DNA of 64,000 nucleotides, from contig NZ_APNH01000005.1 in assembly GCF_040361275.1 (NCBI RefSeq), positions 62,001 to 126,000 of the forward strand, given 5' to 3'. Origin of the DNA: Salinisphaera sp. T31B1 (GTDB lineage Bacteria > Pseudomonadota > Gammaproteobacteria > Nevskiales > Salinisphaeraceae). Made by a program: the position numbers and the translations under genes. The notes below the pieces were generated by a model that was not told the origin of the DNA, ran no database searches, and worked only from the letters and a program-made list of their open reading frames with translations. Of the stretch, positions 1 to 64,000 are shown in pieces. Each line of letters starts with the position of its first letter. Positions within the stretch are counted from its first letter, which is position 1.

Positions 1-282
1 CATGCCCGGCGCCAGTTCGTCGACGCCCTGAAAGGCATCGCGGCTGACTTTCTGCACGAGCTCTTCGCGATAGGGGCCGTAGCCTTCCTCCGGGTCGACG
101 GTCGCCTTGACCTCTTCGCCTTCGCTATGACCTTCGATCGCTTTCTCGAGGCCCGGCACGATGTTGCCGTGACCGTGTAGATACGACAGCGGCTGCTGTT
201 CGCCCGACTGATCGATGATCTCACCTTCGGTGTCGCGCAGCACATAATGAATGCTGACGACGCTGTCCTGCTTGGCTTGCAT
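1..282 (-). CDS. FKBP-type peptidyl-prolyl cis-trans isomerase, SlyD-like (3'-truncated by window edge)
   Basis: Partial gene: the first 94 codons are present and the C-terminus lies left of the window. The translation begins MQAKQDSVVSIHYVLRDTEG and includes LSYLHGHGNIVPGLEKAIEG and DPEEGYGPY, the typical FKBP/SlyD core. In SlyD the insert-in-flap chaperone domain follows this point. SlyD is a cytoplasmic folding helper and, in enterobacteria, a nickel-binding hydrogenase maturation factor. The His-rich tail that would show metal binding is out of view, so only the isomerase family is supported. The start is the ATG at 280-282. About 100 bp separate it from the GST gene upstream, so it may have its own promoter. 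Confidence 0.85.
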   Translation of the reverse strand, partial: MQAKQDSVVSIHYVLRDTEGEIIDQSGEQQPLSYLHGHGNIVPGLEKAIEGHSEGEEVKATVDPEEGYGPYREELVQKVSRDAFQGVDELAPGM

Positions 283-380
283 GCTTGTCTCGCTCTCGTT
301 TTGGCGCGTATGAACCCAAAGACCTTGCGACGATCGGCAAAAATACAATGCCCGACATCGAAATCGCGGCTTGGCGAATG

Positions 381-1082
381 TTACGGGTCGAGGTGCGACA
401 ACTCGTCGAGCCCGCTGCCGCCGTCGCCATAAGCTTTCTTGAAAGCATCTCGTGATTTCCAGCGCTGCCAGTGCGCGTCGATATGCTCGAAGCGTTCGTC
501 CAGCGGTGTTTCGTTGGGCCCGAACTTGCCGAACGCCACGGCCGTGCAGAGCGTGATGTCGGCGAACGTGGGCTCGTCGCCGCCGGCGAGCCAGTCGCGG
601 CCATCGGCCAGATGGGTATCGACTATGCCGGCGTGGGCGATCGCCTTCTTGCGCGACGATTCGCCCCAGGCCGGGTTGTACGTTGGCTCGAGCTTGAAGC
701 CGAGCCCGGTGTGCTGGACGTGGAACATGGTCACGATCGGCAGCAGCACATGCAGATAGCAGCGCTGGTCCCACATGATGTCGCGTGCCTGCGCCAGGGG
801 GTTTTCGCCGGTGATCTTGCGACCGGTGTAGCTGTGATCGATGTAATGCACGATCGCCGGCGTTTCCGACAAGGTCGTGCCGTCGGCCAACTCCAGTACC
901 GGTGCCTCGCCGAACGGATTGCGACGGTAGTGGCGCCAGCTACGCTGTTCACCGCCCGGGGCCATGTCGAGCAGTTGCTCGTCGAACTCTGCCGCGACCC
1001 CTTTTTCATGCATGAACAAACGCAGACGCTGCGGGTTGGGGAAGGCTGACGGCGCGGTGTAGATCGTGGGTCGTTGACTCAT
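381..1082 (-). CDS. Glutathione S-transferase family protein
   Basis: A 233-residue cytosolic protein with an N-terminal thioredoxin-like domain (TIYTAPSAFPNPQRLRLFMHEKG, then a PVLELADGTTLSETPAIVHYI segment at about 60-85, the glutathione-binding cis-Pro and E/S-T region) and an all-helical C-terminal domain. It would conjugate glutathione to an electrophile or act as a glutathione-dependent oxidoreductase; the substrate cannot be read. I chose the internal ATG at 1082 because GAGGAG sits just upstream of it; a longer reading frame to 1142 runs over the osmC terminator. The family is well supported, the subclass is not. Confidence 0.85.
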   Translation of the reverse strand: MSQRPTIYTAPSAFPNPQRLRLFMHEKGVAAEFDEQLLDMAPGGEQRSWRHYRRNPFGEAPVLELADGTTLSETPAIVHYIDHSYTGRKITGENPLAQARDIMWDQRCYLHVLLPIVTMFHVQHTGLGFKLEPTYNPAWGESSRKKAIAHAGIVDTHLADGRDWLAGGDEPTFADITLCTAVAFGKFGPNETPLDERFEHIDAHWQRWKSRDAFKKAYGDGGSGLDELSHLDP

Positions 1083-1124
1083 TTCAGCTCCTCGGGACAG
1101 CGGGCAGGGCGGGTCGGGCCGGAA

Positions 1125-1152
1125 ACAAAAAAGCCGGGTCATACCCGGCTTT
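1125..1152 (-). terminator. Rho-independent terminator of osmC
   Basis: A perfect 10-bp stem, AAAGCCGGGT (1130-1139) and its complement (1143-1152), closes a 3-base loop. Read on the minus strand the stem is followed by a T-rich run (the A run at 1127-1132). It lies 22 bp after the osmC stop codon. Confidence 0.85.
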
Positions 1153-1174
1153 GATGAGCAGCGCTGGTGGCGGC

Positions 1175-1600
1175 TTAGCTTTCCAGCGCAGCGTCGAGCG
1201 TGATCTCGGCGCCTTTATACAGCCGGGACACCGGGCAGGCGTCCTTTGCCTTGGCGGCGATTTCCTTGAACTGGGCGTCGTCGATGCCCGGGACCTTGCC
1301 ACGAGTAATCAGCGTGATCTTGTCGATCGTAGGCGTGCCATCCACCGAGAAATGCACCTTCGCCTCGGTCTTGATCGAATCCGGTGGGTTGCCTTCTTCG
1401 GCCAGCATGGCAGAGAACTGCATGGAAAAGCAGCCCGCGTGTGCGGCGCCGATCAGCTCTTCGGGATTGGTGCCGGTACCTTCTTCGAAACGGGTCTTGA
1501 AAGAAAACTGGCCTTCATAAGCGCCGCTCTCGAGCGCCATGTTGCCCTGGCCGGACTTCAGATCACCCTGCCACGTCGCGTTTGCCTTGCGTGTCGGCAT
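1175..1600 (-). CDS. osmC: OsmC family organic hydroperoxide reductase
   Basis: This 141-residue protein matches the OsmC subfamily in length and layout. The two redox cysteines are Cys57 (in GAAHAGCFSM) and Cys122 (in DACPVSRLY), and NPEELIGAAHAG is the family signature. OsmC is a cytoplasmic dimer that reduces organic hydroperoxides with thiols, and is induced by osmotic and stationary-phase stress in E. coli. The start at 1600 is set by AGGAGG a few bases upstream; the frame extends further but without a better start. It is monocistronic, ends at a strong terminator, and is divergent from the ProP-like transporter gene. Confidence 0.93.
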   Translation of the reverse strand: MPTRKANATWQGDLKSGQGNMALESGAYEGQFSFKTRFEEGTGTNPEELIGAAHAGCFSMQFSAMLAEEGNPPDSIKTEAKVHFSVDGTPTIDKITLITRGKVPGIDDAQFKEIAAKAKDACPVSRLYKGAEITLDAALES

Positions 1601-1905
1601 CACTGCCTCCTGTATTGATGACCCCCCAACCGTACGGCCCGGAGGCAACAAAGACAAGTATTGTGCGCAATATAAATTCGGAAAGCGTCGGTGTTCTCAA
1701 CCGTAAGAACATCGAGCGTAACCGGGCGACCGGATGCGTGAAGCCGCTGTCGATAGCGGCTGGCCAAGGTTGCAGCGGTCTGCCGTCGGCGGCCACGCAC
1801 GGCAAAGGCCGTCCCGGGTATTCGAAAATACGCTAATTGTATGCAGCACCCATTGGTGCTAGCGTCGATTATCCCTTCCATACAGCCCGCCGGTGGGTCA
1901 GGAAC
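1601..1905. other. Divergent intergenic region between osmC and the ProP-like gene
   Basis: About 305 bp without a gene. It is locally richer in A/T than its flanks around 1655-1690 and 1825-1842, as expected for promoters firing in both directions. Apart from the inverted repeat listed separately I see no conserved element. Confidence 0.5.
1845..1860. promoter_or_regulatory. Short inverted repeat upstream of the ProP-like gene
   Basis: AGCACC (1845-1850) and GGTGCT (1855-1860) form a perfect 6-bp palindrome with a 4-bp spacer, 46 bp before the transporter start and just after an AT-rich stretch. It could be an operator or a leader hairpin. The repeat is seen; its role is a guess. Confidence 0.25.
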
Positions 1906-3258
1906 ATGAACGACACAGTGTCCAGCGAACAGACGGTCGACGAAGCCGACGTGCGCAAAGCCGTCGGCGCTGCCGGGATGGGCAACGCGCTCGAATGGTT
2001 TGATTTCGGCGTATACAGCTATATGGCGGGCACGGTCGGACACGTGTTCTTTCCATCGCACAGCGATACCGCATCGCTGCTGTCCTCGTTTGCAGTATTC
2101 GCCATCGCGTTCCTGGTGCGCCCTCTGGGCGGGCTATTCTTCGGCCCGTTGGGCGACAAGATCGGCCGAAGCAAAGTGCTTGCCACCACCATCATCATGA
2201 TGTCGGCCGGTACTTTCGTGGTCGGACTGCTGCCGAGCTTTGCCGCGATCGGCATCTGGGCGCCGATCTTGCTCATCTGTGCGCGGCTGATACAAGGGTT
2301 TTCGACCGGCGGCGAGTACGGCGGGGCCGCGACGTTCATCTGTGAATACTCGCCCGACGACCGCCGTGGCTTTCTCGGCAGCTGGCTCGAATTCGGTACG
2401 CTGGCCGGCTATTCGCTCGGCGCGTTTCTGGTCACCGGCATTTCGATGCTGCTGGGAGACCAGGCGTTCGGGGATTGGGGCTGGCGTATCCCGTTCCTGG
2501 TGGCCGGGCCGCTGGGGCTGATCGGCCTGTATCTGAGGTTGAAGCTGGAGGACAGCCCCGCCTTCGAGAACATGAAGGCCGAGGAGGCCAACAAGGATTC
2601 GAGCCTGCGCGAGATCTTTGTCGACAACGCGCGGCTGATGCTGCTCTGCATCGGGCTGGTTCTGATCCTCAACGTCGCCTATTACACCGTGCTCACCTAT
2701 CTGCCGAGCTATCTCACCGATGTGCTCGACATGAGTTCCTCGAACTCGCTGGTGTTCCTGGTGGCCACGATGATCGGCATGATGTGTGTGATCGGTCTGG
2801 TGGGCAAGCTCTCCGACAAGGTGGGCCGGCGCCCGGTGCTCATCGGCGCCTGTGTCGGTTTCATCGTGCTGTCCTACCCGGCCTTCATGCTGCTGTCGGT
2901 GGGCAGTATCTTCACCACGATCTGTGGACTGGCGCTCCTGGGCGGGCTGGTGGTGTTGCTGGCCGGCACGATGCCGGCCACGCTGCCGGCGATCTTCCCC
3001 ACCCGTATCCGCTACGGTGGGTTCGCCATTTCCTACAATATCTCGACGTCGCTGTTCGGCGGCACTGCGCCGTTTTTGATCACCTGGCTGATTTCGGTAA
3101 CCGGTGACAATTTCGTGCCGGCTTACTACCTGATGCTGGCGGCGGCGATTGCGATTGCCCCGATTCTGATGATCCCCGAAACCGCCAACCGCGCGATGCC
3201 GGGATCCAAGGCGCTGCGCGGTCACAGTGCCAGCACGGGTTCGGCGCAGCCTGCGTGA
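1906..3258 (+). CDS. MFS transporter, metabolite:H+ symporter (MHS) family, ProP-like
   Basis: A 450-residue inner-membrane protein with 12 predicted membrane spans. The N-terminus GNALEWFDFGVYSYMAG, the loop GDKIGRSKVL and ARLIQGFSTGGEYGGAATF are the MHS signatures shared by ProP (proline/betaine), KgtP and ShiA. Start 1906 has AGGA upstream; a frame reaching 1837 is less likely. The protein ends soon after the last span and lacks the long C-terminal coiled coil of E. coli ProP. Transport of proline, betaine or ectoine-type solutes is plausible beside osmC and with ectD in the region, but a dicarboxylate substrate is also possible. Confidence 0.85.
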   Translation: MNDTVSSEQTVDEADVRKAVGAAGMGNALEWFDFGVYSYMAGTVGHVFFPSHSDTASLLSSFAVFAIAFLVRPLGGLFFGPLGDKIGRSKVLATTIIMMSAGTFVVGLLPSFAAIGIWAPILLICARLIQGFSTGGEYGGAATFICEYSPDDRRGFLGSWLEFGTLAGYSLGAFLVTGISMLLGDQAFGDWGWRIPFLVAGPLGLIGLYLRLKLEDSPAFENMKAEEANKDSSLREIFVDNARLMLLCIGLVLILNVAYYTVLTYLPSYLTDVLDMSSSNSLVFLVATMIGMMCVIGLVGKLSDKVGRRPVLIGACVGFIVLSYPAFMLLSVGSIFTTICGLALLGGLVVLLAGTMPATLPAIFPTRIRYGGFAISYNISTSLFGGTAPFLITWLISVTGDNFVPAYYLMLAAAIAIAPILMIPETANRAMPGSKALRGHSASTGSAQPA

Positions 3259-3261
3259 ACG

Positions 3262-3286
3262 CGGCCGGCTGGCTCGTCACCGGCCG
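3262..3286. terminator. Possible weak hairpin between convergent genes
   Basis: CGGCCGG (3262-3268) can pair with CCGGCCG (3280-3286) between the convergent transporter and SDR genes. There is no T run, so termination is uncertain. Confidence 0.25.
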
Positions 3287-3299
3287 GCCGGTATGATTC

Positions 3300-4073
3300 T
3301 CAATGCTGATAGATCATCCGGCGGGTCATGCCACCGTCGATGACCAGCGTCTGGCCGGTGATGAACGCGGCCTCTGCCGAACATAGAAATGCCACGGCCG
3401 CGGCGATGTCTTCGCCACGGCCCACGCGTCCTGCAGGATGCTGGGCGTGGTCCATGTCGCGAAGCGGTGAGGGCGGCTCGGCGTGTTTTCGCTGATCGCG
3501 AACGTCGATCCAGCCCGGCGCGATGCCATTGACACGAATGTCCGGGCCCAGGCTGATCGACAACGCATGGGTCAAGGCGTTAATGCCGCCCTTGCTGGCT
3601 GCATAGGCCTCGGTATGGGCTTCTGACTGCAACATCCGCGTCGAGGCCATGTTGACGATACAGCCGCCGGACCGGCGCAGCAGTGGCGTGGCGTGCTTGG
3701 ACAGCAGAAAGTAGCCGGTCAGATTGACCCGGATCACCCGCTCCCAATCGGACAGTGCCAGCGATTCGATCGGGCCGTTGAAGGGGTCGGCCAGCCCGGC
3801 ATTGTTGACCAGTACATCCAGGCGCCCATGGGCCTCGTCGAGTGCCTTCACGGCCTCGGCTACGCCCGGCTCGTCGGCCACATCCACCGTGCGCACGGTC
3901 AGTTGCGCCGACTTGCCGCGTGCGCGCTCGTAAAGATCGTCGAGCGCGTCGCGGTCGATGTCCAGTGCATGAACGTGATAACCGTCGGCGAGTAGACGCC
4001 CGGTGATCGCGCGGCCGATGCCCTGACCGGCGCCGGTGACGATTGCAGTCCGGCTGGATGGTTCGAGACTCAT
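3300..4073 (-). CDS. SDR family NAD(P)-dependent oxidoreductase
   Basis: A classical short-chain dehydrogenase of 257 residues. It shows the cofactor motif TGAGQGIG at 13-20, NNAG at 91-94, the catalytic Ser145, Tyr158 and Lys162 (YAASK), and the C-terminal LVIDGGMT. The substrate is not deducible; relatives include glucose and 3-oxoacyl-ACP dehydrogenases. Asp39 in the ALDIDRD segment at the end of beta-2 favours NAD(H) over NADP(H). Start 4073 is preceded by GGAG. It follows the terminator of the lipoprotein gene, so it is probably transcribed alone. Confidence 0.88.
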   Translation of the reverse strand: MSLEPSSRTAIVTGAGQGIGRAITGRLLADGYHVHALDIDRDALDDLYERARGKSAQLTVRTVDVADEPGVAEAVKALDEAHGRLDVLVNNAGLADPFNGPIESLALSDWERVIRVNLTGYFLLSKHATPLLRRSGGCIVNMASTRMLQSEAHTEAYAASKGGINALTHALSISLGPDIRVNGIAPGWIDVRDQRKHAEPPSPLRDMDHAQHPAGRVGRGEDIAAAVAFLCSAEAAFITGQTLVIDGGMTRRMIYQH

Positions 4074-4111
4074 GTGCGGCTCCGTTGAAAACGCAGACGA
4101 TGATTCAGGCC

Positions 4112-4140
4112 AAAAAAAACCCGCCGCGTAAAGCGGCGGG
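4112..4140 (-). terminator. Rho-independent terminator of the small lipoprotein gene
   Basis: CCCGCCGC (4120-4127) pairs with GCGGCGGG (4133-4140) around a 5-base loop. On the minus strand it is followed by eight Ts (4112-4119). It sits 47 bp beyond the stop codon of the 74-residue lipoprotein and before the SDR start. Confidence 0.9.
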
Positions 4141-4187
4141 TCCGAACGACCTCCGGGGCGGCTGACCGCGCCGGAGTGGCCGACAAC

Positions 4188-4412
4188 TTAGCTGTTGTTG
4201 TCGGTGGCGTCTTCCATCTTGTCGCCAGCGTCGTCCATCTTGTCTTCCATCTTGTCGCCAGCGTCTTCCATGCTGTCCTGGGCGTTGTCGGTGGCGTTGT
4301 CGATCTTCTCGCCGGCATTCTCGGCCGGGCCGTCGTTGTCGCAGGCAGCCAGCGTCAGCGTGCCCATGCCGAGCAGCATGGCCAGGAGAATCGTGGTGAG
4401 TTTCTTCTGCAT
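4188..4412 (-). CDS. Small acidic lipoprotein with GDKMED-type repeats
   Basis: A 74-residue predicted lipoprotein. A signal peptide at 1-22 ends in the lipobox LAAC with Cys23. The mature part is very acidic and built from near-repeats of A(G/T)-D-K-M-E-D: SMEDAGDKMED, KMDDAGDKMED, then ATDNNS. It should be a short, charged amphipathic helix or disordered tail anchored in the membrane. AAGGAG precedes the ATG and a strong terminator follows, so it is a real, monocistronic, possibly abundant gene. I recognise no named family; small lipoproteins of this kind occur in envelope stress contexts. Function unknown. Confidence 0.8.
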   Translation of the reverse strand: MQKKLTTILLAMLLGMGTLTLAACDNDGPAENAGEKIDNATDNAQDSMEDAGDKMEDKMDDAGDKMEDATDNNS

Positions 4413-4555
4413 TGGTGAGCTCCTTGGAATTCGGTTGATTAAAGCCCTGCTTCTCTGTATGCCGTGTCGACATCCCCCGGCAGGCCTTGGACCAAAGTAT
4501 AAGTCACTTCCGGCTTTCCCGTATATGAACAGACAGGTTTTAACTTTTCGAGGGC

Positions 4556-5746
4556 TCAGTATTCGACCTGCACGTACGCTGCGCTCTCGCGTGCCAGTGC
4601 GCGTGCCGCCTCGACGGTGTCCGCGCGCGCCAGGGCCACGCCGAGCCGGCGCGCGCCGTCGATGTCGGGTTTGCCGAACAGGCGCAGCTCCGTATCCGCG
4701 GCGGCCAGGGCACGCGTGAGTCCGCTGTAGCGCATCGATCGGCTCGTACCCTGGCCCATGATTACGGCCGAAGCCGCCGGGCCGCGCTGTTCGATGGTGG
4801 GAATGGGCAACCCGAGGATGGCGCGCACGTGCAGGGCGAATTCCGACAGGTTCTGGCTGGACAGCGTTACCAGGCCGGTGTCATGGGGGCGTGGCGACAC
4901 CTCGGAAAACCAGACCGTATCGCCGGCGACGAAGAACTCCACGCCGAACAGGCCATGGCCGCCCAGGGCCTGGGTGATCGCGCCGGCCTGGCGCTGTGCT
5001 TCGACCAGCGCCGCCTCGCTCATCGCCTGCGGCTGCCAGGATTCACGATAGTCGCCGTCGACCTGGCGGTGGCCGATGGGCGCGCAGAAGGCAGTGCCGT
5101 CGATATGGCGCACGGTCAGCAGCGTGATCTCGTAGTCAAAATCCACGAAGCCTTCGACGATGACCCGCGAATTGCCGTGGCGCTGGCCGCGGCCGCCGGC
5201 CTGGGAGTAGCGCCACGCCGGCTCGATATCGTCGGCATGGCGCACTGTGCTCTGTCCTTTGCCGGAAGACGACATCACCGGCTTGACCACGCAGGGCAGA
5301 CCGACTGACTCGACCGCGGCCCGATAGTCCTGTTCGGTCTCGGCAAATGCGAATGCGGACGTGCGCAGGCCCAGCTCGTCGGCGGCCAGACGACGGATGC
5401 CTTCGCGGTCCATGGTCAGGCGTGTCGCCCGAGCGGTGGGCACGACATGAAAGCCTTCGGCCTCGAGCTCGATGAGTGTGGCGGTGGCGATCGCTTCGAT
5501 CTCCGGCACGATCAGCGCCGGGCGCTCGGCCCGTATGAGCGTGCGCAGCGCATCGGCATCGCCCATGTCGACCACGCGTCGGTGTGAGGCCACATGCATG
5601 GCCGGGGCGTTGTCGTAGCGGTCCACGGCGATCACTTCGCAGCCCAGTCGCGCCAGTTCGATGGCGACCTCCTTGCCGAGTTCACCGCTGCCCAGCAGCA
5701 TGACCCGTGTAGCCGAGTCGGAATAGGGGGTGCCGATAGATGACAT
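4556..5746 (-). CDS. purT: Formate-dependent phosphoribosylglycinamide formyltransferase PurT
   Basis: PurT makes formyl-GAR from GAR, formate and ATP, the folate-independent version of the third step of purine synthesis. The 396-residue product matches the family length of about 390. It opens with [21 protein letters not shown] (pre-ATP-grasp domain), followed by the ATP-grasp signatures [16 protein letters not shown] and [15 protein letters not shown] stands six bases before the ATG at 5746; a 12-codon longer frame has no such site. It is divergent from the CoA-transferase gene with a 133-bp gap. Confidence 0.95.
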
Positions 5747-5879
5747 GGAACTCCTGGGACAGATGGAACGCGAGTGGCGCATATTGTCGCCAAGCGCGAC
5801 GGTGGTTGGAAGCGGCGAAGGTTTTCCGGCCGGCGACGCGGCGCTAGACTCGCCGAATTGTCTGTATCAGCAACACAAC

Positions 5880-7091
5880 ATGAAACATCCTTTGAGCGGT
5901 TATCGCGTGATCGATACCACAGCCATGGTGTCGGGCCCGCTGGCCACCATGCAGCTGGCCGATCAGGGCGCCGAAGTGCTCAAGATCGAACGGCCGGGCG
6001 TAGGCGACTACACGCGCCTGGCCTCGAACCGGCGCCATGGTTTTTCGGCCAGCTATCTGAACAACAATCGCAACAAGCGTTCGGTGGCGCTGGATCTCAA
6101 GCAGGCCGACGGTTTGGCGGCGCTCGAGCGCCTATGCGAGAACGCGGACGTGTTCGTGCAGAACTTCCGCCCCGGCGTGGCCGAGCGTATGGGCATCGGC
6201 GAGCAGGCCATCCGAGCGGTCGCGCCCCACATCATCTATGTCTCGATCAGCGGTTTCGGCGATGCCGGGCCGTATGCGGGCTACCCGGTGTACGACCCGC
6301 TCGTTCAAGCGCTGTCGAGTCTGGCCAGTATCCAGGGCGGCGCCGATACGGCCCGTCCGCGTCTGGTGCGAACGATCGTGCCCGACAAGCTCACCGGCTA
6401 TGTCGCCGCCCAGGCGATCACCGCGGCACTGCTGGCCCGCGAGCGTGGCGCGCCGGGCCAGCACGTGCGCGTATCCATGCTGGACGCGGTGATCGACTTC
6501 CTCTGGCATTCGGATATGAACAGCCAGACGTTCGTCGGCGACGAGTTCGACCAGGCCCGAGCCGCGAGTTTCATTGACCTGATCTATGAAACCACCACCG
6601 GGCATATCAGCGTGGCCGTCCAGTCCGACAAGGAGTGGCAGGCCTTGATCCGAGCACTGGACACGCCGGAGTGGAACCAAGACCCCCGTTTTGCCACCCC
6701 GGCCGATCGCCAAGACAATATCGACGCCCGCCTGGCGCTCACGCAGCAAAAACTGGCCACGGCCAGCGCTGAGCACTGGCTCGAGCGCCTGGCCGAGTAC
6801 GGCGTGCCCTGTGCGCCGGTACTCACCCGCAGCGATCTGCTCGAACACGAACAGATCGCCGCCAACGCCATCATTGTGGAAAACGAGCATCCTCAGGCGG
6901 GGCGTCTGCGCCAGGCACGCCCGGCAGCGCGGTTTTCGGCCATGCCGGACACGGACTATGCGGGCGCGCCGGCGCTCGGCGCCGACACCGCGGCCGTACT
7001 GGCCGAGCACGGTTACGACACGCAGGCCATCGAACGACTGGTGGAACAGGGCGCGGCGGCCGTCGCCGCGCCGCACGAGGATACCCAATGA
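5880..7091 (+). CDS. CaiB/BaiF family CoA-transferase
   Basis: A 403-residue class III CoA-transferase. The N-terminus LSGYRVIDTTAMVSGPLATMQLADQGAEVLK, the segment NRNKRSVALDLK and VSISGFGDAGPYAG are family signatures. The aspartate in VPDKLTG (residue 169) aligns by position with the Asp nucleophile that carries the acyl anhydride in formyl-CoA transferase. It would move CoA between carboxylic acids; the pair of substrates is unknown. The start is the first sensible ATG after purT and has no clear ribosome site. Its last four bases overlap the GST gene (ATGA), so the two are translationally coupled. Confidence 0.9.
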   Translation: MKHPLSGYRVIDTTAMVSGPLATMQLADQGAEVLKIERPGVGDYTRLASNRRHGFSASYLNNNRNKRSVALDLKQADGLAALERLCENADVFVQNFRPGVAERMGIGEQAIRAVAPHIIYVSISGFGDAGPYAGYPVYDPLVQALSSLASIQGGADTARPRLVRTIVPDKLTGYVAAQAITAALLARERGAPGQHVRVSMLDAVIDFLWHSDMNSQTFVGDEFDQARAASFIDLIYETTTGHISVAVQSDKEWQALIRALDTPEWNQDPRFATPADRQDNIDARLALTQQKLATASAEHWLERLAEYGVPCAPVLTRSDLLEHEQIAANAIIVENEHPQAGRLRQARPAARFSAMPDTDYAGAPALGADTAAVLAEHGYDTQAIERLVEQGAAAVAAPHEDTQ

Positions 7092-7801
7092 TCGACTTCT
7101 ACTATTGGCCTACGCCCAACGGCTGGAAGATCTCCATCATGCTGGAGGAGTGCGGGCTGGATTACCGCATGGTGCCGGTGGATATCAATGCCGGCGATCA
7201 GTTCGAGCCGGCCTTTCTGGCGATCTCGCCGAACCATCGCATGCCGGCGATCGTCGATCACGCGCCCCCGGCCGATTATGGCGATGCACCCGTGCCGATC
7301 TTCGAATCGGGCGCGATCATCCGGTATCTGGCCGAAAAGGCGCAGTGCCTTTATCCGGCCGAAGCGCGGCTGCGCAAGGAAATCGACGAGTGGCTGTTCT
7401 GGCAAGTCGGCAACCTGGGGCCCATGGGCGGCCAGATGAGCCACTTCGTCAACTATGCGCCCGGAGAACATCCATACTCCTACAAGCGCTATACCGGTGA
7501 ATATCATCGGTGTCTGGGCGTACTGGAACGGCGTCTGGCCGATCGGCGCTATCTGGTCGGCGAGCAATACACCATTGCCGACATCATCAACTGGCCCTGG
7601 GTTCTTATTTCCAAGGCCATGGGCCAGCCGCTGGACGAATTTCCTCGGGTCGCGGCGTGGCGACAGCGCATCAAGGAACGCCCGGCCGTTCAGCGTGGCG
7701 TGGATCTGGGCAAGGACATGCGCGGCGGTCAGCCCAAGAGTGAGGCGGCGCGTCAGCGGTTGTTCGGCCAGACCGCGAATACGGCCGGTACCGGCGAGTG
7801 A
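7088..7801 (+). CDS. yfcG: Nu-class glutathione S-transferase / disulfide-bond oxidoreductase, YfcG-like
   Basis: A 237-residue protein whose N-terminus (IDFYYWPTPNGWKISIMLEE, then FLAISPNHRMPAIVDH) closely matches E. coli YfcG, including Thr9 and Asn11 that bind the GSH or GSSG pair. YfcG reduces disulfides using two glutathiones without a cysteine in the active site. The C-terminal helical domain (MGGQMSHFVNYAPG, YTIADIINWPW) is also typical. Its start overlaps the CoA-transferase stop by four bases. The shared transcript suggests a joint role, perhaps handling reactive acids or their thioesters; this is inference. Confidence 0.88.
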   Translation: MIDFYYWPTPNGWKISIMLEECGLDYRMVPVDINAGDQFEPAFLAISPNHRMPAIVDHAPPADYGDAPVPIFESGAIIRYLAEKAQCLYPAEARLRKEIDEWLFWQVGNLGPMGGQMSHFVNYAPGEHPYSYKRYTGEYHRCLGVLERRLADRRYLVGEQYTIADIINWPWVLISKAMGQPLDEFPRVAAWRQRIKERPAVQRGVDLGKDMRGGQPKSEAARQRLFGQTANTAGTGE

Positions 7802-7837
7802 CATCGCCGATCAACGATCATTCACAGAGGATATTTC

Positions 7838-8266
7838 ATGTTTGCGTTCGTCAAGGCGTTCATCGCCGGCTTTCTGGCGGTGTTGAGCTTCCACCAGGGC
7901 CTGGTATGGCTGCTCGACATGCAAGGGGTCATCGATGCCACGCCCTGGGCCATGACCCCGGTGCCGCCTCTGGGCGTGCCCAAGGTTGTTTCGTCGGCCC
8001 TGTTCGGTGGCCTGTGGGGCGTTCTGCTGTGGTTGCTCATCCGGCGTGCGCTGGCCGCCGGTTACTATGTCGGCGCGATCATTCTCGGTGCGATCTTTCC
8101 GAGCCTGGTGGCACTGACCCTGGTGACGTGGCTCAAGAACGGTCAGGACACCGGCGCCATGATCGATAGCTGGAACATGCATCGCATGTGGATCGCACTG
8201 GCCGTCAACGGTGCCTGGGGCCTCGGCGTGGCGGTGTTCATGCGCATCATGCACCCACCACGCTGA
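7838..8266 (+). CDS. Hypothetical inner-membrane protein, four predicted spans
   Basis: A 142-residue hydrophobic protein with about four membrane segments (roughly 5-30, 45-70, 75-100, 115-138) and short charged loops. It starts at the ATG at 7838 after AGAGGA. It lies 36 bp after the YfcG-like gene on the same strand and may be the third member of that transcript. It is convergent with the histidine kinase gene, 20 bp apart, with no obvious terminator between. I do not recognise the family and infer no function. Confidence 0.7.
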   Translation: MFAFVKAFIAGFLAVLSFHQGLVWLLDMQGVIDATPWAMTPVPPLGVPKVVSSALFGGLWGVLLWLLIRRALAAGYYVGAIILGAIFPSLVALTLVTWLKNGQDTGAMIDSWNMHRMWIALAVNGAWGLGVAVFMRIMHPPR

Positions 8267-8286
8267 ATCCGGCCTGGGACAGCGAT

Positions 8287-9498
8287 TCAGGCCAGTGGCA
8301 AACGCAGGACGAACGCGGTACGGATCTCGTCGTTGGCCGCCCGAGCGGGTGCGCCGGCGCGGCCACGGTTGGCGACCATCAGGTCGCCGCCATGGCTGCG
8401 TGCCAGCGTACGGCTGATGGCCAGTCCCAGGCCAAGGCCCTCGGCCTTGGTGGTGGCAAACGGTTCGAACAACGCCACGTCTTCGCCGATGCCGGGCCCG
8501 TTGTCGGACACCTCGATTTCGATATGGTCGTCGACCTGTGCCGTATCGATCCGTATATCACGACTGGTGTGATCGACATCGAATGCGTCGATGGCGTTGG
8601 TGATCAGATTACGCAGGATCTGCTGGGTTAGGATCCGGTCGATCGGCACCTCGACGTCCTGCAGCTTTGCCGGGTCCGGTCCGTAGTAGCGGACATCGTT
8701 TTCGCGCAGGGCGGCATCCATGATCTGGTGGATATCGTCGATCAACGGCGCCAGGGGAATCACCCGCCGGGCCGGTTCGCCGTCGCGCACGAAATCGCGC
8801 AGGTGATGGATCATCGAAGTGGCCCGCTCGATTTCGGTGTCCGCGCGCGTTAGGGCCGTACGTGCCGGGCGAGCGCTGGCGGCCAGGTGCTGGCCCGCAT
8901 GGGCAATGAAATTGCGGGCTGCGGTCAGCGGCTGGCTCAGGTCGTGTGCCAGTCCGGTACCCAGCGCCGCGAAGATGGCCATGCGATCACGTGTGCTGAT
9001 GGAGTCGTTCAAGCGGGTGAGACGGTCGTTGTTCTGGATGCGATCGGTGATATCCAGCGCGAAGCCGGCCAGACGGTAGAGTTGCCCGGCATCGTCGTAG
9101 ACCGGATAGGCGCGATCGCGGATCCAGCGCATCTGGCCGTCGGGACGGTCGATACGAAAGATTTCGTCGTAGTCGCCGGTCGCGGCATCCCGCTTGAAGG
9201 CGACCAGTACCTGTTCGCGATCGGCCTCGTGGACCCACGTTAGTCGGCTGCCGGGGTCTTCATACAGGCTGTCGCAAGTCTGGCCCCAGATGTTTTCGTA
9301 GGCCGGACTTACATAGACCAGCTCGTCGCCCATGGCGTTGGTCATCCAGAACACTTCTCGAATATGCTCTGCGAGTTCCCGAAAGCAGCGCTCGTTGTTC
9401 TCCGCGCGATAGCGCCGTTCGCGTTCCTCGACGAGTTCGTGTTCCAGTTCGGTCAGACGCCTGGGCGTGTCGTTCGTTTCGCTAGGCTGGTGATTCAT
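8287..9498 (-). CDS. PAS-domain sensor histidine kinase
   Basis: A soluble 403-residue kinase with no membrane span. After an N-terminal coiled coil (about 12-45) comes a PAS/PAC domain (about 40-155, ending in YRLAGFALDITDRIQ), then the H-box GTGLAHDLSQPLTAARNF with His185, the N-box NLITNAIDAFD, and DNGPGIGED plus GLGLGLAISRTLARSHGGD of the ATPase domain. It resembles FixL/NtrY-type sensors; no heme-ligating His can be assigned, so the signal is unknown. Start 9498 (MNHQPSETND) has only a weak ribosome site. Its likely partner is the divergent regulator at 9643, 144 bp away. Confidence 0.9.
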   Translation of the reverse strand: MNHQPSETNDTPRRLTELEHELVEERERRYRAENNERCFRELAEHIREVFWMTNAMGDELVYVSPAYENIWGQTCDSLYEDPGSRLTWVHEADREQVLVAFKRDAATGDYDEIFRIDRPDGQMRWIRDRAYPVYDDAGQLYRLAGFALDITDRIQNNDRLTRLNDSISTRDRMAIFAALGTGLAHDLSQPLTAARNFIAHAGQHLAASARPARTALTRADTEIERATSMIHHLRDFVRDGEPARRVIPLAPLIDDIHQIMDAALRENDVRYYGPDPAKLQDVEVPIDRILTQQILRNLITNAIDAFDVDHTSRDIRIDTAQVDDHIEIEVSDNGPGIGEDVALFEPFATTKAEGLGLGLAISRTLARSHGGDLMVANRGRAGAPARAANDEIRTAFVLRLPLA

Positions 9499-9642
9499 CG
9501 TCGAGTTTCTCGAGTAGTGGAAGATCGGCACCGGCACGCGGGCGATCAGTGGAGCGCGAACGGTTCTTGCTTAATCCGAACGAGTCATTTAAAACGAACC
9601 GCCCGTCGATCCATCGACTTTCAACGAGAGGTATCAGGCCTG

Positions 9643-10263
9643 ATGGCGTTTGCTGTTCACATCGTCGACGACGATCCGGGCGTGCGCGAATCTCTACGCG
9701 CGCTGCTGGGTGATGCGGGCTATACCGTGCACTGTTATTCGAGCGCCGAACAGTTGCTCGAGCACAGCGCCGGTATCTCAGGTTGCGCCTTGATCGACCT
9801 TCGGCTCAAGGACATGAACGGCATCGAACTACAGCAGCATCTGATTGCCGAACAGTCCAACGTCGATATCCTGATGATGAGCGCGTACGGATCGATCGAG
9901 TCGGCGGTTACCGCGATGCGCCGCGGTGCCGTGGATTTCATCGAAAAGCCGTTCGTGCCGGAAAAGCTTCTGGCGCGTATCCGCTCGCTGGCCGAGGCCA
10001 CCGACGGCGACGAGACAGTACAACGGGATGCGCGGCATTGCGCAGCGCTGGTGGAACTGCTCACCCCGCGCGAAAAACAGGTGCTGAGCATGATTGTCGA
10101 CGGATTCGCGAACAAGCAGGTCGCCAGCGCCCTGGATATCAGCGCACGCACGGTGGAAACGCATCGCGTGCATATCATGAACAAGCTGAATGCCGAATCG
10201 CTTCCGCATCTGGTGCGGATCTGGATCACCGCAGGACACCATCTGGAAACGCCGGGTATGTGA
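9643..10263 (+). CDS. FixJ-family response regulator (REC + LuxR HTH)
   Basis: A 206-residue response regulator. The receiver domain (about 1-120) has the acidic pair in HIVDDDPGV, the phosphate acceptor Asp52 in ALIDLRL, and Lys at about 104 in FIEKPF. A LuxR-type helix-turn-helix follows: LTPREKQVLSMIVDGFANKQ and ISARTVETHRVHIMNKL. Upstream codons extend the open frame but are noise; GAGAGG lies about 11 bp before the ATG at 9643. It is divergent from the PAS kinase and almost certainly its partner. Targets are not visible; the stress genes that follow are candidates. Confidence 0.92.
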   Translation: MAFAVHIVDDDPGVRESLRALLGDAGYTVHCYSSAEQLLEHSAGISGCALIDLRLKDMNGIELQQHLIAEQSNVDILMMSAYGSIESAVTAMRRGAVDFIEKPFVPEKLLARIRSLAEATDGDETVQRDARHCAALVELLTPREKQVLSMIVDGFANKQVASALDISARTVETHRVHIMNKLNAESLPHLVRIWITAGHHLETPGM

Positions 10264-10353
10264 TCGGCCGGTGTCTGGTCGAAACACGGCCGGCCCGGCA
10301 GGGCCGACCGTATTCGCAATGCGGGCCGTAGCCCGCTCATTCATGCAGCCGCG

Positions 10354-10530
10354 TCAGATCTTGGGCCCGCGTCCACGCACCGCGTTGGATACCAGTGCGA
10401 GAATGAACAGCACCAGGAAGATGAAGAACAGGATCTTGGCAATGCCTGCCGCGCCGGAGGCGATACCGCCGAACCCGAACAGAGCGGCAATGATTGCGAC
10501 GATGAAAAAGGTGATGGCCCAACCCAGCAT
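10354..10530 (-). CDS. DUF1328 family small membrane protein
   Basis: A 58-residue protein, [22 protein letters not shown] then [23 protein letters not shown], with two membrane helices and a basic tail RGRGPKI. This is the full DUF1328/YtjA-like domain. GGAG precedes the ATG at 10530. Such proteins are common among general-stress genes, and here it adjoins the host-attachment and CsbD families. Biochemical function is unknown. Confidence 0.9.
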
Positions 10531-10708
10531 AGGTTTTCTCCAGTGATTGAGGGATTGCGTGTGTGCGTACAGTTCATTGAGATTAGACGCCGGACGAACA
10601 CGGGCCAATCCGTAAATGCCCTCACGCATTCACGCCTGTTCAGTATGCAGCAAAATACGACCGTTAGTGCTTTCGACTAGACGTTTCGCCGTGGGCCGGC
10701 GTGCCCGA

Positions 10709-11143
10709 TTACAGTCGATCGTCGAGCAGGCGTTCGATGTCGGCCGTGTCGTGCTGGGCCCAGTTCTTATCGATCGATGTCGCTACGGTGTCTGCGACCG
10801 GCGAGTCAAGCTGGTCACGTAGCAGACCCAGAAACGATGGGTCGGCAGCGATCACCAGACTGTCGAACGCGTTGTCGTTGAACGCCGATTTCAATGTCTG
10901 CGCGATCTGCTTGGCAAAGATGTCCGCGTGCTTTTCACTCGTGGTGGTCTGCGGGTCGGCCTGATGGCGACCCGAGCCGCCGCTGTCGTGCACCTCGCCC
11001 TTGCCGCCAGTGCGGAGGTCACCTTCATGAGCCCGGCTCTGGGCATGGCTAAGCGTGTTTTCCGGCGTCAACTTGCCATCGTTGGTGCGGGTGAAGATCC
11101 GTGCCTGAGCGGCATCGGCGACCACGATCCATTGCTTGTTCAT
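10709..11143 (-). CDS. Host attachment family protein (baeRF-like)
   Basis: A 144-residue cytoplasmic protein starting MNKQWIVVADAAQARIF, with FAKQIAQTLKSAFNDNAFDSLVIAADPSFLGLLRDQL, the pattern of the 'protein required for attachment to host cells' family related to eRF1-like archaeal/bacterial release-factor folds. The middle (about 35-70) is Gly/His/Asp-rich and probably a flexible loop. AGGA lies about 10 bp before the ATG at 11143. The name is historic; the true role is unknown. It stands alone between DUF1328 and ectD. Confidence 0.8.
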   Translation of the reverse strand: MNKQWIVVADAAQARIFTRTNDGKLTPENTLSHAQSRAHEGDLRTGGKGEVHDSGGSGRHQADPQTTTSEKHADIFAKQIAQTLKSAFNDNAFDSLVIAADPSFLGLLRDQLDSPVADTVATSIDKNWAQHDTADIERLLDDRL

Positions 11144-11234
11144 GGGTGTCTGTCCTGAATGAGTTGAGTTGAACCAAGACTGGTTGAATAGACGCCGCGG
11201 CGTGGCGCCGGGGCTGGCATGTCCGCTGTCGTAA

Positions 11235-12167
11235 TCAGGCGCTACGCCGAAACGGCATACCCAATGGGTCCTGCATCTCGAGCGGTTCGGGATGGTCCCG
11301 GTTGGCCAGAAAGGACGGCCTGGGCGTTTCGGCCGCGAACGGCTGTTCCAATGCGTTGTCGACGCTGTTGTACACGAAGAACAGGTTCGAGCGCGGCCAC
11401 GGCGACATATTCGAATTGGACGCATGCAGCGTATTGCATTCGAACAACAGCAGCGAGCCGGCGCGGCCCTTCGGCGCGACGATACCCCCGCGATTGACCA
11501 GCGCCTGAAGATTGGACTGGCTGGGCACGCCGGCTTCCTGAGCCTTGAGCGAGCTCTTCCAGTTGTCGTCCGGCGTGGTGCCCTGACACGGCACGAAATG
11601 ATGGTGCGACCCGGGGATCAGCATCAGCGGGCCGTTGAACTCGTTGTTGTCGGTGAGCATGATCGACGCGCTGACCGCCCGCATGCGCGGCATACCATCC
11701 TCGGCATGCCAGGTCTCGAAGTCAGAGTGCCAGTCGAAGCCGGCGCCCTGAAAACCGTACTTGTCATTGATGCGCGACTGATGAATATAGACATCGCCGC
11801 CCAGCAACTGACGGACCATGCCCAGGATGCGTGGATCGCGGGTCAACTCGTCGAAACGTTGAGAGATGCGGTGCATGTCGAAAACCGAGCGGATCGCACC
11901 GGACTTCGGATCACGGATGACGCCGTCCTGACGCAGCAGATCCTCGTCGCGGCCCATTTCATCCAGTTCGTCGAAGAACGGCGCCATCCGCTCTTCGGAG
12001 AAAAATCCTTCGAAGGAAAGAAAGCCGTCACGCTCGAAGTCGGACAACGCCACTTCGCCCAGCGGGCCGTCCCAGCGCTGCGTCGTGGGCATATGGACCA
12101 CCGGGTCGCAGCGTATGTGGCGCTCGCGTTCGACCCGCGTGCGCGTAACGTAATCGTCGTGTCGCAT
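11235..12167 (-). CDS. ectD: Ectoine hydroxylase (Fe(II)/2-oxoglutarate dioxygenase)
   Basis: EctD converts ectoine to 5-hydroxyectoine with O2 and 2-oxoglutarate. The 310-residue product carries the EctD signature around 145-166, WHSDFETWHAEDGMPRMRA, with iron ligands His147 and Asp149; His248 in CNTLHASNSN is the third ligand. These positions agree with characterised EctD proteins to within a few residues. AGGAG precedes the ATG at 12167. The ectoine synthesis genes ectABC are not next to it, so ectoine must be made elsewhere in the genome or imported. It is transcribed alone. Confidence 0.95.
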   Translation of the reverse strand: MRHDDYVTRTRVERERHIRCDPVVHMPTTQRWDGPLGEVALSDFERDGFLSFEGFFSEERMAPFFDELDEMGRDEDLLRQDGVIRDPKSGAIRSVFDMHRISQRFDELTRDPRILGMVRQLLGGDVYIHQSRINDKYGFQGAGFDWHSDFETWHAEDGMPRMRAVSASIMLTDNNEFNGPLMLIPGSHHHFVPCQGTTPDDNWKSSLKAQEAGVPSQSNLQALVNRGGIVAPKGRAGSLLLFECNTLHASNSNMSPWPRSNLFFVYNSVDNALEQPFAAETPRPSFLANRDHPEPLEMQDPLGMPFRRSA

Positions 12168-12478
12168 ATCGGTCTCCTGCTGGCTGATTTCGGAGTCACG
12201 GCATACCTGGCGGACCGGTCTCAAGCGCCTGGCGGCAGCCCGCGATCGGTCTGCGAAATAGAGCCGGTCGCATCGGCTTGGCCGTGCCTTTCGACTCCGG
12301 TCTCGTGCGCGTGCGTTGCCGGCAGAATTACATGACAGGGCGCGCCCGGACCGGGCGGGTGGTCGCGCAGTCATCGTCCGAGGCTTGGCTCGGACCCGCC
12401 GAACGCAGGCAAGCCCCGTCGGACCGCGTCGCCTCGGACGATATCCATCTAGACTGGCCGTGCGCCGGCCAGACCGTT
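12168..12478. other. Intergenic region between ectD and csbD-like genes
   Basis: About 311 bp upstream of ectD and downstream of the CsbD gene, both on the minus strand. It should hold the ectD promoter. I see no clear promoter boxes, terminator or repeat, and the short frames here do not look coding. Confidence 0.5.
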
Positions 12479-12676
12479 CTAAAAACGGCGCTCGAACTCC
12501 ACGAGCTTTTCTTCGGCGGCTTCCTTGGTATCGCCGTACTTCTCCTGAATCTTGGCGAGCAGGTTCTGGCGTCGGCCGCGTACCTCCTCCACATCATCAT
12601 CGGTCAAGCGGCCCCAATGTTCGCGGACCTTGCCCTTCATTTGTTCCCACTTGCCTTCGAACTGGTCATCGTTCAT
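12479..12676 (-). CDS. CsbD family stress protein
   Basis: A 65-residue, highly charged helical protein, MNDDQFEGKWEQMKGKVREHWGRLTDDD, which is the CsbD pattern including the W-x-x-x-K-G-K-V-R-E-x-WG core. GGAG precedes the ATG at 12676. CsbD-like proteins are induced by general stress in many bacteria, but their molecular role is not known. It belongs by theme with the neighbouring DUF1328 and host-attachment genes. Confidence 0.92.
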   Translation of the reverse strand: MNDDQFEGKWEQMKGKVREHWGRLTDDDVEEVRGRRQNLLAKIQEKYGDTKEAAEEKLVEFERRF

Positions 12677-12828
12677 CGCGTTTCTCCAATCGGGTTGAAA
12701 GTCGACGGTGCCCACGCTAGGCATGGCCTGAAAGCCTCTCAATCCGAACTAGTACGGAGCGTTGTCGGCTCGCAGGCAGGGCGTCGAGCGGGTAAGCTCG
12801 CCTGACGGTTTCAATGTTTCAGTGGTCC

Positions 12829-13869
12829 ATGACAAAGTCCAAATCGCTCGGTGATCACGCACAGGCTTTGCTCGAGGCGCATGTCGCCTTCGAAGTCGAC
12901 CAGTGGCAGGGCAAGCCGGCCGCCGGTCGGCTGCGCGATGAGATCGATGCCCTCTGGCAGTGGGCCGAACGCACGCCGCTCAGCCAGCTGGCGGATGTCG
13001 ATACGGTACGTGGTGCCGCGGAACGATTGGCGCTGGACATGGATTTGCCCGATCAGTTGGCCGGTGTGATCGGCGCGATCGCGGATACGCTCGTCCGGCT
13101 GGACGTAAACAAGCAGACACGAGTCCAGGACGTGGTCGATGAATCGCTCTTCGAGGAAGGCGTGACGCTGTTCGTCGAACTCGAGGATCTGCGCGCGCGC
13201 CTGATCAAGCGGCTGCTGGACAGCCCGGTATATACGGCTCTGGCGTCGGATGTGCTCTACCAGGGGATCAAGGACTATATCTTCGCCGATACGGGGGCGA
13301 TCAAATCGATTCCCGGCGTATCGTCGCTGATCAAGGGATCGACCAGCGCCGTCAGCAAGCGCCTGCCGGGGCTCGAGGCGCAGGTGGAAAAGCGCGTCCG
13401 TGCGTATATCGAGAACAACACTGCCAAGACATTGGCACGCAGCGAACAGCTGCTGCTCGAATCACTCGACGAGGCGCGCATACGCGCGATCGCCGCCGAT
13501 ATATGGGCCGCCATCCACGACAAGCCGCTGTCGATCGACGACGTGGTCGATGAAGACGAGTTGCAGGCGCTCATCGATTACGGATTTCGGGTCTGGAAAG
13601 AGCTGCGCCAGACCGAATACGTCGGCGAACTGGTCGACCAGGCCGTGATCGCTTATTTCGATCACTACGGAGATCGGCCGATCTCCGAACTACTCGGCCA
13701 GGTGGGCATCGACGCGCCGCTGCTCCACCAGGAGGCCGAAACCATCGCGCCGGTCGTGATCGACGGACTGGCAGAAACCGGCCTGCTGGAGGAGCTGATA
13801 CGCCGCCGGCTGCGGCCGTTCTATGCGTCCAAGGCGTTCGACAAGGCGCTGGCCGCCGGCAACGGGTGA
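12829..13869 (+). CDS. Uncharacterised alpha-helical protein
   Basis: A protein of about 346 residues that I do not recognise. It is rich in acidic and hydrophobic residues in heptad-like spacing and appears almost entirely helical, with no signal peptide and no membrane span. Runs such as YQGIKDYIFADTGAIKSIPGVSSLIKG and the recurring 'DVVDE' (about 108 and 241) hint at two related halves. Two ATGs five codons apart (12814, 12829) are possible starts, neither with a good ribosome site. It is convergent with speE, 16 bp apart. It may associate with the membrane or with a partner protein; function unknown. Confidence 0.75.
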   Translation: MTKSKSLGDHAQALLEAHVAFEVDQWQGKPAAGRLRDEIDALWQWAERTPLSQLADVDTVRGAAERLALDMDLPDQLAGVIGAIADTLVRLDVNKQTRVQDVVDESLFEEGVTLFVELEDLRARLIKRLLDSPVYTALASDVLYQGIKDYIFADTGAIKSIPGVSSLIKGSTSAVSKRLPGLEAQVEKRVRAYIENNTAKTLARSEQLLLESLDEARIRAIAADIWAAIHDKPLSIDDVVDEDELQALIDYGFRVWKELRQTEYVGELVDQAVIAYFDHYGDRPISELLGQVGIDAPLLHQEAETIAPVVIDGLAETGLLEELIRRRLRPFYASKAFDKALAAGNG

Positions 13870-13885
13870 CCGTCCGCGGCTATGG

Positions 13886-14731
13886 TCAGCGCGCCAGAAT
13901 ACGCGCCATGAACGCAGGCTGGGCGAACGCACCGTCGTGGATGGCTGGCGTGTAGTAGAAGGTCTCGAAGTCCGGCGCTGCCGCCGGACGGCCGAGCGGG
14001 CGGGCATCACGCAGCGCCAGCGTGGCCGACCACCAGCCGGTGGGATAACTCGGCTGCGGGAAACTCAGAAGATGGGTCTCGGCGAACCCTGCGCTGCGAA
14101 GTCCGCCGTGCATCTCGCCGATCAGCTCGCTGTGGACCAGCGGCGACTCGCTCTGCTGGACCAGCATGCCGCCCGGCCGCAGCACGCGGTGGCATTCGCG
14201 ATAGAAGGCCGCGTTGAACAACCCTTCAGCCGGACCGATCGGGTCGGTGCTGTCGATGATCACCAGGTCCACGGACGCATCGGGGGCGTTCGCCATCCAG
14301 GCCACGCCATCGGCGAACGCCAGGGTGGCACGCGGGTCGTCGTTGGCCTCGCACAGGGCCGGAAAATAGGTTTCGGCCACGCGGGTGACGCGTTCGTCGA
14401 TATCGATCTGGGTCACCGTGGCGACACCAGGATGCTTGAGGACTTCGCGCAGGGTGCCGCAGTCGCCGCCGCCGATGATCACCGCGTCGGCCACCTCGCC
14501 GTGGGCATACAGGGCAGGGTGCGTCATCATCTCGTGATAGACGAAGTTATCGCGATCGGTGAGCATCACCAGACCGTCGATGGTCAGCAATCGGCCGAAG
14601 GTCTCTGTCTCGTATACGGCGATGGTCTGATACTCGGACTGCTCCTCGTGGAGCTTGTCAACGATCTTGAGCGAAAACCCGAGCCCGAGCGTGTCGCTGG
14701 CTTCGGTATACCAATGCTGATCCAGTACCAT
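13886..14731 (-). CDS. speE: Spermidine synthase (polyamine aminopropyltransferase)
   Basis: SpeE transfers an aminopropyl group from decarboxylated SAM to putrescine. The 281-residue product shows QTIAVYETETFGRLLTIDG, YHEMMTHPAL, the SAM-binding IIGGGDCGTLREVLKH (GGGDCG at 87-92) and the catalytic IIDSTDPIGPAEGLF (Asp160, Asp163). AGGGAG precedes the ATG at 14731; a 39-codon extension is rejected. It is divergent from speA with 55 bp between, so both polyamine genes share a control region. No speB or speD is visible in the window. Confidence 0.95.
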   Translation of the reverse strand: MVLDQHWYTEASDTLGLGFSLKIVDKLHEEQSEYQTIAVYETETFGRLLTIDGLVMLTDRDNFVYHEMMTHPALYAHGEVADAVIIGGGDCGTLREVLKHPGVATVTQIDIDERVTRVAETYFPALCEANDDPRATLAFADGVAWMANAPDASVDLVIIDSTDPIGPAEGLFNAAFYRECHRVLRPGGMLVQQSESPLVHSELIGEMHGGLRSAGFAETHLLSFPQPSYPTGWWSATLALRDARPLGRPAAAPDFETFYYTPAIHDGAFAQPAFMARILAR

Positions 14732-14786
14732 GCAGCTCCCTTCGACGCCTGCAGCGCCTTGCGAATCCAGCGCGTGAGTATAAGTT

Positions 14787-16640
14787 ATGTCCGTATCCCG
14801 TACCCAAGCCGACTGGTCGATCGACGACGCCCGCGCGCTGTACCGCATCGCCGCCTGGGGTGAAGGCTATTTCGATATCAATGCCCGCGGCGCGGTCTCG
14901 GTCACGCCGGTGCCCGGTGGGCCGGCCATCGCGTTGGACGAGCTGACCGAGCAGATCAAGCGTGCCGGGCTGCGCCTGCCCGTGCTGGTTCGCTTCACCG
15001 ATATCCTCGGCGACCGTATCGACCGGCTGACGCGTGCGTTCGAGGACGCGCGCCGCCGGCATGACTACGATGGTCGTTATACGGTGGTCTACCCGGTCAA
15101 GGTCAACCAGCAGCGGGCCGTGGTCGAACAGCTGGTCAGTGCCGGTGGCGAGCGCGCCGGCCTGGAGGCCGGCAGCAAGCCGGAGCTCATGGCCGTACTG
15201 GCGCTGGCCGCGCCCGGCAGCACCATCGTGTGCAACGGCTACAAGGATCGTGCATTTCTGCGCCTGGCCCTGATCGGTCAGCAGCTGGGCCATCGCGTGT
15301 TCATCGTGGTCGAAAAGCCCTCCGAACTCGCACCCATCGCCGAGCTCGCCGATGAACTCGGGTTGCGGCCGGACCTGGGTCTGCGCGTGCGGCTGGCAAG
15401 CGTCGCCGCCGGCCACTGGCAGAACACCGGCGGCGAGAAATCCAAGTTCGGGCTCACCGCCGATCAGGTTGTCTCCGCGATGGCCGAACTCGAGCGCCTG
15501 GGCTATGCGGACTGTGTCCGCATGCTGCACGTGCACGTCGGCTCCCAGGTCGCCGACCATGCGGCACTGTCTCGTGCGATGGACGAAACCGCCCATCTGT
15601 ATCGCAGCCTGCGGGTGCTGGGAGCGCCGGTCGCCTGTGTCGATGTCGGCGGCGGGCTGGCCGTGGACTACGAAGGGCGCGGAGCGCGCTCGTTCTGCTC
15701 CATGAACTATGGCGTGCCCGACTATGCCGATGCGGTCGTCGCCGCGCTGGCGCGCGTGGCGCGGGGCTTCGATCTGCCCATGCCCGATATCATCAGCGAA
15801 TCCGGACGGGCTTTGACCGCGCACCATGCCGTGTTGCTGGCCCAGGTCATCGATAGCGAAACCCCTCAGCCGGTTGCCCCCGCGACTCTGGACGATACCC
15901 TGTCGGCAAGCGCACAGCTCGATCGCGTACAGGCCAGTCTGGCCGATGTGCAGGCCCGTTTTCTGGCCGGTGACGTCGGACTTGTCGAACGCGCACAAGC
16001 CGAACGCGAAGCGGCGGCCGTTCATCGTGCGCTGGCCGCGGTGGTCGCAAGCAGCGCCGACGACCGCGAGGCGGTGGCTGCAGCCGCCGACAAGCTGGCC
16101 GCCAAGTATTTCGTCAATTTCTCGGTCTTCCAGTCGGTCCCGGACGTGTGGGCGCTGGATCAGGTCTTTCCAGTGATGCCGCTGACCCGGCTCGACGAAG
16201 CGCCCACCCAGCGTGCACGTCTGTGCGATCTGACCTGCGACTCGGACGGCCGCCTGGATCGGTATGTTGATGAAGACGGCGTCGATACCTCGCTGCCGCT
16301 GCATCCGCTGCGCCCCGGTGAGCCCTACCGGCTGGGCATATTCATGGTGGGTGCCTATCAGGAGAACCTGGGCGACATGCACAACCTGTTCGGCGATACC
16401 GACGTGGTCAACGTCGAGGTCGAGCGAAGCGGTGACGGCCAAGGCTGGCGGCTGGCCGGTGCCGAGCAGGGTGACCGCGCCGACGAACTGTTGCGCTATG
16501 TGCACTTCGAGCCGGAAGCGCTGCGCGCAGCCTATCGCCGCAAGCTGGCCGCGGCGGGCTTGAGCACACGCGCCCGCCAGGACGCCGAGGCGCTGCTCGA
16601 AGCGGGCCTGGCCGGCTACACCTATCTGCTGGAATCCTGA
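14787..16640 (+). CDS. speA: Biosynthetic arginine decarboxylase
   Basis: SpeA is a PLP enzyme that makes agmatine from arginine, the first step of the ADC route to putrescine. The 617-residue length fits the family (about 630-660). The Schiff-base lysine is Lys105 in VVYPVKVNQQR; other family motifs are EAGSKPELMAVLALA, HVHVGSQVADH, CVDVGGGLAVDYEG and the C-terminal FMVGAYQENLGDMHNLFGDTD. The ATG at 14787 has little ribosome-site homology. The protein needs an agmatinase or agmatine deiminase partner, which is not here. It pairs by function with the divergent speE. Confidence 0.96.
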   Translation: MSVSRTQADWSIDDARALYRIAAWGEGYFDINARGAVSVTPVPGGPAIALDELTEQIKRAGLRLPVLVRFTDILGDRIDRLTRAFEDARRRHDYDGRYTVVYPVKVNQQRAVVEQLVSAGGERAGLEAGSKPELMAVLALAAPGSTIVCNGYKDRAFLRLALIGQQLGHRVFIVVEKPSELAPIAELADELGLRPDLGLRVRLASVAAGHWQNTGGEKSKFGLTADQVVSAMAELERLGYADCVRMLHVHVGSQVADHAALSRAMDETAHLYRSLRVLGAPVACVDVGGGLAVDYEGRGARSFCSMNYGVPDYADAVVAALARVARGFDLPMPDIISESGRALTAHHAVLLAQVIDSETPQPVAPATLDDTLSASAQLDRVQASLADVQARFLAGDVGLVERAQAEREAAAVHRALAAVVASSADDREAVAAAADKLAAKYFVNFSVFQSVPDVWALDQVFPVMPLTRLDEAPTQRARLCDLTCDSDGRLDRYVDEDGVDTSLPLHPLRPGEPYRLGIFMVGAYQENLGDMHNLFGDTDVVNVEVERSGDGQGWRLAGAEQGDRADELLRYVHFEPEALRAAYRRKLAAAGLSTRARQDAEALLEAGLAGYTYLLES

Positions 16641-16766
16641 GCGAACCGTTCAGCTGCCAAGGCCCCGGCCCGGGGGCAAGCTCGGACGCGGTCCTCGCAT
16701 ACCCCGGCCGGCTCGGGTGGACGGCGCCGCTTCGCCCCGGCGCCCGGGCGCGCCAGGCGACGCGTT

Positions 16767-19700
16767 CTATCGGCCACTGATGTCGAAGGTGGCCTGCGCC
16801 TGGGCGTCGGGCGAACGATCGACTACCGGTTCGGCAAGCGAGATACGATCCGGATTGACATCGCGGGCGGCCAGATAGTCGCGTACCGCCTCGCCCCGCT
16901 TGCGGGCCAGACCCTTGAGTTCGACCAAGTTGTCTTCGTCCACGGATGCGCCGTGGAATAGCGACATCTGGTCTGCGTCCCCGGGCACCGCATGGCCCTG
17001 AACGGTCAGATGCAGGTCCGGTTTGTCGCGCATGGCCTGGGCGATCCGACCGAGATACTGGCGATCCGCCGGGCGGATGTAATGCTTGCCCAGTTCGAAA
17101 CCTGCCGGCTTCGAGACCAGTGAACGGCCCAGATTGAGAACGGCGTTCTTGGCGCGATTGAGCAGACCCAGCGGCGAATAATCGCTCATGATCGCGGTAC
17201 GCAGGCCGGCCAGTACCGCTTCGCGGACCAGGTTCTTGATCGAGAAGTAGGGGTTGGTCACATCGCCCAGGATCAGGGTTTCGAAATTGATTAGGTCGTC
17301 CTGGCCGCGGACAAGCGCCAGCGCCGTGTCCAGCGATATCCCGAGCGCCACGTCGGTTTTGGCATGCGGGTCGTCCACGAGCCGGAAGTTCGACAGCGTG
17401 GTGTCCAGGTTGCCGTCGAGCTGGCCGGCGCTGGCCTCGAGATGAAGGGTGCCGTCGGCGACACCGTTGGCGATTCGGCGTCCGAGCGCGGCGTTGAGAT
17501 AGCCGGACAGCGGTTTCATCGCCAGCGACCGGAGCCAGGCGTCCAGATTCATATTCATGCCGCCGTTGGCCATCGGCGCGATCGTGCCGCGGCTGTCGAG
17601 ATGTCCGTAGGCGCCGACGTCCATTGCCAGCCGGTAGGTCGCACTCTGATCCAGCTGCGCGGTGTCGAGATCCTGAATGGCGAGATTGATGTTGCTGCCG
17701 CTGATCGCAACCGGCGGATCGACCGCCACATCGTTGAACATGAACACCGGCCCGGAGATCGCTACATCGCTGAAGGCGTAGCTGTTGGCGGGCCCGTCGG
17801 CGGCAGCACGCTTACCGGACCCGCTGGCGCCAGCGTCGTCGTCGTTGGAGCCGGCAAAGAACTCGGCCATGACGCCCATGCCCTGGCGGTCGCGGCGAAC
17901 ATGAATGCTGGCACCGTCCAGATCCAGCCGTGCCAGGCGATAGTCGCGCAGATCGTCCAACCGGAACTGGTCGGCGGTCGTGGTCACCGACTGCAGCACG
18001 GCTACATCGGAATCGGTATCGCCCAGCACGCGCACCCCGTGCGAGGTCAGCGAGTCGAGCCGGATCCGATCGAGGCCGTTAACGGACAGCCCGGCGGCAT
18101 GGGTCTGCAATGCGGCGACCCAAGGCGCCTGAATATCCGTATTCATCACCTTGAAATCGTGGCTGTCGATCTCGCCGGCCATGGTCAGTTTCAACGCGCT
18201 GCCGTCGGTCTGCGGTTGCTCGGCATAGCGACCGTCGTAGGCCAGGCGTGCGGCCGAGAGCGAAATGGCGGTTCCGGGCAGCGCCAGACCGGCATGGTCG
18301 GTGCTCAGCTGGCCTTGGGCAGTGCGAGCCAGCAGCGGACCGAAGTCAGTGCTGGTCGTACCCTGCCAGTTCAGGTGGTCGGCCGTGAACGTGGCGCTGT
18401 CGACGATCTCGAAAGACAGATCGCGGGTGTTCAGCTGGCCATCGGTCGCCAGCGTCGGTGCCGAGGCGCCGATCCGGGTATCGGTGGTTCCCTTGAACGC
18501 GATCGGCCCACTGGCCAGCGTCACGCCTGCCGGCACGCGGCTCGACAGCGCCGCGGTGTCGAGCTGTCCGTCGGTGTGGACTGTTTTCGTGCCGGTACCC
18601 AGTTTGGTACGGGTGGCGCCGTCGAACCGTACTTCGTCGCTGGACAGTTGCAGCCCGTCAGGCACGTCGATGGCAAACCCGTGCAGGCCGAGCGCGCCCT
18701 GACTGTCGACCTCGCTGGGCTGGGTCAGATCGAGCTTCACACGGCCTTTCCAGTTCAGACGCTCGGCCCGGGTTGCGGTGCCATCGGCGGTGACGATCGC
18801 CTGGCGCTGGCCGGTGAGTGTGCCATCGGTCGTCAGGCGGCGGCCGTCGCCAGTCAGTACGATCGTGGTCGTGCCATCCCAGGCGCCCTTGGCCTGGCGC
18901 AGGGTCACGCCATCCGGGTAGGCGATCTCGAACGCGGTGACGTCGATCTTGGCATCGACCGAGACGGTATCGGCACCGGCCGGCGGAGCGGGTGTCGTTT
19001 TCGCCTGGCGCGGCGACGCGCTAGGCATGGAGGTCAAACCCAACCGTGGGGCCCAGGCCAGCCCATCGTCGGATGCCGGCTCCGGCGCGCCAGCGGCGTC
19101 GGCGGTTGGCCCGGTTTTGCTTGATGCGGCGGAACTGGCGACCGGGCCCAGCAGATGCAACCGGATTCCGCCCTGCCATTCGAATCGATCGCTCGACAAC
19201 GCCGGGCCGCCGGCCAGTTCCAGCCGCGAATCCTGCCATGTGGTCTGTCCGTCGATCTGGATGTCCAGTCCCGCATCGGGGCCGTAGGTCAGGTCGATGG
19301 CCTGATGGCCGTCGAGCGTTCCGGTGAGGCGCTCGAGGCGGCCGGCCTGGGTGATGGGTGATAGCAGATCGAGCGCGAACTGTTCGGTGGTGATCTCGAA
19401 ATGCGCGCTTACGCGCCGGCCGAACGGCGTGACGCGGCCCTGCAGGCGGATGCGGCTGTCGCCGACGCTCAGATCGGCGTCCAGGGGCACGTCGTTGTCC
19501 GGTTCCCAGCTGACCACGTCGCGGGCATTGGACTGGTTGAACACCAGTTCGCGCTCCACGGCGGGAAAATCGTCGGTCGCCGGTTGAGAATAGCGCAGGC
19601 TCAGCCCGCCGATCCCCAGTTGCTCAATGGCGATGCCCCAGTTCAGGGAACCGCCGCTCGGCTGGTCCGAAAGCACCGTGATGCCGCCGACCCGAACGGC

Positions 19701-20045
19701 GTTGTCGGCGGTCCGGCGCACGTCGAGGATTGCGTCAGCGACGGCCAGGCGGGTCACCCGCAGCTGTTTGGACAACAGCGGGAGGTAGTCGATGGATATA
19801 TCGAGATGACCGATCCGGAAGCCTTCATCGCGCTGGGTTTGCCCGGTCAGACCGTCATAGGCGATCGTGCCGGTCAGCAGGTTCACGTCGACGTTGTCGA
19901 TCTGGGCGTCCACGCCGGCTTGGGCCAGATAATACAGCGTGAGCTCGCGCGCGATCAGCGGTGTGGCCGCCAGCAGCGCGGCACCGAGCAGGGCGATCGC
20001 TACAACGAAGATGAGTACGCGGCGTATGCCCCGTGAAAGCGTCAT
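16767..20045 (-). CDS. AsmA-like / DUF748 envelope protein with internal repeats
   Basis: A 1092-residue protein anchored by one N-terminal span (about 9-31), the rest predicted periplasmic. The N-terminus (YLAQAGVDAQIDNVDVNLLTG) and C-terminus (about 990-1080: FELGKHYIRPADRQYLGRIAQAM, then an OmpA-like peptidoglycan-interaction-style segment LTVQGHAVPGD) match the DUF748 family within the AsmA/TamB superfamily of inter-membrane lipid-transfer bridges. Residues 377-607 hold about five copies of a 41-44-residue beta-rich module. A Ser/Pro/Ala-rich linker at 300-360 interrupts the repeats. It would form a grooved rod spanning the periplasm; lipid transport is inference from the family. It is divergent from the oxidoreductase gene at 20117. 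Confidence 0.8.
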   Translation of the reverse strand: MTLSRGIRRVLIFVVAIALLGAALLAATPLIARELTLYYLAQAGVDAQIDNVDVNLLTGTIAYDGLTGQTQRDEGFRIGHLDISIDYLPLLSKQLRVTRLAVADAILDVRRTADNAVRVGGITVLSDQPSGGSLNWGIAIEQLGIGGLSLRYSQPATDDFPAVERELVFNQSNARDVVSWEPDNDVPLDADLSVGDSRIRLQGRVTPFGRRVSAHFEITTEQFALDLLSPITQAGRLERLTGTLDGHQAIDLTYGPDAGLDIQIDGQTTWQDSRLELAGGPALSSDRFEWQGGIRLHLLGPVASSAASSKTGPTADAAGAPEPASDDGLAWAPRLGLTSMPSASPRQAKTTPAPPAGADTVSVDAKIDVTAFEIAYPDGVTLRQAKGAWDGTTTIVLTGDGRRLTTDGTLTGQRQAIVTADGTATRAERLNWKGRVKLDLTQPSEVDSQGALGLHGFAIDVPDGLQLSSDEVRFDGATRTKLGTGTKTVHTDGQLDTAALSSRVPAGVTLASGPIAFKGTTDTRIGASAPTLATDGQLNTRDLSFEIVDSATFTADHLNWQGTTSTDFGPLLARTAQGQLSTDHAGLALPGTAISLSAARLAYDGRYAEQPQTDGSALKLTMAGEIDSHDFKVMNTDIQAPWVAALQTHAAGLSVNGLDRIRLDSLTSHGVRVLGDTDSDVAVLQSVTTTADQFRLDDLRDYRLARLDLDGASIHVRRDRQGMGVMAEFFAGSNDDDAGASGSGKRAAADGPANSYAFSDVAISGPVFMFNDVAVDPPVAISGSNINLAIQDLDTAQLDQSATYRLAMDVGAYGHLDSRGTIAPMANGGMNMNLDAWLRSLAMKPLSGYLNAALGRRIANGVADGTLHLEASAGQLDGNLDTTLSNFRLVDDPHAKTDVALGISLDTALALVRGQDDLINFETLILGDVTNPYFSIKNLVREAVLAGLRTAIMSDYSPLGLLNRAKNAVLNLGRSLVSKPAGFELGKHYIRPADRQYLGRIAQAMRDKPDLHLTVQGHAVPGDADQMSLFHGASVDEDNLVELKGLARKRGEAVRDYLAARDVNPDRISLAEPVVDRSPDAQAQATFDISGR
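18225..18917 (-). repeat. Tandem ~43-residue protein repeats inside the AsmA-like gene
   Basis: Residues 377-607 contain units that each run P-x-G-(V/L)-x-L, then a (W/F)-x-G-(T/A)-T box, then T-D-G-x-L. Examples begin PDGVTLRQAKGAWDGTTT (377), PDGLQLSSDEVRFDGATR (462), PAGVTLASGPIAFKGTTD (505) and VDSATFTADHLNWQGTTS (548). The last three start exactly 43 residues apart. The copies are diverged at the DNA level, so this is an old protein repeat. Confidence 0.75.
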
Positions 20046-20116
20046 GAAATGGTCTGATTGGCCGCGCGGACTACAGACCTTATCATCGGGGCTTCGTTTT
20101 CCTCATCACAGATGCC

Positions 20117-20986
20117 ATGAAAAGTGCATTCATCGGTCTTGGCGGCATGGGCCAGGGTATGGCCGCAAACCTGCAGGCCGCGGGCCTGCTGAGCGCGGTC
20201 TACAACCGAACCCACGAGAAGGCCGAGGCATTCGCGCGCGAGCATGACGTCAAAGCGGTACGCACCCCGGCCGAGACGCTCGCCGAAGCCGAGATCATCG
20301 TCATTTGCGTGAGCGCCGATGACGATGTTCTGGCGATGGTCGACGAGATCGCCGACCAGCTGACCGATCGCCATGTCGTCATCGATTGCTCCACCGTCGC
20401 CAGCGACACTGCGCGTGAAGCCGCCCGCCGGGTGGCCAGGAACGGCGCCGGCTTCGTCGACGCGCCGGTCTCCGGCGGCACCGAGGGGGCGAAGAACGGC
20501 ACGCTGTCGATCATGGTGGGCGCTGACGACGCCGTATTCGAGCGCGTCATGCCGGTGCTCGACGCCATGGGTGCCAAGATCACCCATATGGGCGGCGTGG
20601 GAACCGGTCAGGCGACCAAGGCGGTCAACCAGATCCTGTGTGCCGGCATCAATCAGGCCGTCTGCGAGGGTCTGCGGTTCGGCGCAGCGCTGGACCTGCC
20701 ACTGGACAAGGTCGTGGACGTGGTCGGTTCCGGGGCGGCGGGCAACTGGTTCGTCAACCATCGCGGCAAGACGATGGTCCAGGATATCTTCGAGCCGGGC
20801 TTCAAGCTCAAGCACCATCACAAGGACCTGGGCATCTGCCTGCACATGGCCGAACTCAACGGCGGCACGCTGCCGCTGTCGGCCAAGACCCGCGAGGAAT
20901 ACGCGCGGCTGATGGAGCAGGGCCACGGTGACGAGGATATCTCGGCGCTATACCGCCTGCGTAGCGACCTGTTCCAAAAAGACTGA
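20117..20986 (+). CDS. 3-hydroxyisobutyrate dehydrogenase family oxidoreductase (GarR/MmsB-like)
   Basis: A 289-residue beta-hydroxyacid dehydrogenase. The Rossmann motif is IGLGGMGQGMAANL (6-19), the substrate signature is FVDAPVSGGTEGAKNGTLSIMVG (113-135), and the catalytic lysine is Lys168 in GTGQATKAVNQIL. Asn30-Arg31 after beta-2 (YNRTHEKAE) suggests NADPH preference. Likely activities are 3-hydroxyisobutyrate dehydrogenase or 2-hydroxy-3-oxopropionate (tartronate semialdehyde) reductase; sequence alone does not decide. It is transcribed away from the AsmA-like gene and ends before a strong hairpin. Confidence 0.88.
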   Translation: MKSAFIGLGGMGQGMAANLQAAGLLSAVYNRTHEKAEAFAREHDVKAVRTPAETLAEAEIIVICVSADDDVLAMVDEIADQLTDRHVVIDCSTVASDTAREAARRVARNGAGFVDAPVSGGTEGAKNGTLSIMVGADDAVFERVMPVLDAMGAKITHMGGVGTGQATKAVNQILCAGINQAVCEGLRFGAALDLPLDKVVDVVGSGAAGNWFVNHRGKTMVQDIFEPGFKLKHHHKDLGICLHMAELNGGTLPLSAKTREEYARLMEQGHGDEDISALYRLRSDLFQKD

Positions 20987-21013
20987 GCCGGCGCACGCGG
21001 CCCCCGCCGAGCG

Positions 21014-21043
21014 CGCGGGTTCGGGCACTTGCCCGAACCCGCG
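21014..21043. terminator. Long perfect hairpin after the oxidoreductase gene
   Basis: A perfect 13-bp stem, CGCGGGTTCGGGC (21014-21026) with its complement (21031-21043), closes the 4-base loop ACTT, 28 bp beyond the stop codon at 20986. It lacks a T run, so it may be an RNA 3'-end stabiliser or a poor intrinsic terminator. Confidence 0.55.
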
Positions 21044-21118
21044 TCGCGGCCAACGCATATACAACCGTCGCCAACTCAGACTGACTCGCCTGATCCCCGG
21101 AACCGTCGGCGAGCAGAC

Positions 21119-21740
21119 ATGGCGAACGAACCGGCCCACACGCGCAAGATCGCCCAGGTCAGGCGGTCTCCTGGATCACGAAGATCTGTGCCACCACGGT
21201 GGGTGAGACCCAGGGTGACCTGATCGTCGATGACGCTGCCTATCGGCTACGCCGTGAGCTCGCTGATTCCGGTCGCTCTGTTTCTGATCGCCTTTGTGGC
21301 CCAGCTGCGGGCGCAAACCTTTCACCCGGCTTTGTACTGGATCGTGATCTTGGCGACCAGTAGCGCCGGGACCACGCTTTCCCAACTAATGAACCGAACT
21401 GTCGGACTCGGCTAGGCGAGCGGCTCGATCCGGCGGGCCGGGTTGCTGATATTCGTGCTGCTGATCCGGCGATTGAGCCTGGGCTCAATCCCGGCCGACG
21501 ACACCCGCCGACCGAGCGTCGAGCGCGTCTACTGGGCAGCGATCCCCGTGCCCGGCTATCGTTTTACCTCGCGAGCGTGCAGGGCGTTGTTCTGGGCCGC
21601 CCCGCCCTGGTGCTGATCCGTCTTTTCAGAGCCCGATGGGCGATCTGCTCACCAGGCGCCGGGTACAGGGCGTACCGGGGACGGGCATGAGCGGCGCCAC
21701 GCAGGTACTGGTGTCAATTCTGGTCGTGCGGGTCGTGGTT
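21119..21740 (+). pseudogene. Decayed COG4705/DUF347 membrane protein gene
   Basis: Fragments of one multi-span membrane protein lie in order but in different frames. MANEPAHTRKIAQV starts at 21119. WITKICATTVGETQGDLIV follows from about 21172 in another frame. TLPIGYAVSSLIPVALFLIA and on to LMNRTVGLG occupies 21230-21412 in a third frame, ending at an in-frame TAG (21413-21415). The same frame then resumes with ASGSIRR...VERVYWAAIPV. SRACRALFWAA comes next, and MGDLLTRRRVQGV from 21636 is shifted again. The spacing between YWAAI and LFWAA is too short, implying an internal deletion. The order matches the family of membrane-anchored DUF347-repeat proteins as I know it. At least three frame changes plus a stop mean it is non-functional. 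Confidence 0.8.
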
Positions 21741-21827
21741 CGCGGCGGCCAGCACCGCGAACCACGCCACCGCATCGCCCGAGCGCCACCGCCACGGGCC
21801 GAACACGGCCCGGGTGGCAGGCTACGG

Positions 21828-22340
21828 TCAGGGAAAAGCGGGCTTGTGTGGATCGGTGCCCTCGATCCTGGCCTCGGGATGGTTGTTACGCACGACCGCC
21901 TCGATACGCTCGACGTCTTCGGCCGGCACGTCGACCATCATCAGGACGCGGCCCTGTTTTATCGCCTGTTCATACTCGCCGACCTGGGGATGGTCGTGGC
22001 GGATGCCGATCATGCTCGAGGCCCAGGCGCCGAAACCTGCGCCGGCCACGCCCGTAGCCGCCACCGCACCGCCGCCGATGACGATGCCCGCCGGCGGAAA
22101 CGCCATGGCGGCCAGCCCGGCGAGTACGCCCGTGACCGCACCGGCGGCTGCACCGCGTCCGGCCGAGCCGGCCAGATCCGTGGTCTGGCCGACGCCAGCG
22201 CTCGGCAGGTCGGCGGTATCGGTGTCATGGCTGGCGACGACGTACATGTGATCTTCCGGCACACGCGCTAGCAGAAGCTCGTCGACCACCTGATGCGCGG
22301 TTTCGACTTCGGGAAGCAGAAAATACAAGCGACGCGACAT
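21828..22340 (-). CDS. Glycine-zipper protein of DUF1269-like type
   Basis: A 170-residue protein. Residues 1-50 (MSRRLYFLLPEVETAHQVVDELLLARVPEDHMYVVA) form a small alpha/beta domain. Residues about 65-115 are a Gly/Ala-rich hydrophobic stretch (GRGAAAGAVTGVLAGLAAMAF, GAVAATGVAGAGFGAWASSMIG) able to insert in a membrane as a glycine-zipper hairpin. A C-terminal VLMMVDVPAEDVERIEAVVRNNHPEARIEG repeats the alpha/beta theme. AAGGA precedes the ATG at 22340. This layout is common among small stress proteins; no activity is known. Confidence 0.75.
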   Translation of the reverse strand: MSRRLYFLLPEVETAHQVVDELLLARVPEDHMYVVASHDTDTADLPSAGVGQTTDLAGSAGRGAAAGAVTGVLAGLAAMAFPPAGIVIGGGAVAATGVAGAGFGAWASSMIGIRHDHPQVGEYEQAIKQGRVLMMVDVPAEDVERIEAVVRNNHPEARIEGTDPHKPAFP

Positions 22341-22420
22341 ACGAAATCCTTCGTCAGTGTAAGAGCCAATGAATCTGGGACTGCAGATCCGCACCCAGGT
22401 TCAACACCGACGGGCGGGAT

Positions 22421-23806
22421 CTACAGCATGGCGCGAGCCCTCGAGACGGCGGCACGCACCTGAGCCGGCGCGGTACCGCCAATATGGTTGCGGGCGGCGA
22501 CCGAGCCATCGAGGGTCAGTACGTCATAGACGTCGGATTCGATGACCGTCGAGAAACGCTGCAGGGTGGTCAGTTCCAAATCAGCCAGATCGCAGCCCGC
22601 GCCGATGGCGTGCTGCACGCTCTGGCCGACGATCTCGTGGGCATCGCGAAAGGCCACGCCGCGACGTACCAGGTAATCGGCGAGATCGGTTGCCGTCGAG
22701 AACCCCTTGCGCGCGGCCTCGCGACAGACCGACGCATGAACGGTCACGTGCGGCATCATGTCGGCATACAGCGCCACGCTGGCCAGCAGCGTGTCGACTG
22801 TGTCGAAGATCGGTTCCTTGTCTTCCTGGTTGTCGCGGTTGTAGGCCAGCGGCTGGCCTTTCATCAGCGTCAGCAGGGCGACCAGGTGGCCGTTCACGCG
22901 GGCGGTCTTGCCGCGCACGATCTCGGCGACGTCCGGGTTCTTCTTCTGCGGCATGATCGAACTGCCGGTGCAGTAGCGATCTGGCAGGTCGACGAAACCG
23001 AAGGCCGGGCTCATCCACAGCACCAGTTCCTCGGAGGCGCGCGACAGATGGGTCATGATCAGGCTCGCCGCGGAGACGAACTCGATCGCGAAATCGCGAT
23101 CGGAGACCGCGTCCAGCGAGTTGTCGATCACGCTGTCGAAGCCGAGTTCGCCGGCGACCATCTCGCGGTCGATCGGGAAAGTGGTGCCGGCCAGCGCTGC
23201 CGCGCCCAGCGGCAGTCGGTTCACGCGGGCGCGCACTTCGCGCAGGCGTTCGCTATCACGGGCGAGCATGGCCTGCCAGGCCAGCATGTGGTGGCCGAAC
23301 GTCACCGGTTGAGCGACCTGCATATGGGTGAAGCCGGGCATGACGGTTTCGGCCTCACGCTCGGCCAAGTCGATGAGCGCACTGCGCAGCCGCACCACCT
23401 CCGCGATGAGCGCATCGATGGCATCGCGCAGCCACAGACGGATGTCGGTGGCGACCTGGTCGTTGCGCGAGCGGCCGGTATGCAGTTTCTTGCCGAGGGC
23501 GCCGATATCCTCGGTCAGCCGTGCCTCGATATTCATGTGGACGTCTTCCAGCGCCGGGTCCCATTCGAACGCCCCGTCGGCGATACGTTGGCTGATGGCC
23601 TCCAGCCCGGCGGCGATCTGCTCGAATTCAGCGTCGGTAAGCACGCCCACCGAGGCCAGCATGCGCGCATGCGCGATCGAGCCACGGATGTCGTGGGCGG
23701 CCAGGCGCGAATCGAAGGATACCGATTCGGTGAAGGCCGCCACGCGGGCGTCCGGGCCCTCGGAGAAACGGCCGCCCCAGGTCTGATGGCTGTCGCGTCG
23801 GGTCAT
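22421..23806 (-). CDS. argH: Argininosuccinate lyase
   Basis: ArgH splits argininosuccinate into arginine and fumarate, the last step of arginine synthesis. The 461-residue product matches the family in length and motifs: [14 protein letters not shown] at the N-terminus, [35 protein letters not shown], and the superfamily signature [20 protein letters not shown]. The open frame continues to 24478 but that part is antisense to algZ; the ATG at 23806 starts the conserved protein. It is divergent from algZ (168 bp), the same arrangement as in Pseudomonas. Confidence 0.97.
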
Positions 23807-23974
23807 GTGTCTGGCTCGTGTGCTGGCAGTGCGTGGCCGGTCGCCGCTCGGCTGGGCGACCGGAATCATGGCGCGCGAGTATATCAACGGTTCAGGCCAG
23901 TCTGGCCGGCCACGGATCGGCGGCCGCCGGACCCCACGCTTGACGCGGGCCTCGGGGGCTCGAACACTCGCCCG

Positions 23975-25024
23975 ATGCTCACCAGCCGTCCCGACGTGGA
24001 GTTCCTGCCGGATTTCTGTACCGGCGCGCGCGTGCTGCGCGTGCTCGTGGTCTGCCAGGCGGTCGCCTTGGTGCTGGCCCTCGGCGGATCCTGGAGCCAC
24101 GAACTCGCCCCGAGATTCTTGCTGCTCTCCGTCTATCTGCAGTGGATCGGCGTGTGCAGCGCGGCCGCGCTGTGTCTGATCCGTCGCTACGCGGGGCATC
24201 TGTCGGCCCGAAGCGTGATGCTGCTGGCCTATCTGACCCTGCTGGGGGTGACCCTGGCAATCACCGAGATCACCTTCGCGGCCGGGCGATATACCGGGTT
24301 TGCCCTGTTGCTGGCCGATGCTTCGCACCTGGGCTTTGTCGGCCGCAGCCTGGGGATCTGTGCGGTCGTCGCGGCACTGGCCTTGCGTTATTTCTGGCTT
24401 CGCTCGGCCTGGCAGGATCGCGCCGATTCGGAAATGCGCGCGCGTCTGGAAGCCTTGCAGGCGCGTATCGAACCCCACTTCCTGTTCAACAGTCTCAACA
24501 GTGTGGCGGCCCTGATCTCAATACGACCGCAGCAGGCCGAGCAGGCACTCGAGGATCTCGCCGCACTTCTGCGCGCGCGCCTGTCGTCGCAGGCGCCGGC
24601 GTTGACGACGCTGGCCGACGAGATGGTTCTGGTCGAGGCTTATGTCCGTATCGAGCAGCTCCGTCTGGGTGAACGGCTGTGCATGGCCGTCGACATCAGC
24701 CAGGCCGCGCGGGCCTGTCATCTGCCGGCGCTGTCGGTTCAACCGCTGATCGAGAATGCCATCGGGCACGGCGTGGCCCGACTGGCCCAGGGCGGCACGG
24801 TTTCTTTAAGTGCAGCACGCCGGGCCGATCAACTGGTACTGAACGTCACCAACCCGCTGGCCGGCCGCACAGCGGCCGCACCCGGCAACCGACAGGCGCT
24901 GGAAAACATCCGGCATCGTCTGGCGCTGCGCTATGGCCCGCAGGCCCGGCTGGACATCCACGCCGATACCCAGCGATTCGTCGTTGAAATGCATATCCCG
25001 CAGCACGCAGGCTGGGATACATGA
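23975..25024 (+). CDS. algZ: LytS/AlgZ (FimS)-family sensor histidine kinase
   Basis: A 349-residue kinase with about four membrane spans in the first 145 residues, then the His_kinase domain of the LytS family: [24 protein letters not shown] with His168, and [18 protein letters not shown] as the N-box. The family lacks the usual G2 box and is often an unorthodox kinase. It is translationally coupled to the regulator gene by ATGA (25021-25024). In Pseudomonas this pair (AlgZ/FimS-AlgR) controls alginate and twitching; here the targets are unknown. A longer upstream frame is antisense to argH; the chosen ATG at 23975 has a weak ribosome site. Confidence 0.9.
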
Positions 25025-25749
25025 AGCTCGTGATCGTCGATGACGAACCGCTGGCGCGCGACCGCCTCCGCCGCATGGTTGCCGAATTTCCCGGCTACGA
25101 GGTGGTCGCCGAGGCCGGCAACGGCGATGCGGCGATCCGCTGCGTGCGCGAGCAGCTGGCCGACGTCATTCTGCTCGATCTGCATATGCCCGGGCTGGAC
25201 GGTCTACAGGTGGCGCGGACCCTGGCCGAACTGGATGTGCCGCCGGCGGTGATCTTCGTGACCGCGCACAGCGAGCATGCGTTGTCGGCTCATAACAGCC
25301 ATGCCGCCGGCTACCTGCTCAAGCCGGTTCGTCGAGACGACCTCGCCGCCGCACTGGCGCGGGCAAGCCGGCCCAGTCGGGCACAGGTGGCTGCGCTGGC
25401 CGGGCTGGATATGGCCGACACACCCGCTTACGTCAGCGCACGCACGCGTGAGGGTATCGAGCGGGTGGCGGTCGGCGATATCCTTTACTTCTGGGCCGAC
25501 CAGAAATACACGTCGGTTTATCATCTGAGTGGCGAGCTGCTGATCGAACAATCGCTGCTCGCGCTCCAGCAGCAGCTCGGCTCGGCGTTCATGCGCGTGC
25601 ACCGCAAGGCGCTGGTCGCGCGGCGACATATCGTCGGGCTGCGTATCGACAGCCGGGCGGGGCCGCTACTGAGCCTGCGTCATTGTCGTTGCAGCATACC
25701 GGTGAGTCGTCGGCGGCTGGCCGAGGTCCGTGCGCTGCTCGAAAACTAA
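25021..25749 (+). CDS. algR: LytTR-family response regulator AlgR-like
   Basis: A 242-residue regulator with a receiver domain (1-120; acidic pair at 7-8, acceptor Asp53 in ILLDLHMPGLDG, Lys at about 101 in YLLKPV) and a C-terminal LytTR DNA-binding domain (about 140-240; VAVGDILYFWADQKYTSVYHLSGELLIEQSL and FMRVHRKALVARRHI). It follows its kinase with a 4-bp overlap and is 59 bp from hemC. The algR-hemC order is conserved in pseudomonads. Direct regulation of the heme genes is possible but not shown by the sequence. Confidence 0.94.
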   Translation: MKLVIVDDEPLARDRLRRMVAEFPGYEVVAEAGNGDAAIRCVREQLADVILLDLHMPGLDGLQVARTLAELDVPPAVIFVTAHSEHALSAHNSHAAGYLLKPVRRDDLAAALARASRPSRAQVAALAGLDMADTPAYVSARTREGIERVAVGDILYFWADQKYTSVYHLSGELLIEQSLLALQQQLGSAFMRVHRKALVARRHIVGLRIDSRAGPLLSLRHCRCSIPVSRRRLAEVRALLEN

Positions 25750-25808
25750 CGCGCGGGCCATGCGTCCGGCTGTTTCCACGTTTCTACTATTCAAGGCATC
25801 CATCAATC

Positions 25809-26729
25809 ATGTCCCAGACCCTGCGTATCGCCACCCGTCAGTCAGAGCTTGCGCTGTGGCAGGCTCGACACGTCCAGGTGCGTCTGCAGACCGCGCTGCC
25901 CGAGATCGAAGTGGTACTGCTGCCGATCCGAACCGAGGGCGACCGCGTGCTCGATCGTCCGCTGGCCGAGATCGGTGGCAAGGGGCTGTTTCTCAAGGAG
26001 CTCGAAGCGGCCATGCTGGCCGGCGAAGCCGACATGGCCGTGCATTCGATGAAGGATGTGCCGGCCGAACTGCCGCCGGGCATGGCGCTGCCAGTGGTGC
26101 TGGCGCCGGGCAGCCCGCTCGATGCGTTCGTATCCAACGACTACGACACGGTCGAATCGCTGCCCGAAGGTGCACGTGTAGGGACATCCAGCCTGCGGCG
26201 TGCGGCCATGCTCAAGCATCTTCGTCCGGACCTGTCGATCGGCAGCCTGCGCGGCAACGTCCAGACGCGCCTGGCCAAGCTCGACGCCGGCGATTTCGAT
26301 GCCATCGTGCTCGCCTGTGCCGGTCTCGAACGCCTGGAACTGGCCGCGCGAATCAAGAGCGAGCTCACCGCGGAACAGAGTCTGCCGGCGATCGGCCAGG
26401 GGGTGCTGGGTATCGAGATCCGTGCCGACGACGACCAGACCGCTGCCTATATCGCCGCGCTCGACGACGAGTACACGCATATACGTATCGACGCCGAACG
26501 CGCTGTGAATGCACGACTCGAAGGCAGCTGCCATCTGCCGATCGCGGCCTATGCGGTGCATGACGGTCAGACCCTGCGTCTGCGCGCCTGTGTCGGCAAG
26601 CCGGACGGCTCGGTCATGGTGCGCGACGAGATTTCGGGACCGACCGGTCGCGCCGCCGCGCTGGGTCACGAACTGGCCGATCGGCTGCTAGCCGCCGGTG
26701 CGGACCGCATCCTGGCGACGCTGTCGTGA
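25809..26729 (+). CDS. hemC: Hydroxymethylbilane synthase (porphobilinogen deaminase)
   Basis: HemC polymerises four porphobilinogens to hydroxymethylbilane. The 306-residue product has the cofactor-binding Cys241 in LEGSCHLPIAAY (E. coli Cys242), the catalytic aspartate in HSMKDVPAELP (83), and LRIATRQSELALWQARHV at the N-terminus. The ATG at 25809 starts the conserved sequence; a longer frame overlaps algR. It is the first heme gene of a four-gene run, with hemD only 10 bp further. Confidence 0.97.
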   Translation: MSQTLRIATRQSELALWQARHVQVRLQTALPEIEVVLLPIRTEGDRVLDRPLAEIGGKGLFLKELEAAMLAGEADMAVHSMKDVPAELPPGMALPVVLAPGSPLDAFVSNDYDTVESLPEGARVGTSSLRRAAMLKHLRPDLSIGSLRGNVQTRLAKLDAGDFDAIVLACAGLERLELAARIKSELTAEQSLPAIGQGVLGIEIRADDDQTAAYIAALDDEYTHIRIDAERAVNARLEGSCHLPIAAYAVHDGQTLRLRACVGKPDGSVMVRDEISGPTGRAAALGHELADRLLAAGADRILATLS

Positions 26730-26739
26730 ACCCTCCGCG

Positions 26740-27519
26740 ATGTGCGCGCTGACCGGGCAGACGGTCTGGCTGACGCGGCCCGCCCACCAGGCCGGCCCGT
26801 GGGCAAAGGCCATTCAGGCGGCCGGCGGTACAGCCATCTGCGAACCGCTGCTGGCCATCGAGCCGCCGCAAGATGCGGCCGGCCTGCCCGCGGCTCTGGC
26901 GGCGGCCGAGTCGGCCGATGCGGTGATCGCTACCAGTGCGAACGCCATCGCCAGCGTCGCCCGTCTGGCGCCCGGTTTCGCGCCGGCGGGCAAGCTGTAC
27001 GGCGTGGGCGCGACAACCGCGGCAGCGCTGGCCCACTTGACCGGCACGGACGTGGCCCAGCCGAGGGACTGCTTTACCAGCGAAGATCTGCTCGGCCTGC
27101 CTGCACTCAATCAGGTGGCCGGCCAGCGGATCGTTCTGCTGTCCGGAGCCGGGGGGCGATCCCGACTGGCGGACACCTTGGTCGGACGCGGGGCGGCTGT
27201 CGACAAGATTGCACTCTATCGGCGCCGGGCCTGCTCCATTCCGACCGCGCGTCTGGCCGAACTGGCCGGCTGTTGCCAGACGATCGTGGTGACCAGCGGC
27301 GAAGCGCTCGATCAACTTGAGCATTTGCTCCTCAGCGAGGCCGATCGGCCAACCCGTGAAAGCCTGTTGGCGTGTCAGTTGGTGGCGCCGAGCATGCGTG
27401 TGGTAAAACAGGGCGATAGACGCCTACGCTGGTCCCGCCCAGCGGTCATCCTCGACCGTGTCAGTGCCGAAGCGGTCGTGGCCGCGCTTGCGCGGATCCA
27501 GCGAGGCGACCGACAATAG
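26740..27519 (+). CDS. hemD: Uroporphyrinogen-III synthase
   Basis: HemD closes hydroxymethylbilane into uroporphyrinogen III with inversion of ring D. This family is poorly conserved, but the 259-residue product shows VWLTRPAHQAGPWAKAIQAAGG, a central VIATSANAIASVA (T/S-S-x-N pattern), GQRIVLLSGAGGRSRLADTL and a C-terminal VIVTSGEALDQL-like segment. Position between hemC and hemX is decisive. The ATG at 26740 begins 10 bp after hemC. Confidence 0.92.
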   Translation: MCALTGQTVWLTRPAHQAGPWAKAIQAAGGTAICEPLLAIEPPQDAAGLPAALAAAESADAVIATSANAIASVARLAPGFAPAGKLYGVGATTAAALAHLTGTDVAQPRDCFTSEDLLGLPALNQVAGQRIVLLSGAGGRSRLADTLVGRGAAVDKIALYRRRACSIPTARLAELAGCCQTIVVTSGEALDQLEHLLLSEADRPTRESLLACQLVAPSMRVVKQGDRRLRWSRPAVILDRVSAEAVVAALARIQRGDRQ

Positions 27520-27553
27520 CGGCCACTGGTTACTGGGGGAATCCGCCACTCTT

Positions 27554-29284
27554 ATGAGCGAAGATAAGCGCAACGACGCCCAAGCAGACAAGGGCGCCGG
27601 CAACGAGGCGGGCAAGCATTCCGCATCCAAGCCGTCCAGCACCGGTCAGACGACCGGTTCGAACCAAGGCGGCGGCTCCGCCTCGGCGCCGGCAGCCAAG
27701 CCGGATTCGTCCAAGACACAGAGCAAGGCGGCCGCGGCTGCGCCCTCGAACGCGCGTGCCGACGGCAGTACGCCGGCCGACGGCTCGAAGAAGGCGACGA
27801 GCGAGTCGTCGCGAGCCGCGGACAAGACCGGCGGTAGTGCTGCATCCGCCACGGCTTCGAAAAAGCAACCCCAGCGCGGATCGAAGCCCGCCGCGGCCGC
27901 GGCCGCGTCCGATGCCAGCAGCAGCGCCCGCGACGGCAAGACGGTCAGCGCATCCAAGCCGAGTGCAACCGCCACGGCCGCGACCGGCGGCGGGTCGGCC
28001 CATGCGCAGACCGGTCACCGTGGCGAGCGGACGGACGATGCCGGCCGGAAGTCGCTCTTGGTGGCGATCATTGCGCTGATTATCGCAGTCGTCGCGCTCA
28101 TCGGCGCCGGCTGGCTGTGGTTCCGGGGCGAGCAGAAGCTTGCGTCGCTTGATTCGCGCGTGAATACCGTCGAGCAGGGCATTCAGTCGAGTGTCCAGAA
28201 GGTGGTCATGCCGCGGTTGTCCGAAGTCGACAAGCGTATGCAGTCGCTGTCGGGCGACCTCGACGGGCTGCGTCAGGCCGATCAGCAGCAGGCCGATCAA
28301 CTGGCGACGATGAAACAGTCGGTGCAAGCCGCCCAGACTCAGACCGCCGAACTGTCGGACCGGATACAGGGCAATGCCCGTCGCTGGGATCTCAACCAGA
28401 TCGAGTCGCTGCTGCGGGCCGCCAATCAGCGGCTGCAGCTCTACAACGACCCGGCCGGCGCCCGGCAGGCCTTGCAGTTGGCCAGCGAGGCGATCGCGCG
28501 CCAGGGCGATCCGAGGCTGTTCAAGGTACGCAGCGAAATCGTCAACGAGATCGCGGCGCTGCGTGCCTTGCCTGATCCGGATATCGAAGGCCTGTCGCTG
28601 GACCTGGCCGCCATGGTCAAGCAAGTGCCCTCGCTGGCGCTGGCCTCCACGGTCCCGGGTGAGTACCGCCAAGGTGCATCGGGCGATACTGCCGCCGACA
28701 GTTCGGACAACCCGCAGGCGGGTGAGGGCGACGACGGTATGTCGTTTGACGAGTTCAAGTCGCAGTTCACCCAGGGCTGGGGGCATTTCAAGAACTCGGT
28801 CGGCCAAGCGCTGTCCGGCATGCTGACCATCCGTCGTGCCGACGGTACGCAGAGCGCCCTGTTGCCGCCCGACCAGGTGTTCTTCCTCAACCAGAACCTG
28901 CAGCTGCAGCTGCGCACGGCACGCCTGTCTCTGCTGGAGGGCGACACCGACGCCTATCGCGACAGCCTTGCCTCGGCGCGCCAGTGGCTGGGCGACTACT
29001 ACGACACCGACACATCGCCGGTATCGAGCATGCGCAACCGGCTCGACCAGATGAGCAACGTCAAACTCGATTGGCAGGCACCGGATATCTCCCAGAGCCT
29101 GGCCATGCTGCGTGAGCGGATGAGTCAGCCGGCCGGTCAGGCTGGTGGGGAACAAGACGGTGCACAGTCGGCGTCGTCCGATGCCCGCAGCAATGCTGCG
29201 AGCCCGGAATCATCCAGGGACGCCGGGTCCGACGCCCAATCGCAGCAGCCGTCCGGTGACGCCGCCGGTCAGGACGGTCGCTGA
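27554..29284 (+). CDS. hemX: HemX-like membrane protein of the heme operon
   Basis: A 576-residue protein. Residues 1-165 are low-complexity Ala/Ser/Lys/Gly and probably cytoplasmic and disordered. One span follows (about 172-194, LLVAIIALIIAVVALIGAGWLWF), then a coiled coil (about 200-275: LDSRVNTVEQGIQSSVQK through QAAQTQTAELSDRIQG) and the conserved HemX domain (RWDLNQIESLLRAANQRLQLYND, about 278-520). The last 45 residues are again low complexity. HemX is sometimes labelled uroporphyrinogen methyltransferase but lacks that domain here; it is thought to scaffold heme synthesis with HemY. The stop overlaps the hemY start by one base. Confidence 0.92.
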   Translation: MSEDKRNDAQADKGAGNEAGKHSASKPSSTGQTTGSNQGGGSASAPAAKPDSSKTQSKAAAAAPSNARADGSTPADGSKKATSESSRAADKTGGSAASATASKKQPQRGSKPAAAAAASDASSSARDGKTVSASKPSATATAATGGGSAHAQTGHRGERTDDAGRKSLLVAIIALIIAVVALIGAGWLWFRGEQKLASLDSRVNTVEQGIQSSVQKVVMPRLSEVDKRMQSLSGDLDGLRQADQQQADQLATMKQSVQAAQTQTAELSDRIQGNARRWDLNQIESLLRAANQRLQLYNDPAGARQALQLASEAIARQGDPRLFKVRSEIVNEIAALRALPDPDIEGLSLDLAAMVKQVPSLALASTVPGEYRQGASGDTAADSSDNPQAGEGDDGMSFDEFKSQFTQGWGHFKNSVGQALSGMLTIRRADGTQSALLPPDQVFFLNQNLQLQLRTARLSLLEGDTDAYRDSLASARQWLGDYYDTDTSPVSSMRNRLDQMSNVKLDWQAPDISQSLAMLRERMSQPAGQAGGEQDGAQSASSDARSNAASPESSRDAGSDAQSQQPSGDAAGQDGR

Positions 29285-30465
29285 TGCGCCGCCTGCTGCT
29301 CATATTCTTCACTTTCATCGTTCTTGGCGTCGTGCTGGCGCTGGTCTTTCGTGATCATCAGGGCTATATCCTCATCTCGTTCGCCGGCTGGCAGATCGAG
29401 ACATCGCTGCTGTTCGCAGTCGGCGCGCTGCTGGTTTTCCTGTGGGCGGCGATCACGCTCTGGCGGTTGATCGTAGGCGGCGTGCTGCTGCCACGACGAA
29501 TTCGCGAGCGGTTGGCCCGACGGCGGGAGCGCAAGGCCCGTCGTTCGCTCTACGACGGCCTGCTGCGGCTTGCCGAGGGCCGCTGGGGCCGGGCCGAGGA
29601 CGAGCTCAACCGTCTGGCCGAGAACAACGAAGCACCGGGGCTGAATTATCTGAATGCCGCGCGTGCGGCACAGCACCAGGGCCGGGTCGCCGATCGTGAC
29701 CGGTATCTGGAAAAGGCTGCGTCCAAGCGCGGTGTCAGCGAATTGGCGGTCTTGCTCACCCAGGCCGAGCTGCAGATCGAGCAGGGACAGACGGCCGATG
29801 CCATGGCGAGCCTGTCCCGGCTGTATCAAATGGAGCCACAGCACGACGTGGTGCTGCGACTGTATGCCGAGCAGTGCCAGCGGGCGGGTGACTATGAACA
29901 GCTGCGCGCGCTGGTGCCGGCGCTGTACAAGCACAGCGGCATGCCCCAGGAGCGCGTCGATACGCTGGCCATCGAGGCCTGGGGCGACGAGCTGTCGCGC
30001 CACAGCCGGGATTCGATCGCTCTCACCACCGCCTGGAAACGCGTGCCCAAGCGTCTGCGCAGCAAGCCCGAGATGGTCAAGCGTTACGTGACCTGCCTGC
30101 GCGCGGCCAAGGCCGACGGCCAGGCGGCCGACGTCATTCGCGATGTGCTCAAGCAGGAATGGAATGCTTCGCTTGTGCTGATCTTCGGGGATCTGAAATG
30201 CGAGGACCGCACCGCTCAGCTGTCGACGGTCGAAGGGTGGCTCAAGCAGTATGGTGAAGAACCCGAGTTGTTGCTGATCGCCGGGCGGCTGTGTCTGCGC
30301 AACCGGCTCTGGGGTCGTGCCCGCAGCTATTTCGAAGCCAGCCAGAAGAATCAGTCGCGCCCCGATGCGCTGCTGGAACTGGGCCGGTTATTAGAAGAGA
30401 TCAACGAAAAGGACGAGGCTCGAGCCGCCTATCGCCAGGGTCTGGAGCTGCGCACCGACTCGTGA
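29284..30465 (+). CDS. hemY: HemY TPR protein of the heme operon
   Basis: A 393-residue inner-membrane protein with two N-terminal spans (about 4-22 and 40-62) and a cytoplasmic TPR-like helical domain. Motifs include MRRLLLIFFTFIVLGVVLALVFRDHQGYILI, LYDGLLRLAEGRWGRAEDEL and the C-terminal RPDALLELGRLLEEINEKDEARAAYRQGL. This is gammaproteobacterial HemY, unrelated to the protoporphyrinogen oxidase of the same name. Its role is probably to organise heme-pathway enzymes at the membrane. It follows hemX with a TGATG overlap. Confidence 0.93.
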   Translation: MRRLLLIFFTFIVLGVVLALVFRDHQGYILISFAGWQIETSLLFAVGALLVFLWAAITLWRLIVGGVLLPRRIRERLARRRERKARRSLYDGLLRLAEGRWGRAEDELNRLAENNEAPGLNYLNAARAAQHQGRVADRDRYLEKAASKRGVSELAVLLTQAELQIEQGQTADAMASLSRLYQMEPQHDVVLRLYAEQCQRAGDYEQLRALVPALYKHSGMPQERVDTLAIEAWGDELSRHSRDSIALTTAWKRVPKRLRSKPEMVKRYVTCLRAAKADGQAADVIRDVLKQEWNASLVLIFGDLKCEDRTAQLSTVEGWLKQYGEEPELLLIAGRLCLRNRLWGRARSYFEASQKNQSRPDALLELGRLLEEINEKDEARAAYRQGLELRTDS

Positions 30466-30493
30466 ACCCGGTCGCCATTCGCAGTTCGCGCCC

Positions 30494-31366
30494 ATGAGTG
30501 GCCTGCCCGTGCACAACCTGATCGTCGGCTGCGGCGAAACCGGGCTACGGGTGGCCGCACGCGCGGTCGGGGCCGGCCAGAGCGTGACCGGCATCGTACG
30601 CAGCGCCGACAGCGCGCGCCGTGTGCGTTCGGTCGGGGCGGTCGCCCGAACGGCCGATCTCGACAAACCGCTCGCCGGTCTGCCCGTCTGCGATCGCCTG
30701 TTCTATTTCGCGCCGCCGCCACGCGAAGGCCGCGCCGATACGCGGCTGCAGCGGGTAGTCGACGCCATGGGTCCGCCGCCGGCCCGGGTGGTGTATATCA
30801 GCACCACCGGCGTCTACGGCGATTGCGACGGTGCCTGGGTCAACGAGGATCGTGCCGTCAACCCGGCTACCGACCGGGCCCATCGACGGGTCGACGCCGA
30901 ACGTCGAATCCACGCCTGGCAGCCGCTTGCAACCGTGCTCCGTGCGCCAGGCATCTACGGACCCGGGCGGCTACCGGTGGAGCGCGTGCGGTGCGGTGAG
31001 CCGATCGTCGATGATGCCGAGGGTGGCTGGAGCAACCGGATCCATATCGACGATCTCGCCGAGGTCGCCTGGCAGGCCGGTCAGCGGCCATGGCCACACC
31101 GGATCTATAACGTCACCGATGGACATCCCACGCGTTTGGGCGACTACTACGACGCCTTGGCCGGCCTGTTGGGCGTGCCATCGCCGCCGCGGATCCCATG
31201 GACCGAAGCCGAGCGACAATTTTCGGCCATGCGGCTATCGTTTCTGCGCGAGTCGCGTCGGCTCGACACCCGCCGGCTGTTGGACGATACCGGTCTTGAG
31301 CTGACCTTCGCCGACTTTCGCGACGGCCTCAAGGCCAGCTTGCGCGCAGAGCCACGGCCGGCCTGA
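30494..31366 (+). CDS. NAD-dependent epimerase/dehydratase-like protein, YeeZ-like
   Basis: A 290-residue extended-SDR protein. The nucleotide motif is degenerate, IVGCGETGLRVAARAVGAG (11-29), and the active-site region is YISTTGVYGDCDGAWVNE followed by ATVLRAPGIYGPGRLP, the YeeZ/YbjS-like pattern. The usual YxxxK is not evident, so it may be a non-enzymatic NAD(P) binder. Only 28 bp separate it from hemY, so it may ride on the heme transcript, though no heme function is implied. It is convergent with the lipoprotein gene, 7 bp apart. Confidence 0.8.
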   Translation: MSGLPVHNLIVGCGETGLRVAARAVGAGQSVTGIVRSADSARRVRSVGAVARTADLDKPLAGLPVCDRLFYFAPPPREGRADTRLQRVVDAMGPPPARVVYISTTGVYGDCDGAWVNEDRAVNPATDRAHRRVDAERRIHAWQPLATVLRAPGIYGPGRLPVERVRCGEPIVDDAEGGWSNRIHIDDLAEVAWQAGQRPWPHRIYNVTDGHPTRLGDYYDALAGLLGVPSPPRIPWTEAERQFSAMRLSFLRESRRLDTRRLLDDTGLELTFADFRDGLKASLRAEPRPA

Positions 31367-31373
31367 GTCGGCT

Positions 31374-31841
31374 CTAACTGGGGCCGGAGGCGGGCGGCGA
31401 GAAGCGCTTGCGGTCGAGTTCGTCACCGAACCGTTCGATGGCGGTCTCGCGGCATTGGGCGCCGGTCATCGCCGCGATCACGCCGCCCCCGTCGTTTTCG
31501 ATCACCGCGACGTTATAGAGATAGCTGGCGTCGCCGTTTCGACAATCACCAATCCGCTTGCTCGACAGCGTCATCCGGTAGCGTGCCAGTGTTGAAAGGC
31601 GCTGGTAGCCGCGATTGTCGGCGAGCGCCGACGGGTCGTATTGCATCAGCGACCAGCCGCGATCGGTGAGGCTGGCCTGCAGGCCCTGGCCCAGGGGATC
31701 GTCGGCGGCCGGTACCGCGACTGTATGACTGGCTGCCGCTGGGCGGGCCGGCCGTTGCGTTTTGGGCGTGGCCGCACAGGCGCTGATCAGCGCGCAGCAG
31801 AGCAGACTCGACAGGAACACAAGTGGTGGGCGCGACAGCAT
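31374..31841 (-). CDS. Putative lipoprotein of unknown function
   Basis: A 155-residue predicted lipoprotein. The signal peptide (1-20, FLSSLLCCALISAC) ends in the lipobox with Cys21. The mature domain contains LGQGLQASLTDRGWSLMQYD and two cysteines (in GDCRNG and GAQCRET) that could form a periplasmic disulfide. I know no family for it. The start at 31841 follows the signal-peptide logic; the ribosome site is weak, and the frame extends 25 codons further upstream. Confidence 0.65.
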   Translation of the reverse strand: MLSRPPLVFLSSLLCCALISACAATPKTQRPARPAAASHTVAVPAADDPLGQGLQASLTDRGWSLMQYDPSALADNRGYQRLSTLARYRMTLSSKRIGDCRNGDASYLYNVAVIENDGGGVIAAMTGAQCRETAIERFGDELDRKRFSPPASGPS

Positions 31842-32075
31842 CGGCGGCGTCCGGTATCGGGCATCAACGGGCCACCAGCATAACCGTTGCGATGGATAGC
31901 GCCTACCGATGGCCACGTCCCGACACGAGCGTGGTCATGGGTAGGCGGCGACAGGGTGGGAGCGCCGGCGAACAAAACGCTATCACTGCCGGTCACCGAT
32001 TGGCACGAATTCTGCTCGGTTCGAAACAAGCGGCGGCCACGCAGGCGGTCGCATTCACCACAGGCGGAGTTCGAG

Positions 32076-32522
32076 ATGGACAAGCAGCAGATGACCCGGA
32101 CCATACTGGAGGCGAAAAAAGCCCAAAAGATGCGCTGGAGCGAGATCGCGGCCGAGATCGGCATGTCACCGGTCTGGACCGCCTCGCTGGCCCTGGGCGA
32201 AAGTTCCGCGCCCCAGGACATCGCCGAAAAACTGTGTGCGGTACTGGATCTCGACGACGAGGTGGCCGAGGCGCTGCAGGTCTGCCCGCTCAAGGGCGAA
32301 TGGATGACCCATACGGTGCCCCGCGATCCGCTGATCTATCGCTTCTACGAGATCATGGCTGTCTACGGCCCGGCGGTGAAGGCCTGCGTGCACGAGGAAT
32401 TCGGCGACGGCATCATGTCCGCGATCGATTTCAAGCTGGACATCGAGCGCGAGCCTGATCCCAAGGGCGATCGGGTCAAGGTGATCATGAGTGGCAAGTT
32501 TCTGCCCTACGTACGCTGGTAG
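32076..32522 (+). CDS. cynS: Cyanate hydratase (cyanase)
   Basis: Cyanase turns cyanate and bicarbonate into ammonia and CO2. The 148-residue product has the helix-turn-helix-like N-terminal domain (about 5-75) and the catalytic C-terminal part with Arg89, Glu92 (IYRFYEIMAVYG) and Ser115 (GDGIMSAIDFKLDI), the invariant triad. It ends in the conserved SGKFLPYVRW. GGAG lies shortly before the ATG at 32076; upstream frames are not conserved. No carbonic anhydrase, cyanate transporter or CynR regulator is nearby. Confidence 0.97.
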   Translation: MDKQQMTRTILEAKKAQKMRWSEIAAEIGMSPVWTASLALGESSAPQDIAEKLCAVLDLDDEVAEALQVCPLKGEWMTHTVPRDPLIYRFYEIMAVYGPAVKACVHEEFGDGIMSAIDFKLDIEREPDPKGDRVKVIMSGKFLPYVRW

Positions 32523-32554
32523 CCAACGGGCGCGGCGCTCATGCTGCGGGGGAT

Positions 32555-35500
32555 TCAGGCGGTGCGATCGTCGCCGAGCAGGCGTGCGGCACGGCGTGCC
32601 AGCCAGGTCTTGCCGTCTTCAACGATCACGTAGAAGCAGGGCACGAGCGCCAGGGTGATACCGGTCGCGAACAGGATGCCAAAGCCCAGCGAGATCGCCA
32701 TGGGAATCATGAAACGCGCCTGCAGGGAGGTCTCGAAGATCATGGGCGCCAGTCCGCCGAAGGTGGTCAGCGTGGTCAGCAGAATCGGTCGGAACCGGCG
32801 GATAGCGGCCAGGCGTACCGCCTCGGTGGGCGACAAGCCGCCGTCGCGCAGGGTGTTGGCGTAATGGATCAGTACCAGCGAGTCGTTCACGACCACGCCG
32901 GCCAGCGCGACCACGCCCATGAGGCTGATCACCGACAGCGAATACCCCATGATCTCGTGGCCGATGATGGCGCCCACCACCGCGAACGGAATCGCGATCA
33001 TGACGATGATCGGCTGGATATAGCTGGCGAAGGGTATCGCCAGCAGCATGTAGATACCGGCCATCGACAGGATGAAGCCGACCAGCAGCGAATGCATGGA
33101 GTTGGCGGTGTCTTCCTGGCGGCCCGAATAGCCATAGGTCAGCCCCGGATAGTCGGCGGCCAGCGCCGGTAGCGTGGTCGCATTGAGGGTCTGGGTCACG
33201 CGACTCGTGGCATCGAACGGCGTGACGTTGGCCGTGACCTCCACGCTGCGCCGCCCGTTGCGGCGGGTGATCGAGGTGTAAGCGCGGGTGTAGTCGATAT
33301 CGGCGACCTGACGAAGCGGTACGTAGGTGTTGTCGGGGGTGCGGATGAGCAGATCGCGGATCGCCGCAGCGCTGTCGCGCTCGGAGGCGGGCAGGGTGAC
33401 CATTACCTTGACTTCGTTGCGCCCACGTAGTTGGCGCAGCGCTTCGTCGCCGTAGAAGGCCGCACGGACCTGTGCGCCGACCAGGGCGTTGGTCAAGCCC
33501 AGACTGCGCCCGGCGTCGTTGAGTTCGAAGGTGACCTGATTCTTTCCCTGGGCCACGCCGCTGTCGATATCGGTCACGCCGGCGAATTCGCCCAGTTCGG
33601 CGGCCAGCGCCTCGGCTGCACGGTCGAGCGTGTCGGTGTCACGGTGCGACAGTTCCACGGTGATCGCCTTGCCCGCACCCGGGCCGCCGGCGTCGGACTG
33701 GAACTGCGATGACTGCAGGCCGGGAATCTCGCCGAGTTCGTCGCGCCAGTCGGTGATGAACTCAGCGGTGCTGATCGGTCGCACATCGGCGGCGGTGAGA
33801 TACACGCGCATCTCGATACTGTTCTCTTCGATGGTCGCGAACACGCCGGTGGCCAGCGACTGGCCGCCGTGTGCGGCGATCACGCGGTCGGCGGCTGCTT
33901 CCAGACGATCGCGCACGGCCGTCATGGTCGACATCGGGCTGCCGTAGGGCAGGGTCAGCGTCGCCTGGGCGCGATCCGATTCGACCTTGGGCATGAGCGC
34001 AAACCCCATTCGCCCACTGGCCGCCCACGCCAGCACGATCAGCAGTACGCCCACGCCGATGGATGCGGTCAGGTATCGGTGTCGTACCAGCCAAGACGAG
34101 AACGGCGCGTAGTAGCGTTCGACCATGGTCGAAAAGCCACGCGAAAAAGCCTGCTGGCGACGATGGATGGCGCCCGATATGCGTCCACGCTGGCGCGGAC
34201 GGGCGTGCGCCAGATGGGCCGGCATGATGAACAGCGCCTCGACCCAGGAGACCAGGAAGACCGTGATTACCACCATCGGGATCACGCCGAACAGCTTGCC
34301 CAGGAAACCGGGTACGAGCAGCAGCGGCAGGAAGGTCACGATGTTGGTCAGGATCGAAAACGACACCGGCATGGCCACGTCGCGGGCGCCACCGATCGCG
34401 GCGTCCATGACGCTCGCCCCGCGTTCGCGGGCTTCGTAGATGTTCTCGCCGGCCACGATGGCGTCATCGACGACGATGCCCAGCGCGATGATGAACGCGA
34501 ACATCGAGATCATGTTGATCGTCACGCCGATCAGCGGCAGAAACAGAAACGCGCCGAGAAAGGCCGTGGGGATGCCCATGGTCACCCAGAACGCCAGGCG
34601 CATCTCCAGGAACAGGCTGAGCACGACCAGTACGAGTACCAGGCCCATGAAAGCGTTCTTGAGCAGCAGTTCAAGACGTTGGGCATAAATCTCGGAGCTG
34701 TCGCCGTTGATGGCGTAGTGCAGCGCCGGCGGCAGGTCGGGTTCGACATCGGCCATGGCCGCTCGAGTGGCCCGGGAGACCTGGATCGGCGTCTGTTTGC
34801 CGACCCGGAACACCTCCAGACCGATCGAGCGCTTGCCGTCATAGGTCGCCTCGGTCTTGGTGTCTTCAAAGCCGTTGGTCACCGTGGCTACATCGCCGAT
34901 ATGGATGACCGTGCCATCCGGCGTGGTCAATAGCGGTACCCGCTCGAACTCGCGGGCCGTATCGCGTCGGCCCTTGAGCCGCAGCAGCACCTCGCCGGAC
35001 TGGGTATCGGCGCTGCCGCCGGCGACATCCACCGCGGCCGATGCGATACGGTCGGCGACGTCGTTCAAGGTCAGGTCATAGCTGCGCAGGCGCTCCTGCG
35101 AGATGGCGATACGGGTGACATAGTCGCGCGCACCCTCGAGTTCGACCTGGGTGATGTCGCCCGACTGCAACAGCCGGTCGCGTACTTCTTCTGCGTAGGC
35201 ACGCAGCGCGGTTTCGCTGACATCGCCATAAAGCTGGATATCGAGCACATCACGCTGGTGATCGGACAGCGAGATCACCGGCCGTTCGGCGTCGTCGGGG
35301 AACGTGGTGATCTGGTTGACCGCTTGCTGGACGTCCTGGAAGACGGCCTGCCCATCGGCGGATTCGGCCAGTTCCAGGGTGATGGTGCCGGCGCCCTCGG
35401 CGGCCTGAGCGGTCATTTCGTCGATGCCGGAGATATCGCGTACCTTCTCCTCGACGGCCAGCACGATGTTCTGTTCGACCTGTTCGGGGGTCGCTCCCGG

Positions 35501-35671
35501 ATAGGCGACCGTGACCGTGACCATGTCGAGACTGAATTCCGGGAAGACCTCCTGTTTGATCAGCGTGGTCATGAGCAGACCGCCGGCCAGCAGGGCCAGC
35601 ATGAGCAGATTGGGGGTGACCCGGTTGGCCACCATCCATGCGATCGGTCCGCGGCGGCTGGTATCGCTCAC
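32555..35671 (-). CDS. RND efflux transporter permease subunit (AcrB-like)
   Basis: A 1038-residue inner-membrane proton antiporter with 12 predicted spans and two large periplasmic loops. The proton-relay aspartates are Asp402 and Asp403 in [20 protein letters not shown]. The N-terminus [33 protein letters not shown] is typical of a subgroup of hydrophobe/amphiphile exporters distant from AcrB proper. It is the last gene of a three-gene operon (outer-membrane factor, adaptor, permease), coupled to the adaptor by ATGA (35668-35671). Drugs, bile-salt-like compounds or metals are all possible substrates. Confidence 0.93.
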   Translation of the reverse strand: [1038 protein letters not shown]

Positions 35672-37044
35672 GAGCGCGGCCCGTCGTCCCGATCCGCGCG
35701 TGCCGTGTGGCTCAGCCCCTGCGCCGGTGCTTCGACCAGTCTCAGATCCAGCGACCGGTCGATCGCCTCGGCCGGGACCGGCTGCTGCGCCCCGGCGGCG
35801 GCAACGTCTGTGTCCGCCGACGGATCACGCGGCCGTCGATCGGCGTCCGCGGTCTCCACCCGGATCGGCATCCCCTGGATGGGGGCGGTCAGTTCGCTGG
35901 TGATGACCTCTTCGCCCGGCGCCAGGCCGGCAGCAATCACGGCCTGGTTGGCGTCACGGTAGGCGATATTGACGCTACGTATATCCAGCGTACCGGTATC
36001 GCTCATCACCCAGATCTGGTTGTTCTCGTGCACGAAGGCGGCATCGACCAGAACGCTGCCGCTGGGGATATCGGCCTGGATGCGTGCGGCCACATAGGCG
36101 CCCAGCAGCAAACCGGCGCCGTCCGGTTTGTCCGGCCCCAGCGGGTCGGGCACGCGCAGTAATACGCGCGCCATGCGGCCGTCGGCCTCGAGCGCCGGTT
36201 GAATCCGTAGCACCTCGGCTTCGACGCTGGCCCCGGCGCCCCAGGCATCGGGATAGAACACCGCCGCCGGCGAGCCGTGGCCGGCCGCGCCTGCAGCGCG
36301 CAGCCAGCGCAGTTGGTCGACAGGCAGCGACACATCCACCCAGTAGACATCGGTCGCCGCGATCGTGGCCAGCGTGTCGCTGGTCGTGACCACGTCGCCG
36401 ATGGATGCGCTGCGCTCGGTCACGATACCGGCAAAAGGTGCGGTGACGTCGGTGCGCCCGAGATCTAGCCGGGCCTGATCGACGGCGGCCTGTGCGGACT
36501 GCACATCGGCCTTGGCTTGTTCCAGCTGCGGCCCGCGCAGGGCCAGGTCGCGCTCGTCGGCACTGACTTTGGAGCCGACCAGCGACAGCTCGCGGCGGGC
36601 CACGGCCTGCTGGCCTTGCTCGACGCGCAGTGCCGCCCGGGCACTGGCCAGCTCGCTACGGGCGTTGCTCAGTGCGATGCGATAATCGCTGGCATCGATC
36701 CGGGCCAGCACGTCGCCCTTGTCGAAGCGGGTGCCCGGAGCGAGACGATCGGTCAGCGCGACGACCTGACCGCTGACGCGTGCCCGCAGTTCGGTGGCAT
36801 CGGCTGCCTCGACCGTGCCGTTGGCCTGCAGGTCCAGCGTGGGCGGCGCCGCCTCGGCGGGCGTGACGGTCACCAGTCGCGCCTGACGCGGCTTCGCCTG
36901 TGCACGCGGGGCGGTGGGCTTGGTGTCGAGCACGATGAAGGCGACCGCGACGCTGATGGCCAGAACGATCACGGGCAGAAGGAATCGCAGCAGCCGCATC
37001 GCACGACGACGAGGCGGGCGGGTCGGCTCGGACGACATGTTCAT
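35668..37044 (-). CDS. RND efflux periplasmic adaptor subunit
   Basis: A 458-residue membrane-fusion protein. One N-terminal span (about 18-40) anchors it. Then come a lipoyl/barrel-sandwich half (ANGTVEAADATELRARVSGQVVALTDRLAPGTRFDKGDVLARID), a coiled-coil hairpin (about 115-190), the second half (DVTAPFAGIVTERSASIGDVVTTSDTLATI) and a beta-barrel domain. The C-terminal 60 residues are a Pro/Ala/Asp-rich tail. Both ends overlap its neighbours by ATGA, so all three pump proteins are translationally coupled. Confidence 0.93.
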   Translation of the reverse strand: MNMSSEPTRPPRRRAMRLLRFLLPVIVLAISVAVAFIVLDTKPTAPRAQAKPRQARLVTVTPAEAAPPTLDLQANGTVEAADATELRARVSGQVVALTDRLAPGTRFDKGDVLARIDASDYRIALSNARSELASARAALRVEQGQQAVARRELSLVGSKVSADERDLALRGPQLEQAKADVQSAQAAVDQARLDLGRTDVTAPFAGIVTERSASIGDVVTTSDTLATIAATDVYWVDVSLPVDQLRWLRAAGAAGHGSPAAVFYPDAWGAGASVEAEVLRIQPALEADGRMARVLLRVPDPLGPDKPDGAGLLLGAYVAARIQADIPSGSVLVDAAFVHENNQIWVMSDTGTLDIRSVNIAYRDANQAVIAAGLAPGEEVITSELTAPIQGMPIRVETADADRRPRDPSADTDVAAAGAQQPVPAEAIDRSLDLRLVEAPAQGLSHTARADRDDGPRS

Positions 37045-38609
37045 GAGGCGGCGTCGCTGTGCTGATCGGTGGGCTCGGGCGGGCGCAGCGGTACGGGCGG
37101 CGCATCGGTATCACGGCGGTCGCGGCCGAGCAGGCGCGCATCGCCCACGCCGCCGGCCAGCGATCGGTAGAGATTGATCCGGTAGTCGAGCAGCTGGCGC
37201 TGTGCGGTCAGCCGGTCGACCTGAAGGCTCTGGCGGGTCAACAGCGCATCCAGCACATCAAGATAATCGGTCGCCCCGCGCAGATAGCGCAACCGTAGAT
37301 TGGCCACGACATCCTCGGACAGATCGAGCTGACGGTCGATCCGTACCAGATAGCGCTGCTGACGGTATTCGTTGGTGAGTGCGTCCTCGGTCTCCTGCAG
37401 GCCTTCGAGCAGCGCCTGCTGATAGTCGGCGAGCTGTTCGTCGACGACCGCCCGTGTGCGGCGTACCTCGGCCGCACGCGCGCCGGCATCGAACAGCGGC
37501 TGGGTCAGACTGGCGCCGAGCTGGGTCACCCAGTTGGTGAACAGTGGCGCCGAATCAGTGGTCGTCGATGTGCTGGCACTCAGCGACAGTTGTGGATACT
37601 GATCGGCGATGGCGACAGCCACACGACGATCGGCGGCCGCCACGGCCAGAAATTGCTGGCGAACATCCGGGCGCTGCATCAGTGCCGCCGTCGGCACGCC
37701 GGTGGCCGGCAGCGGCGGCAGATCGACCAGCCCGCCGGGCGGGGCCACGAAATGCTCGGGTGCCACGCCGACGAGTACGGCCAGCGCATGCTCGACCACG
37801 TCGGCCGACGCGTGCGCCTGTTCCAGCTGGCCTTGAACCGATTCCACGGTCTGACGTTGACGCAGCACATCGGCGGCGGCCGCCTGGCCGTGATTGAAGG
37901 CGAAGGTTGTCAGATCGAGCACGTCGCGGTTGGTCTCGATCTGGCGTTGGAGCAGGTCGATGCGGGCCCGCAGCTCGGCCAGCGAATACCAGTTGGTGGC
38001 AATATCCCCGGCAAGCGAGACCGCCGCGGCCTGCAGATCGGCCGCGCTTGCCTGTTGCTCGAAGCCAGCCGCATTGCGCGCGTTGCGAACCCGGCCCCAC
38101 AGATCGAGCTCGTAGCTGGCCGAGAACTGCAGCGTGCGCGTGTCGCTCCAGTTCGAGGCATCGCGATCGAAGGAAAACGCATTGCCGTTGGTGCTGTTCA
38201 CGAAGCGCTGGTTGCCGCTATTGGACTGGCGGGTTGCGCTCTGGTCGATGCTGGCATCGATATTGGGAAACAGGTCGGCCCGTGCGCTGGCCAGCGTGGC
38301 GCGGGCCTGGGACAGACGTGCGTAGGCTGCAACCAGCGTGAAGTTGCTGGTCAGCGCCCGCTGGACCAGCGAATCGAGCGCCGGATCGTCGAAATTACGC
38401 CACCACCGGGAGTCCATCGGGGCCTCGCCACTGCGGGCAAAGCGCTGGGGCATGACGAACGCCGGCTCGGCGAGCTCGGGTAGCGGCGTGGTGGCACAGC
38501 CGGCCGACGCCAGAACTACTGCGGTGAGCAGACACAAACCCGCGCGGCGGCCACGAACAGCTCGGCGAGGACAGGCGGATTGGTCAGACAGCGAAGGGTA
38601 GAGTGGCAT
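37041..38609 (-). CDS. RND efflux outer-membrane factor lipoprotein (OprM/NodT family)
   Basis: A 522-residue TolC-fold protein. The signal peptide ends in the lipobox ASAGC (Cys37), so the mature protein is lipid-anchored like OprM. Family motifs are PMDSRWWRNFDDPALDSLVQRAL, SYELDLWGRVRNARNAAGFEQQ, and a repeat of that layout in the second half (LSASTSTTTDSAPLFTNWVTQLGASLTQPLFDAGAR). First gene of the pump operon; its stop overlaps the adaptor start. The upstream region faces the EF-hand gene on the same strand, 78 bp away. Confidence 0.93.
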   Translation of the reverse strand: MPLYPSLSDQSACPRRAVRGRRAGLCLLTAVVLASAGCATTPLPELAEPAFVMPQRFARSGEAPMDSRWWRNFDDPALDSLVQRALTSNFTLVAAYARLSQARATLASARADLFPNIDASIDQSATRQSNSGNQRFVNSTNGNAFSFDRDASNWSDTRTLQFSASYELDLWGRVRNARNAAGFEQQASAADLQAAAVSLAGDIATNWYSLAELRARIDLLQRQIETNRDVLDLTTFAFNHGQAAAADVLRQRQTVESVQGQLEQAHASADVVEHALAVLVGVAPEHFVAPPGGLVDLPPLPATGVPTAALMQRPDVRQQFLAVAAADRRVAVAIADQYPQLSLSASTSTTTDSAPLFTNWVTQLGASLTQPLFDAGARAAEVRRTRAVVDEQLADYQQALLEGLQETEDALTNEYRQQRYLVRIDRQLDLSEDVVANLRLRYLRGATDYLDVLDALLTRQSLQVDRLTAQRQLLDYRINLYRSLAGGVGDARLLGRDRRDTDAPPVPLRPPEPTDQHSDAAS

Positions 38610-38687
38610 ACGCTTCAGGCGTGGTTCGGCGTCGGCACGGTGGTGCCGACGCCGGATTCTACGCGCTCGTGGAATCGGCGTGCCCGA

Positions 38688-39245
38688 TCAGCCGTTGTGA
38701 TCGGCTTCGTCGCGTTGGTGACGATCGTGCATCTTCTGCATGGCGTCGTTCCATTCGGTGCGCGATATGCCGCCATCGCCGTTGGCATCCATGCGCTTGA
38801 ACCAGCGCTGGCTGCGATCGCCCTTGGCATGGTCACGCTCATGGGCTGCGCCCTTGTCGTCACGATCGTGATGCTTCTTGCCCTTGCCGTGCATGCCGTG
38901 ATGTGACGGTCTGGCTTCATCGGCGTCCAGGTGGCCGTCGTCGTTGGCGTCCATTCGCTTGAACATGGACTCGGCCCGGCGCTGAGCCTGGGCCATGAAT
39001 TCGTCGTGGTCGATCTTGCCATCACCGTTGGTATCGGCCGCATCGAAACGGCGCTTGGCCATGACCTCGCGCATACCCTTGAGCTCGTCGGGGCTGAGGC
39101 TGCCACTGCCGTCGGTGTCGAGCTGGTCGAAGACCTGTCCGGCTTGTTTGTCGGCGGACGTCGACGCGTCGCCGGACTGGGCCTGGGCGGTGCCGATGCC
39201 CATCAGCGCGGCGGCGATCGCGGTCGCGAGAATACGGTTGTTCAT
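38688..39245 (-). CDS. Periplasmic EF-hand protein with His-rich insert
   Basis: A 185-residue secreted protein. Residues 1-22 are a signal peptide (ILATAIAAALMGIGTAQAQ). Four canonical 12-residue EF-hand loops follow at 43-54 (DTDGSGSLSPDE), 71-82 (DTNGDGKIDHDE), 99-110 (DANDDGHLDADE) and 153-164 (DANGDGGISRTE). Between loops 3 and 4, residues 113-145 are rich in His, Lys and Asp, a possible binding site for Ni, Cu or Zn. It should bind Ca2+ in the periplasm. AAAGGAG sits six bases before the ATG at 39245. It is divergent from an OmpR-type regulator and upstream of the RND operon. Confidence 0.88.
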   Translation of the reverse strand: MNNRILATAIAAALMGIGTAQAQSGDASTSADKQAGQVFDQLDTDGSGSLSPDELKGMREVMAKRRFDAADTNGDGKIDHDEFMAQAQRRAESMFKRMDANDDGHLDADEARPSHHGMHGKGKKHHDRDDKGAAHERDHAKGDRSQRWFKRMDANGDGGISRTEWNDAMQKMHDRHQRDEADHNG

Positions 39246-39459
39246 GTTCATCTCCTTTGCGGATGTCATTGCCGATAGCGGGGTGCTGTGACGGCACCTG
39301 CCTATTAGCGCCCGAAGATGTCGTGCAAGTCTGTCGCCGCGCGGCTTTTTTGTCGCAAAGTGTGTCAAGGTCGATGTCTGGCAGATCTGGATACACTTGC
39401 CATGCCGAAGCCGATGCAGGGCGCGATATATTGGCGCGTCAGTTCATCGGACATCTGCC

Positions 39460-40182
39460 ATGGCCGAACAGCCGCATATCCTCGTCGTCGACGACCACCG
39501 CGATATTCGCGATTCGCTGTCGCGTTATTTGCGTGACCACGGCTTTCGGTCGGCCAGTGCGGCCGATGCGGCGGCCGCACGCAGCCAGATCCGCGATGCG
39601 GCCTTCGATCTGGTCGTGCTGGATATCATGATGCCGGGCGAAGATGGGCTGAGTCTGTGCCGGTGGCTGCGTGAAACCACCGATATCCCGGTCATCCTGC
39701 TCACGGCGGTAGCCGAAGAGATGGATCGTGTGATCGGCCTGGAGATGGGCGCCGACGACTACGTCACCAAGCCGTTCTCGCCGCGCGAACTGCTGGCCCG
39801 CGTCCGGGCGGTGCTACGGCGTGCCGCTGCGCTGCCGGCCCAGCGCAATCAGGCCGAAGACAACGCGGTTCGCTTCGACCGCTGGGTATTCCGAATCGCG
39901 CGTCAGGAACTCATTGACGACGAAGGCGTCTCCGTGGCGCTGTCCACCGGCGAATTTCGCCTGTTGCTGGCCTTCGTTCGCCATGCCAATCGGGTGCTTT
40001 CGCGCGATCAGCTGCTGGATTTGACTCAGGGTCGCGAGGCCGAGGTATTCGATCGCAGCGTGGACAACCAGGTCAGCCGCCTGCGCCGCAAGATCGAGCG
40101 TGATCCAAGCCAGCCGGCGCTGATCATCACTGTCTGGGGCGGCGGCTATCGCTTTGCCGCCGCCTGCGAGCCGATCGAATGA
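39460..40182 (+). CDS. OmpR-family response regulator
   Basis: A 240-residue regulator: receiver domain 1-120 (DDHRDIRD acidic pair, acceptor Asp55 in VVLDIMMPGEDG, Lys near 105 in DDYVTKPF) and winged-helix DNA-binding domain about 135-235 (LSTGEFRLLLAFVRHANRVLSRDQLL, DRSVDNQVSRLRRKIE). The ATG at 39460 starts the conserved protein; no strong ribosome site precedes it. It is coupled to its kinase by ATGA (40179-40182) and divergent from the EF-hand gene by 214 bp, which contains an inverted pair AAGTGT (39358-39363) and ACACTT (39393-39398). Confidence 0.94.
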   Translation: MAEQPHILVVDDHRDIRDSLSRYLRDHGFRSASAADAAAARSQIRDAAFDLVVLDIMMPGEDGLSLCRWLRETTDIPVILLTAVAEEMDRVIGLEMGADDYVTKPFSPRELLARVRAVLRRAAALPAQRNQAEDNAVRFDRWVFRIARQELIDDEGVSVALSTGEFRLLLAFVRHANRVLSRDQLLDLTQGREAEVFDRSVDNQVSRLRRKIERDPSQPALIITVWGGGYRFAAACEPIE

Positions 40183-41528
40183 TGCGTATGCCACGCCTGC
40201 TGCCGGCGAGCCTGTCCGCTCGTGTGGTCTGGCTGACGCTGCTGGCACTGATCGTCTCGCAGATCGTCAACTTCCTTATCTTCATGCACGAGCGAGACCG
40301 CTTTCTCGAGCGGGTGATCCTGTCCAACATGGCCGAGAACGTGGCCGCGACCACGCGCGCGCTCGACTATGTCGCACGCGGGCGACGGGCCGATGCGGTA
40401 CGCAGTCTGTCCACACACGATCTGCGCTATCGTCTGCTGGCCGCCGATCGCGCGTTTCCGACCACTTCGGACACGCGTGCGCGCGGCTATGTCGACGAAC
40501 TGGCCCGAAGGCTCGGCGTCGCCGTCGAACGGGTGCGGGTGGCCATTGGCCCCGGGCTTGCCCGCGGCCCGGCCCGGAACGGGCCCGACGCGCTGATCGT
40601 GCTGGTGCGTCTCGACGATGGCCGCTGGTTGCGCGCGCGCCAGCGCCTGTTCGACCCGACGCGTCGCTGGGCGCGATCGTCGCTGACCTCGCTGGCCGTC
40701 AGCGCCCTCGTGATGATCGTCATCGTGGTGGCCACCAGCCGCCGCATGACCCGGCCGCTGCGCCAGCTGGCCGGGGCGGCCGAGCGTTTCGGGCGCGGCG
40801 AGACGGTCGAGCCGCTGGCCGAGCGCGGGCCTGATGAAATCCGTCGCTCGATCGCTGCATTCAACCGCATGCGCGAACGCCTGGCCCGTTTCGTGGCCGA
40901 GCGCACGCGGCTCGTGGCGGCGATCGCCCACGATCTGCGTACGCCGATCACCGCGCTCCGCCTGCGCCTGGAATTCCTGCCCGCCGACGACAACACGCGG
41001 GCCATGGACGAGATTCTCGACGACATGGCGCGCATGGCCGAAGCCTCGCTGACGTTCATGCGCGAAGATGCGGCCGTCGAAGCGACGCGCAAGGTCGATC
41101 TGTCGGCACTGGTCGACGCCCTGTGCGAGGACTATCGCGCGGGCCAACACGACGTGCGGTTCGAGCCGGCCTCGCGTGTGACGCTGGTCTGTCGCCCGGC
41201 AGCGATACGACGTGCGCTGAGGAACCTCATCGACAACGCGCTGGCCTATGGTCGTCGCGCGCAGATCACCCTGGAGGATGGTTCGGATCAGGTCGTGCTC
41301 TCGGTCGCCGACGACGGTCCGGGTATCGGCCCGGCCGACCGGGAGCGCGTGTTCGACCCGTTCGTACGCCTGGAATCGTCACGCAGCCGCGATACCGGCG
41401 GTACCGGGCTTGGGCTGGCGATCGCGCGTTCGGTCGTACAGGGCCATGGCGGTGAGATTCGGCTGGAGGACGTGCCGCAGGGTGGGTTGATGGTGATCAT
41501 TCGTCTGCCGCGCGAGCGCACGGGGTAG
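40179..41528 (+). CDS. EnvZ/PmrB-like transmembrane sensor histidine kinase
   Basis: A 449-residue kinase with two spans (about 15-36 and 167-187) flanking a periplasmic sensor of about 130 residues rich in Arg and Asp. A HAMP domain (about 187-240) follows, then the H-box VAAIAHDLRTPITALRLRLEF with His251, the N-box NLIDNALAYG, and DDGPGIGPADRERVFDPF plus TGGTGLGLAIARSVVQGHGG. It is the partner of the preceding regulator. The sensor domain has no recognisable signature; a cation or envelope signal is suggested by neighbours only. Confidence 0.94.
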   Translation: MMRMPRLLPASLSARVVWLTLLALIVSQIVNFLIFMHERDRFLERVILSNMAENVAATTRALDYVARGRRADAVRSLSTHDLRYRLLAADRAFPTTSDTRARGYVDELARRLGVAVERVRVAIGPGLARGPARNGPDALIVLVRLDDGRWLRARQRLFDPTRRWARSSLTSLAVSALVMIVIVVATSRRMTRPLRQLAGAAERFGRGETVEPLAERGPDEIRRSIAAFNRMRERLARFVAERTRLVAAIAHDLRTPITALRLRLEFLPADDNTRAMDEILDDMARMAEASLTFMREDAAVEATRKVDLSALVDALCEDYRAGQHDVRFEPASRVTLVCRPAAIRRALRNLIDNALAYGRRAQITLEDGSDQVVLSVADDGPGIGPADRERVFDPFVRLESSRSRDTGGTGLGLAIARSVVQGHGGEIRLEDVPQGGLMVIIRLPRERTG

Positions 41529-41544
41529 CTGCGCTATGCAGGTC

Positions 41545-41588
41545 ATTAAAAATTAGTTAATAATATATGAGGAATTAATTTAAACCTC
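41545..41588 (+). promoter_or_regulatory. AT-rich promoter region of lpxT with TTAA half-sites
   Basis: A 44-bp island almost free of G/C within GC-rich DNA, directly before lpxT. It contains TTAA at 41546-41549 and TTAA at 41557-41560, exactly 11 bp apart, followed by a -10-like TAATAT at 41561-41566. The two-half-site, one-helical-turn spacing resembles OmpR-family boxes, and specifically the TTAA-N7-TTAA core of PmrA boxes. The sequence is seen; binding by the upstream regulator is inference. Confidence 0.5.
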
Positions 41589-41594
41589 TTGCTC

Positions 41595-42398
41595 ATGGTG
41601 GTAACCGACCGAGACTGGCACCTGCCCGGCCTGTTCTGGTCCTATGGCCTGGCCGCGGTGCTCGTGTTCTCGTTTCTGGCGCCGGCCACGCGAGAACTCT
41701 GGAACAGTCTCGATATCGGGCTGGCGTACGGCTTCAATTCATGGGTGGCATCGAATGCGCTGGCGCAACGCCTGTGGGCGGTCGCCAATCTACGGGTGAT
41801 CGACTACATCGCCGCGATATTTTTGTGCAGCCTGCTCCTCTGCTACGGGCTGTTTGGCCGCAACGCCTGGGCACTCGAACGTGCGGCTCGTCTCATCGTG
41901 TTGTGTGCGGCGCTGCTCGCAGTGGTCGCACTCACGCGTGCTTTCGTGTTTGACGACATCAGCCGCGACAGCCCGTCGCTTGTCCTCGAGCCATTCACCC
42001 GTCTGTCTGAACAGGTCGATTTCGCGGTCAAGGACCATTCGCCCAAGAGCTTTCCCGGCGATCACGCCACCGTGGTAGCGGTCTTTACGTTCCTGCTCTG
42101 GTTTTTCGCCGGCCCGCGGTATGGTCTGGTATCGGCTCTGCTCGCGGCGCTGCTGGTTCTGCCCCGCCTGGTCAGCGGTGCGCACTGGACGACCGATGTC
42201 GTAGTGGGGGGTGTGGGCACGGCCCTCGTGACGGTACCGATGGTGATCTTTACCCCGCTGCAGTTATACGCAGTGGCCTGGACCGCGAAAGGACTGAATC
42301 GGATCGTCTGCCGATGCGCTTTGTTCAGCTCGCGATCCGGGCCGACCGGGCCGGGCCGCGAACGGGCACGCCCTGGGAACGGCTCGCGAACGCCCTGA
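41595..42398 (+). CDS. lpxT: LpxT-like Kdo2-lipid A phosphotransferase (PAP2 superfamily)
   Basis: A 267-residue inner-membrane PAP2 protein with about six spans. The motif KSFPGDHATVVAVFTFLLWFF and the following LPRLVSGAHWTTDVVVGG match E. coli LpxT (SFPGDH then FPRVMIGAHWFTDIIVGS) rather than ordinary PAP2 enzymes, which read PSGH. LpxT moves a phosphate from undecaprenyl pyrophosphate onto lipid A position 1, raising surface charge. A TTG at 41589 is an alternative start. The C-terminal 45 residues (Arg/Gly/Pro-rich) extend beyond the family core. It follows the two-component genes by 66 bp. Confidence 0.8.
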   Translation: MVVTDRDWHLPGLFWSYGLAAVLVFSFLAPATRELWNSLDIGLAYGFNSWVASNALAQRLWAVANLRVIDYIAAIFLCSLLLCYGLFGRNAWALERAARLIVLCAALLAVVALTRAFVFDDISRDSPSLVLEPFTRLSEQVDFAVKDHSPKSFPGDHATVVAVFTFLLWFFAGPRYGLVSALLAALLVLPRLVSGAHWTTDVVVGGVGTALVTVPMVIFTPLQLYAVAWTAKGLNRIVCRCALFSSRSGPTGPGRERARPGNGSRTP

Positions 42399-42749
42399 CC
42401 GCAGCCGGCGCCCGGCGACTATCGGGGCAGGCGATCGGGATCGTGTGGACGCGGAGCACGGTCCCCGCTCGGTGCAAGTGCGGCGGTCATCGGCCCGGTG
42501 ATCGTGGCAACGGCCCGTATACGGGGCGGCCCGTCAGCAGACGACTGCCCATATTCCATCGTCGGATGTGACAGCCCGCTATGGGTCAGGACGCATGTGT
42601 CGCATACGGTCCGGCCACGGTTCGCTCGTCTGGTCGGGGTTTGCGTGCCGATCACGGCAGGCGATACTTGTTACTGCGGCCAGCGCCCCGCGCTATCGCC
42701 GCAGGCCGATGTGCCGATCGGCATCACCCTTCTAGGCGAGAACACGACA
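42399..42749. other. Intergenic region upstream of the DJ-1-like gene
   Basis: About 351 bp with only short, low-quality frames in all directions. No recognisable gene, RNA, terminator with a T run, or conserved repeat is visible. It should hold the promoter of the DJ-1-like gene. Confidence 0.5.
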
Positions 42750-43433
42750 ATGCAGATACTCATGGTGCTGACATCCCACGACCGGCTGGGCGACACCGGG
42801 GACAAGACGGGGTTCTGGCTGGAGGAATTCGCCGCGCCATACTATGTCTTCACCGATGCGCGGGCCGAGGTGGTGATCGCCTCGCCCGCCGGCGGTCACC
42901 CGCCGCTGGATCCGCGCAGCGACGACGCCACAGCGCAGACCGAGTCCACTGCGCGTTTCAAGTCAGACGATGCAGCCGGTCGTGCGCTGGCGGATACGCG
43001 CCGTATGGCCGAGGTCCGCGATATGCGCTTTGATGCCGTGTTCTATCCGGGCGGGCACGGCCCGCTATGGGACCTGGCCGAGGACCGCGACTCTATCGCC
43101 CTGATCGAGCGCACCTATGAACAAGGCATCCCGCTGGGTCTGGTGTGTCATGGGCCGGCCGCTCTGCGGTGGGCGACCAACGGCCGGGGCGGCCCACTGG
43201 TGCACGGCCTTCGAGTGACCGGTTTCAGCAACTCCGAGGAAGCGGCGGTGGGCTTGTCCGAGATCGTTCCGTTTTCGATCGAGGACATGCTCAAGTCGCA
43301 GGGCGGGGTGTATTCACAGGGCCGCGACTGGGCGTCGCACGTGGTCACGGCCGGCAACCTGGTCACCGGCCAGAATCCGGCGTCGTCGGCGGCGGCCGCA
43401 CGGATGGTCCTGGCCCAGCTACAGCCCAAGTGA
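42750..43433 (+). CDS. Type 1 glutamine amidotransferase-like protein, DJ-1/PfpI (Hsp31-like)
   Basis: A 227-residue protein of the DJ-1/ThiJ/PfpI superfamily. The nucleophile elbow is GLVCHGPAAL with Cys133 and His134; Glu26 (WLEEFAAPY) completes the Glu-Cys-His set seen in Hsp31-type glyoxalase III/deglycase proteins. KTGFWLEEFAAPYYVFTDA and FYPGGHGPLWDLAED are typical of the class. Such proteins detoxify methylglyoxal. The ATG at 42750 begins the conserved region; the frame upstream is noise. Confidence 0.9.
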   Translation: MQILMVLTSHDRLGDTGDKTGFWLEEFAAPYYVFTDARAEVVIASPAGGHPPLDPRSDDATAQTESTARFKSDDAAGRALADTRRMAEVRDMRFDAVFYPGGHGPLWDLAEDRDSIALIERTYEQGIPLGLVCHGPAALRWATNGRGGPLVHGLRVTGFSNSEEAAVGLSEIVPFSIEDMLKSQGGVYSQGRDWASHVVTAGNLVTGQNPASSAAAARMVLAQLQPK

Positions 43434-43498
43434 GCGGCGGTCGAGCGGGCTGATCGTCCAACACGGTGGCGGCCGGTTTCCCGCGTATAATCGGCGCC

Positions 43499-43978
43499 AT
43501 GCCGGCAGCTGTGTCCGTGTCCGTTCGTCGTGCGCTTGGTCGAGATCTCGATGCGATCGAGGCACTCGAGCGCGCCTGCTTCACGATCGACGCGCAGAGC
43601 CGCCGCAGTCTCGCATACCTGCTGGGCCGGGCGAATTCGGCGGTGTTTCTGGCCGAAGCCGACTCGGTGGTGCTGGGCGACGTAATCGTGTTGTACCGCC
43701 GGTCGAGCCTTGTCGCACGCGTGTATTCGATTGCCGTGGCGGTGCCGGCCCGCGGCCGCGGGGTAGCCCGTGCCCTGTTGAGCGCTGCCGAGGAAGACGC
43801 CCGTGCGCGCGGTTGTCGTACGATGCATGCCGAGGCGCGCACCGGCAATCTGGCATCGCGCGCGTTGTTTACTACGAACGGCTATGACACCGGCGCACGG
43901 CTGGCGGCTTATTACCCCGACGGCGAGGACGGGATCCGCCTGTTCAAACGCCTGCCGGAACCGATTTCCAACCCCTAA
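43499..43978 (+). CDS. GNAT family N-acetyltransferase (partner of RimK-like ligase)
   Basis: A 159-residue RimI-like GNAT. The acetyl-CoA loop is VPARGRGVARALLSAAEEDARARG (82-105; R-x-x-G-x-A), preceded by VYSIAVA and followed by MHAEARTGNLASRALFTTNGYDTGAR. It lies 15 bp before the RimK-like gene and is surely co-transcribed. In many proteobacteria a related GNAT is fused to a papain-like C39 peptidase beside the same RimK protein; here only the GNAT is present. It may cap or modify the ligase product. Confidence 0.88.
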   Translation: MPAAVSVSVRRALGRDLDAIEALERACFTIDAQSRRSLAYLLGRANSAVFLAEADSVVLGDVIVLYRRSSLVARVYSIAVAVPARGRGVARALLSAAEEDARARGCRTMHAEARTGNLASRALFTTNGYDTGARLAAYYPDGEDGIRLFKRLPEPISNP

Positions 43979-43993
43979 TCGCGGAGTACGGCC

Positions 43994-45475
43994 ATGGCCG
44001 AGCCGATCGTCGTCGTGGAGTCGTTGAAGGACTGGAAGGCCGAGCGTCAGCCGGTGCGCCTGGTCGAGGCCGACGAGTATCTGTCCGACCCGGCGTTCGC
44101 CGAGCGCGGGCTTCACGTGATCAATCTGTGTCGAAGCACCCGATACCAGAGCCTGGGCTACTATTGTTCGCTACTGGCCGAAGCACGGGGCCATCGTGTG
44201 GTGTCGTCCGTGGCCACGCTGCAGGATCTGTCGCGCAAGATACTCTACGGCGGCGAAATTCCGGCGTTGGCGCGTTATCTCGACCGGCTGGAACCCAAGG
44301 TGCGCGCGGCGCTGCCCAAGCATTGCCATATCTTTCTGGGTCAGTGCGAGCATGCCGATCTGGCGCCGCTGGCGCGTCGTCTGTTCGAGCAGTTCGCCGT
44401 GCCATTGCTCGACGTCGAACTGCGCCATCATGAAGGCCGTGTCCGGGTGGCCGGACTGCGGCCGTTGTCGATCCGCGCGCTGGAAGCCAGCGAGGCGGAA
44501 TTTCTTGCCGATGCGGTCGCAGCGCATGTGACCCGAGGCTGGCGGGCGACGCGCAAGCGTCGGGCCTCGCGGTTCGATCTGGCAATGCTGGTCGATCCCG
44601 ATGAAGACCAGCCGCCGTCCAACCGCGGTGCGCTCAAGGCGTTCGTTGCCGCCGGGCGCAAGCTGGGCCTGGAAGTCGAACAGATCGGCAAGCGCGATCT
44701 CGGACGCCTGGCCGAGTTCGATGCACTGTTCATCCGCGAAACGACACGTCTCAATCACCATACCTATGCCTTCTCGCGGCGTGCCGAACAGGAGGGCCTG
44801 GTGGTCATGGACGACCCGACCTCGATCCTGCGCTGCACGAACAAGGTTTATCTGGCCGAATTGCTCACCCGCCATCGGGTGGCTGCCCCACGTGCCTGTA
44901 TCTTCGGCGAGAACGAGGTCGATCGCCTGCCGGAGCTGCTGGGTTTTCCCATGGTCCTCAAGGCCCCGGAGGGCGCTTTTTCCAAGGGCGTGTTCAAGGC
45001 CGAGGATCGGGTCGAACTCAAGCGCATCGCTGCGCGCCTGCTCGACGACTCCGAGCTGGCGCTCGCCCAGGAGTTCATGCCCACGGAGTTCGACTGGCGG
45101 GTCGGCGTACTGGGTGGCAAGGCCTTGTATGTCTGTCAGTACCTGATGGCCGGCGGCCATTGGCAGATCGTGGATTACGCCGCCGAGGGCGGGGCCAGCG
45201 AAGGCGATTCGCGTACGCTGGCCGTCGAGGACGCCCCGGCCCACGTCGTTCGCACGGCGGTGCGGGCCGCCAACCTCATCGGCGACGGCCTCTACGGCGT
45301 GGATCTCAAGCAGACCGTGCACGGGTTAAAGGTCATTGAAATCAACGACAATCCGAGTATCGATGCCGGCATCGAGGACCTGGTCGCCGGCGAGGCTCTC
45401 TACGATGCGATCATGGGCGAGTTTCTGCGCCGGCTGGAGCGACGAACCGAGCCGCGACCGCGACGACGGGCGTAG
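43994..45475 (+). CDS. RimK family ATP-grasp ligase with RLAN N-terminal domain
   Basis: A 493-residue amino acid ligase. Residues 1-200 match the RLAN domain that precedes this RimK clade ([47 protein letters not shown]). The ATP-grasp core occupies about 285-485: [45 protein letters not shown], and the metal-binding [14 protein letters not shown]. It should form an amide or peptide bond with glutamate or a similar amino acid, on a protein tail or a small peptide. The product is not known for this clade. The last 15 residues are Arg-rich. Confidence 0.88.
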
Positions 45476-45578
45476 ACGGCGTACCGATTACCTGTCGCAG
45501 GCCTTTTGTTATCATGCCGGACTGATGTTTTGCGGTGGGTCAAGCGATACCGCCGCCAAGAGAAATCAAAGGCGAACT

Positions 45579-47747
45579 ATGACTGACCGTATCGAAAAGT
45601 CCGGCCTGCAGATCGGCAAACCGCTTTATGAGCTGATCGAGAAAGCGCTGCCCGGCACCGGTGTCGAATCGGACGTGTTCTGGCAGGAACTGGCGGATCT
45701 GGTCGCCGAGTTCGGCCCGCACAACGCCCAGCTGCTGGCTCACCGGAAGGAACTGCAGGAGACGCTGGACAAGTGGCACCGCGAGCATCGCGGCGACCAG
45801 TTCAATTTCGAAGAATATCGCAAGCTGCTGACGGAGCTCGACTATCTCGTGCCGGACGTCGACGATTTCAAAGTCTCCACCGACAACGTCGACCCGGAAA
45901 TCGCCACGGTGCCGGGTCCGCAGCTGGTGGTACCGATCACCAACGCGCGGTTTTCGCTCAATGCGGCCAATGCCCGGTGGGGCAGCCTGTACGATGCGCT
46001 CTATGGTGCGGACATCATTCCCGAATCCGACGGCGCGGAGAAGGGCACGCGTTACAACCCCAAGCGCGGCGCCAAGGTCGTAGCCTGGGCGGCCCGCTTT
46101 CTGGACGAGAACTTCCCGCTTGCCGAAGGCAGTCATGCCGATGCGACCGCCTACAAGGTGGATAACGGCACCCTGTCGGTCGATGTCGGCGGCAGCCATA
46201 CTGCGCTCAAGGAGCCCAAGCAGTTCGCCGGCTACCAGGGCGAGGCGAGCGCGCCGAAGGCGGTGCTGCTCGTCCACAATGCGCTGCATGCCGAAATCCA
46301 GATCGATGCGACCGACCCGGTGGGCAAGGACCACGCGGCGGGGGTGAAGGACGTGCTCATGGAAGCCGCCGTCACTGCCATTCAGGATTGCGAAGACTCG
46401 GTCGCGGCGGTCGATGCCGAAGACAAGGCGCTGGTCTACGGCAACTGGCTCGGCCTGATGAAGGGCGATCTGGAAGAGAAAGTCGAGAAGGGCGGCCAGA
46501 CCATCACCCGCAAGCTCAACGATGACCGGGTCTATACCGCGCCCGACGGCTCGGAGCTGTCGCTGCCGGGTCGCAGCCTGATGCTGGTGCGTAACGTCGG
46601 CCATCTGATGACCACGCCCGCCGTGCTGGACGGACAGGGCAACGAGATTCCGGAAGGCATTCTGGACGCGCTGGCTACCGGCACGATCGCACTGCACGAT
46701 CTCAAGCGCAACGGCCCGCATACCAACAGCCGGGCCGGCAGCGTCTATATCGTCAAACCGAAGATGCACGGCCCGGCCGAGGTCAACTTCACGGTCAAGC
46801 TGTTCGAGCATATCGAGAAGGCGATCGGCATGAAGCCGAACACGCTCAAGATGGGCATCATGGACGAGGAACGGCGCACCTCGCTCAATCTCAAGGCCTG
46901 TATCGCCGAAGCGCGTGAGCGCACCATCTTCATCAACACCGGCTTTCTCGACCGTACCGGCGACGAGATGCATACCTCGATGGAAGCCGGTCCAATGCTG
47001 CCCAAGGGCGAGATGAAATCGCAGCCGTGGCTCAAGGCCTATGAAGACAACAATGTCGATACCGGTCTGGCCTGCGGGCTGCGCGGCAAGGCGCAGATCG
47101 GCAAGGGCATGTGGCCGGCGCCCGATAACATGGCGGACATGATGGAGGCCAAGATTGGCCATCCGAAGGCCGGTGCCAATTGCGCCTGGGTGCCGTCGCC
47201 GACGGCCGCGACGCTGCATGCGATCCACTATCATCGCTGCGACGTGCTCGCGCGCCAAGGCGAACTCGAGTCGCGCCGCGAGGACTATATCAACGACCTG
47301 TTGACGATCCCGCTGCTTGATCGCGAGCTCTCCGAAGAGGAAATCTCCAAGGAACTGGATAACAACTGCCAGGGCATCCTCGGTTATGTCGTGCGTTGGG
47401 TCGATCAGGGCGTGGGCTGTTCCAAGGTGCCGGACATCACCGATACCCAGCTCATGGAGGATCGTGCGACATGCCGTATCTCCTCGCAGCACGTCGCCAA
47501 TTGGCTGCACCACGGCGTGGCCAACGAGAACGACGTGCGTGAAACGCTCAAGCGCATGGCCAAGGTGGTCGATCGTCAGAACGAGGACGACCCGAACTAC
47601 ACGCCGATGTCGGCGGATTTCGATGCGTCGATCGCCTTTCAGGCGGCCTCGGATCTGATCTTCAAAGGCCGCGAGCAGCCGTCCGGTTATACCGAACCGG
47701 TCTTGCATGCGCGTCGTCGCCAGCTCAAGGCGGAACGCGCCGGCTGA
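45579..47747 (+). CDS. glcB: Malate synthase G
   Basis: GlcB condenses acetyl-CoA with glyoxylate to malate. The 722-residue length is exactly that of isoform G. Family segments include [90 protein letters not shown] (active-site region with RTS) and [19 protein letters not shown]. The ATG at 45579 has AAAGGCG upstream. No isocitrate lyase or glycolate oxidase is in view. A strong terminator follows. Confidence 0.97.
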
Positions 47748-47776
47748 GCCGCGTCCAGCAAAGCCTGCGTACACAG

Positions 47777-47801
47777 AGCCCGGCTTCGGCCGGGCTTTTT
47801 C
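47777..47801 (+). terminator. Rho-independent terminator of glcB
   Basis: AGCCCGGC (47777-47784) pairs with GCCGGGCT (47789-47796) around the stable TTCG tetraloop, followed by a run of Ts. It lies 30 bp after the glcB stop. Confidence 0.92.
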
Positions 47802-47981
47802 GTGTCTGGAATTCGGACGCAAGCGCTTGAATCAGAACAATGCATGGTGCAGACAATTGTGATAATCCCTGTGTTTGCCATGTTTTTCGGCTACGCGCTC
47901 CGATAGCCAAAAGTCTCATTGCCGGGCGAGCCCGCTTGAAGCACCCTTGCGGCGATCCGAATTCAACAACAGGGAGGGGTC

Positions 47982-48251
47982 ATGTCCGATCGCCCGAGTG
48001 GTTCCGCCGCCGATTACTGGCGTGCGAACATCCGGTTACTGCTCAAGCTGCTTGTGGTCTGGTTCGTGGTGTCCTACGGCTGCGGCATCCTGCTGGTGGA
48101 TGTGCTCAACAACATCCAGATCGGCGGATATCCCCTGGGCTATTTCTTCGCTCAACAAGGCGCGATCTATGTGTTCCTGTTCCTGATCTTCTTTTACGCC
48201 TGGCGTATGAACAAGCTCGATCGGGAATTCGGCGTCGAAGAAAAGGATTAG
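47982..48251 (+). CDS. DUF4212 small subunit of a sodium:solute symporter
   Basis: An 89-residue membrane protein with two spans (about 22-44 and 52-75). WRANIRLLLKLLVVWFVVSYGCGILLV and LGYFFAQQGAIYVFLFLIFFYAWRMNKLDREFGV are the DUF4212 signature. A strong GGGAGG ribosome site precedes the ATG. DUF4212 proteins are always found just before a sodium:solute symporter of the VC_2705 clade, as here (9 bp), and are thought to be its accessory subunit. Confidence 0.94.
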   Translation: MSDRPSGSAADYWRANIRLLLKLLVVWFVVSYGCGILLVDVLNNIQIGGYPLGYFFAQQGAIYVFLFLIFFYAWRMNKLDREFGVEEKD

Positions 48252-48260
48252 GGGAGCACG

Positions 48261-50033
48261 ATGGACACACAAACCTGGATCTATCTCGCGGTCGGCGGCA
48301 GTTTTCTGCTGTATTTCGTCATCGCGATTCTGGCCCGTGCCGGCAGTACCGAGGAGTTCTATGTTGCCGGCGGCGGCGTCGGACCGATCGCCAACGGCAT
48401 GGCCACCGCGGCCGACTGGATGAGCGCGGCGTCGTTCATCTCCATGGCGGGTCTGATCGCCTTTCTCGGCTATAACGCTTCGCCGTATCTGATGGGCTGG
48501 ACAGGCGGCTTCGTATTGCTCGCCTTGCTGCTAGCGCCTTATCTGCGCAAGTACGGCAGCTTTACGGTTCCGGCGTTCATCGGCGAGCGCTACTACTCCA
48601 ACGTCGCGCGCACCGTGGCCATCATCTGCCTGATCGTGGCGTCGGTGACGTATGTGATCGGCCAGATGAAAGGCGTGGGCGTGGCCTTCGGCCGATTCCT
48701 GGAAGTGGAGTTCGAAACCGGTGTCCTTATCGGGATGGGGGTGGTGTTCGTCTATGCCGTGCTCGGCGGCATGAAAGGCATCACCTATACCCAGATCGCC
48801 CAGTACATCGTACTGATCTTCGCCTTCACGGTGCCGGCTGTGTTCATCTCCATTCAGCTGACCGGCATTCCGTTGCCTCAGATCGGGCTCGGCTCGACCA
48901 TGGCGGACGGCAGCGGGGTGTATCTGCTCGACAAACTCAACACGGTCATCACCGACCTGGGTTTCGACCGTTTCACTGACCCCGAGCATTCCACTGTCAA
49001 TATCTTTCTGCTCACCCTGTCGCTGATGATCGGCACGGCCGGCCTGCCGCACGTGATCATCCGCTTTTTCACCGTGCGCAAGGTCACCGATGCCCGCAAG
49101 TCGGTGGGCTGGGCGCTGGTGTTCATCGCCATTCTCTACACGACCGCGCCGGCGGTCGGTGCCATGGCTCGCCTGAATCTGATGCAGACGGTCCAAACCG
49201 GCCCGATCGGCGAGCAGACGGCCAATCTCGATTACGAACAGCGGCCCCAGTGGTTCAAGACCTGGGAAGGCACCGGCCTGCTGGGCTTCGAGGACAAGAA
49301 CGGCGACGGCCGTATCCAGTACTACAACGACAAGAACCCGGAGTTTCAGGCGACGGCGAACGAGATGGGCTGGCAGGGCAACGAGATGACCACGGTCGAC
49401 CGTGACATCATGGTGCTGGCCAATCCCGAGATCGCTCAGCTGCCCTCCTGGGTGATTGCGTTGGTCGCGGCCGGCGGCGTGGCGGCCGCGTTGTCGACCG
49501 CGGCCGGCCTGTTGCTGGCCATCTCCTCGGCGATCTCGCACGATCTGCTCAAGAGCATGCTGCGGCCCAACATCTCTGAAAAAGGCGAGCTCATGGCCGG
49601 GCGTATCGCCATGGTCGGCGCGATACTGGTGGCCGGCTACCTGGGGATCAACCCGCCGGGGTTCGCCGCCGAAGTGGTGGCATTGGCGTTCGGGCTGGCC
49701 GCTTCGTCGCTGTTCCCGGTGCTGCTGATGGGCATCTTCTCCAAGCGGATGAACCGCGAGGGCGCTATCGCCGGCATGCTGGCCGGTCTGGTTGCCACCG
49801 TGGCTTATATCTTCATCTACAAGGGGATGTTCTTCATTCCCGGGACCAATCTGTTCCCGGATTCGGCCGATGCCTGGCTGTTCGGCATCCAGCCGGAATC
49901 GTTCGGCGCGATCGGGGCCTTGGTCAACTTTGTTGTGGCCTATGCTGTATCGAGGGTGACGGCACCGCCACCGCCCGAAATCGAGCAGATGGTCGAGAAC
50001 ATCCGCGTGCCGGGGGCTCTGCGACAAGCCTGA
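48261..50033 (+). CDS. Sodium:solute symporter family protein (VC_2705/ActP-like clade)
   Basis: A 590-residue SSS-family transporter with about 13 spans. Family motifs are EEFYVAGGGVGPIANGMATAADWMSAASFISMAG near the N-terminus and ALSTAAGLLLAISSAISHDL. The clade has a hydrophilic insert (about 318-385) absent from PutP; here it contains DKNGDGRIQYYN (345-356), an EF-hand-like Ca2+ loop. Substrates for relatives are acetate and other short carboxylates; its position after malate synthase fits acetate uptake. GGGGAG precedes the start, and a terminator follows. Confidence 0.92.
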   Translation: MDTQTWIYLAVGGSFLLYFVIAILARAGSTEEFYVAGGGVGPIANGMATAADWMSAASFISMAGLIAFLGYNASPYLMGWTGGFVLLALLLAPYLRKYGSFTVPAFIGERYYSNVARTVAIICLIVASVTYVIGQMKGVGVAFGRFLEVEFETGVLIGMGVVFVYAVLGGMKGITYTQIAQYIVLIFAFTVPAVFISIQLTGIPLPQIGLGSTMADGSGVYLLDKLNTVITDLGFDRFTDPEHSTVNIFLLTLSLMIGTAGLPHVIIRFFTVRKVTDARKSVGWALVFIAILYTTAPAVGAMARLNLMQTVQTGPIGEQTANLDYEQRPQWFKTWEGTGLLGFEDKNGDGRIQYYNDKNPEFQATANEMGWQGNEMTTVDRDIMVLANPEIAQLPSWVIALVAAGGVAAALSTAAGLLLAISSAISHDLLKSMLRPNISEKGELMAGRIAMVGAILVAGYLGINPPGFAAEVVALAFGLAASSLFPVLLMGIFSKRMNREGAIAGMLAGLVATVAYIFIYKGMFFIPGTNLFPDSADAWLFGIQPESFGAIGALVNFVVAYAVSRVTAPPPPEIEQMVENIRVPGALRQA

Positions 50034-50053
50034 CCGTCGATAACGACGAAACA

Positions 50054-50077
50054 GCCCCGCATCCGCGGGGCTTTTTT
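50054..50077 (+). terminator. Rho-independent terminator of the symporter operon
   Basis: GCCCCGC (50054-50060) pairs with GCGGGGC (50065-50071) across a 4-base loop, followed by six Ts, 20 bp after the symporter stop. Confidence 0.92.
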
Positions 50078-50217
50078 GTGGTTGGAACCTTGTCTGGCGG
50101 TTCGAGACAGGCACGACAAACAAGCGTATGGTCTATCGGAAACCAGATCTTTTCGGTTGTCCACATGGCCGATCCGATCAATAACGCCCGCGGTGCATAG
50201 ATGAGGAGTCGGGCCAC

Positions 50218-51468
50218 ATGGATATGGGCTTTCTCGCGACGGCGACGTTCTGGAAATACGCCTCGATGCCGTTCATCAGCGCGATCATCGGTTATATAAC
50301 CAATGTCGTGGCGATCAAGATGATGTTCCACCCGATCGAGTTCGTCGGCCTCTGGAAGCCGTATCTCGGCTGGCAGGGCATCGTGCCGCGCAAGGCGGCC
50401 AAGATGTCGGCGATCGCCACCGACACGATCACCCAGAATCTGATCGACAGCGAAGAGATCTTCGCCCGGCTGGATCCCGAAGAAGTCGCCGAGCACCTCA
50501 AGGTGCCGCTCAACGAGATGACCGAGGATCTCGTCGACCAGGTCATGCGTACTCACCATCCCGAAGTGTGGTCGCGAACGCCGCAGGCCGCACGCGAGAC
50601 CATCGTCGCGCGCATCCAGTCCACCATTCCACAGGCGATCGCCGACACGGTGCGCGATCTGCGCAAGGATGTGAACCAGGTGTTCGATCTGAAGAACATG
50701 GTGGTCACCAATCTGGTTCATCACAAGGAACTGATGAACCGGATCTTTCTGGAGACCGGCGATAAGGAATTCCGCTTCATTGCGCGCTCCGGTGCATATT
50801 TCGGGTTTCCGCTGGGCCTACTGCAGATGTTCGTGTGGATGTTCTATCAGCCGTTCTGGCTATTGCCCGCGGTGGGGCTGATGGTGGGCTGGTTCACCAA
50901 TTGGGCCGCGCTGAAGATGATCTTCAATCCGAAGGACAAGCATCGGGTCGGCCCGTTCGAGCTACACGGGCTGTTCTTCAAGCGACAGCGCGATGTCGCC
51001 AGCGCCTACGGCGACCTGGTGGCCAACGAAGTGCTCTCGCCGATCAATATCCTGCAACAGGTACTGCGCGGACCGTATTCCGATCGAATCTTCACGATCA
51101 TCGCGCATCGCGTGGGCGAAGCGATCGACGAAAGCGCCGGCCCGATCCGTTCGTTCATGAGCTGGACCGTGGGCGACGTGAACTATATTCGCCTGAAGCA
51201 GACGGCCGTGGAGCGGCTCATCGCACAGACGCCGGACGCCCAGGATCGGCCATCGCCGGCCATGCAGTCGTTTGTCGATTACGCCGACCGGGAGCTGGCC
51301 ATCGAGCAGACGCTGGTCGAGCGCATGCGCCAGCTGCCGCCGCGGGAGTTCGAGGGCATGCTTCGTCCGGCCTTCGAAGAAGACGAATGGATCCTGATCA
51401 CCGTGGGCGCGGCACTGGGTCTGGCCGTGGGCGTGTTTCAGTTCGTCGTCCTGTTCGGCGGCGGCTGA
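50218..51468 (+). CDS. DUF445 family membrane protein
   Basis: A 416-residue protein. An N-terminal span (about 15-35) carries the DUF445 signature FISAIIGYITNVVAIKMMFHPIEFVG, repeated in a second hydrophobic block (about 195-240) as GLMVGWFTNWAALKMIFNPKDKHRVGPFELHGLFFKRQ. This duplicated 'GWxTNxxAxxMxFxP' hairpin is the family hallmark. A final span (about 392-412) closes the protein. The soluble parts are helical. Function is unknown. GAGGAG precedes the start. It lies 48 bp before the DUF4393-like gene. Confidence 0.87.
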   Translation: MDMGFLATATFWKYASMPFISAIIGYITNVVAIKMMFHPIEFVGLWKPYLGWQGIVPRKAAKMSAIATDTITQNLIDSEEIFARLDPEEVAEHLKVPLNEMTEDLVDQVMRTHHPEVWSRTPQAARETIVARIQSTIPQAIADTVRDLRKDVNQVFDLKNMVVTNLVHHKELMNRIFLETGDKEFRFIARSGAYFGFPLGLLQMFVWMFYQPFWLLPAVGLMVGWFTNWAALKMIFNPKDKHRVGPFELHGLFFKRQRDVASAYGDLVANEVLSPINILQQVLRGPYSDRIFTIIAHRVGEAIDESAGPIRSFMSWTVGDVNYIRLKQTAVERLIAQTPDAQDRPSPAMQSFVDYADRELAIEQTLVERMRQLPPREFEGMLRPAFEEDEWILITVGAALGLAVGVFQFVVLFGGG

Positions 51469-51516
51469 TACTCGTCAGCCAGCGACGTGCGTCCGTGTAA
51501 CGACAAGGAAGACTGC

Positions 51517-52290
51517 GTGAACAGATCAAGCGAACACGAGGAACCCACGCCGGATCTCGGCCAACATTTCGATCCCGAGCCACGTGGCCCCCTGCCGCTG
51601 CATGCTTTCCATCAGGCGTTGCTGAAACTGGCGCAGCGGCCGGTGGCCGGCATCGGCCTGAGAGCCCTGCGCCGGGCCGAGAACTGGCTGCTGATCGAGC
51701 TCAATCAACGTCTGGCTCGGGCCGGCGGCGAGCCGCCGGACCCGTTGGGCACCACATCGGACCACCAGACCGATGTGGATCCCAGCGAAATTCTGCAGGC
51801 ACTGCTGCGCGCCTCGCGGGGCACGGATCAGCACGCCATCGAGTTCGATTTCTATGTCCGCGTACTGCGTCAGCTCAACCCGTCCCAGGCCCGTATTCTC
51901 GTGCTCATGGCCGGGGGCCGAGCCTGGCCGATGATTCATGTCTGTGCCGGATCGCTCATCGGCGGCGCGCGCGAGCGTGTATTGTCGTTCGCCTCCAGCG
52001 TCGGTAAGGAGGCGGGCGTGCTTCTGCGCGATCAGGTGCCGCATTTCATTGCCCATATGCACTCGCTCGGTCTACTCACCGTCGGCCCGGAGCGCGATGA
52101 TCTGGAACCGGAATACGAGATCCTCGAAGCCGAGACGCTGGTACGCGACGCTCAGGTGTATATCACCGACGAACTGGGTGCCTATGCCCATATAGAGCGC
52201 AGCACGATACGGCTGTCGGAGTTCGGCATGGCCCTTTGCAATGTCGCCCTGCGCGACGACGAATCCGCACCTGGGCATGATCGGTCATGA
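51517..52290 (+). CDS. Uncharacterised protein resembling DUF4393 (Abi-alpha)
   Basis: A 257-residue soluble protein. DPSEILQALLRASRGTDQHAIEFDFYVRVLRQLNPSQARILVLMAGG (about 92-139) has the layout of the DUF4393 core, in which a helix is followed by 'xLxxLsPxdAriL'. The C-terminus has a winged-helix look (SLGLLTV, DELGAYAHIERSTIRLSEFGMALCNVAL). I start it at the GTG at 51517 because AAGGAAG lies six bases before it; a GTG ten codons upstream is possible. Although DUF4393 is called 'abortive infection', nothing here shows a defence role. It may be co-transcribed with the DUF445 gene. Confidence 0.6.
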   Translation: MNRSSEHEEPTPDLGQHFDPEPRGPLPLHAFHQALLKLAQRPVAGIGLRALRRAENWLLIELNQRLARAGGEPPDPLGTTSDHQTDVDPSEILQALLRASRGTDQHAIEFDFYVRVLRQLNPSQARILVLMAGGRAWPMIHVCAGSLIGGARERVLSFASSVGKEAGVLLRDQVPHFIAHMHSLGLLTVGPERDDLEPEYEILEAETLVRDAQVYITDELGAYAHIERSTIRLSEFGMALCNVALRDDESAPGHDRS

Positions 52291-52411
52291 CGGACCTGAT
52301 CGTGGCCAGGCCGACCGTGTGAGGGCAGGGATCTTTCGAAGTCGATAACATGACATATCGCGGTTGCTTCACTGCCAGGTCGGGAGGCGATGGCAGACCT
52401 GGCCTGAACGG

Positions 52412-55276
52412 ATGACCGATATGCATGACATCGCCGTCGATGTACTCGAGCGCCATGCCAAGGGGGGCAGCTGGCTATTCGATCTGGAGACCCGAGACAT
52501 CTTCTGGTCCGACGGCGTCTACAACCTGCACGGACTCACTCGCCAGTCGTACACGCCGGCGCTGGACACGGCGCTGGATTTCTATACTCCCGAGTCGCGC
52601 GTGCAACTGGAAGCCGCGCTGGATGCCGCGTTGGCCGACGGATCTGGCTGGTCTCTCACGCTGGATATCGTGCGTGCAGACGGGCAACTGCGTCATGTCC
52701 AGACGATCGGCCAGGTCGAGGTCCGCAACGACCGCGCCCCCCTGTTGGCCGGTGCCATCCTCGATGTGCACGACCAGACCGAGGAGCGGTTGAAAAACCA
52801 GGCGCTCGAGCGCCGTCTGGCCGAAGACGGCGTGCGTTGGCGCATGGCGGGCGAAAACGCGGGGCTGGGTCTGATCGAGATCGACTTCAGCACCGATACC
52901 TACCGGATATCGGGTGCCTTCGTTCAGCGAACCGGTCTGGGTGGGCTCGACCGGCTGGAGGTGCCGCGCAGCGAATGGCTGAGTTGGATCCACCCGGAGG
53001 ATTTCGACTCACGCCAGCAGCTGATCGAGGCCCAGTCGAGCGATCCGAGCCAGGGTTATATCGCCGAGTATCGTCTGCGGCCGCCGGATGGCACCGAGCT
53101 ATGGGTCAAGGAAGCTGGGCGGGGTATCGCCGACGATCAAAGCCGTATCGTCGGAATACTCTCCGATATCCGAGAACGAAAGGAAAGCGAACGCGCGCTG
53201 CGCCATTCGCGACGCCGGTTGGGCCAGACTCTGCAGGAAGCGCCGATCGGCATCGCCCTGGTATCGCCCGAGGGGCGCTGGCTGACCGTCAACCGATCGT
53301 TGTGCGACATGCTCGGCTACGACGAGCCTGCTCTATTGTCCACTACGTTCCAGCAGATCACCCACCCCGACGACCTCGAAGCCGATCTGGCCAACGTACA
53401 GGCGCTGCTGGCCGGGCGGATCCGTGCCTACCGCATGGAAAAGCGCTATTACCATCGCACCGGCCGGATCGTCGATGTCCAACTGGACGTGTCGCTGCTG
53501 CGTGACGATCAGGGCGAGCCGCTGTATTTCATCTCCCATATCCAGGATATTACCGAGCGAAAACAAGAACACGCCGCGCTGTTCGAGGCGCGGCGGCTGG
53601 CCGAGGTCACGCTGGAGGCCATTGGTGAAGGCGTGATCCGGGTCGACGCGCTCGGCCTGATCACCGATATCAATACGGCCGCCTGCAGCCTGCTCGGGGT
53701 ATGCGAACAGGCGCTCGTGGGTGAACCCTTCGAACGACATGTTCTGTTTCACGACCCGGACCGCGACAGGCGTCTGCCCGATCCGCTGGCTGGTGTACTG
53801 CGTGACGGCGAGCGCGTCCGGGTACCGATCTTCACCCGGCTGCAGCGGCTCGATGGCAGCTTCATATCCATCGTCGATTCGATTTCGCCGATCCACGACG
53901 AAAACGGCGCAATCGCCGGCGCGGTTTTCGTGTTCCAGGACATCAGCGATGCGCGTCGCATGACCGACGAGCTGACCCACCAGGCGCGGCACGACGCGCT
54001 GACCGGGCTGCCCAATCGGCGCGGCTTCGAGGATGCGCTCACGCTCAGCTGGCAGCGCCTGCGAGCCAGCAAGCTGCCGACGTTCGTGATGTATCTGGAT
54101 CTGGATCATTTCAAGACCGTCAACGACACCTGTGGTCACGCCGCCGGTGACGAACTGCTGCGCCAGATCTCGGTGAAGTTCCGGGCTGCACTGCGCGAGA
54201 GCGACGTACTCGCCCGACTGGGCGGCGACGAGTTCGCCGTCATCATTCACGCCAAGGACGCCCACGGCGCACAAGTCGTCGCCGACAAGCTGATTCGTGC
54301 GGCGCGGGACCTCGGCTTTTCGTTCAACCAGCGTCGGTATGCGGTGGGTGTGAGTATCGGTATCGCAGCACTGACACCGGACATCGAAGCCACTGCGACC
54401 GTGCTGATGCACGCCGATGCCGCGCTGTATATCGCCAAGGATATGGGCCGTAATCGCTATCACGTGTACCAGGCCGACCACGAGCAGGGCGCTGCGGCTG
54501 CCTATATGGGTACTGCGCAACTGCTGCAGAGCGGGCTCGAGCAGAACCTGTTCACACTCTATCTGCAGGCCATCGTCGATACCACAGGTCGACGCATTGG
54601 CTACGAGGCATTGCTGCGGTTCGACGGGCCGGACGGCGTGATTGCCCCCGATCATTTTCTGCCGACCGCCAAGCGCCTGGGCATGATGAGTCGTATCGAC
54701 CGCTGGGTCGTGACCGCGGCGCTGGATCTGGTCGCCGCCTACGAGCGCCGGGGCCTCTGGCCTGCCGAGACCTATCTGAGCATCAACATCAGTCCGGTCA
54801 GCCTGGCCGATCCGCAATTTCATGCAGAACTGATCACCTTGCTCGACCAGAGACGACCGCAGGCGCAACGTTTCGTCTTCGAAATCACCGAAAGCGATGC
54901 TCTGTTCGGCGAACACTACCCGAAGCTCATCCAGAACCTGCGTCAACGCGGCTTTCGTGTCTGGCTCGACGATTTCGCGAGCGGCTACAACAGCTTCGAC
55001 ATGCTCAAGCGTGCGGCGGTCGATGGACTCAAGATCGATCGCTCGTTCGTCACCGACTTGCAGCGTGACCCGATCAATCGCGCGGTGATCCGTTCGATCG
55101 GCGATGTATCCCGCGCGTTGCATCTCGGTGTGATCGCCGAAGGCGTGGAGACCGTCGAGGTGCTGGAACTGCTCACCAAGGCCGGAGTCGAGCGTTTTCA
55201 GGGCTATCTGTTCCACCGGCCGGAGCCTGCGGAGACCGCGCTCGCCGACCGCGGGTATCTGATCGCTGGCTGTTGA
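52412..55276 (+). CDS. PAS-GGDEF-EAL cyclic-di-GMP signalling protein
   Basis: A 954-residue soluble protein with about four PAS/PAC modules (about 10-130, 135-265, 270-395, 400-525), a GGDEF domain (about 535-695) and an EAL domain (about 705-945). The diguanylate cyclase site is intact, RLGGDEFAVI (604-608), with an inhibitory RxxD site (RESD) five residues before it. The EAL domain keeps EALLR (732-736), the Asn in INISPVSLAD, the Glu in FEITESD, DDFASGYNS, LKIDRS, AEGVET and FQGY, so both making and breaking c-di-GMP are possible. The start is taken at the first ATG of the conserved region, without a clear ribosome site. Confidence 0.93.
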   Translation: MTDMHDIAVDVLERHAKGGSWLFDLETRDIFWSDGVYNLHGLTRQSYTPALDTALDFYTPESRVQLEAALDAALADGSGWSLTLDIVRADGQLRHVQTIGQVEVRNDRAPLLAGAILDVHDQTEERLKNQALERRLAEDGVRWRMAGENAGLGLIEIDFSTDTYRISGAFVQRTGLGGLDRLEVPRSEWLSWIHPEDFDSRQQLIEAQSSDPSQGYIAEYRLRPPDGTELWVKEAGRGIADDQSRIVGILSDIRERKESERALRHSRRRLGQTLQEAPIGIALVSPEGRWLTVNRSLCDMLGYDEPALLSTTFQQITHPDDLEADLANVQALLAGRIRAYRMEKRYYHRTGRIVDVQLDVSLLRDDQGEPLYFISHIQDITERKQEHAALFEARRLAEVTLEAIGEGVIRVDALGLITDINTAACSLLGVCEQALVGEPFERHVLFHDPDRDRRLPDPLAGVLRDGERVRVPIFTRLQRLDGSFISIVDSISPIHDENGAIAGAVFVFQDISDARRMTDELTHQARHDALTGLPNRRGFEDALTLSWQRLRASKLPTFVMYLDLDHFKTVNDTCGHAAGDELLRQISVKFRAALRESDVLARLGGDEFAVIIHAKDAHGAQVVADKLIRAARDLGFSFNQRRYAVGVSIGIAALTPDIEATATVLMHADAALYIAKDMGRNRYHVYQADHEQGAAAAYMGTAQLLQSGLEQNLFTLYLQAIVDTTGRRIGYEALLRFDGPDGVIAPDHFLPTAKRLGMMSRIDRWVVTAALDLVAAYERRGLWPAETYLSINISPVSLADPQFHAELITLLDQRRPQAQRFVFEITESDALFGEHYPKLIQNLRQRGFRVWLDDFASGYNSFDMLKRAAVDGLKIDRSFVTDLQRDPINRAVIRSIGDVSRALHLGVIAEGVETVEVLELLTKAGVERFQGYLFHRPEPAETALADRGYLIAGC

Positions 55277-55411
55277 AGTGTAGCGGCACGCCATTCGGGC
55301 GTTTGCGATCGGTGCGCCGATGGGCTTGTTGCGGCGATCCGCCGGTCGTGATTGTATGGCCCACGGTCGCAGCTGATCGCGAGCGATCGCCAGTTCTCAA
55401 GGAGTTTCGTC

Positions 55412-56599
55412 ATGCGGGATGATCCCGTTGTCATCGTGCGGGCCCGACGTACGCCCATGGGCAGCTTCCAGGGCACGCTTGCCGGCCTGGCTGCGCCCGA
55501 GCTCGGCGCGGCGGCGGTGGCGGCCGTTATGGCCGGCACCGGCCTGGCGGACACCGAAGTCGATGAAGCGCTGATGGGCTGCGTCCTGCCGGCCGGCCTC
55601 GGCCAGGCACCGGCGCGCCAGGCCGTACTCGGCGCCGGCCTGGCCGAGGCCACGCGCTGCAGCACGGTCAACAAGATGTGCGGCTCGGGCATGCAGGCCG
55701 CGCTCATCGGCCACGACATGCTGGCCGCCGGCAGTGCCGAGGTGGTCATCGCCGGCGGGATGGAGAGCATGTCCAATGCGCCCTACCTGCTTGATCGCGC
55801 CCGTGCCGGCTATCGTATGGGCCACGGCCGTATCGTGGATCATATGTTCCTCGACGGGCTCGAAGACGCGTACGAGCCGGGCCGGCTGATGGGCACCTAT
55901 GCCGAGGACTGTGCGGCCGAACAGGGTTTTTCGCGCGCGGATCAGGATGCGTTCGCGATCGCGTCGCTGGAGCGTGCACGCCACGCGATCGATACCGGCC
56001 TGTTCGACGACGAGATCGTGCCGGTCGAGGCGCGCGAACGCCGGCAGTGCGTGAGCGTGGACACTGACGAACAGCCGTACAAGGCCAGCATCGAACGTGT
56101 GCCGGAGCTCAAGCCTGCCTTCCGCGAAGACGGTACGGTGACCGCGGCCAACGCCAGCTCGATATCCGACGGCGCCGCTGCGCTGCTGCTCATGCGTCGC
56201 TCGGCCGCCGAACGACGGAATCTGGCGCCGCTGGCCACCATCCGCGGCCATGCGGCGTTCGCCGGCCCGCCGGGCTTGTTTCCCACCGCTCCGATCGGCG
56301 CCATGCAGCGGCTGGGCGAGCGTACCGGTTGGGCAATGCGTGATGTGGATCTGTTCGAAATCAACGAAGCCTTTGCGGTGGTGCCCATGGCAGCGATGCG
56401 CGCCTTCGATCTGTCGCACGATACCGTCAACGTGCGCGGCGGAGCCTGTGCACTGGGTCACCCGATCGGTGCGTCCGGGGCGCGCATACTGGTGACGCTG
56501 CTGTCGGCGATGCACGAGCGTGACGTGCGTCGCGGGGTCGCAGCGATCTGTATCGGCGGTGGCGAAGCCACCGCGATCGCCGTCGAGCGCGAAGGCTAG
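55412..56599 (+). CDS. Acetyl-CoA acetyltransferase (thiolase)
   Basis: A 395-residue thiolase. The nucleophile is Cys90 in CSTVNKMCGSGMQAALIG; His350 (CALGHPIGASGARIL) and Cys380 (AAICIGGGEATAI) complete the site. NEAFAVVPMAAMRAFDL is also typical. The length and motifs fit biosynthetic-type AtoB/PhaA thiolases, though a degradative role is suggested by the acyl-CoA dehydrogenase 6 bp downstream. AAGGAG lies just before the ATG at 55412. The pair probably acts on branched or short-chain acyl-CoAs. Confidence 0.94.
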   Translation: MRDDPVVIVRARRTPMGSFQGTLAGLAAPELGAAAVAAVMAGTGLADTEVDEALMGCVLPAGLGQAPARQAVLGAGLAEATRCSTVNKMCGSGMQAALIGHDMLAAGSAEVVIAGGMESMSNAPYLLDRARAGYRMGHGRIVDHMFLDGLEDAYEPGRLMGTYAEDCAAEQGFSRADQDAFAIASLERARHAIDTGLFDDEIVPVEARERRQCVSVDTDEQPYKASIERVPELKPAFREDGTVTAANASSISDGAAALLLMRRSAAERRNLAPLATIRGHAAFAGPPGLFPTAPIGAMQRLGERTGWAMRDVDLFEINEAFAVVPMAAMRAFDLSHDTVNVRGGACALGHPIGASGARILVTLLSAMHERDVRRGVAAICIGGGEATAIAVEREG

Positions 56600-56605
56600 C
56601 CCCGC

Positions 56606-57733
56606 ATGCTGGTCAGCGAGCAACAGCAGCAGGTCGCCGACGCGGTACGCGAGTTTGCACAGGCGCGGCTCAAGCCGTTCGCCGGCCAATGGGATCGTGA
56701 ACATCGCTTTCCCACCGAGGCGGTGCGAGAAATGGCCGAACTCGGCCTGTTCGGCATGCTTGTCCCCGAAGCCTGGGACGGGTCCGAAACCGGCTATGTC
56801 GCCTATGCGATGGCCTTGGAAGAAATCGCGGCCGGCGACGGCTCGTGTTCGACCATTGCCAGCGTGCACAACTCCGTGGCCTGCGTGCCGATCCTGAATT
56901 TCGGCAGCGACGCGCAGCGCGAGCGCTTTCTCCGGCCGCTGGCCCGGGGCGACATGCTGGGTGCGTTCGCGCTGACCGAGCCGCAGGCCGGCTCGGATGC
57001 GCGCAACATCCAGACCACCGCACGCCGCGAAGGCGACGGCTATGTACTCAATGGTGCCAAGCAGTTCATCACCTCGGGCGCGCATGCCGACGTGGTGCTG
57101 GTCTTTGCCCGCACCGGTGATCCCGGGGCCAGGGATGCAATCACTGCCTTCATCGTGCCCACCGACACGCGGGGCTTCTCGGTCGCCCGGGTCGAGGACA
57201 AGCTGGGCCAGCGCGCATCCGATACCTGCGTGCTGAATTTCGACGATCTGCACCTGCCCGCGGACTGCCGACTCGGCGAAGAGGGCGCGGGGTATCGCAT
57301 CGCCCTGGCCAATCTGGAAGGCGGGCGCATCGGGATCGCGGCACAGGCAGTGGGCATGGCCCGGGCCGCCTACGAAGCCGCACGTGACTACGCACGTGAG
57401 CGCAGCAGCTTCGGACGGCCGATCATCGAGCATCAGGCTGTGGCCTTTCGGCTGGCCGATATGGCAACGCAGATCACCGCCGCCCGGCAATTGGTATTGC
57501 ATGCCGCAGCGCTGCGCGAAGCCGGCCGGCCCGGCTTGGAGCAGGCCTGCATGGCCAAGCTGTTCGCATCTGAAATGGCCGAGCGGGTCTGTTCGGATGC
57601 AATCCAGACGCTCGGCGGGTACGGCTATCTCGCCGACTACGGTATCGAACGCATCTATCGCGACGTGCGGGTGTGTCAGATCTATGAGGGGACGAGCGAT
57701 ATCCAGCGAATGGTCATCGCCCGGAATCTTTAG
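56606..57733 (+). CDS. Acyl-CoA dehydrogenase
   Basis: A 375-residue FAD-dependent dehydrogenase that makes 2-enoyl-CoA and passes electrons to ETF. Family motifs are FALTEPQAGSDA (FAD and substrate), GAKQFITSGAHAD, ERSSFGRPIIEHQAVAFRLADM, and QTLGGYGYLADYGIERIYRDVRVCQIYEGTSDIQRMVIAR. The catalytic base is Glu361 in the IYEGTSDIQ segment, the position used by short-chain and short-branched enzymes. It is 6 bp from the thiolase and shares its transcript. No hydratase or ETF gene is present here. Confidence 0.94.
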   Translation: MLVSEQQQQVADAVREFAQARLKPFAGQWDREHRFPTEAVREMAELGLFGMLVPEAWDGSETGYVAYAMALEEIAAGDGSCSTIASVHNSVACVPILNFGSDAQRERFLRPLARGDMLGAFALTEPQAGSDARNIQTTARREGDGYVLNGAKQFITSGAHADVVLVFARTGDPGARDAITAFIVPTDTRGFSVARVEDKLGQRASDTCVLNFDDLHLPADCRLGEEGAGYRIALANLEGGRIGIAAQAVGMARAAYEAARDYARERSSFGRPIIEHQAVAFRLADMATQITAARQLVLHAAALREAGRPGLEQACMAKLFASEMAERVCSDAIQTLGGYGYLADYGIERIYRDVRVCQIYEGTSDIQRMVIARNL

Positions 57734-58015
57734 TAGCCGCACCTGACGATGCGATCACGGTTTCGGCACATGGAGCGCCAGGGGAGTGTGCGTGTCCGGT
57801 CGCAGCCAGGAACGCCGCGTCGTTTGCGCACCTAAAAGCCGAACCGCGCGACCGGCCTGGCCAGCCACACGCGGGGCCGCAATGGTCGAACGAACGACCC
57901 GGGCCGCCCGTCGCGTTCGCGATCCGGCTTATGCTGGGCGGTATTCGGTCTTTCAGTGGCTGTTCTCTAAGCAGTCCGCGAATGAAAGCGCAGTACGACA
58001 AACAGGAGTGTGCCC

Positions 58016-58900
58016 ATGCAGTCAGTCCGTCCGATGCGTCCAGGTCGGCGTCGATTGTCGGCCCCGTGGGGCCGCCCGCTCTGCCTGGCAGCAATCGGCA
58101 CGCTGCTGTGGACGATATGGACCATCGCGGCCGCGGCCGGGCCCCTGGCGCCGACATTCCCTGGCGCCGTATCGCAGGGGGCAATGGTGATCGGCCGGGT
58201 GGCGCCCGACAGCCGGGTTGTCTATGCCGGCCGTGAACTGCGGGTGACCGACTACGGCACTGTGGTGTTCGGTATCGGTCGCGATGCGCAAGGCCCGGCG
58301 CGTGTGCAGATCACGCCGCCCGGGCAGCCGACAGAAACGGTCTCGATCCGCGTGACGCCGCGGGACTGGCCGATCGAGCGCGTCGATGGCGTGCCGCCCA
58401 AGACCGTGTCTCCGCCAGCGGCGATCGCCCGACGTATCGCCCGCGAGCAGGCCAGCGTGGCCGCCACGAGACAAACCAGCGACGACGGCCTGGGCTTCGC
58501 CGAGGATTTCATATGGCCGGTGAAGGGGCGTGTCAGCGGTCGCTTCGGCAACCAGCGAATCTATAACGGTACGCCCGGTTCGGCGCACTCGGGAATGGAC
58601 ATCGCCGCGGCCACCGGTACGCCGGTCGTGGCCCCCGCCGCCGGAGTGGTGACGTTTGCCGAGCCGGATCTCTACCTGACCGGCGGCACGCTCCTCATCG
58701 ACCACGGCCACGGGATCGGCTCCAACTTCCTGCATCTGTCCAGGCTGGATGTCGGCGTGGGCGAGCATGTGGCACAGGGCCAGGTCATCGGCGAGGTCGG
58801 CGCCACGGGCCGGGCCACCGGGCCCCATCTGCATTGGGGCATGACCTGGTATGCGACCCGCATCGACCCACTGCTCGTGCTCGAGCGCTCGCGCCGCTGA
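58016..58900 (+). CDS. M23 family murein metallopeptidase
   Basis: A 294-residue secreted or membrane-anchored peptidase. The signal or anchor segment is at about 20-42. A beta-rich region (about 45-115) resembles the N-terminal extension of YgeR/NlpD-like M23 proteins. The LytM domain (about 165-290) keeps the zinc ligands His191 and Asp195 (HSGMDIAAATG) and His273 (GPHLHWGMTW), with His240 and His271 as catalytic residues. It should cut peptidoglycan cross-links or activate amidases. AGGAG lies seven bases before the ATG at 58016. Confidence 0.93.
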   Translation: MQSVRPMRPGRRRLSAPWGRPLCLAAIGTLLWTIWTIAAAAGPLAPTFPGAVSQGAMVIGRVAPDSRVVYAGRELRVTDYGTVVFGIGRDAQGPARVQITPPGQPTETVSIRVTPRDWPIERVDGVPPKTVSPPAAIARRIAREQASVAATRQTSDDGLGFAEDFIWPVKGRVSGRFGNQRIYNGTPGSAHSGMDIAAATGTPVVAPAAGVVTFAEPDLYLTGGTLLIDHGHGIGSNFLHLSRLDVGVGEHVAQGQVIGEVGATGRATGPHLHWGMTWYATRIDPLLVLERSRR

Positions 58901-58944
58901 CAGCGCGCGGCTGATACGCGCCGTGGCGGCCCACCTCGGCCCCC

Positions 58945-58972
58945 AAAAGAAGAGCCCGCATTAGCGGGCTCT
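58945..58972 (-). terminator. Terminator of the amino acid ABC operon (possibly bidirectional)
   Basis: AGAGCCCGC (58951-58959) pairs with GCGGGCTCT (58964-58972) around a 4-base loop. On the minus strand it is followed by a short T-rich run (58945-58950), 35 bp after the substrate-binding protein stop. The M23 gene converges on it from the other side. Confidence 0.8.
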
Positions 58973-59006
58973 TGCTCGGGGAGGTTCCGCCGGACGGCGG
59001 CGTGGA

Positions 59007-59792
59007 TCAATCGGTGGCCGTCTGCTCGTCGCCGAAGTACTTGGCATAGATACGATCGTAGGTGCCGTTGTCCTTGAGCTCGGCCAGCGCGGCGTTGAAC
59101 CGGTCGGCCAATGCCTGATCGCGTTTGCGAAAGGCAATCCCGAAACCTTCTCCGAAGTATTTCTTGGGCTCGGTCATCTTGTCGCCGATGCTCTTGTAAT
59201 CCTTGTCTTCAGGCTCGAGCAGCGCCGACAGGCCCGTGGGATAGTCGAAAAACGCCGCATCGAGACGGCCGACATCCAGATCGAGCACGACATCGTCGGC
59301 GTTGGCATAGCGTTTGACGTCCACCACATCGCCCAGCGTTTCACTGACATAGTCGTCCTGTACGGTGCCGCGCTGAACGCCGACGGTCTTGCCTTGAAGT
59401 TGATCGGCCGTGGGCTGACTGATCGGGCTGTCGGCGGGCACGAACCACGCTGAGGGCGGCACGATATATGGTTCGGAGAACAACAGCTGCTTGCGCCGTT
59501 CGTCGTTGATCGTCATCGACGACATGATGGCGTCGAACCGGCGTGCCTGCAGGCCGGGGATGATGCCGTTCCAGGACTGCTCCACCCAGGTGCAGTTGAG
59601 TTCGGCCTGCTTGCACAGCGCGTTGCCCAGATCGATATCGAAGCCGGTCAGGCTGCCATCGGGCTTCTGGTACTCCATCGGCACATAAGGGGTGTTCACG
59701 CCGATACGGACGTCATCGCCGCGGGCCAGGGCGGTCGTGGCGGTTGCGGCGAGCATCGCCGCGAGGGCCAGCTGCACGATACGGTTTGTCAT
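59007..59792 (-). CDS. Periplasmic polar amino acid-binding protein (HisJ/ArgT-like)
   Basis: A 261-residue substrate-binding protein. The signal peptide is residues 1-24 (LALAAMLAATATTALARG). VRIGVNTPYVPMEYQKPDGSLTGFDIDLGNALCKQAELNCTWVEQSWNGIIPGLQARRFDAIMSSMTINDERR is the family-3 pattern, with the Asp-binding D-F-D-I-D. Cys57 and Cys64 (approximate) match the disulfide of HisJ/ArgT, which suggests a basic amino acid such as lysine, arginine, ornithine or histidine. It is last in the operon, 192 bp beyond hisM; GAGGAA precedes its ATG, and it may have its own promoter for higher expression. Confidence 0.92.
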   Translation of the reverse strand: MTNRIVQLALAAMLAATATTALARGDDVRIGVNTPYVPMEYQKPDGSLTGFDIDLGNALCKQAELNCTWVEQSWNGIIPGLQARRFDAIMSSMTINDERRKQLLFSEPYIVPPSAWFVPADSPISQPTADQLQGKTVGVQRGTVQDDYVSETLGDVVDVKRYANADDVVLDLDVGRLDAAFFDYPTGLSALLEPEDKDYKSIGDKMTEPKKYFGEGFGIAFRKRDQALADRFNAALAELKDNGTYDRIYAKYFGDEQTATD

Positions 59793-59984
59793 CAGTGTTC
59801 CTCGTTTGAGGTCGGCAACCCGCGGGCCGCCGGTGAGTTCAGAATGTCGAGTACGGTAGCCGACCGGCACGCCGGACGGCGGCTGGGCGATCGTGATGCA
59901 CGAATCGCTCCAGAACGCGGCCGTGATGCGTCATCGTAACCAAGCTCGCGGCTCGGGGTTATCGGCCAATCGTCGGAGGCGCCG

Positions 59985-60713
59985 CTATCCTGGGCTGGCC
60001 AGATGCCGAAGCAGGCGGTGTTCCAGCAGCCGGAAGGTCAGCTGGATGGCGAAGCTCAGAACCATATAGACCAGTGCGGCGAAAAGAAAAGGCGCGAACG
60101 CCGCGTTGTAGTCGGAATAGGTGTCGTAGGCCGCACCGGTGAGATCCGTGATCGTCACCGCGCTTGCGATCGCACTGGCGTGGAGCATGAAGATCACCTC
60201 GTTGCCGTAGGCCGGCAGGGCGCGCCGGAACGCGCTCGGCAACACGATGCGCCGGTAGGTCTGCGCCGTGGACATACCGTAGGCACGTGCGGCTTCGATC
60301 TCGCCGCGGTCGGTTGCGCGGATCGCGCCGCGGAATATCTCGGTGGTGTAGGCCGCGGTATTGAGCGTGAATGTGAACAGTGCCGGGTAGATGGGGCCTT
60401 CAAGAAAGAACCACAGCCAGGTCTCCTGGATACCCGGAATGAACGCGAAGCCGTAATAGACCAGATACAGCTGGATGAGCAGCGGCGTGCCGCGAAACAC
60501 GTAGGTGAACAACCAGACCGGCGCATTCAGCCAGGCATGTCGGGAGCCGCGCATCAGGGCCAGCGGAACGGCCAGTACCAGTCCGACGATCAGGGATACG
60601 AAGACCAGCTGAACGGTGCTCACCAGCCCGTGCCAGTACACCGCAAGCGTCACCGGCGTGAAGATATCGTTGGCCGAGAGCCAGGGTGCGATGTCGTTGA
60701 GCCAGGCTTCCAT
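59985..60713 (-). CDS. hisM: Amino acid ABC transporter permease, HisM-like
   Basis: A 242-residue permease with five or six spans. The EAA loop is GEIEAARAYGMSTAQTYRRIVLPSAFRRALPAYGNEVIFMLHASAIASAVTI. YVFRGTPLLIQLYLVYYGF is the HisM/GlnP signature before it. Its start shares a base with the stop of the other permease (60713), so the two are translationally coupled and should form a heterodimer. Confidence 0.9.
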   Translation of the reverse strand: MEAWLNDIAPWLSANDIFTPVTLAVYWHGLVSTVQLVFVSLIVGLVLAVPLALMRGSRHAWLNAPVWLFTYVFRGTPLLIQLYLVYYGFAFIPGIQETWLWFFLEGPIYPALFTFTLNTAAYTTEIFRGAIRATDRGEIEAARAYGMSTAQTYRRIVLPSAFRRALPAYGNEVIFMLHASAIASAVTITDLTGAAYDTYSDYNAAFAPFLFAALVYMVLSFAIQLTFRLLEHRLLRHLASPG

Positions 60714-61423
60714 CAGTCGCCTCGGGCAAAACCGGTGTCGTAGCGGCGCCGCAGCCAGAGCATGATCAGCTCCGACAGGCTGCTGATCGCCAGATAACCC
60801 AGCGCGACGGGCACCATGAACAGAAACGGCTCATGGGTATCCTTGGTCGCCTTGCTGGCAACCAGGACCATGTCGGTGAGGCCGATCAGCGATACCAGCG
60901 CGGTACTCTTGAGCAGCACCAGCCAGTTGTTGCCCAACCCCGGCAGGGCATGGCGCATCATCAAGGGAAAACGCACGCGAGAAAAGACCAGCCAGGGGCT
61001 CATGCCGTAGGCGCGTGCGGCTTCCATCTGGCCTTCGTCGACCGCGAGAAAGGCACCGCGGATCGTCTCTGCCATATAGGCGCCGTAGATGAAGCCGAGC
61101 GTGGCCACGCCGGCCGCGAACGGGTTGATGAGCACGAACCAGTCCAGTCCGAACCATGCATAGATCTGGTCGGTGATCAGGTTCAGCCCGATCTGGCCGC
61201 CGTAGAACAGCAGCATCATCAGCACCAGGTCCGGGACGCCGCGTATCAGCGTGGTATAGCCCATCGAAACGCCGGCGGCCACACGCGAGCCCGACAGCCG
61301 CGCGCTGGCTGCGATCAGGCCGAGGACCAGCGAAACCACGAGCGACAGCACCGCCAGCTCGAAGGTCAAGAGCGCGCCTTCGAACAGCCGCGGCCCGTAG
61401 CCCTGAAAATCGATCGGCCACAC
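60713..61423 (-). CDS. hisQ: Amino acid ABC transporter permease, HisQ-like
   Basis: A 236-residue permease with five or six spans. TTLIRGVPDLVLMMLLFYGGQIGLN is the HisQ pattern, and the EAA loop is GQMEAARAYGMSPWLVFSRVRFPLMMRHALPGLGNNWLVLLKSTALVSLIGL. It partners the HisM-like protein. It lies 5 bp after the ATPase gene in the P-Q-M-J order. Confidence 0.9.
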   Translation of the reverse strand: MWPIDFQGYGPRLFEGALLTFELAVLSLVVSLVLGLIAASARLSGSRVAAGVSMGYTTLIRGVPDLVLMMLLFYGGQIGLNLITDQIYAWFGLDWFVLINPFAAGVATLGFIYGAYMAETIRGAFLAVDEGQMEAARAYGMSPWLVFSRVRFPLMMRHALPGLGNNWLVLLKSTALVSLIGLTDMVLVASKATKDTHEPFLFMVPVALGYLAISSLSELIMLWLRRRYDTGFARGD

Positions 61424-61428
61424 GACGA

Positions 61429-62199
61429 TCAGAACCGCGGCGCGAGGAACTGCTGCAGGCGCAGGGAGGCCGGTCGGGTCAGGATATCGCCGGGGGCGCC
61501 GGCTTCCTCGATACGTCCATCGTGCAGGAAGATGACCTGGCTGGACACTTCGCGTGCGAAATCCATCTCGTGAGTGACCACCACCATGGTACGGCCCTCG
61601 TCGGCCAGTTCGCGCATGACCTTGAGCACGTCGCCCACAAGTTCCGGATCGAGTGCCGAGGTGGGCTCGTCGAACAGCATCACCTCGGGTTCCATGGCCA
61701 GCGCGCGGGCGATCGCACCGCGCTGCTTCTGGCCACCGGACAGCTGGGCCGGATAGTGATCGGCGTGCGAGACCAGGCCTACCCGTTCCAGCAGTGCCAT
61801 ACCCTGTTCGCGTGCCGCCTTGCGCGGCGTACGCAGTACATGGATCGGCGCTTCGATGACGTTCTCGATCAGCGTCATGTGAGCCCAGAGATTGAAGTTC
61901 TGGAACACCATCGACAGGCGGGCCCGGATCCGTTCGACCTGTTTCCAGTCGGCCGGGCGACGCCGGCCTCGCTTGTGTTCGAACACGATGGATTCACCGT
62001 GCACGGTGATTTCGCCGGCGTCGGGCTGTTCGAGAAGGTTCATGCAACGCAGAAACGTACTCTTGCCCGAGCCGGAGGCGCCGATCAGCGTGATGACATC
62101 ACCCTGGCGGGCGGTGAGCGACAGACCCTTGAGGACTTCGTTGTCGCCGAAACGCTTGTGAAGGTTGTCGATTACCAGCGGTTGCTGTGAGTCGGCCAT
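61429..62199 (-). CDS. hisP: Amino acid ABC transporter ATP-binding protein, HisP-like
   Basis: A 256-residue ATPase, the first gene of the importer operon. Walker A is [11 protein letters not shown] (38-48), the signature motif [16 protein letters not shown], Walker [14 protein letters not shown], and the H-loop [12 protein letters not shown]. The insert [38 protein letters not shown] is typical of the HisP subfamily rather than GlnQ. It energises the HisQM permease. Confidence 0.94.
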
Positions 62200-62305
62200 C
62201 GCGAGAAATCGCCTGGGTTGGGGCGTGATCGGGCCGCCGCCGGCGCCCGTGCGTCTGGCGCGCAGTCTAACAAGCTCGACGCCGCCCGGCTGTACCGATA
62301 AACGC

Positions 62306-63373
62306 TCATTCGCTGGCGTCGGCCTTGACGCGCGCGCCGAACAGGGCCGGACCGGCCACCAGGATCACCAGCACCCGGGTCATATTGTGAACCGTCACGA
62401 ACGCCGGCTCGATGTTCAGTGCCAATGCGATCAGGGAGATGCCCGACATGCCGCCTGGAGAGAACGCCAGCAGCAGTGCGTCGATGGGCAGGCCGCTTAG
62501 CGCGTGTACGGCGACAGCGAACACCCCGGTCAAGGCCAGCATGAACAGCGTCGAGATCAAAGAAAGCAAGAAGCCGCGCCGCAGTTCGGCCAACGTCGCG
62601 CCCGCGAACTGGGCGCCGATGGAACTGCCCAGAACGATTTCCGCGACCACGATCGGGGCGCTCGGGACCGCGATATCGATCACGCCGGTCAGTCTCAGAC
62701 TGGCCATGACCAGCAAAGGCCCGAGCAGGGTGTGTGCGGGCAGTCGCAGCACGCGTGCGGCCAGCGCACCGAGCGCGCCGAGGCCCGCGAGCGTAGCCAG
62801 GTCATACGGGGATATCGATCCCAGTGCCACGTACTCCGCAGTGTTGGCGCCGCTCGAACCCACGATCAGGTGATAGCCCATGACGATGATGAACACCACC
62901 AGCACCACGCGCACGGCGTGCATCAGGGCGATGGTGCGTTCCTGGCCGCCGAAAGAGCCGCCGATGACGGTCATGGCCATGAACCCCCCGGGCGCGGCAG
63001 AAAAGTAGGCGGTAGGGGCGTCGTAGCCGCCGACCCGTCTTAAGAACTGATACTGGCCGGTCGTGGCCACCGCGACATACAGGATCACGCCAATCAGCGA
63101 GACCGGCCACTGGGCGAGATGGCCAAGCACGGCCGGGTCGAGCGTGGCGCCGATCATCAGCCCCAATATCACCAGCACGAGATCGCGCAGCACTGACGGC
63201 ACGCGGACCGGTAGTCCGCCCATGGTCGCTATCGCAGTGCCCACGATCGAGCCGAGCAGCCATGGCATGGGCAGGCCGACGACGGCGAACAAGCCGCCGC
63301 CAACCAACGCACTGGCAATGGCGGTCACAAAGCCCGGTAGCGAGCGACGCAGGTTGGGCGCGGCCCCGCTCAC
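62306..63373 (-). CDS. AbrB family membrane protein (AbrB/TIGR03082 duplication)
   Basis: A 355-residue inner-membrane protein of about nine or ten spans. It shows the duplicated AbrB-family unit: [44 protein letters not shown] and [44 protein letters not shown]. AbrB of E. coli is linked to regulation of aidB; transport activity is likely but the substrate is unknown. It follows the TRAP permease with 27 bp between, so the two may share a transcript. Confidence 0.88.
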
Positions 63374-63400
63374 GCAGTGCGCCGTTGCAGCAAGCGGTGG

Positions 63401-64000
63401 CTAGCCACCGAGCGAGGGCAGCCAGAGTGCAATCTGCGGAAAGATCATCACCAGCGCGAGCCCGATCAGGCCCATGAGCGCATAGGGCAGCGACCCGACA
63501 AGCACGTCGCGGATGGTGTAGTCCTCGTAGAGTGATTGCACCACGAACAGATTCATACCCACCGGCGGCGTCACCGCGCCGATTTCCATATTGATGACCA
63601 GGATCACCCCGAACCAGATCAGATTGATATCCAGAGCCTGCAACGCCGGCAAGAAGATCGGCACGGTCACGAGAATAGCCGCCGAGGCATCCATGAACAT
63701 GCCCAGCACCAGATAGAGAATGTTCACCGCGATCAGGAACTGCCACGGCGCGAGGTTGAGCGAATCCAGCCAGCTGGCGACATCCTGCGGTACACGCAGG
63801 AGAGACAGCGTGTTGCCGAACACCGACGCGCCGGCGATCAGCATCAGTATCATGGCACTGGTCACGACGCTGTCTCGGGTGGCGCGATAGAACAGCCCCG
63901 GGGTGAGCGTGCGCTTGACCAGCGCGGTCAGAAGCAGGGCATAGACCACCCCGATCGCAGCCGCCTCGGTCGGCGTGGCCCAGCCGAGATAGATCCCGCC
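63401..64000 (-). CDS. TRAP transporter large permease, DctM subunit (5'-truncated by window edge)
   Basis: The C-terminal 199 residues of a DctM-type permease. Reading from the edge it begins GGIYLGWATPTEAAAIGVVY, the conserved loop, followed by LNLAPWQFLIAVNILYLVLGMFMDASAAILVTVPIFLPAL and IEMGAVTPPVGMNLFVVQSL-like segment (here INMEIGAVTPPVGMNLFVVQSLYEDYTIRDV). DctM subunits import C4-dicarboxylates, keto acids or sialic acid with DctP and DctQ, which would lie to the right of the window. No start codon is visible because the gene continues beyond 64000. Confidence 0.95.
   Translation of the reverse strand, partial: GGIYLGWATPTEAAAIGVVYALLLTALVKRTLTPGLFYRATRDSVVTSAMILMLIAGASVFGNTLSLLRVPQDVASWLDSLNLAPWQFLIAVNILYLVLGMFMDASAAILVTVPIFLPALQALDINLIWFGVILVINMEIGAVTPPVGMNLFVVQSLYEDYTIRDVLVGSLPYALMGLIGLALVMIFPQIALWLPSLGG

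Follow-up and report, generated by a model that had tools for sequence, protein, structure and literature searches.

How phospholipids pass across the periplasm is an open question, as is whether the length of an AsmA-like bridge matters for this passage. The window, i.e., the whole stretch of 64,000 nucleotides from Salinisphaera sp. T31B1 that was analysed, was found to contain a gene by which the second question is raised in a countable form; in its protein, a regular array of 43-residue units stands in the middle, and the original prediction had proposed that the length of the protein can be tuned by adding units. Our reading, to which a probability of about 0.72 is given, is that the gene encodes a membrane-anchored periplasmic DUF748 protein whose array of beta-hairpins would extend a lipid groove and would have grown by whole units.

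The gene and the outer regions of its protein were placed as follows.

16767 to 20045, minus strand: DUF748 (AsmA-like) gene, an open frame of 1,092 amino acids with a PF05359 match
19962 to 20018, minus strand: N-terminal hydrophobic segment, residues about 10-28, at the hydropathy peak
16836 to 17099, minus strand: OmpA-like C-terminal region, residues 983-1070, with PF00691 below its cut-off

The Pfam model PF05359 (DUF748) was found to match residues 6-1022 with 150.4 bits (E 8e-44) at a curated cut-off of 50, by which the predicted AsmA/DUF748 assignment was borne out. The protein contained a single strong hydropathy peak, with a 19-residue mean of 2.79 at residue 10 and a maximum of 1.21 among the segments starting past residue 60. 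Residues about 10-28 form a likely membrane anchor, and the single N-terminal anchor by which AsmA-like bridge proteins are recognised is predicted here. Residues 983-1070 reached 26.8 bits with PF00691 (E 6.9e-06) at a cut-off of 27.2, so that OmpA-like membership was not assigned. When a profile of the kin was compared with the PDB sequences, OmpA-family chains were matched weakly at the C terminus (best E 0.00075) and all other matches were at chance level. If the OmpA-like region still binds peptidoglycan, the outer end of the bridge would be tied to the cell wall. Within the class, the top DUF748 proteins scored 500-930 bits with the Pfam model against 141-150 bits for the window's protein, and because of this low score the latter seems to belong to another DUF748 group. 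The window's genome contained three further DUF748 matches, all weak and under the cut-off, and no second copy of the protein.

Six units, each about 43 residues in length, were found in residues 278-590, and an insert splits the first of them. The original prediction had named three units and two or more diverged ones before residue 462; two full units and one split unit were found there with the unit profile, and therefore six are counted.

18918 to 19214, minus strand: unit 1, residues 278-376, split by the insert; first half by profile, second half by eye
18978 to 19145, minus strand: residues 301-356, a low-complexity insert of 56 residues within the unit 1 loop, recognised by composition
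18792 to 18917, minus strand: unit 2, residues 377-418; profile 28.5 bits (match 377-415)
18663 to 18791, minus strand: unit 3, residues 419-461; profile 32.1 bits (match 420-461)
18534 to 18662, minus strand: unit 4, residues 462-504; profile 33.2 bits (match 462-503), within the AlphaFold2 model
18405 to 18533, minus strand: unit 5, residues 505-547; profile 32.8 bits (match 505-546), within the AlphaFold2 model
18276 to 18404, minus strand: unit 6, residues 548-590; profile 36.9 bits (match 549-588), the last unit called by the profile
18147 to 18275, minus strand: residues 591-633, past the end of the array; unit-like but strongly diverged, seen in the sequence

The unit profile was seeded with four units of the window and iterated over a set of 19 proteins that contained the window's own. 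With it, the proposed check by repeat profiles returned a clear signal of five full units, each with at least 28 bits. The first half of unit 1 was matched at residues 279-298 (8.5 bits, E 0.0016), and the second half (about 357-376), behind the insert, was assigned by eye. The insert is composed of A/P/S/T/G to 73%; no unit match was found inside its 56 residues with the unit profile, and it may conceivably hold a decayed seventh unit. The first units of 14 other Salinisphaera arrays contained a loop without a comparable insert. Residues 591-633 resemble a further unit that has diverged strongly; in the window's protein the unit profile made no call there. A half-unit match at residues 865-884 (E 0.042) was found to have counterparts near residues 750-930 in other proteins; these C-terminal matches cover the first half of the profile only (up to position 28 of 43 in L049 and L050) and were excluded from the unit counts, as were other fragments of less than 25 model positions.

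The top ungapped self-match of the protein was found at offset 43 with a score of 127 (residues 441-526, 29 of 86 identical), followed by a second at offset 128 with a score of 120 (from residues 356-462, 31 of 107 identical). Shuffling yielded no more than 54 for the whole protein (200 shuffles) and 52 for the region (500 shuffles), and the units begin at residues 462, 505 and 548 as had been predicted. The motifs predicted for each unit held in two of the three: unit 462 contained PDGLQL, FDGAT and TDGQL, and unit 505 contained PAGVTL, FKGTT and TDGQL, whereas unit 548 has kept WQGTT and lacks PxG and TDG (VDSATF, AQGQL). Tandem Repeats Finder reported no DNA-level repeat within the array, and therefore the duplication is not recent; over 16700-20100 the program returned two short low-score runs, the one located outside the gene, the other upstream of the array.

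The alignment of 89 units was found to contain hydrophobic residues (LIVFMWY) at 816 of 1489 places on one face and at 54 of 1598 on the other, and charged or polar residues (DEKRNQH) at 55 of 1489 places on the hydrophobic face and at 956 of 1598 on the other, the faces having been chosen after the column pattern had been seen. The alternation of hydrophobic and polar residues breaks at unit positions 9-10, 22-27 and 37-38. An AlphaFold2 model of three units (residues 462-589; pLDDT 70.2, pTM 0.58), built on an alignment whose six rows were separate repeat slices of the window's protein and two relatives, contained strands at 5-8, 11-20, 26-36 and 39-43, followed by 47-51, 54-64, 70-86 and 90-106. 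It was the one good model of five in the run (70.2 against 51.2, 48.0, 45.8 and 40.3) and is poor past about residue 110 of 128. Because the strand breaks of the model match the breaks of the face pattern, it is supported that each unit consists of two long strands which are kinked or broken at two constant places. For these three units, at moderate confidence, the model did not refute the repeats of the original prediction. The full-length AlphaFold2 prediction, made from three sequences, reached a pLDDT of 32.8 and was left unused; the position of the array relative to the groove is not visible in it.

Foldseek found no PDB match at E 0.001 or better, the best being 0.078. With VIA, the best Z was a weak 5.5, and 11 of the 50 matches listed were Lpt-bridge chains (LptA, LptC, LptH and the LptDE and LptBFGC complexes among the matches listed), with unrelated enzymes and outer-membrane barrels scoring alike. 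None of the chains listed bore an AsmA-family name, from which nothing is concluded, and Lpt-bridge membership is not claimed on these weak matches.

The orthologues of Salinisphaera differ by whole units. Seven units were found with the unit profile in the proteins of six genomes (G003, G004, G006, G008, G011 and G012) and five units in eight proteins (G001, both copies of G002, G005, G007, G009, G010 and G013), the sample containing one genome per species. A protein of 798 residues from a genome of the same order and another family (G018) contained one unit, so that the regular countable module of the original prediction was found in numbers of five, six or seven in the genus and of one in this homologue. 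In three remoter DUF748 proteins covered by this profile search (L046-L048) no unit was found; L042 and L043 repeat the genes L050 and L049 and were dropped from the counts. The array was found to measure 215-217 residues with five units, 294-306 residues with seven units and 312 residues in the window, the 56-residue insert included, and array lengths are near-integer multiples of 43. Complete Salinisphaera proteins of this gene contained 994-1123 residues. For the comparisons of tree, identity and length, the unit borders were those of the profile matches, with the ends adjusted manually so that neighbouring units meet. The G003 protein has seven profile units, and its plain self-match scored 67, barely more than the 63 obtained in 20 shuffles.

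The gene speA and/or a hydroxyisobutyrate-dehydrogenase-like gene was found beside the DUF748 gene at 13 of the 14 other Salinisphaera loci examined, and therefore the unit counts compare orthologues. Both neighbours were absent at the second copy of G002 (L033) and at the G018 locus. Compared with the window's, the DUF748 proteins were 38-48% identical over the best stretch, and speA and the dehydrogenase 72-84%. The genes speE, speA, DUF748 and the hydroxyisobutyrate-dehydrogenase-like gene (13886-20986 of the window) were observed to be linked across the genus. The second copy of G002 (L033:2059-5043) encodes 994 residues with five units and lacks the usual neighbours, the syntenic copy being contained in L032.

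Beyond the genus, the unit alignment was found to match 15 of 85 genomes of the order, i.e., the 14 Salinisphaera genomes and G018, followed by 4 of 369 genomes of the class sample, i.e., three Salinisphaera and G377, where an 826-residue frame contained one unit. The three genomes of the same family but of other genera (G014-G016) contained no unit match. The 14 Salinisphaera genomes had 2 to 6 unit matches each at E 0.001, and more than one match per genome was found only in them among the 85 order and 369 class genomes. DUF748 itself was above the cut-off in 147 of 229 class genomes. Outside Salinisphaera, 33 of 35 scored rows measured at most 967 residues and none of the 35 had more than two profile units, in a set where some genes stand twice and a few frames are cut by contig or locus ends; because of these shorter proteins with at most two units, the long array seems, within this sampling, to be particular to Salinisphaera. 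No match was found among 72,556 plasmid records searched for horizontal spread.

The age of the units was read from their identities, averaged over the five-unit and the seven-unit proteins with the window's kept apart. Units at the same position of different proteins had a mean identity of 41.6% (five units) and 44.7% (seven units), units at non-corresponding positions in different proteins 20.9% and 24.4%, and units within one protein 20.2% and 24.7%, respectively. Since same-position units are more alike across species than the units within a protein, the duplications predate most of the sampled species splits. Units 4 and 5 of the window were 42% identical and one pair of G008 44%; these pairs were not read as recent, and a recent duplication was rejected. 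Unit 6 of the window was found to pair with the last unit in 14 of 14 other Salinisphaera arrays (29-48% identical), and units 1-5 had no steady partner among the five- and seven-unit arrays. Close species have the same unit number. In the flank tree, the backbone was unresolved, and all eight five-unit rows were placed to one side of a branch supported at 63/100; grouping the six seven-unit rows was not rejected (p 0.359), nor was the same group plus the window (p 0.405). The fewest unit-number changes on this tree were three over 16 rows, which is the minimum for four states. Of the tuning that had been proposed, a whole-unit change of length on the evolutionary scale is supported; present-day tuning by the addition of units is not, as the divergence is old, the units having diverged before the close species of equal unit number, and the length of YhdP is constant.

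The mechanism that we propose begins with a protein that would be anchored in the inner membrane with its body in the periplasm. The array in the middle would consist of 43-residue beta-hairpins, each built from two long, kinked strands and hydrophobic on one face but polar on the other, and the hairpins would lie side by side in an extended one-sided hydrophobic sheet. This sheet would most likely be the floor of a lipid-holding groove leading from the inner toward the outer membrane, and the protein, judged by analogy, probably helps to carry lipids, presumably phospholipids, between the two. Units would have been added to an ancestor with one recognisable unit before the divergence of the sampled Salinisphaera species, after which separate branches would have settled at five, six or seven. 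Beta-strands are spaced by about 0.47 nm, and therefore each unit of two strands would lengthen the groove by about 2 x 0.47 nm, or close to 1 nm; five and seven units would differ by ~2 nm, and the array would add some 4-6 nm over the one-unit relative.

That the array lengthens a groove is drawn from the analogy with AsmA-like proteins, including EpaF, and the hairpins could instead form a flap, a side sheet or an elaboration facing a partner, with a length near neutral, which we hold to be unlikely. The array does accept change: among the other Salinisphaera proteins of equal unit number, its mean identity was 42.7% against 61.4% for the C-terminal part and was the lower of the two in 42 of 43 pairs, the window's array tolerates the 56-residue insert, and kin with one or no recognisable unit are found in many genera. 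The N-terminal part, however, is almost equally variable (46.2%), with the array lower in only 25 of the 43 pairs; close species have kept equal unit numbers, and the one-sided hydrophobic pattern over both strands is what a lipid-facing sheet requires.

A unit number that follows the width of the periplasm, with more units where it is wider, is judged quite improbable. It would agree with the variation in whole steps and with a hypothesis published for eukaryotic bridge proteins, in which the number of domains matches the gap (PMC7613979), and the three longest TamB open frames (1424, 1498 and 1498) all occur in seven-unit species; these lengths run from stop to stop and possibly contain untranslated upstream codons. 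The TamB frames of the other 11 of 14 genomes, however, measured 1304-1343, three seven-unit species (1312-1320) among them, and YhdP, also presumed to span the periplasm, measured 1257-1277 residues in the 12 genomes where a single whole match was found and was unrelated to five or seven units; since its length would be expected to shift with the unit number if width were the driver, this speaks against a simple tuning to periplasm width. That there is no special module at all, only the vague strand-turn periodicity usual in AsmA-type proteins, is very improbable indeed, for although one or two weak unit matches in some DUF748 kin make the unit itself ordinary for the family and 8 of 31 such kin beat the best of their own 20 shuffles, the other 23 stay within theirs, the self-match here is 127 against at most 54, and more than one unit match per genome was confined to the 14 Salinisphaera genomes of the order and class searches.

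The closest characterised member of the family is EpaF (PA4735) of Pseudomonas aeruginosa, with which PF05359 is shared. Like the window's protein, EpaF has an N-terminal helix, a similar size (1,088 residues) and an elongated beta-rich predicted structure, and it belongs to a set of four AsmA-like proteins that are redundantly essential in that species (PMC10900882). The window's protein, compared here with a description of EpaF, seems by its lower Pfam score to belong to another DUF748 group. YhdP, TamB and YdbH of E. coli are alike in their inner-membrane anchor and long beta-rich periplasmic part and have been proposed as phospholipid conduits, and the prevailing view of AsmA-like proteins is that lipid tails lie in an extended, one-sided groove between the membranes (both from PMC8593681); these three differ from the window's protein in their Pfam families. 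DUF748 is also mentioned in PMC4494059. A literature search found no paper combining Salinisphaera with AsmA, although other wording could be missed by it, and the titles and abstracts of the matches listed contained no repeat arrays in AsmA proteins.

The repeating-beta-groove module is formed by five strands and a loop and is larger than the Salinisphaera unit (~43 residues and two long strands in a model of moderate confidence). In the eukaryotic proteins VPS13 and ATG2, length is set by the number of repeated modules and duplication occurs in the middle of the protein, as here; the gain in VPS13C/D is of about 500 residues, compared with one 43-residue hairpin in Salinisphaera (PMC7613979). 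Our verdict is that the array represents a stepwise, clade-specific lengthening of a putative lipid bridge whose kind is already known, which would be a bacterial parallel, with a much smaller step, to the growth of VPS13-type bridges by internal duplication. Orthologues with five, six and seven countable hairpins at one gene position are natural length variants, and the removal of a single 43-residue unit is suggested by the array as a clean test of groove length.

Self-comparison of 31 DUF748 proteins from outside Salinisphaera placed 8 above the best of their own 20 shuffles, mostly slightly, and therefore some self-similarity is usual in the family. Stronger signals were found at offset 83 in L144 (G274, 1,230 residues; score 71 compared with 47 in 20 shuffles; additional offsets of 96 and 179), at offset 185 in L148 (G332, 916 residues; 167 against 41) and at offset 139 in L086 (G170, 1,200 residues, a high-scoring DUF748 protein; 171 against 45), followed by a weak one at offset 46 in L115 (G288; 60 against 51). 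The duplications of L086, L144, L148 and L115 are apparently independent of the Salinisphaera array. Among the loci returned, this pattern suggests that growth by duplicated groove segments arose more than once. That DUF748 bridges lengthen by whole beta-strand modules (single hairpins in the case of Salinisphaera), independently in the lineages of Salinisphaera, G274, G332 and G170, is offered tentatively and at somewhat less than even odds; if true, the family would hold a natural series of grooves of stepwise length, in which the required length of a bridge could be asked for directly.

The window's genome was found to contain its own matches to TamB and YhdP and no match to YdbH. The stop-to-stop TamB frames at L160, L164 and L165 (G003, G011 and G012) were found to be about 80-195 codons longer than those of the other 11 genomes.

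Follow-up and report, generated by a model that had tools for sequence, protein, structure and literature searches.

The GNAT acetyltransferase and the RLAN-containing ATP-grasp ligase encoded side by side in the window, the stretch of 64,000 nucleotides from Salinisphaera sp. T31B1 analysed here, belong to a known, uncharacterised gene family and form a recurring variant of it that lacks the peptidase. We tentatively propose that the two proteins act as a coupled amidoligase-acetyltransferase pair which makes a small N-acetylated amide or peptide, probably containing glutamate or aspartate. No characterisation of the RLAN system and no described product were found in the literature searched, in agreement with the initial annotation of this DNA, which had named no known product. 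The distribution of three gene layouts, the repeated absence of the C39 peptidase and the fold of the RLAN domain are newly added here.

The gene pair and the C39 peptidase

The first gene (43499..43978, forward strand) encodes a stand-alone GNAT acetyltransferase of 159 aa, which was matched by the Pfam profile PF00583 (Acetyltransf_1) with an E-value of 7e-14 (52.5 bits, cut-off 20.7). The second gene (43994..45475) begins 15 bp further on the same strand and encodes a 493-aa RLAN plus RimK-type ATP-grasp amidoligase, in which PF14401 (RLAN) matches aa 27-174 (E 1.3e-41, 142 bits, cut-off 25) and PF08443 (RimK) matches aa 283-457 (E 4e-8, 33.5 bits, cut-off 21). These profiles bear out the domain calls and the 15 bp spacing given in the initial annotation, including its assignment of the ligase N-terminus to RLAN, which the PF14401 match confirms.

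A hexamer resembling a -10 element, TATAAT (43486..43491, forward strand), was read directly in the sequence; 7 nt separate its end from the GNAT start codon at 43499. TATACT or TATGAT was observed at about the same spacing in six of the ten relatives compared (L059, L060, L061, L064, L066 and L067), of which L066 and L067 are nearly identical to each other. The region upstream of the GNAT gave no -35 match, and a consensus scan returned no promoter there. The position of the hexamer suggests that a leaderless transcript may start the pair at ATG 43499; an alternative in-frame start, GTG 43466, would give a protein of 170 aa instead of 159 aa.

The pair is flanked by a DJ-1-like gene upstream and by malate synthase G downstream. 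Downstream of the pair (45580-50033 in the window), Salinisphaera relatives likewise have malate synthase G, and several of them add a VC_2705-type solute symporter; this synteny is lost outside the family. No conserved small precursor ORF was found near the pair, the small ORFs repeated most often being antisense shadows of malate synthase.

Two C39 families were searched for, and the genome-wide absence of the peptidase refers to these two. DUF3335 (PF11814), the C39 domain of GNAT-C39 fusions, had no match in the 159-aa GNAT or in the whole genome, and was absent from the other 13 Salinisphaera genomes searched. Peptidase_C39_2 (PF13529) had no match in the whole genome or in the genus. The earlier description of a GNAT without a C39 domain and with no C39 gene nearby therefore holds, and the search for a C39 peptidase encoded elsewhere found neither of the two tested families in the genome.

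Distribution and history of the gene layouts

Three layouts were distinguished: a GNAT fused to C39 and next to an RLAN ligase (layout A); separate genes for a C39 protein, an RLAN ligase, a GCS2-like ligase and an N-formylglutamate-amidohydrolase-like (FGase) protein (layout B); and a GNAT without C39 together with an RLAN ligase, as in the window (layout C). The GNAT-DUF3335 (C39) plus RLAN-RimK pair was reportedly described in the amidoligase paper of Iyer et al. in 2009, and is said to have been predicted there to be a peptide synthesis or modification system. With this pair the window shares the RLAN ligase family, the RLAN-linked GNAT family, its near-invariant residues and the adjacency of the two genes, whereas the DUF3335 domain fused to the GNAT is missing and the tested C39 families are absent genome-wide. 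DUF3335-GNAT fusions have also been noted elsewhere (PMC10318531). The operon of layout B has the RLAN ligase in common with the window but no linked GNAT, as exemplified by L038 (7598-9073 and neighbours), L041 and L057; its GCS2-like, FGase-like and C39 genes are missing from the window locus, where the neighbours of the ligase are the DJ-1-like gene, the GNAT and malate synthase G. This third arrangement, with its GCS2-like and FGase-like genes, goes beyond the picture drawn previously.

RLAN was found in 56 of 61 related genomes, mostly of the window's order, and DUF3335 in only four, all from one family. A class-level sample of 276 genomes contained 63 with RLAN (23%) and 43 with a strong DUF3335 match. 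RLAN was present in 42 of these 43, against the background of 23%, and in 40 of them the two domains are encoded at most about 3 kb apart on one contig. Among the 21 RLAN genomes of this sample without a strong DUF3335 match, eight have a stand-alone GNAT beside RLAN, 11 have layout B in complete or partial form and one has neither, with one more left out of the layout count. In a set of 140 loci, some of which repeat one genome, about 60 carry a fused GNAT-C39, 60 a stand-alone GNAT, 12 the C39/GCS2 type and eight none of these. The adjacency of GNAT and RLAN is more than chance would produce, since the same GNAT family lies beside the ligase in about 120 of these 140 loci. Relatives of the ligase are encoded in at least nearly 600 stretches among the matches listed.

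The peptidase-free pair is thus not unusual: it is normal in the window's order and recurs on the ligase tree. The reduced form described in the initial annotation is not special to this genome and is seen on several branches of that tree. The suggestion of a minimal system fits in that GNAT and RLAN ligase do persist without the peptidase, but in layout B it is RLAN that is retained, with no GNAT linked to it. Loci in which a C39-like gene, the RLAN ligase and the GNAT are three separate adjacent genes (G035 on C1, G043 on C34, and G044, all of family f2) are intermediate between the layouts, as is L075, where the same three genes are likewise separate neighbours. At L095 a second stand-alone GNAT (4980-5585) was observed 3' of the RLAN ligase, in a genome which also has a GNAT-C39 fusion.

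The order and orientation of the two genes vary between lineages. In Salinisphaera and its closest relatives the GNAT precedes the ligase on the same strand; it lies downstream, mostly with a 4-bp overlap, in loci of families f2 and f4, which belong to the window's taxonomic order; it is divergent from the ligase in Dyella, Rhodanobacter, Pseudomonas and Halomonadaceae; and in family f5 it is fused to C39 and convergent with the ligase. That the linkage outlasts this reshuffling is strong evidence that the two genes form a functional pair.

Mapped on the tree of 117 ligases, the label for a stand-alone GNAT needs 11 changes, nine of them forced by starred branches. A single origin of the C39-less form was rejected on the ligase tree with 41 representatives (lnL difference 718, p-AU 1e-46). 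As the layout C ligases do not come together in a single clade there, the C39 peptidase looks dispensable. The window ligase is placed in a group of ten rows formed by Salinisphaera and its nearest relatives (support 99); by its nearest named relative, L099, the window belongs to Salinisphaera. L098 falls inside Salinisphaera, and the organism named in its record title, Endozoicomonas sp. G2_2, is probably wrong. In the RLAN tree the layout B group also contains the RLAN-GNAT loci of families f2 and f4, which are of the same order as the window. In the GNAT tree, which is weaker than the ligase tree, most stand-alone GNATs cluster with a support of 89, and those of Pseudomonas fluorescens-type strains (L158/L160), L042 and L047 sit among the fused ones. 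This topology would fit an old stand-alone lineage with a few recent losses or many losses alike, and the two histories cannot be separated. Some losses of C39 are thus recent, while the remainder may date further back or stem from exchange of the partner gene.

Structural features of the two enzymes

For the ligase, structure prediction gave a model with a pLDDT of 87. Its catalytic half, comprising the pre-ATP-grasp and ATP-grasp regions (aa 192-485; 44567..45448, forward strand), matches ArgX/LysX with a Z-score of 28.5 and RimK with 26-27, and in this model it is closest in structure to LysX/ArgX/RimK. These enzymes ligate glutamate or alpha-aminoadipate. In an alignment with 29 relatives (A1), to which the ligase is 35-78% identical, the catalytic motifs EINDNP (E449, N451) and DWR are conserved, and an invariant HWQ occupies the place of the equivalent RimK stretch. 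The acceptor, given this HWQ, probably differs from that of RimK and may not be glutamate. Thus, although the catalytic half shares the fold of the LysX/ArgX and RimK alpha-L-glutamate ligases (Z 26-28.5), the window ligase is unlike them in its extra RLAN domain, in HWQ and in falling far under their equivalog cut-offs. Identification as RimK, the S6 ligase, was rejected on two models (NF007764, 30.4 against 331 bits; TIGR00768, 82.5 against a cut-off of 143.4 bits), and identification as LysX on one (TIGR02144, 77.8 against 275.6 bits).

The RLAN domain (aa 1-186; 43994..44551, forward strand), modelled alone, was predicted with a pLDDT of 92.7. It matches ArgX, LysX and RimK with Z-scores of 10-10.7 over 163-176 residues (10.7 over 168 residues for ArgX), and the 30 top Foldseek hits of the model are all ATP-grasp-fold proteins. 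The alignments span the chain from start to end while skipping about 100 residues, a stretch most simply taken to be the ATP lid, and the helices and strands follow one another as in the catalytic half of the ligase. In these models RLAN looks like a degenerate ATP-grasp copy without the ATP-binding lid, which offers a putative structural assignment for an uncharacterised Pfam domain, along with a substrate-binding role that can be tested. Compared by sequence, the two halves gave an hhalign p of about 0.013-0.019; the duplication diagonal ranks second and third of 39,976 offsets, and the top score is also attained by 24 of 200 shuffles. At the sequence level an internal tandem duplication of the ligase is only suggestive.

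The acetyl-CoA motif RxxGxA/G is present in the GNAT as RGRGVA. Eight residues (E24, F28, D31, R74, Y76, S77, N117 and Y139) are near-invariant in 97 fused and stand-alone relatives, and since they are common to both forms, these are probably the same enzyme acting on the same substrate. RimI is the best NCBIfam family for the GNAT, but with 57.7 bits against a cut-off of 86.4 (TIGR01575) it was rejected as its identity. True RimI (117 bits) and RimK (486 bits) proteins are encoded elsewhere in the genome, the latter beside a protease-like gene (PF05618). With its own RimI and RimK in the genome, the pair is not the ribosomal one and replaces neither of them. A GNAT-C39 fusion at L079 (7136-8263) has a GNAT half that exceeds the NCBIfam cut-off for RimI (88.8 against 86.4), so that automatic annotation may call it RimI.

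Possible product and competing explanations

What the data show are the identity of the domains, a linkage that recurs under changing gene order and orientation, intact catalytic motifs and the apparent dispensability of the C39 part; the amino acids, the order of the steps and the physiological role are inferred. The ATP-grasp half would convert a carboxylate to an acyl-phosphate, which would then react with an amino acid's amino group to give an amide, the amino acid being most likely glutamate or a similar acidic one, while the RLAN half, as a putative dead ATP-grasp copy, would help to bind a substrate. The GNAT would acetylate a free alpha-amino group, either that of the first amino acid, as in the Ngg (NAGGN) pathway, or that of the product as a cap, and the outcome would be a small N-acetylated peptide rich in glutamate/aspartate. 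Where it is present, the C39 part may hydrolyse or remodel the same amide, and the window lineage would manage without this step. The survival of GNAT and RLAN ligase without the peptidase narrows the biochemical problem to two soluble enzymes.

In mammals, the GNAT enzyme NAT8L makes an N-acetyl acidic amino acid to which the RimK-like ligase RIMKLA joins glutamate, giving N-acetylaspartylglutamate; its likeness to the window pair would be an analogy of logic only. A bacterial precedent is Ngg, the N-acetylglutaminylglutamine synthetase of the NAGGN osmolyte pathway (PA3460), which N-acetylates one glutamine and joins a second, and whose operon includes a peptidase gene (PMC8070244). There too a GNAT and an ATP-grasp act together, but Ngg is one fused protein, whereas the window GNAT and ligase are two chains; TIGR03103 (NAGGN synthetase) was not among the matches of the ligase at E 0.01 or among the best 25 of the GNAT. 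The order of ligation followed by a GNAT cap has been proposed for R2K families (PMC4431377). In other genomes, neighbours of the family are tied to N-acyl or glutamate/aspartate compounds, namely FGase, GCS2, DUF2817 (a weak AstE/AspA match) and ArgE. We favour the small-peptide proposal because of the linkage, the common GNAT residues, the LysX/ArgX/RimK-like half, these neighbours and the Ngg and R2K precedents. Several points count against it: HWQ, the missing match to NAGGN synthetase, a GNAT resembling RimI, an enzyme whose target is the N-terminus of a protein, the restriction of the ArgA/ArgE and DUF2817 neighbours to some genomes, and layout B, which has no linked GNAT.

Protein modification is a rather unlikely alternative: here the ligase would attach amino acids to a particular protein at its tail, and the GNAT would acetylate this protein or its tag, much as RimK and RimI act on ribosomal proteins. 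The fold of the ligase is near RimK and the GNAT is nearest RimI, with a fused relative above the RimI cut-off (88.8 against 86.4); however, the genome has its separate RimI and RimK, no conserved small or partner protein gene adjoins the pair, and HWQ replaces the equivalent RimK stretch. The closest solved structures, LysX and ArgX, would also be compatible with loading of an amino acid on a small amino-group carrier in the LysX/ArgX-LysW style, the GNAT working on the carried intermediate. We regard this as improbable, given that a search of the locus showed no conserved small gene resembling a carrier, and that the LysX model scores far under its cut-off (77.8 against 275.6 bits).

Highly improbable is a role in detoxification or resistance, in which an amine-bearing toxic compound would be inactivated by acetylation and conjugation to an amino acid: the weak GNAT matches to aminoglycoside and streptothricin acetyltransferases that would point to it all fall far under the cut-offs, and near-universal presence in the order (56 of 61 genomes) is atypical of resistance genes. 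The missing C39 domain could also mean that the GNAT lies beside the ligase without any relation to it, or that the pair is a decaying remnant of a GNAT-C39 system; this is hardly credible, as both genes have been kept together in Salinisphaera and in genera related to it, their proteins retain intact motifs, and loci without C39 appear repeatedly on the ligase tree.

The small-peptide proposal may be extended, with clearly less likelihood than the proposal itself, to all RLAN ligases as tandem ATP-grasps with one live and one dead copy, the latter of which would hold a second substrate; together with the GNAT they would provide a widespread route to an N-acetylated peptide, possibly a compatible solute of halophiles, and this route would have lost its peptidase several times independently.

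The Rlo operon of Pseudomonas aeruginosa encodes a cytoplasmic ATP-grasp, a retropepsin-like protease and a 7TM inactive transglutaminase (PMC12239564), and thus also links a cytoplasmic ATP-grasp to a peptidase. Identity of the pair with this system was rejected, as no retropepsin-like protease or 7TM transglutaminase gene adjoins the pair, which has a GNAT instead.

Two further neighbourhoods were observed around GNAT-C39 loci. At L078 the RLAN ligase and the divergent GNAT-C39 gene are separated by a DUF2817 gene (6660-7757; weak AstE/AspA match), and a gap of about 1.2 kb, as at L078, also occurs in L080, L084, L114, L118, L128, L135 and L141; the same gene cluster was confirmed for L080 and L084, the others being known by spacing only. 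The GNAT-C39 plus RLAN pair adjoins argE (acetylornithine deacetylase) in L079, L082, L083 and L094, and an argA-like gene, probably encoding ArgA, was also found in L079, L082 and L094.
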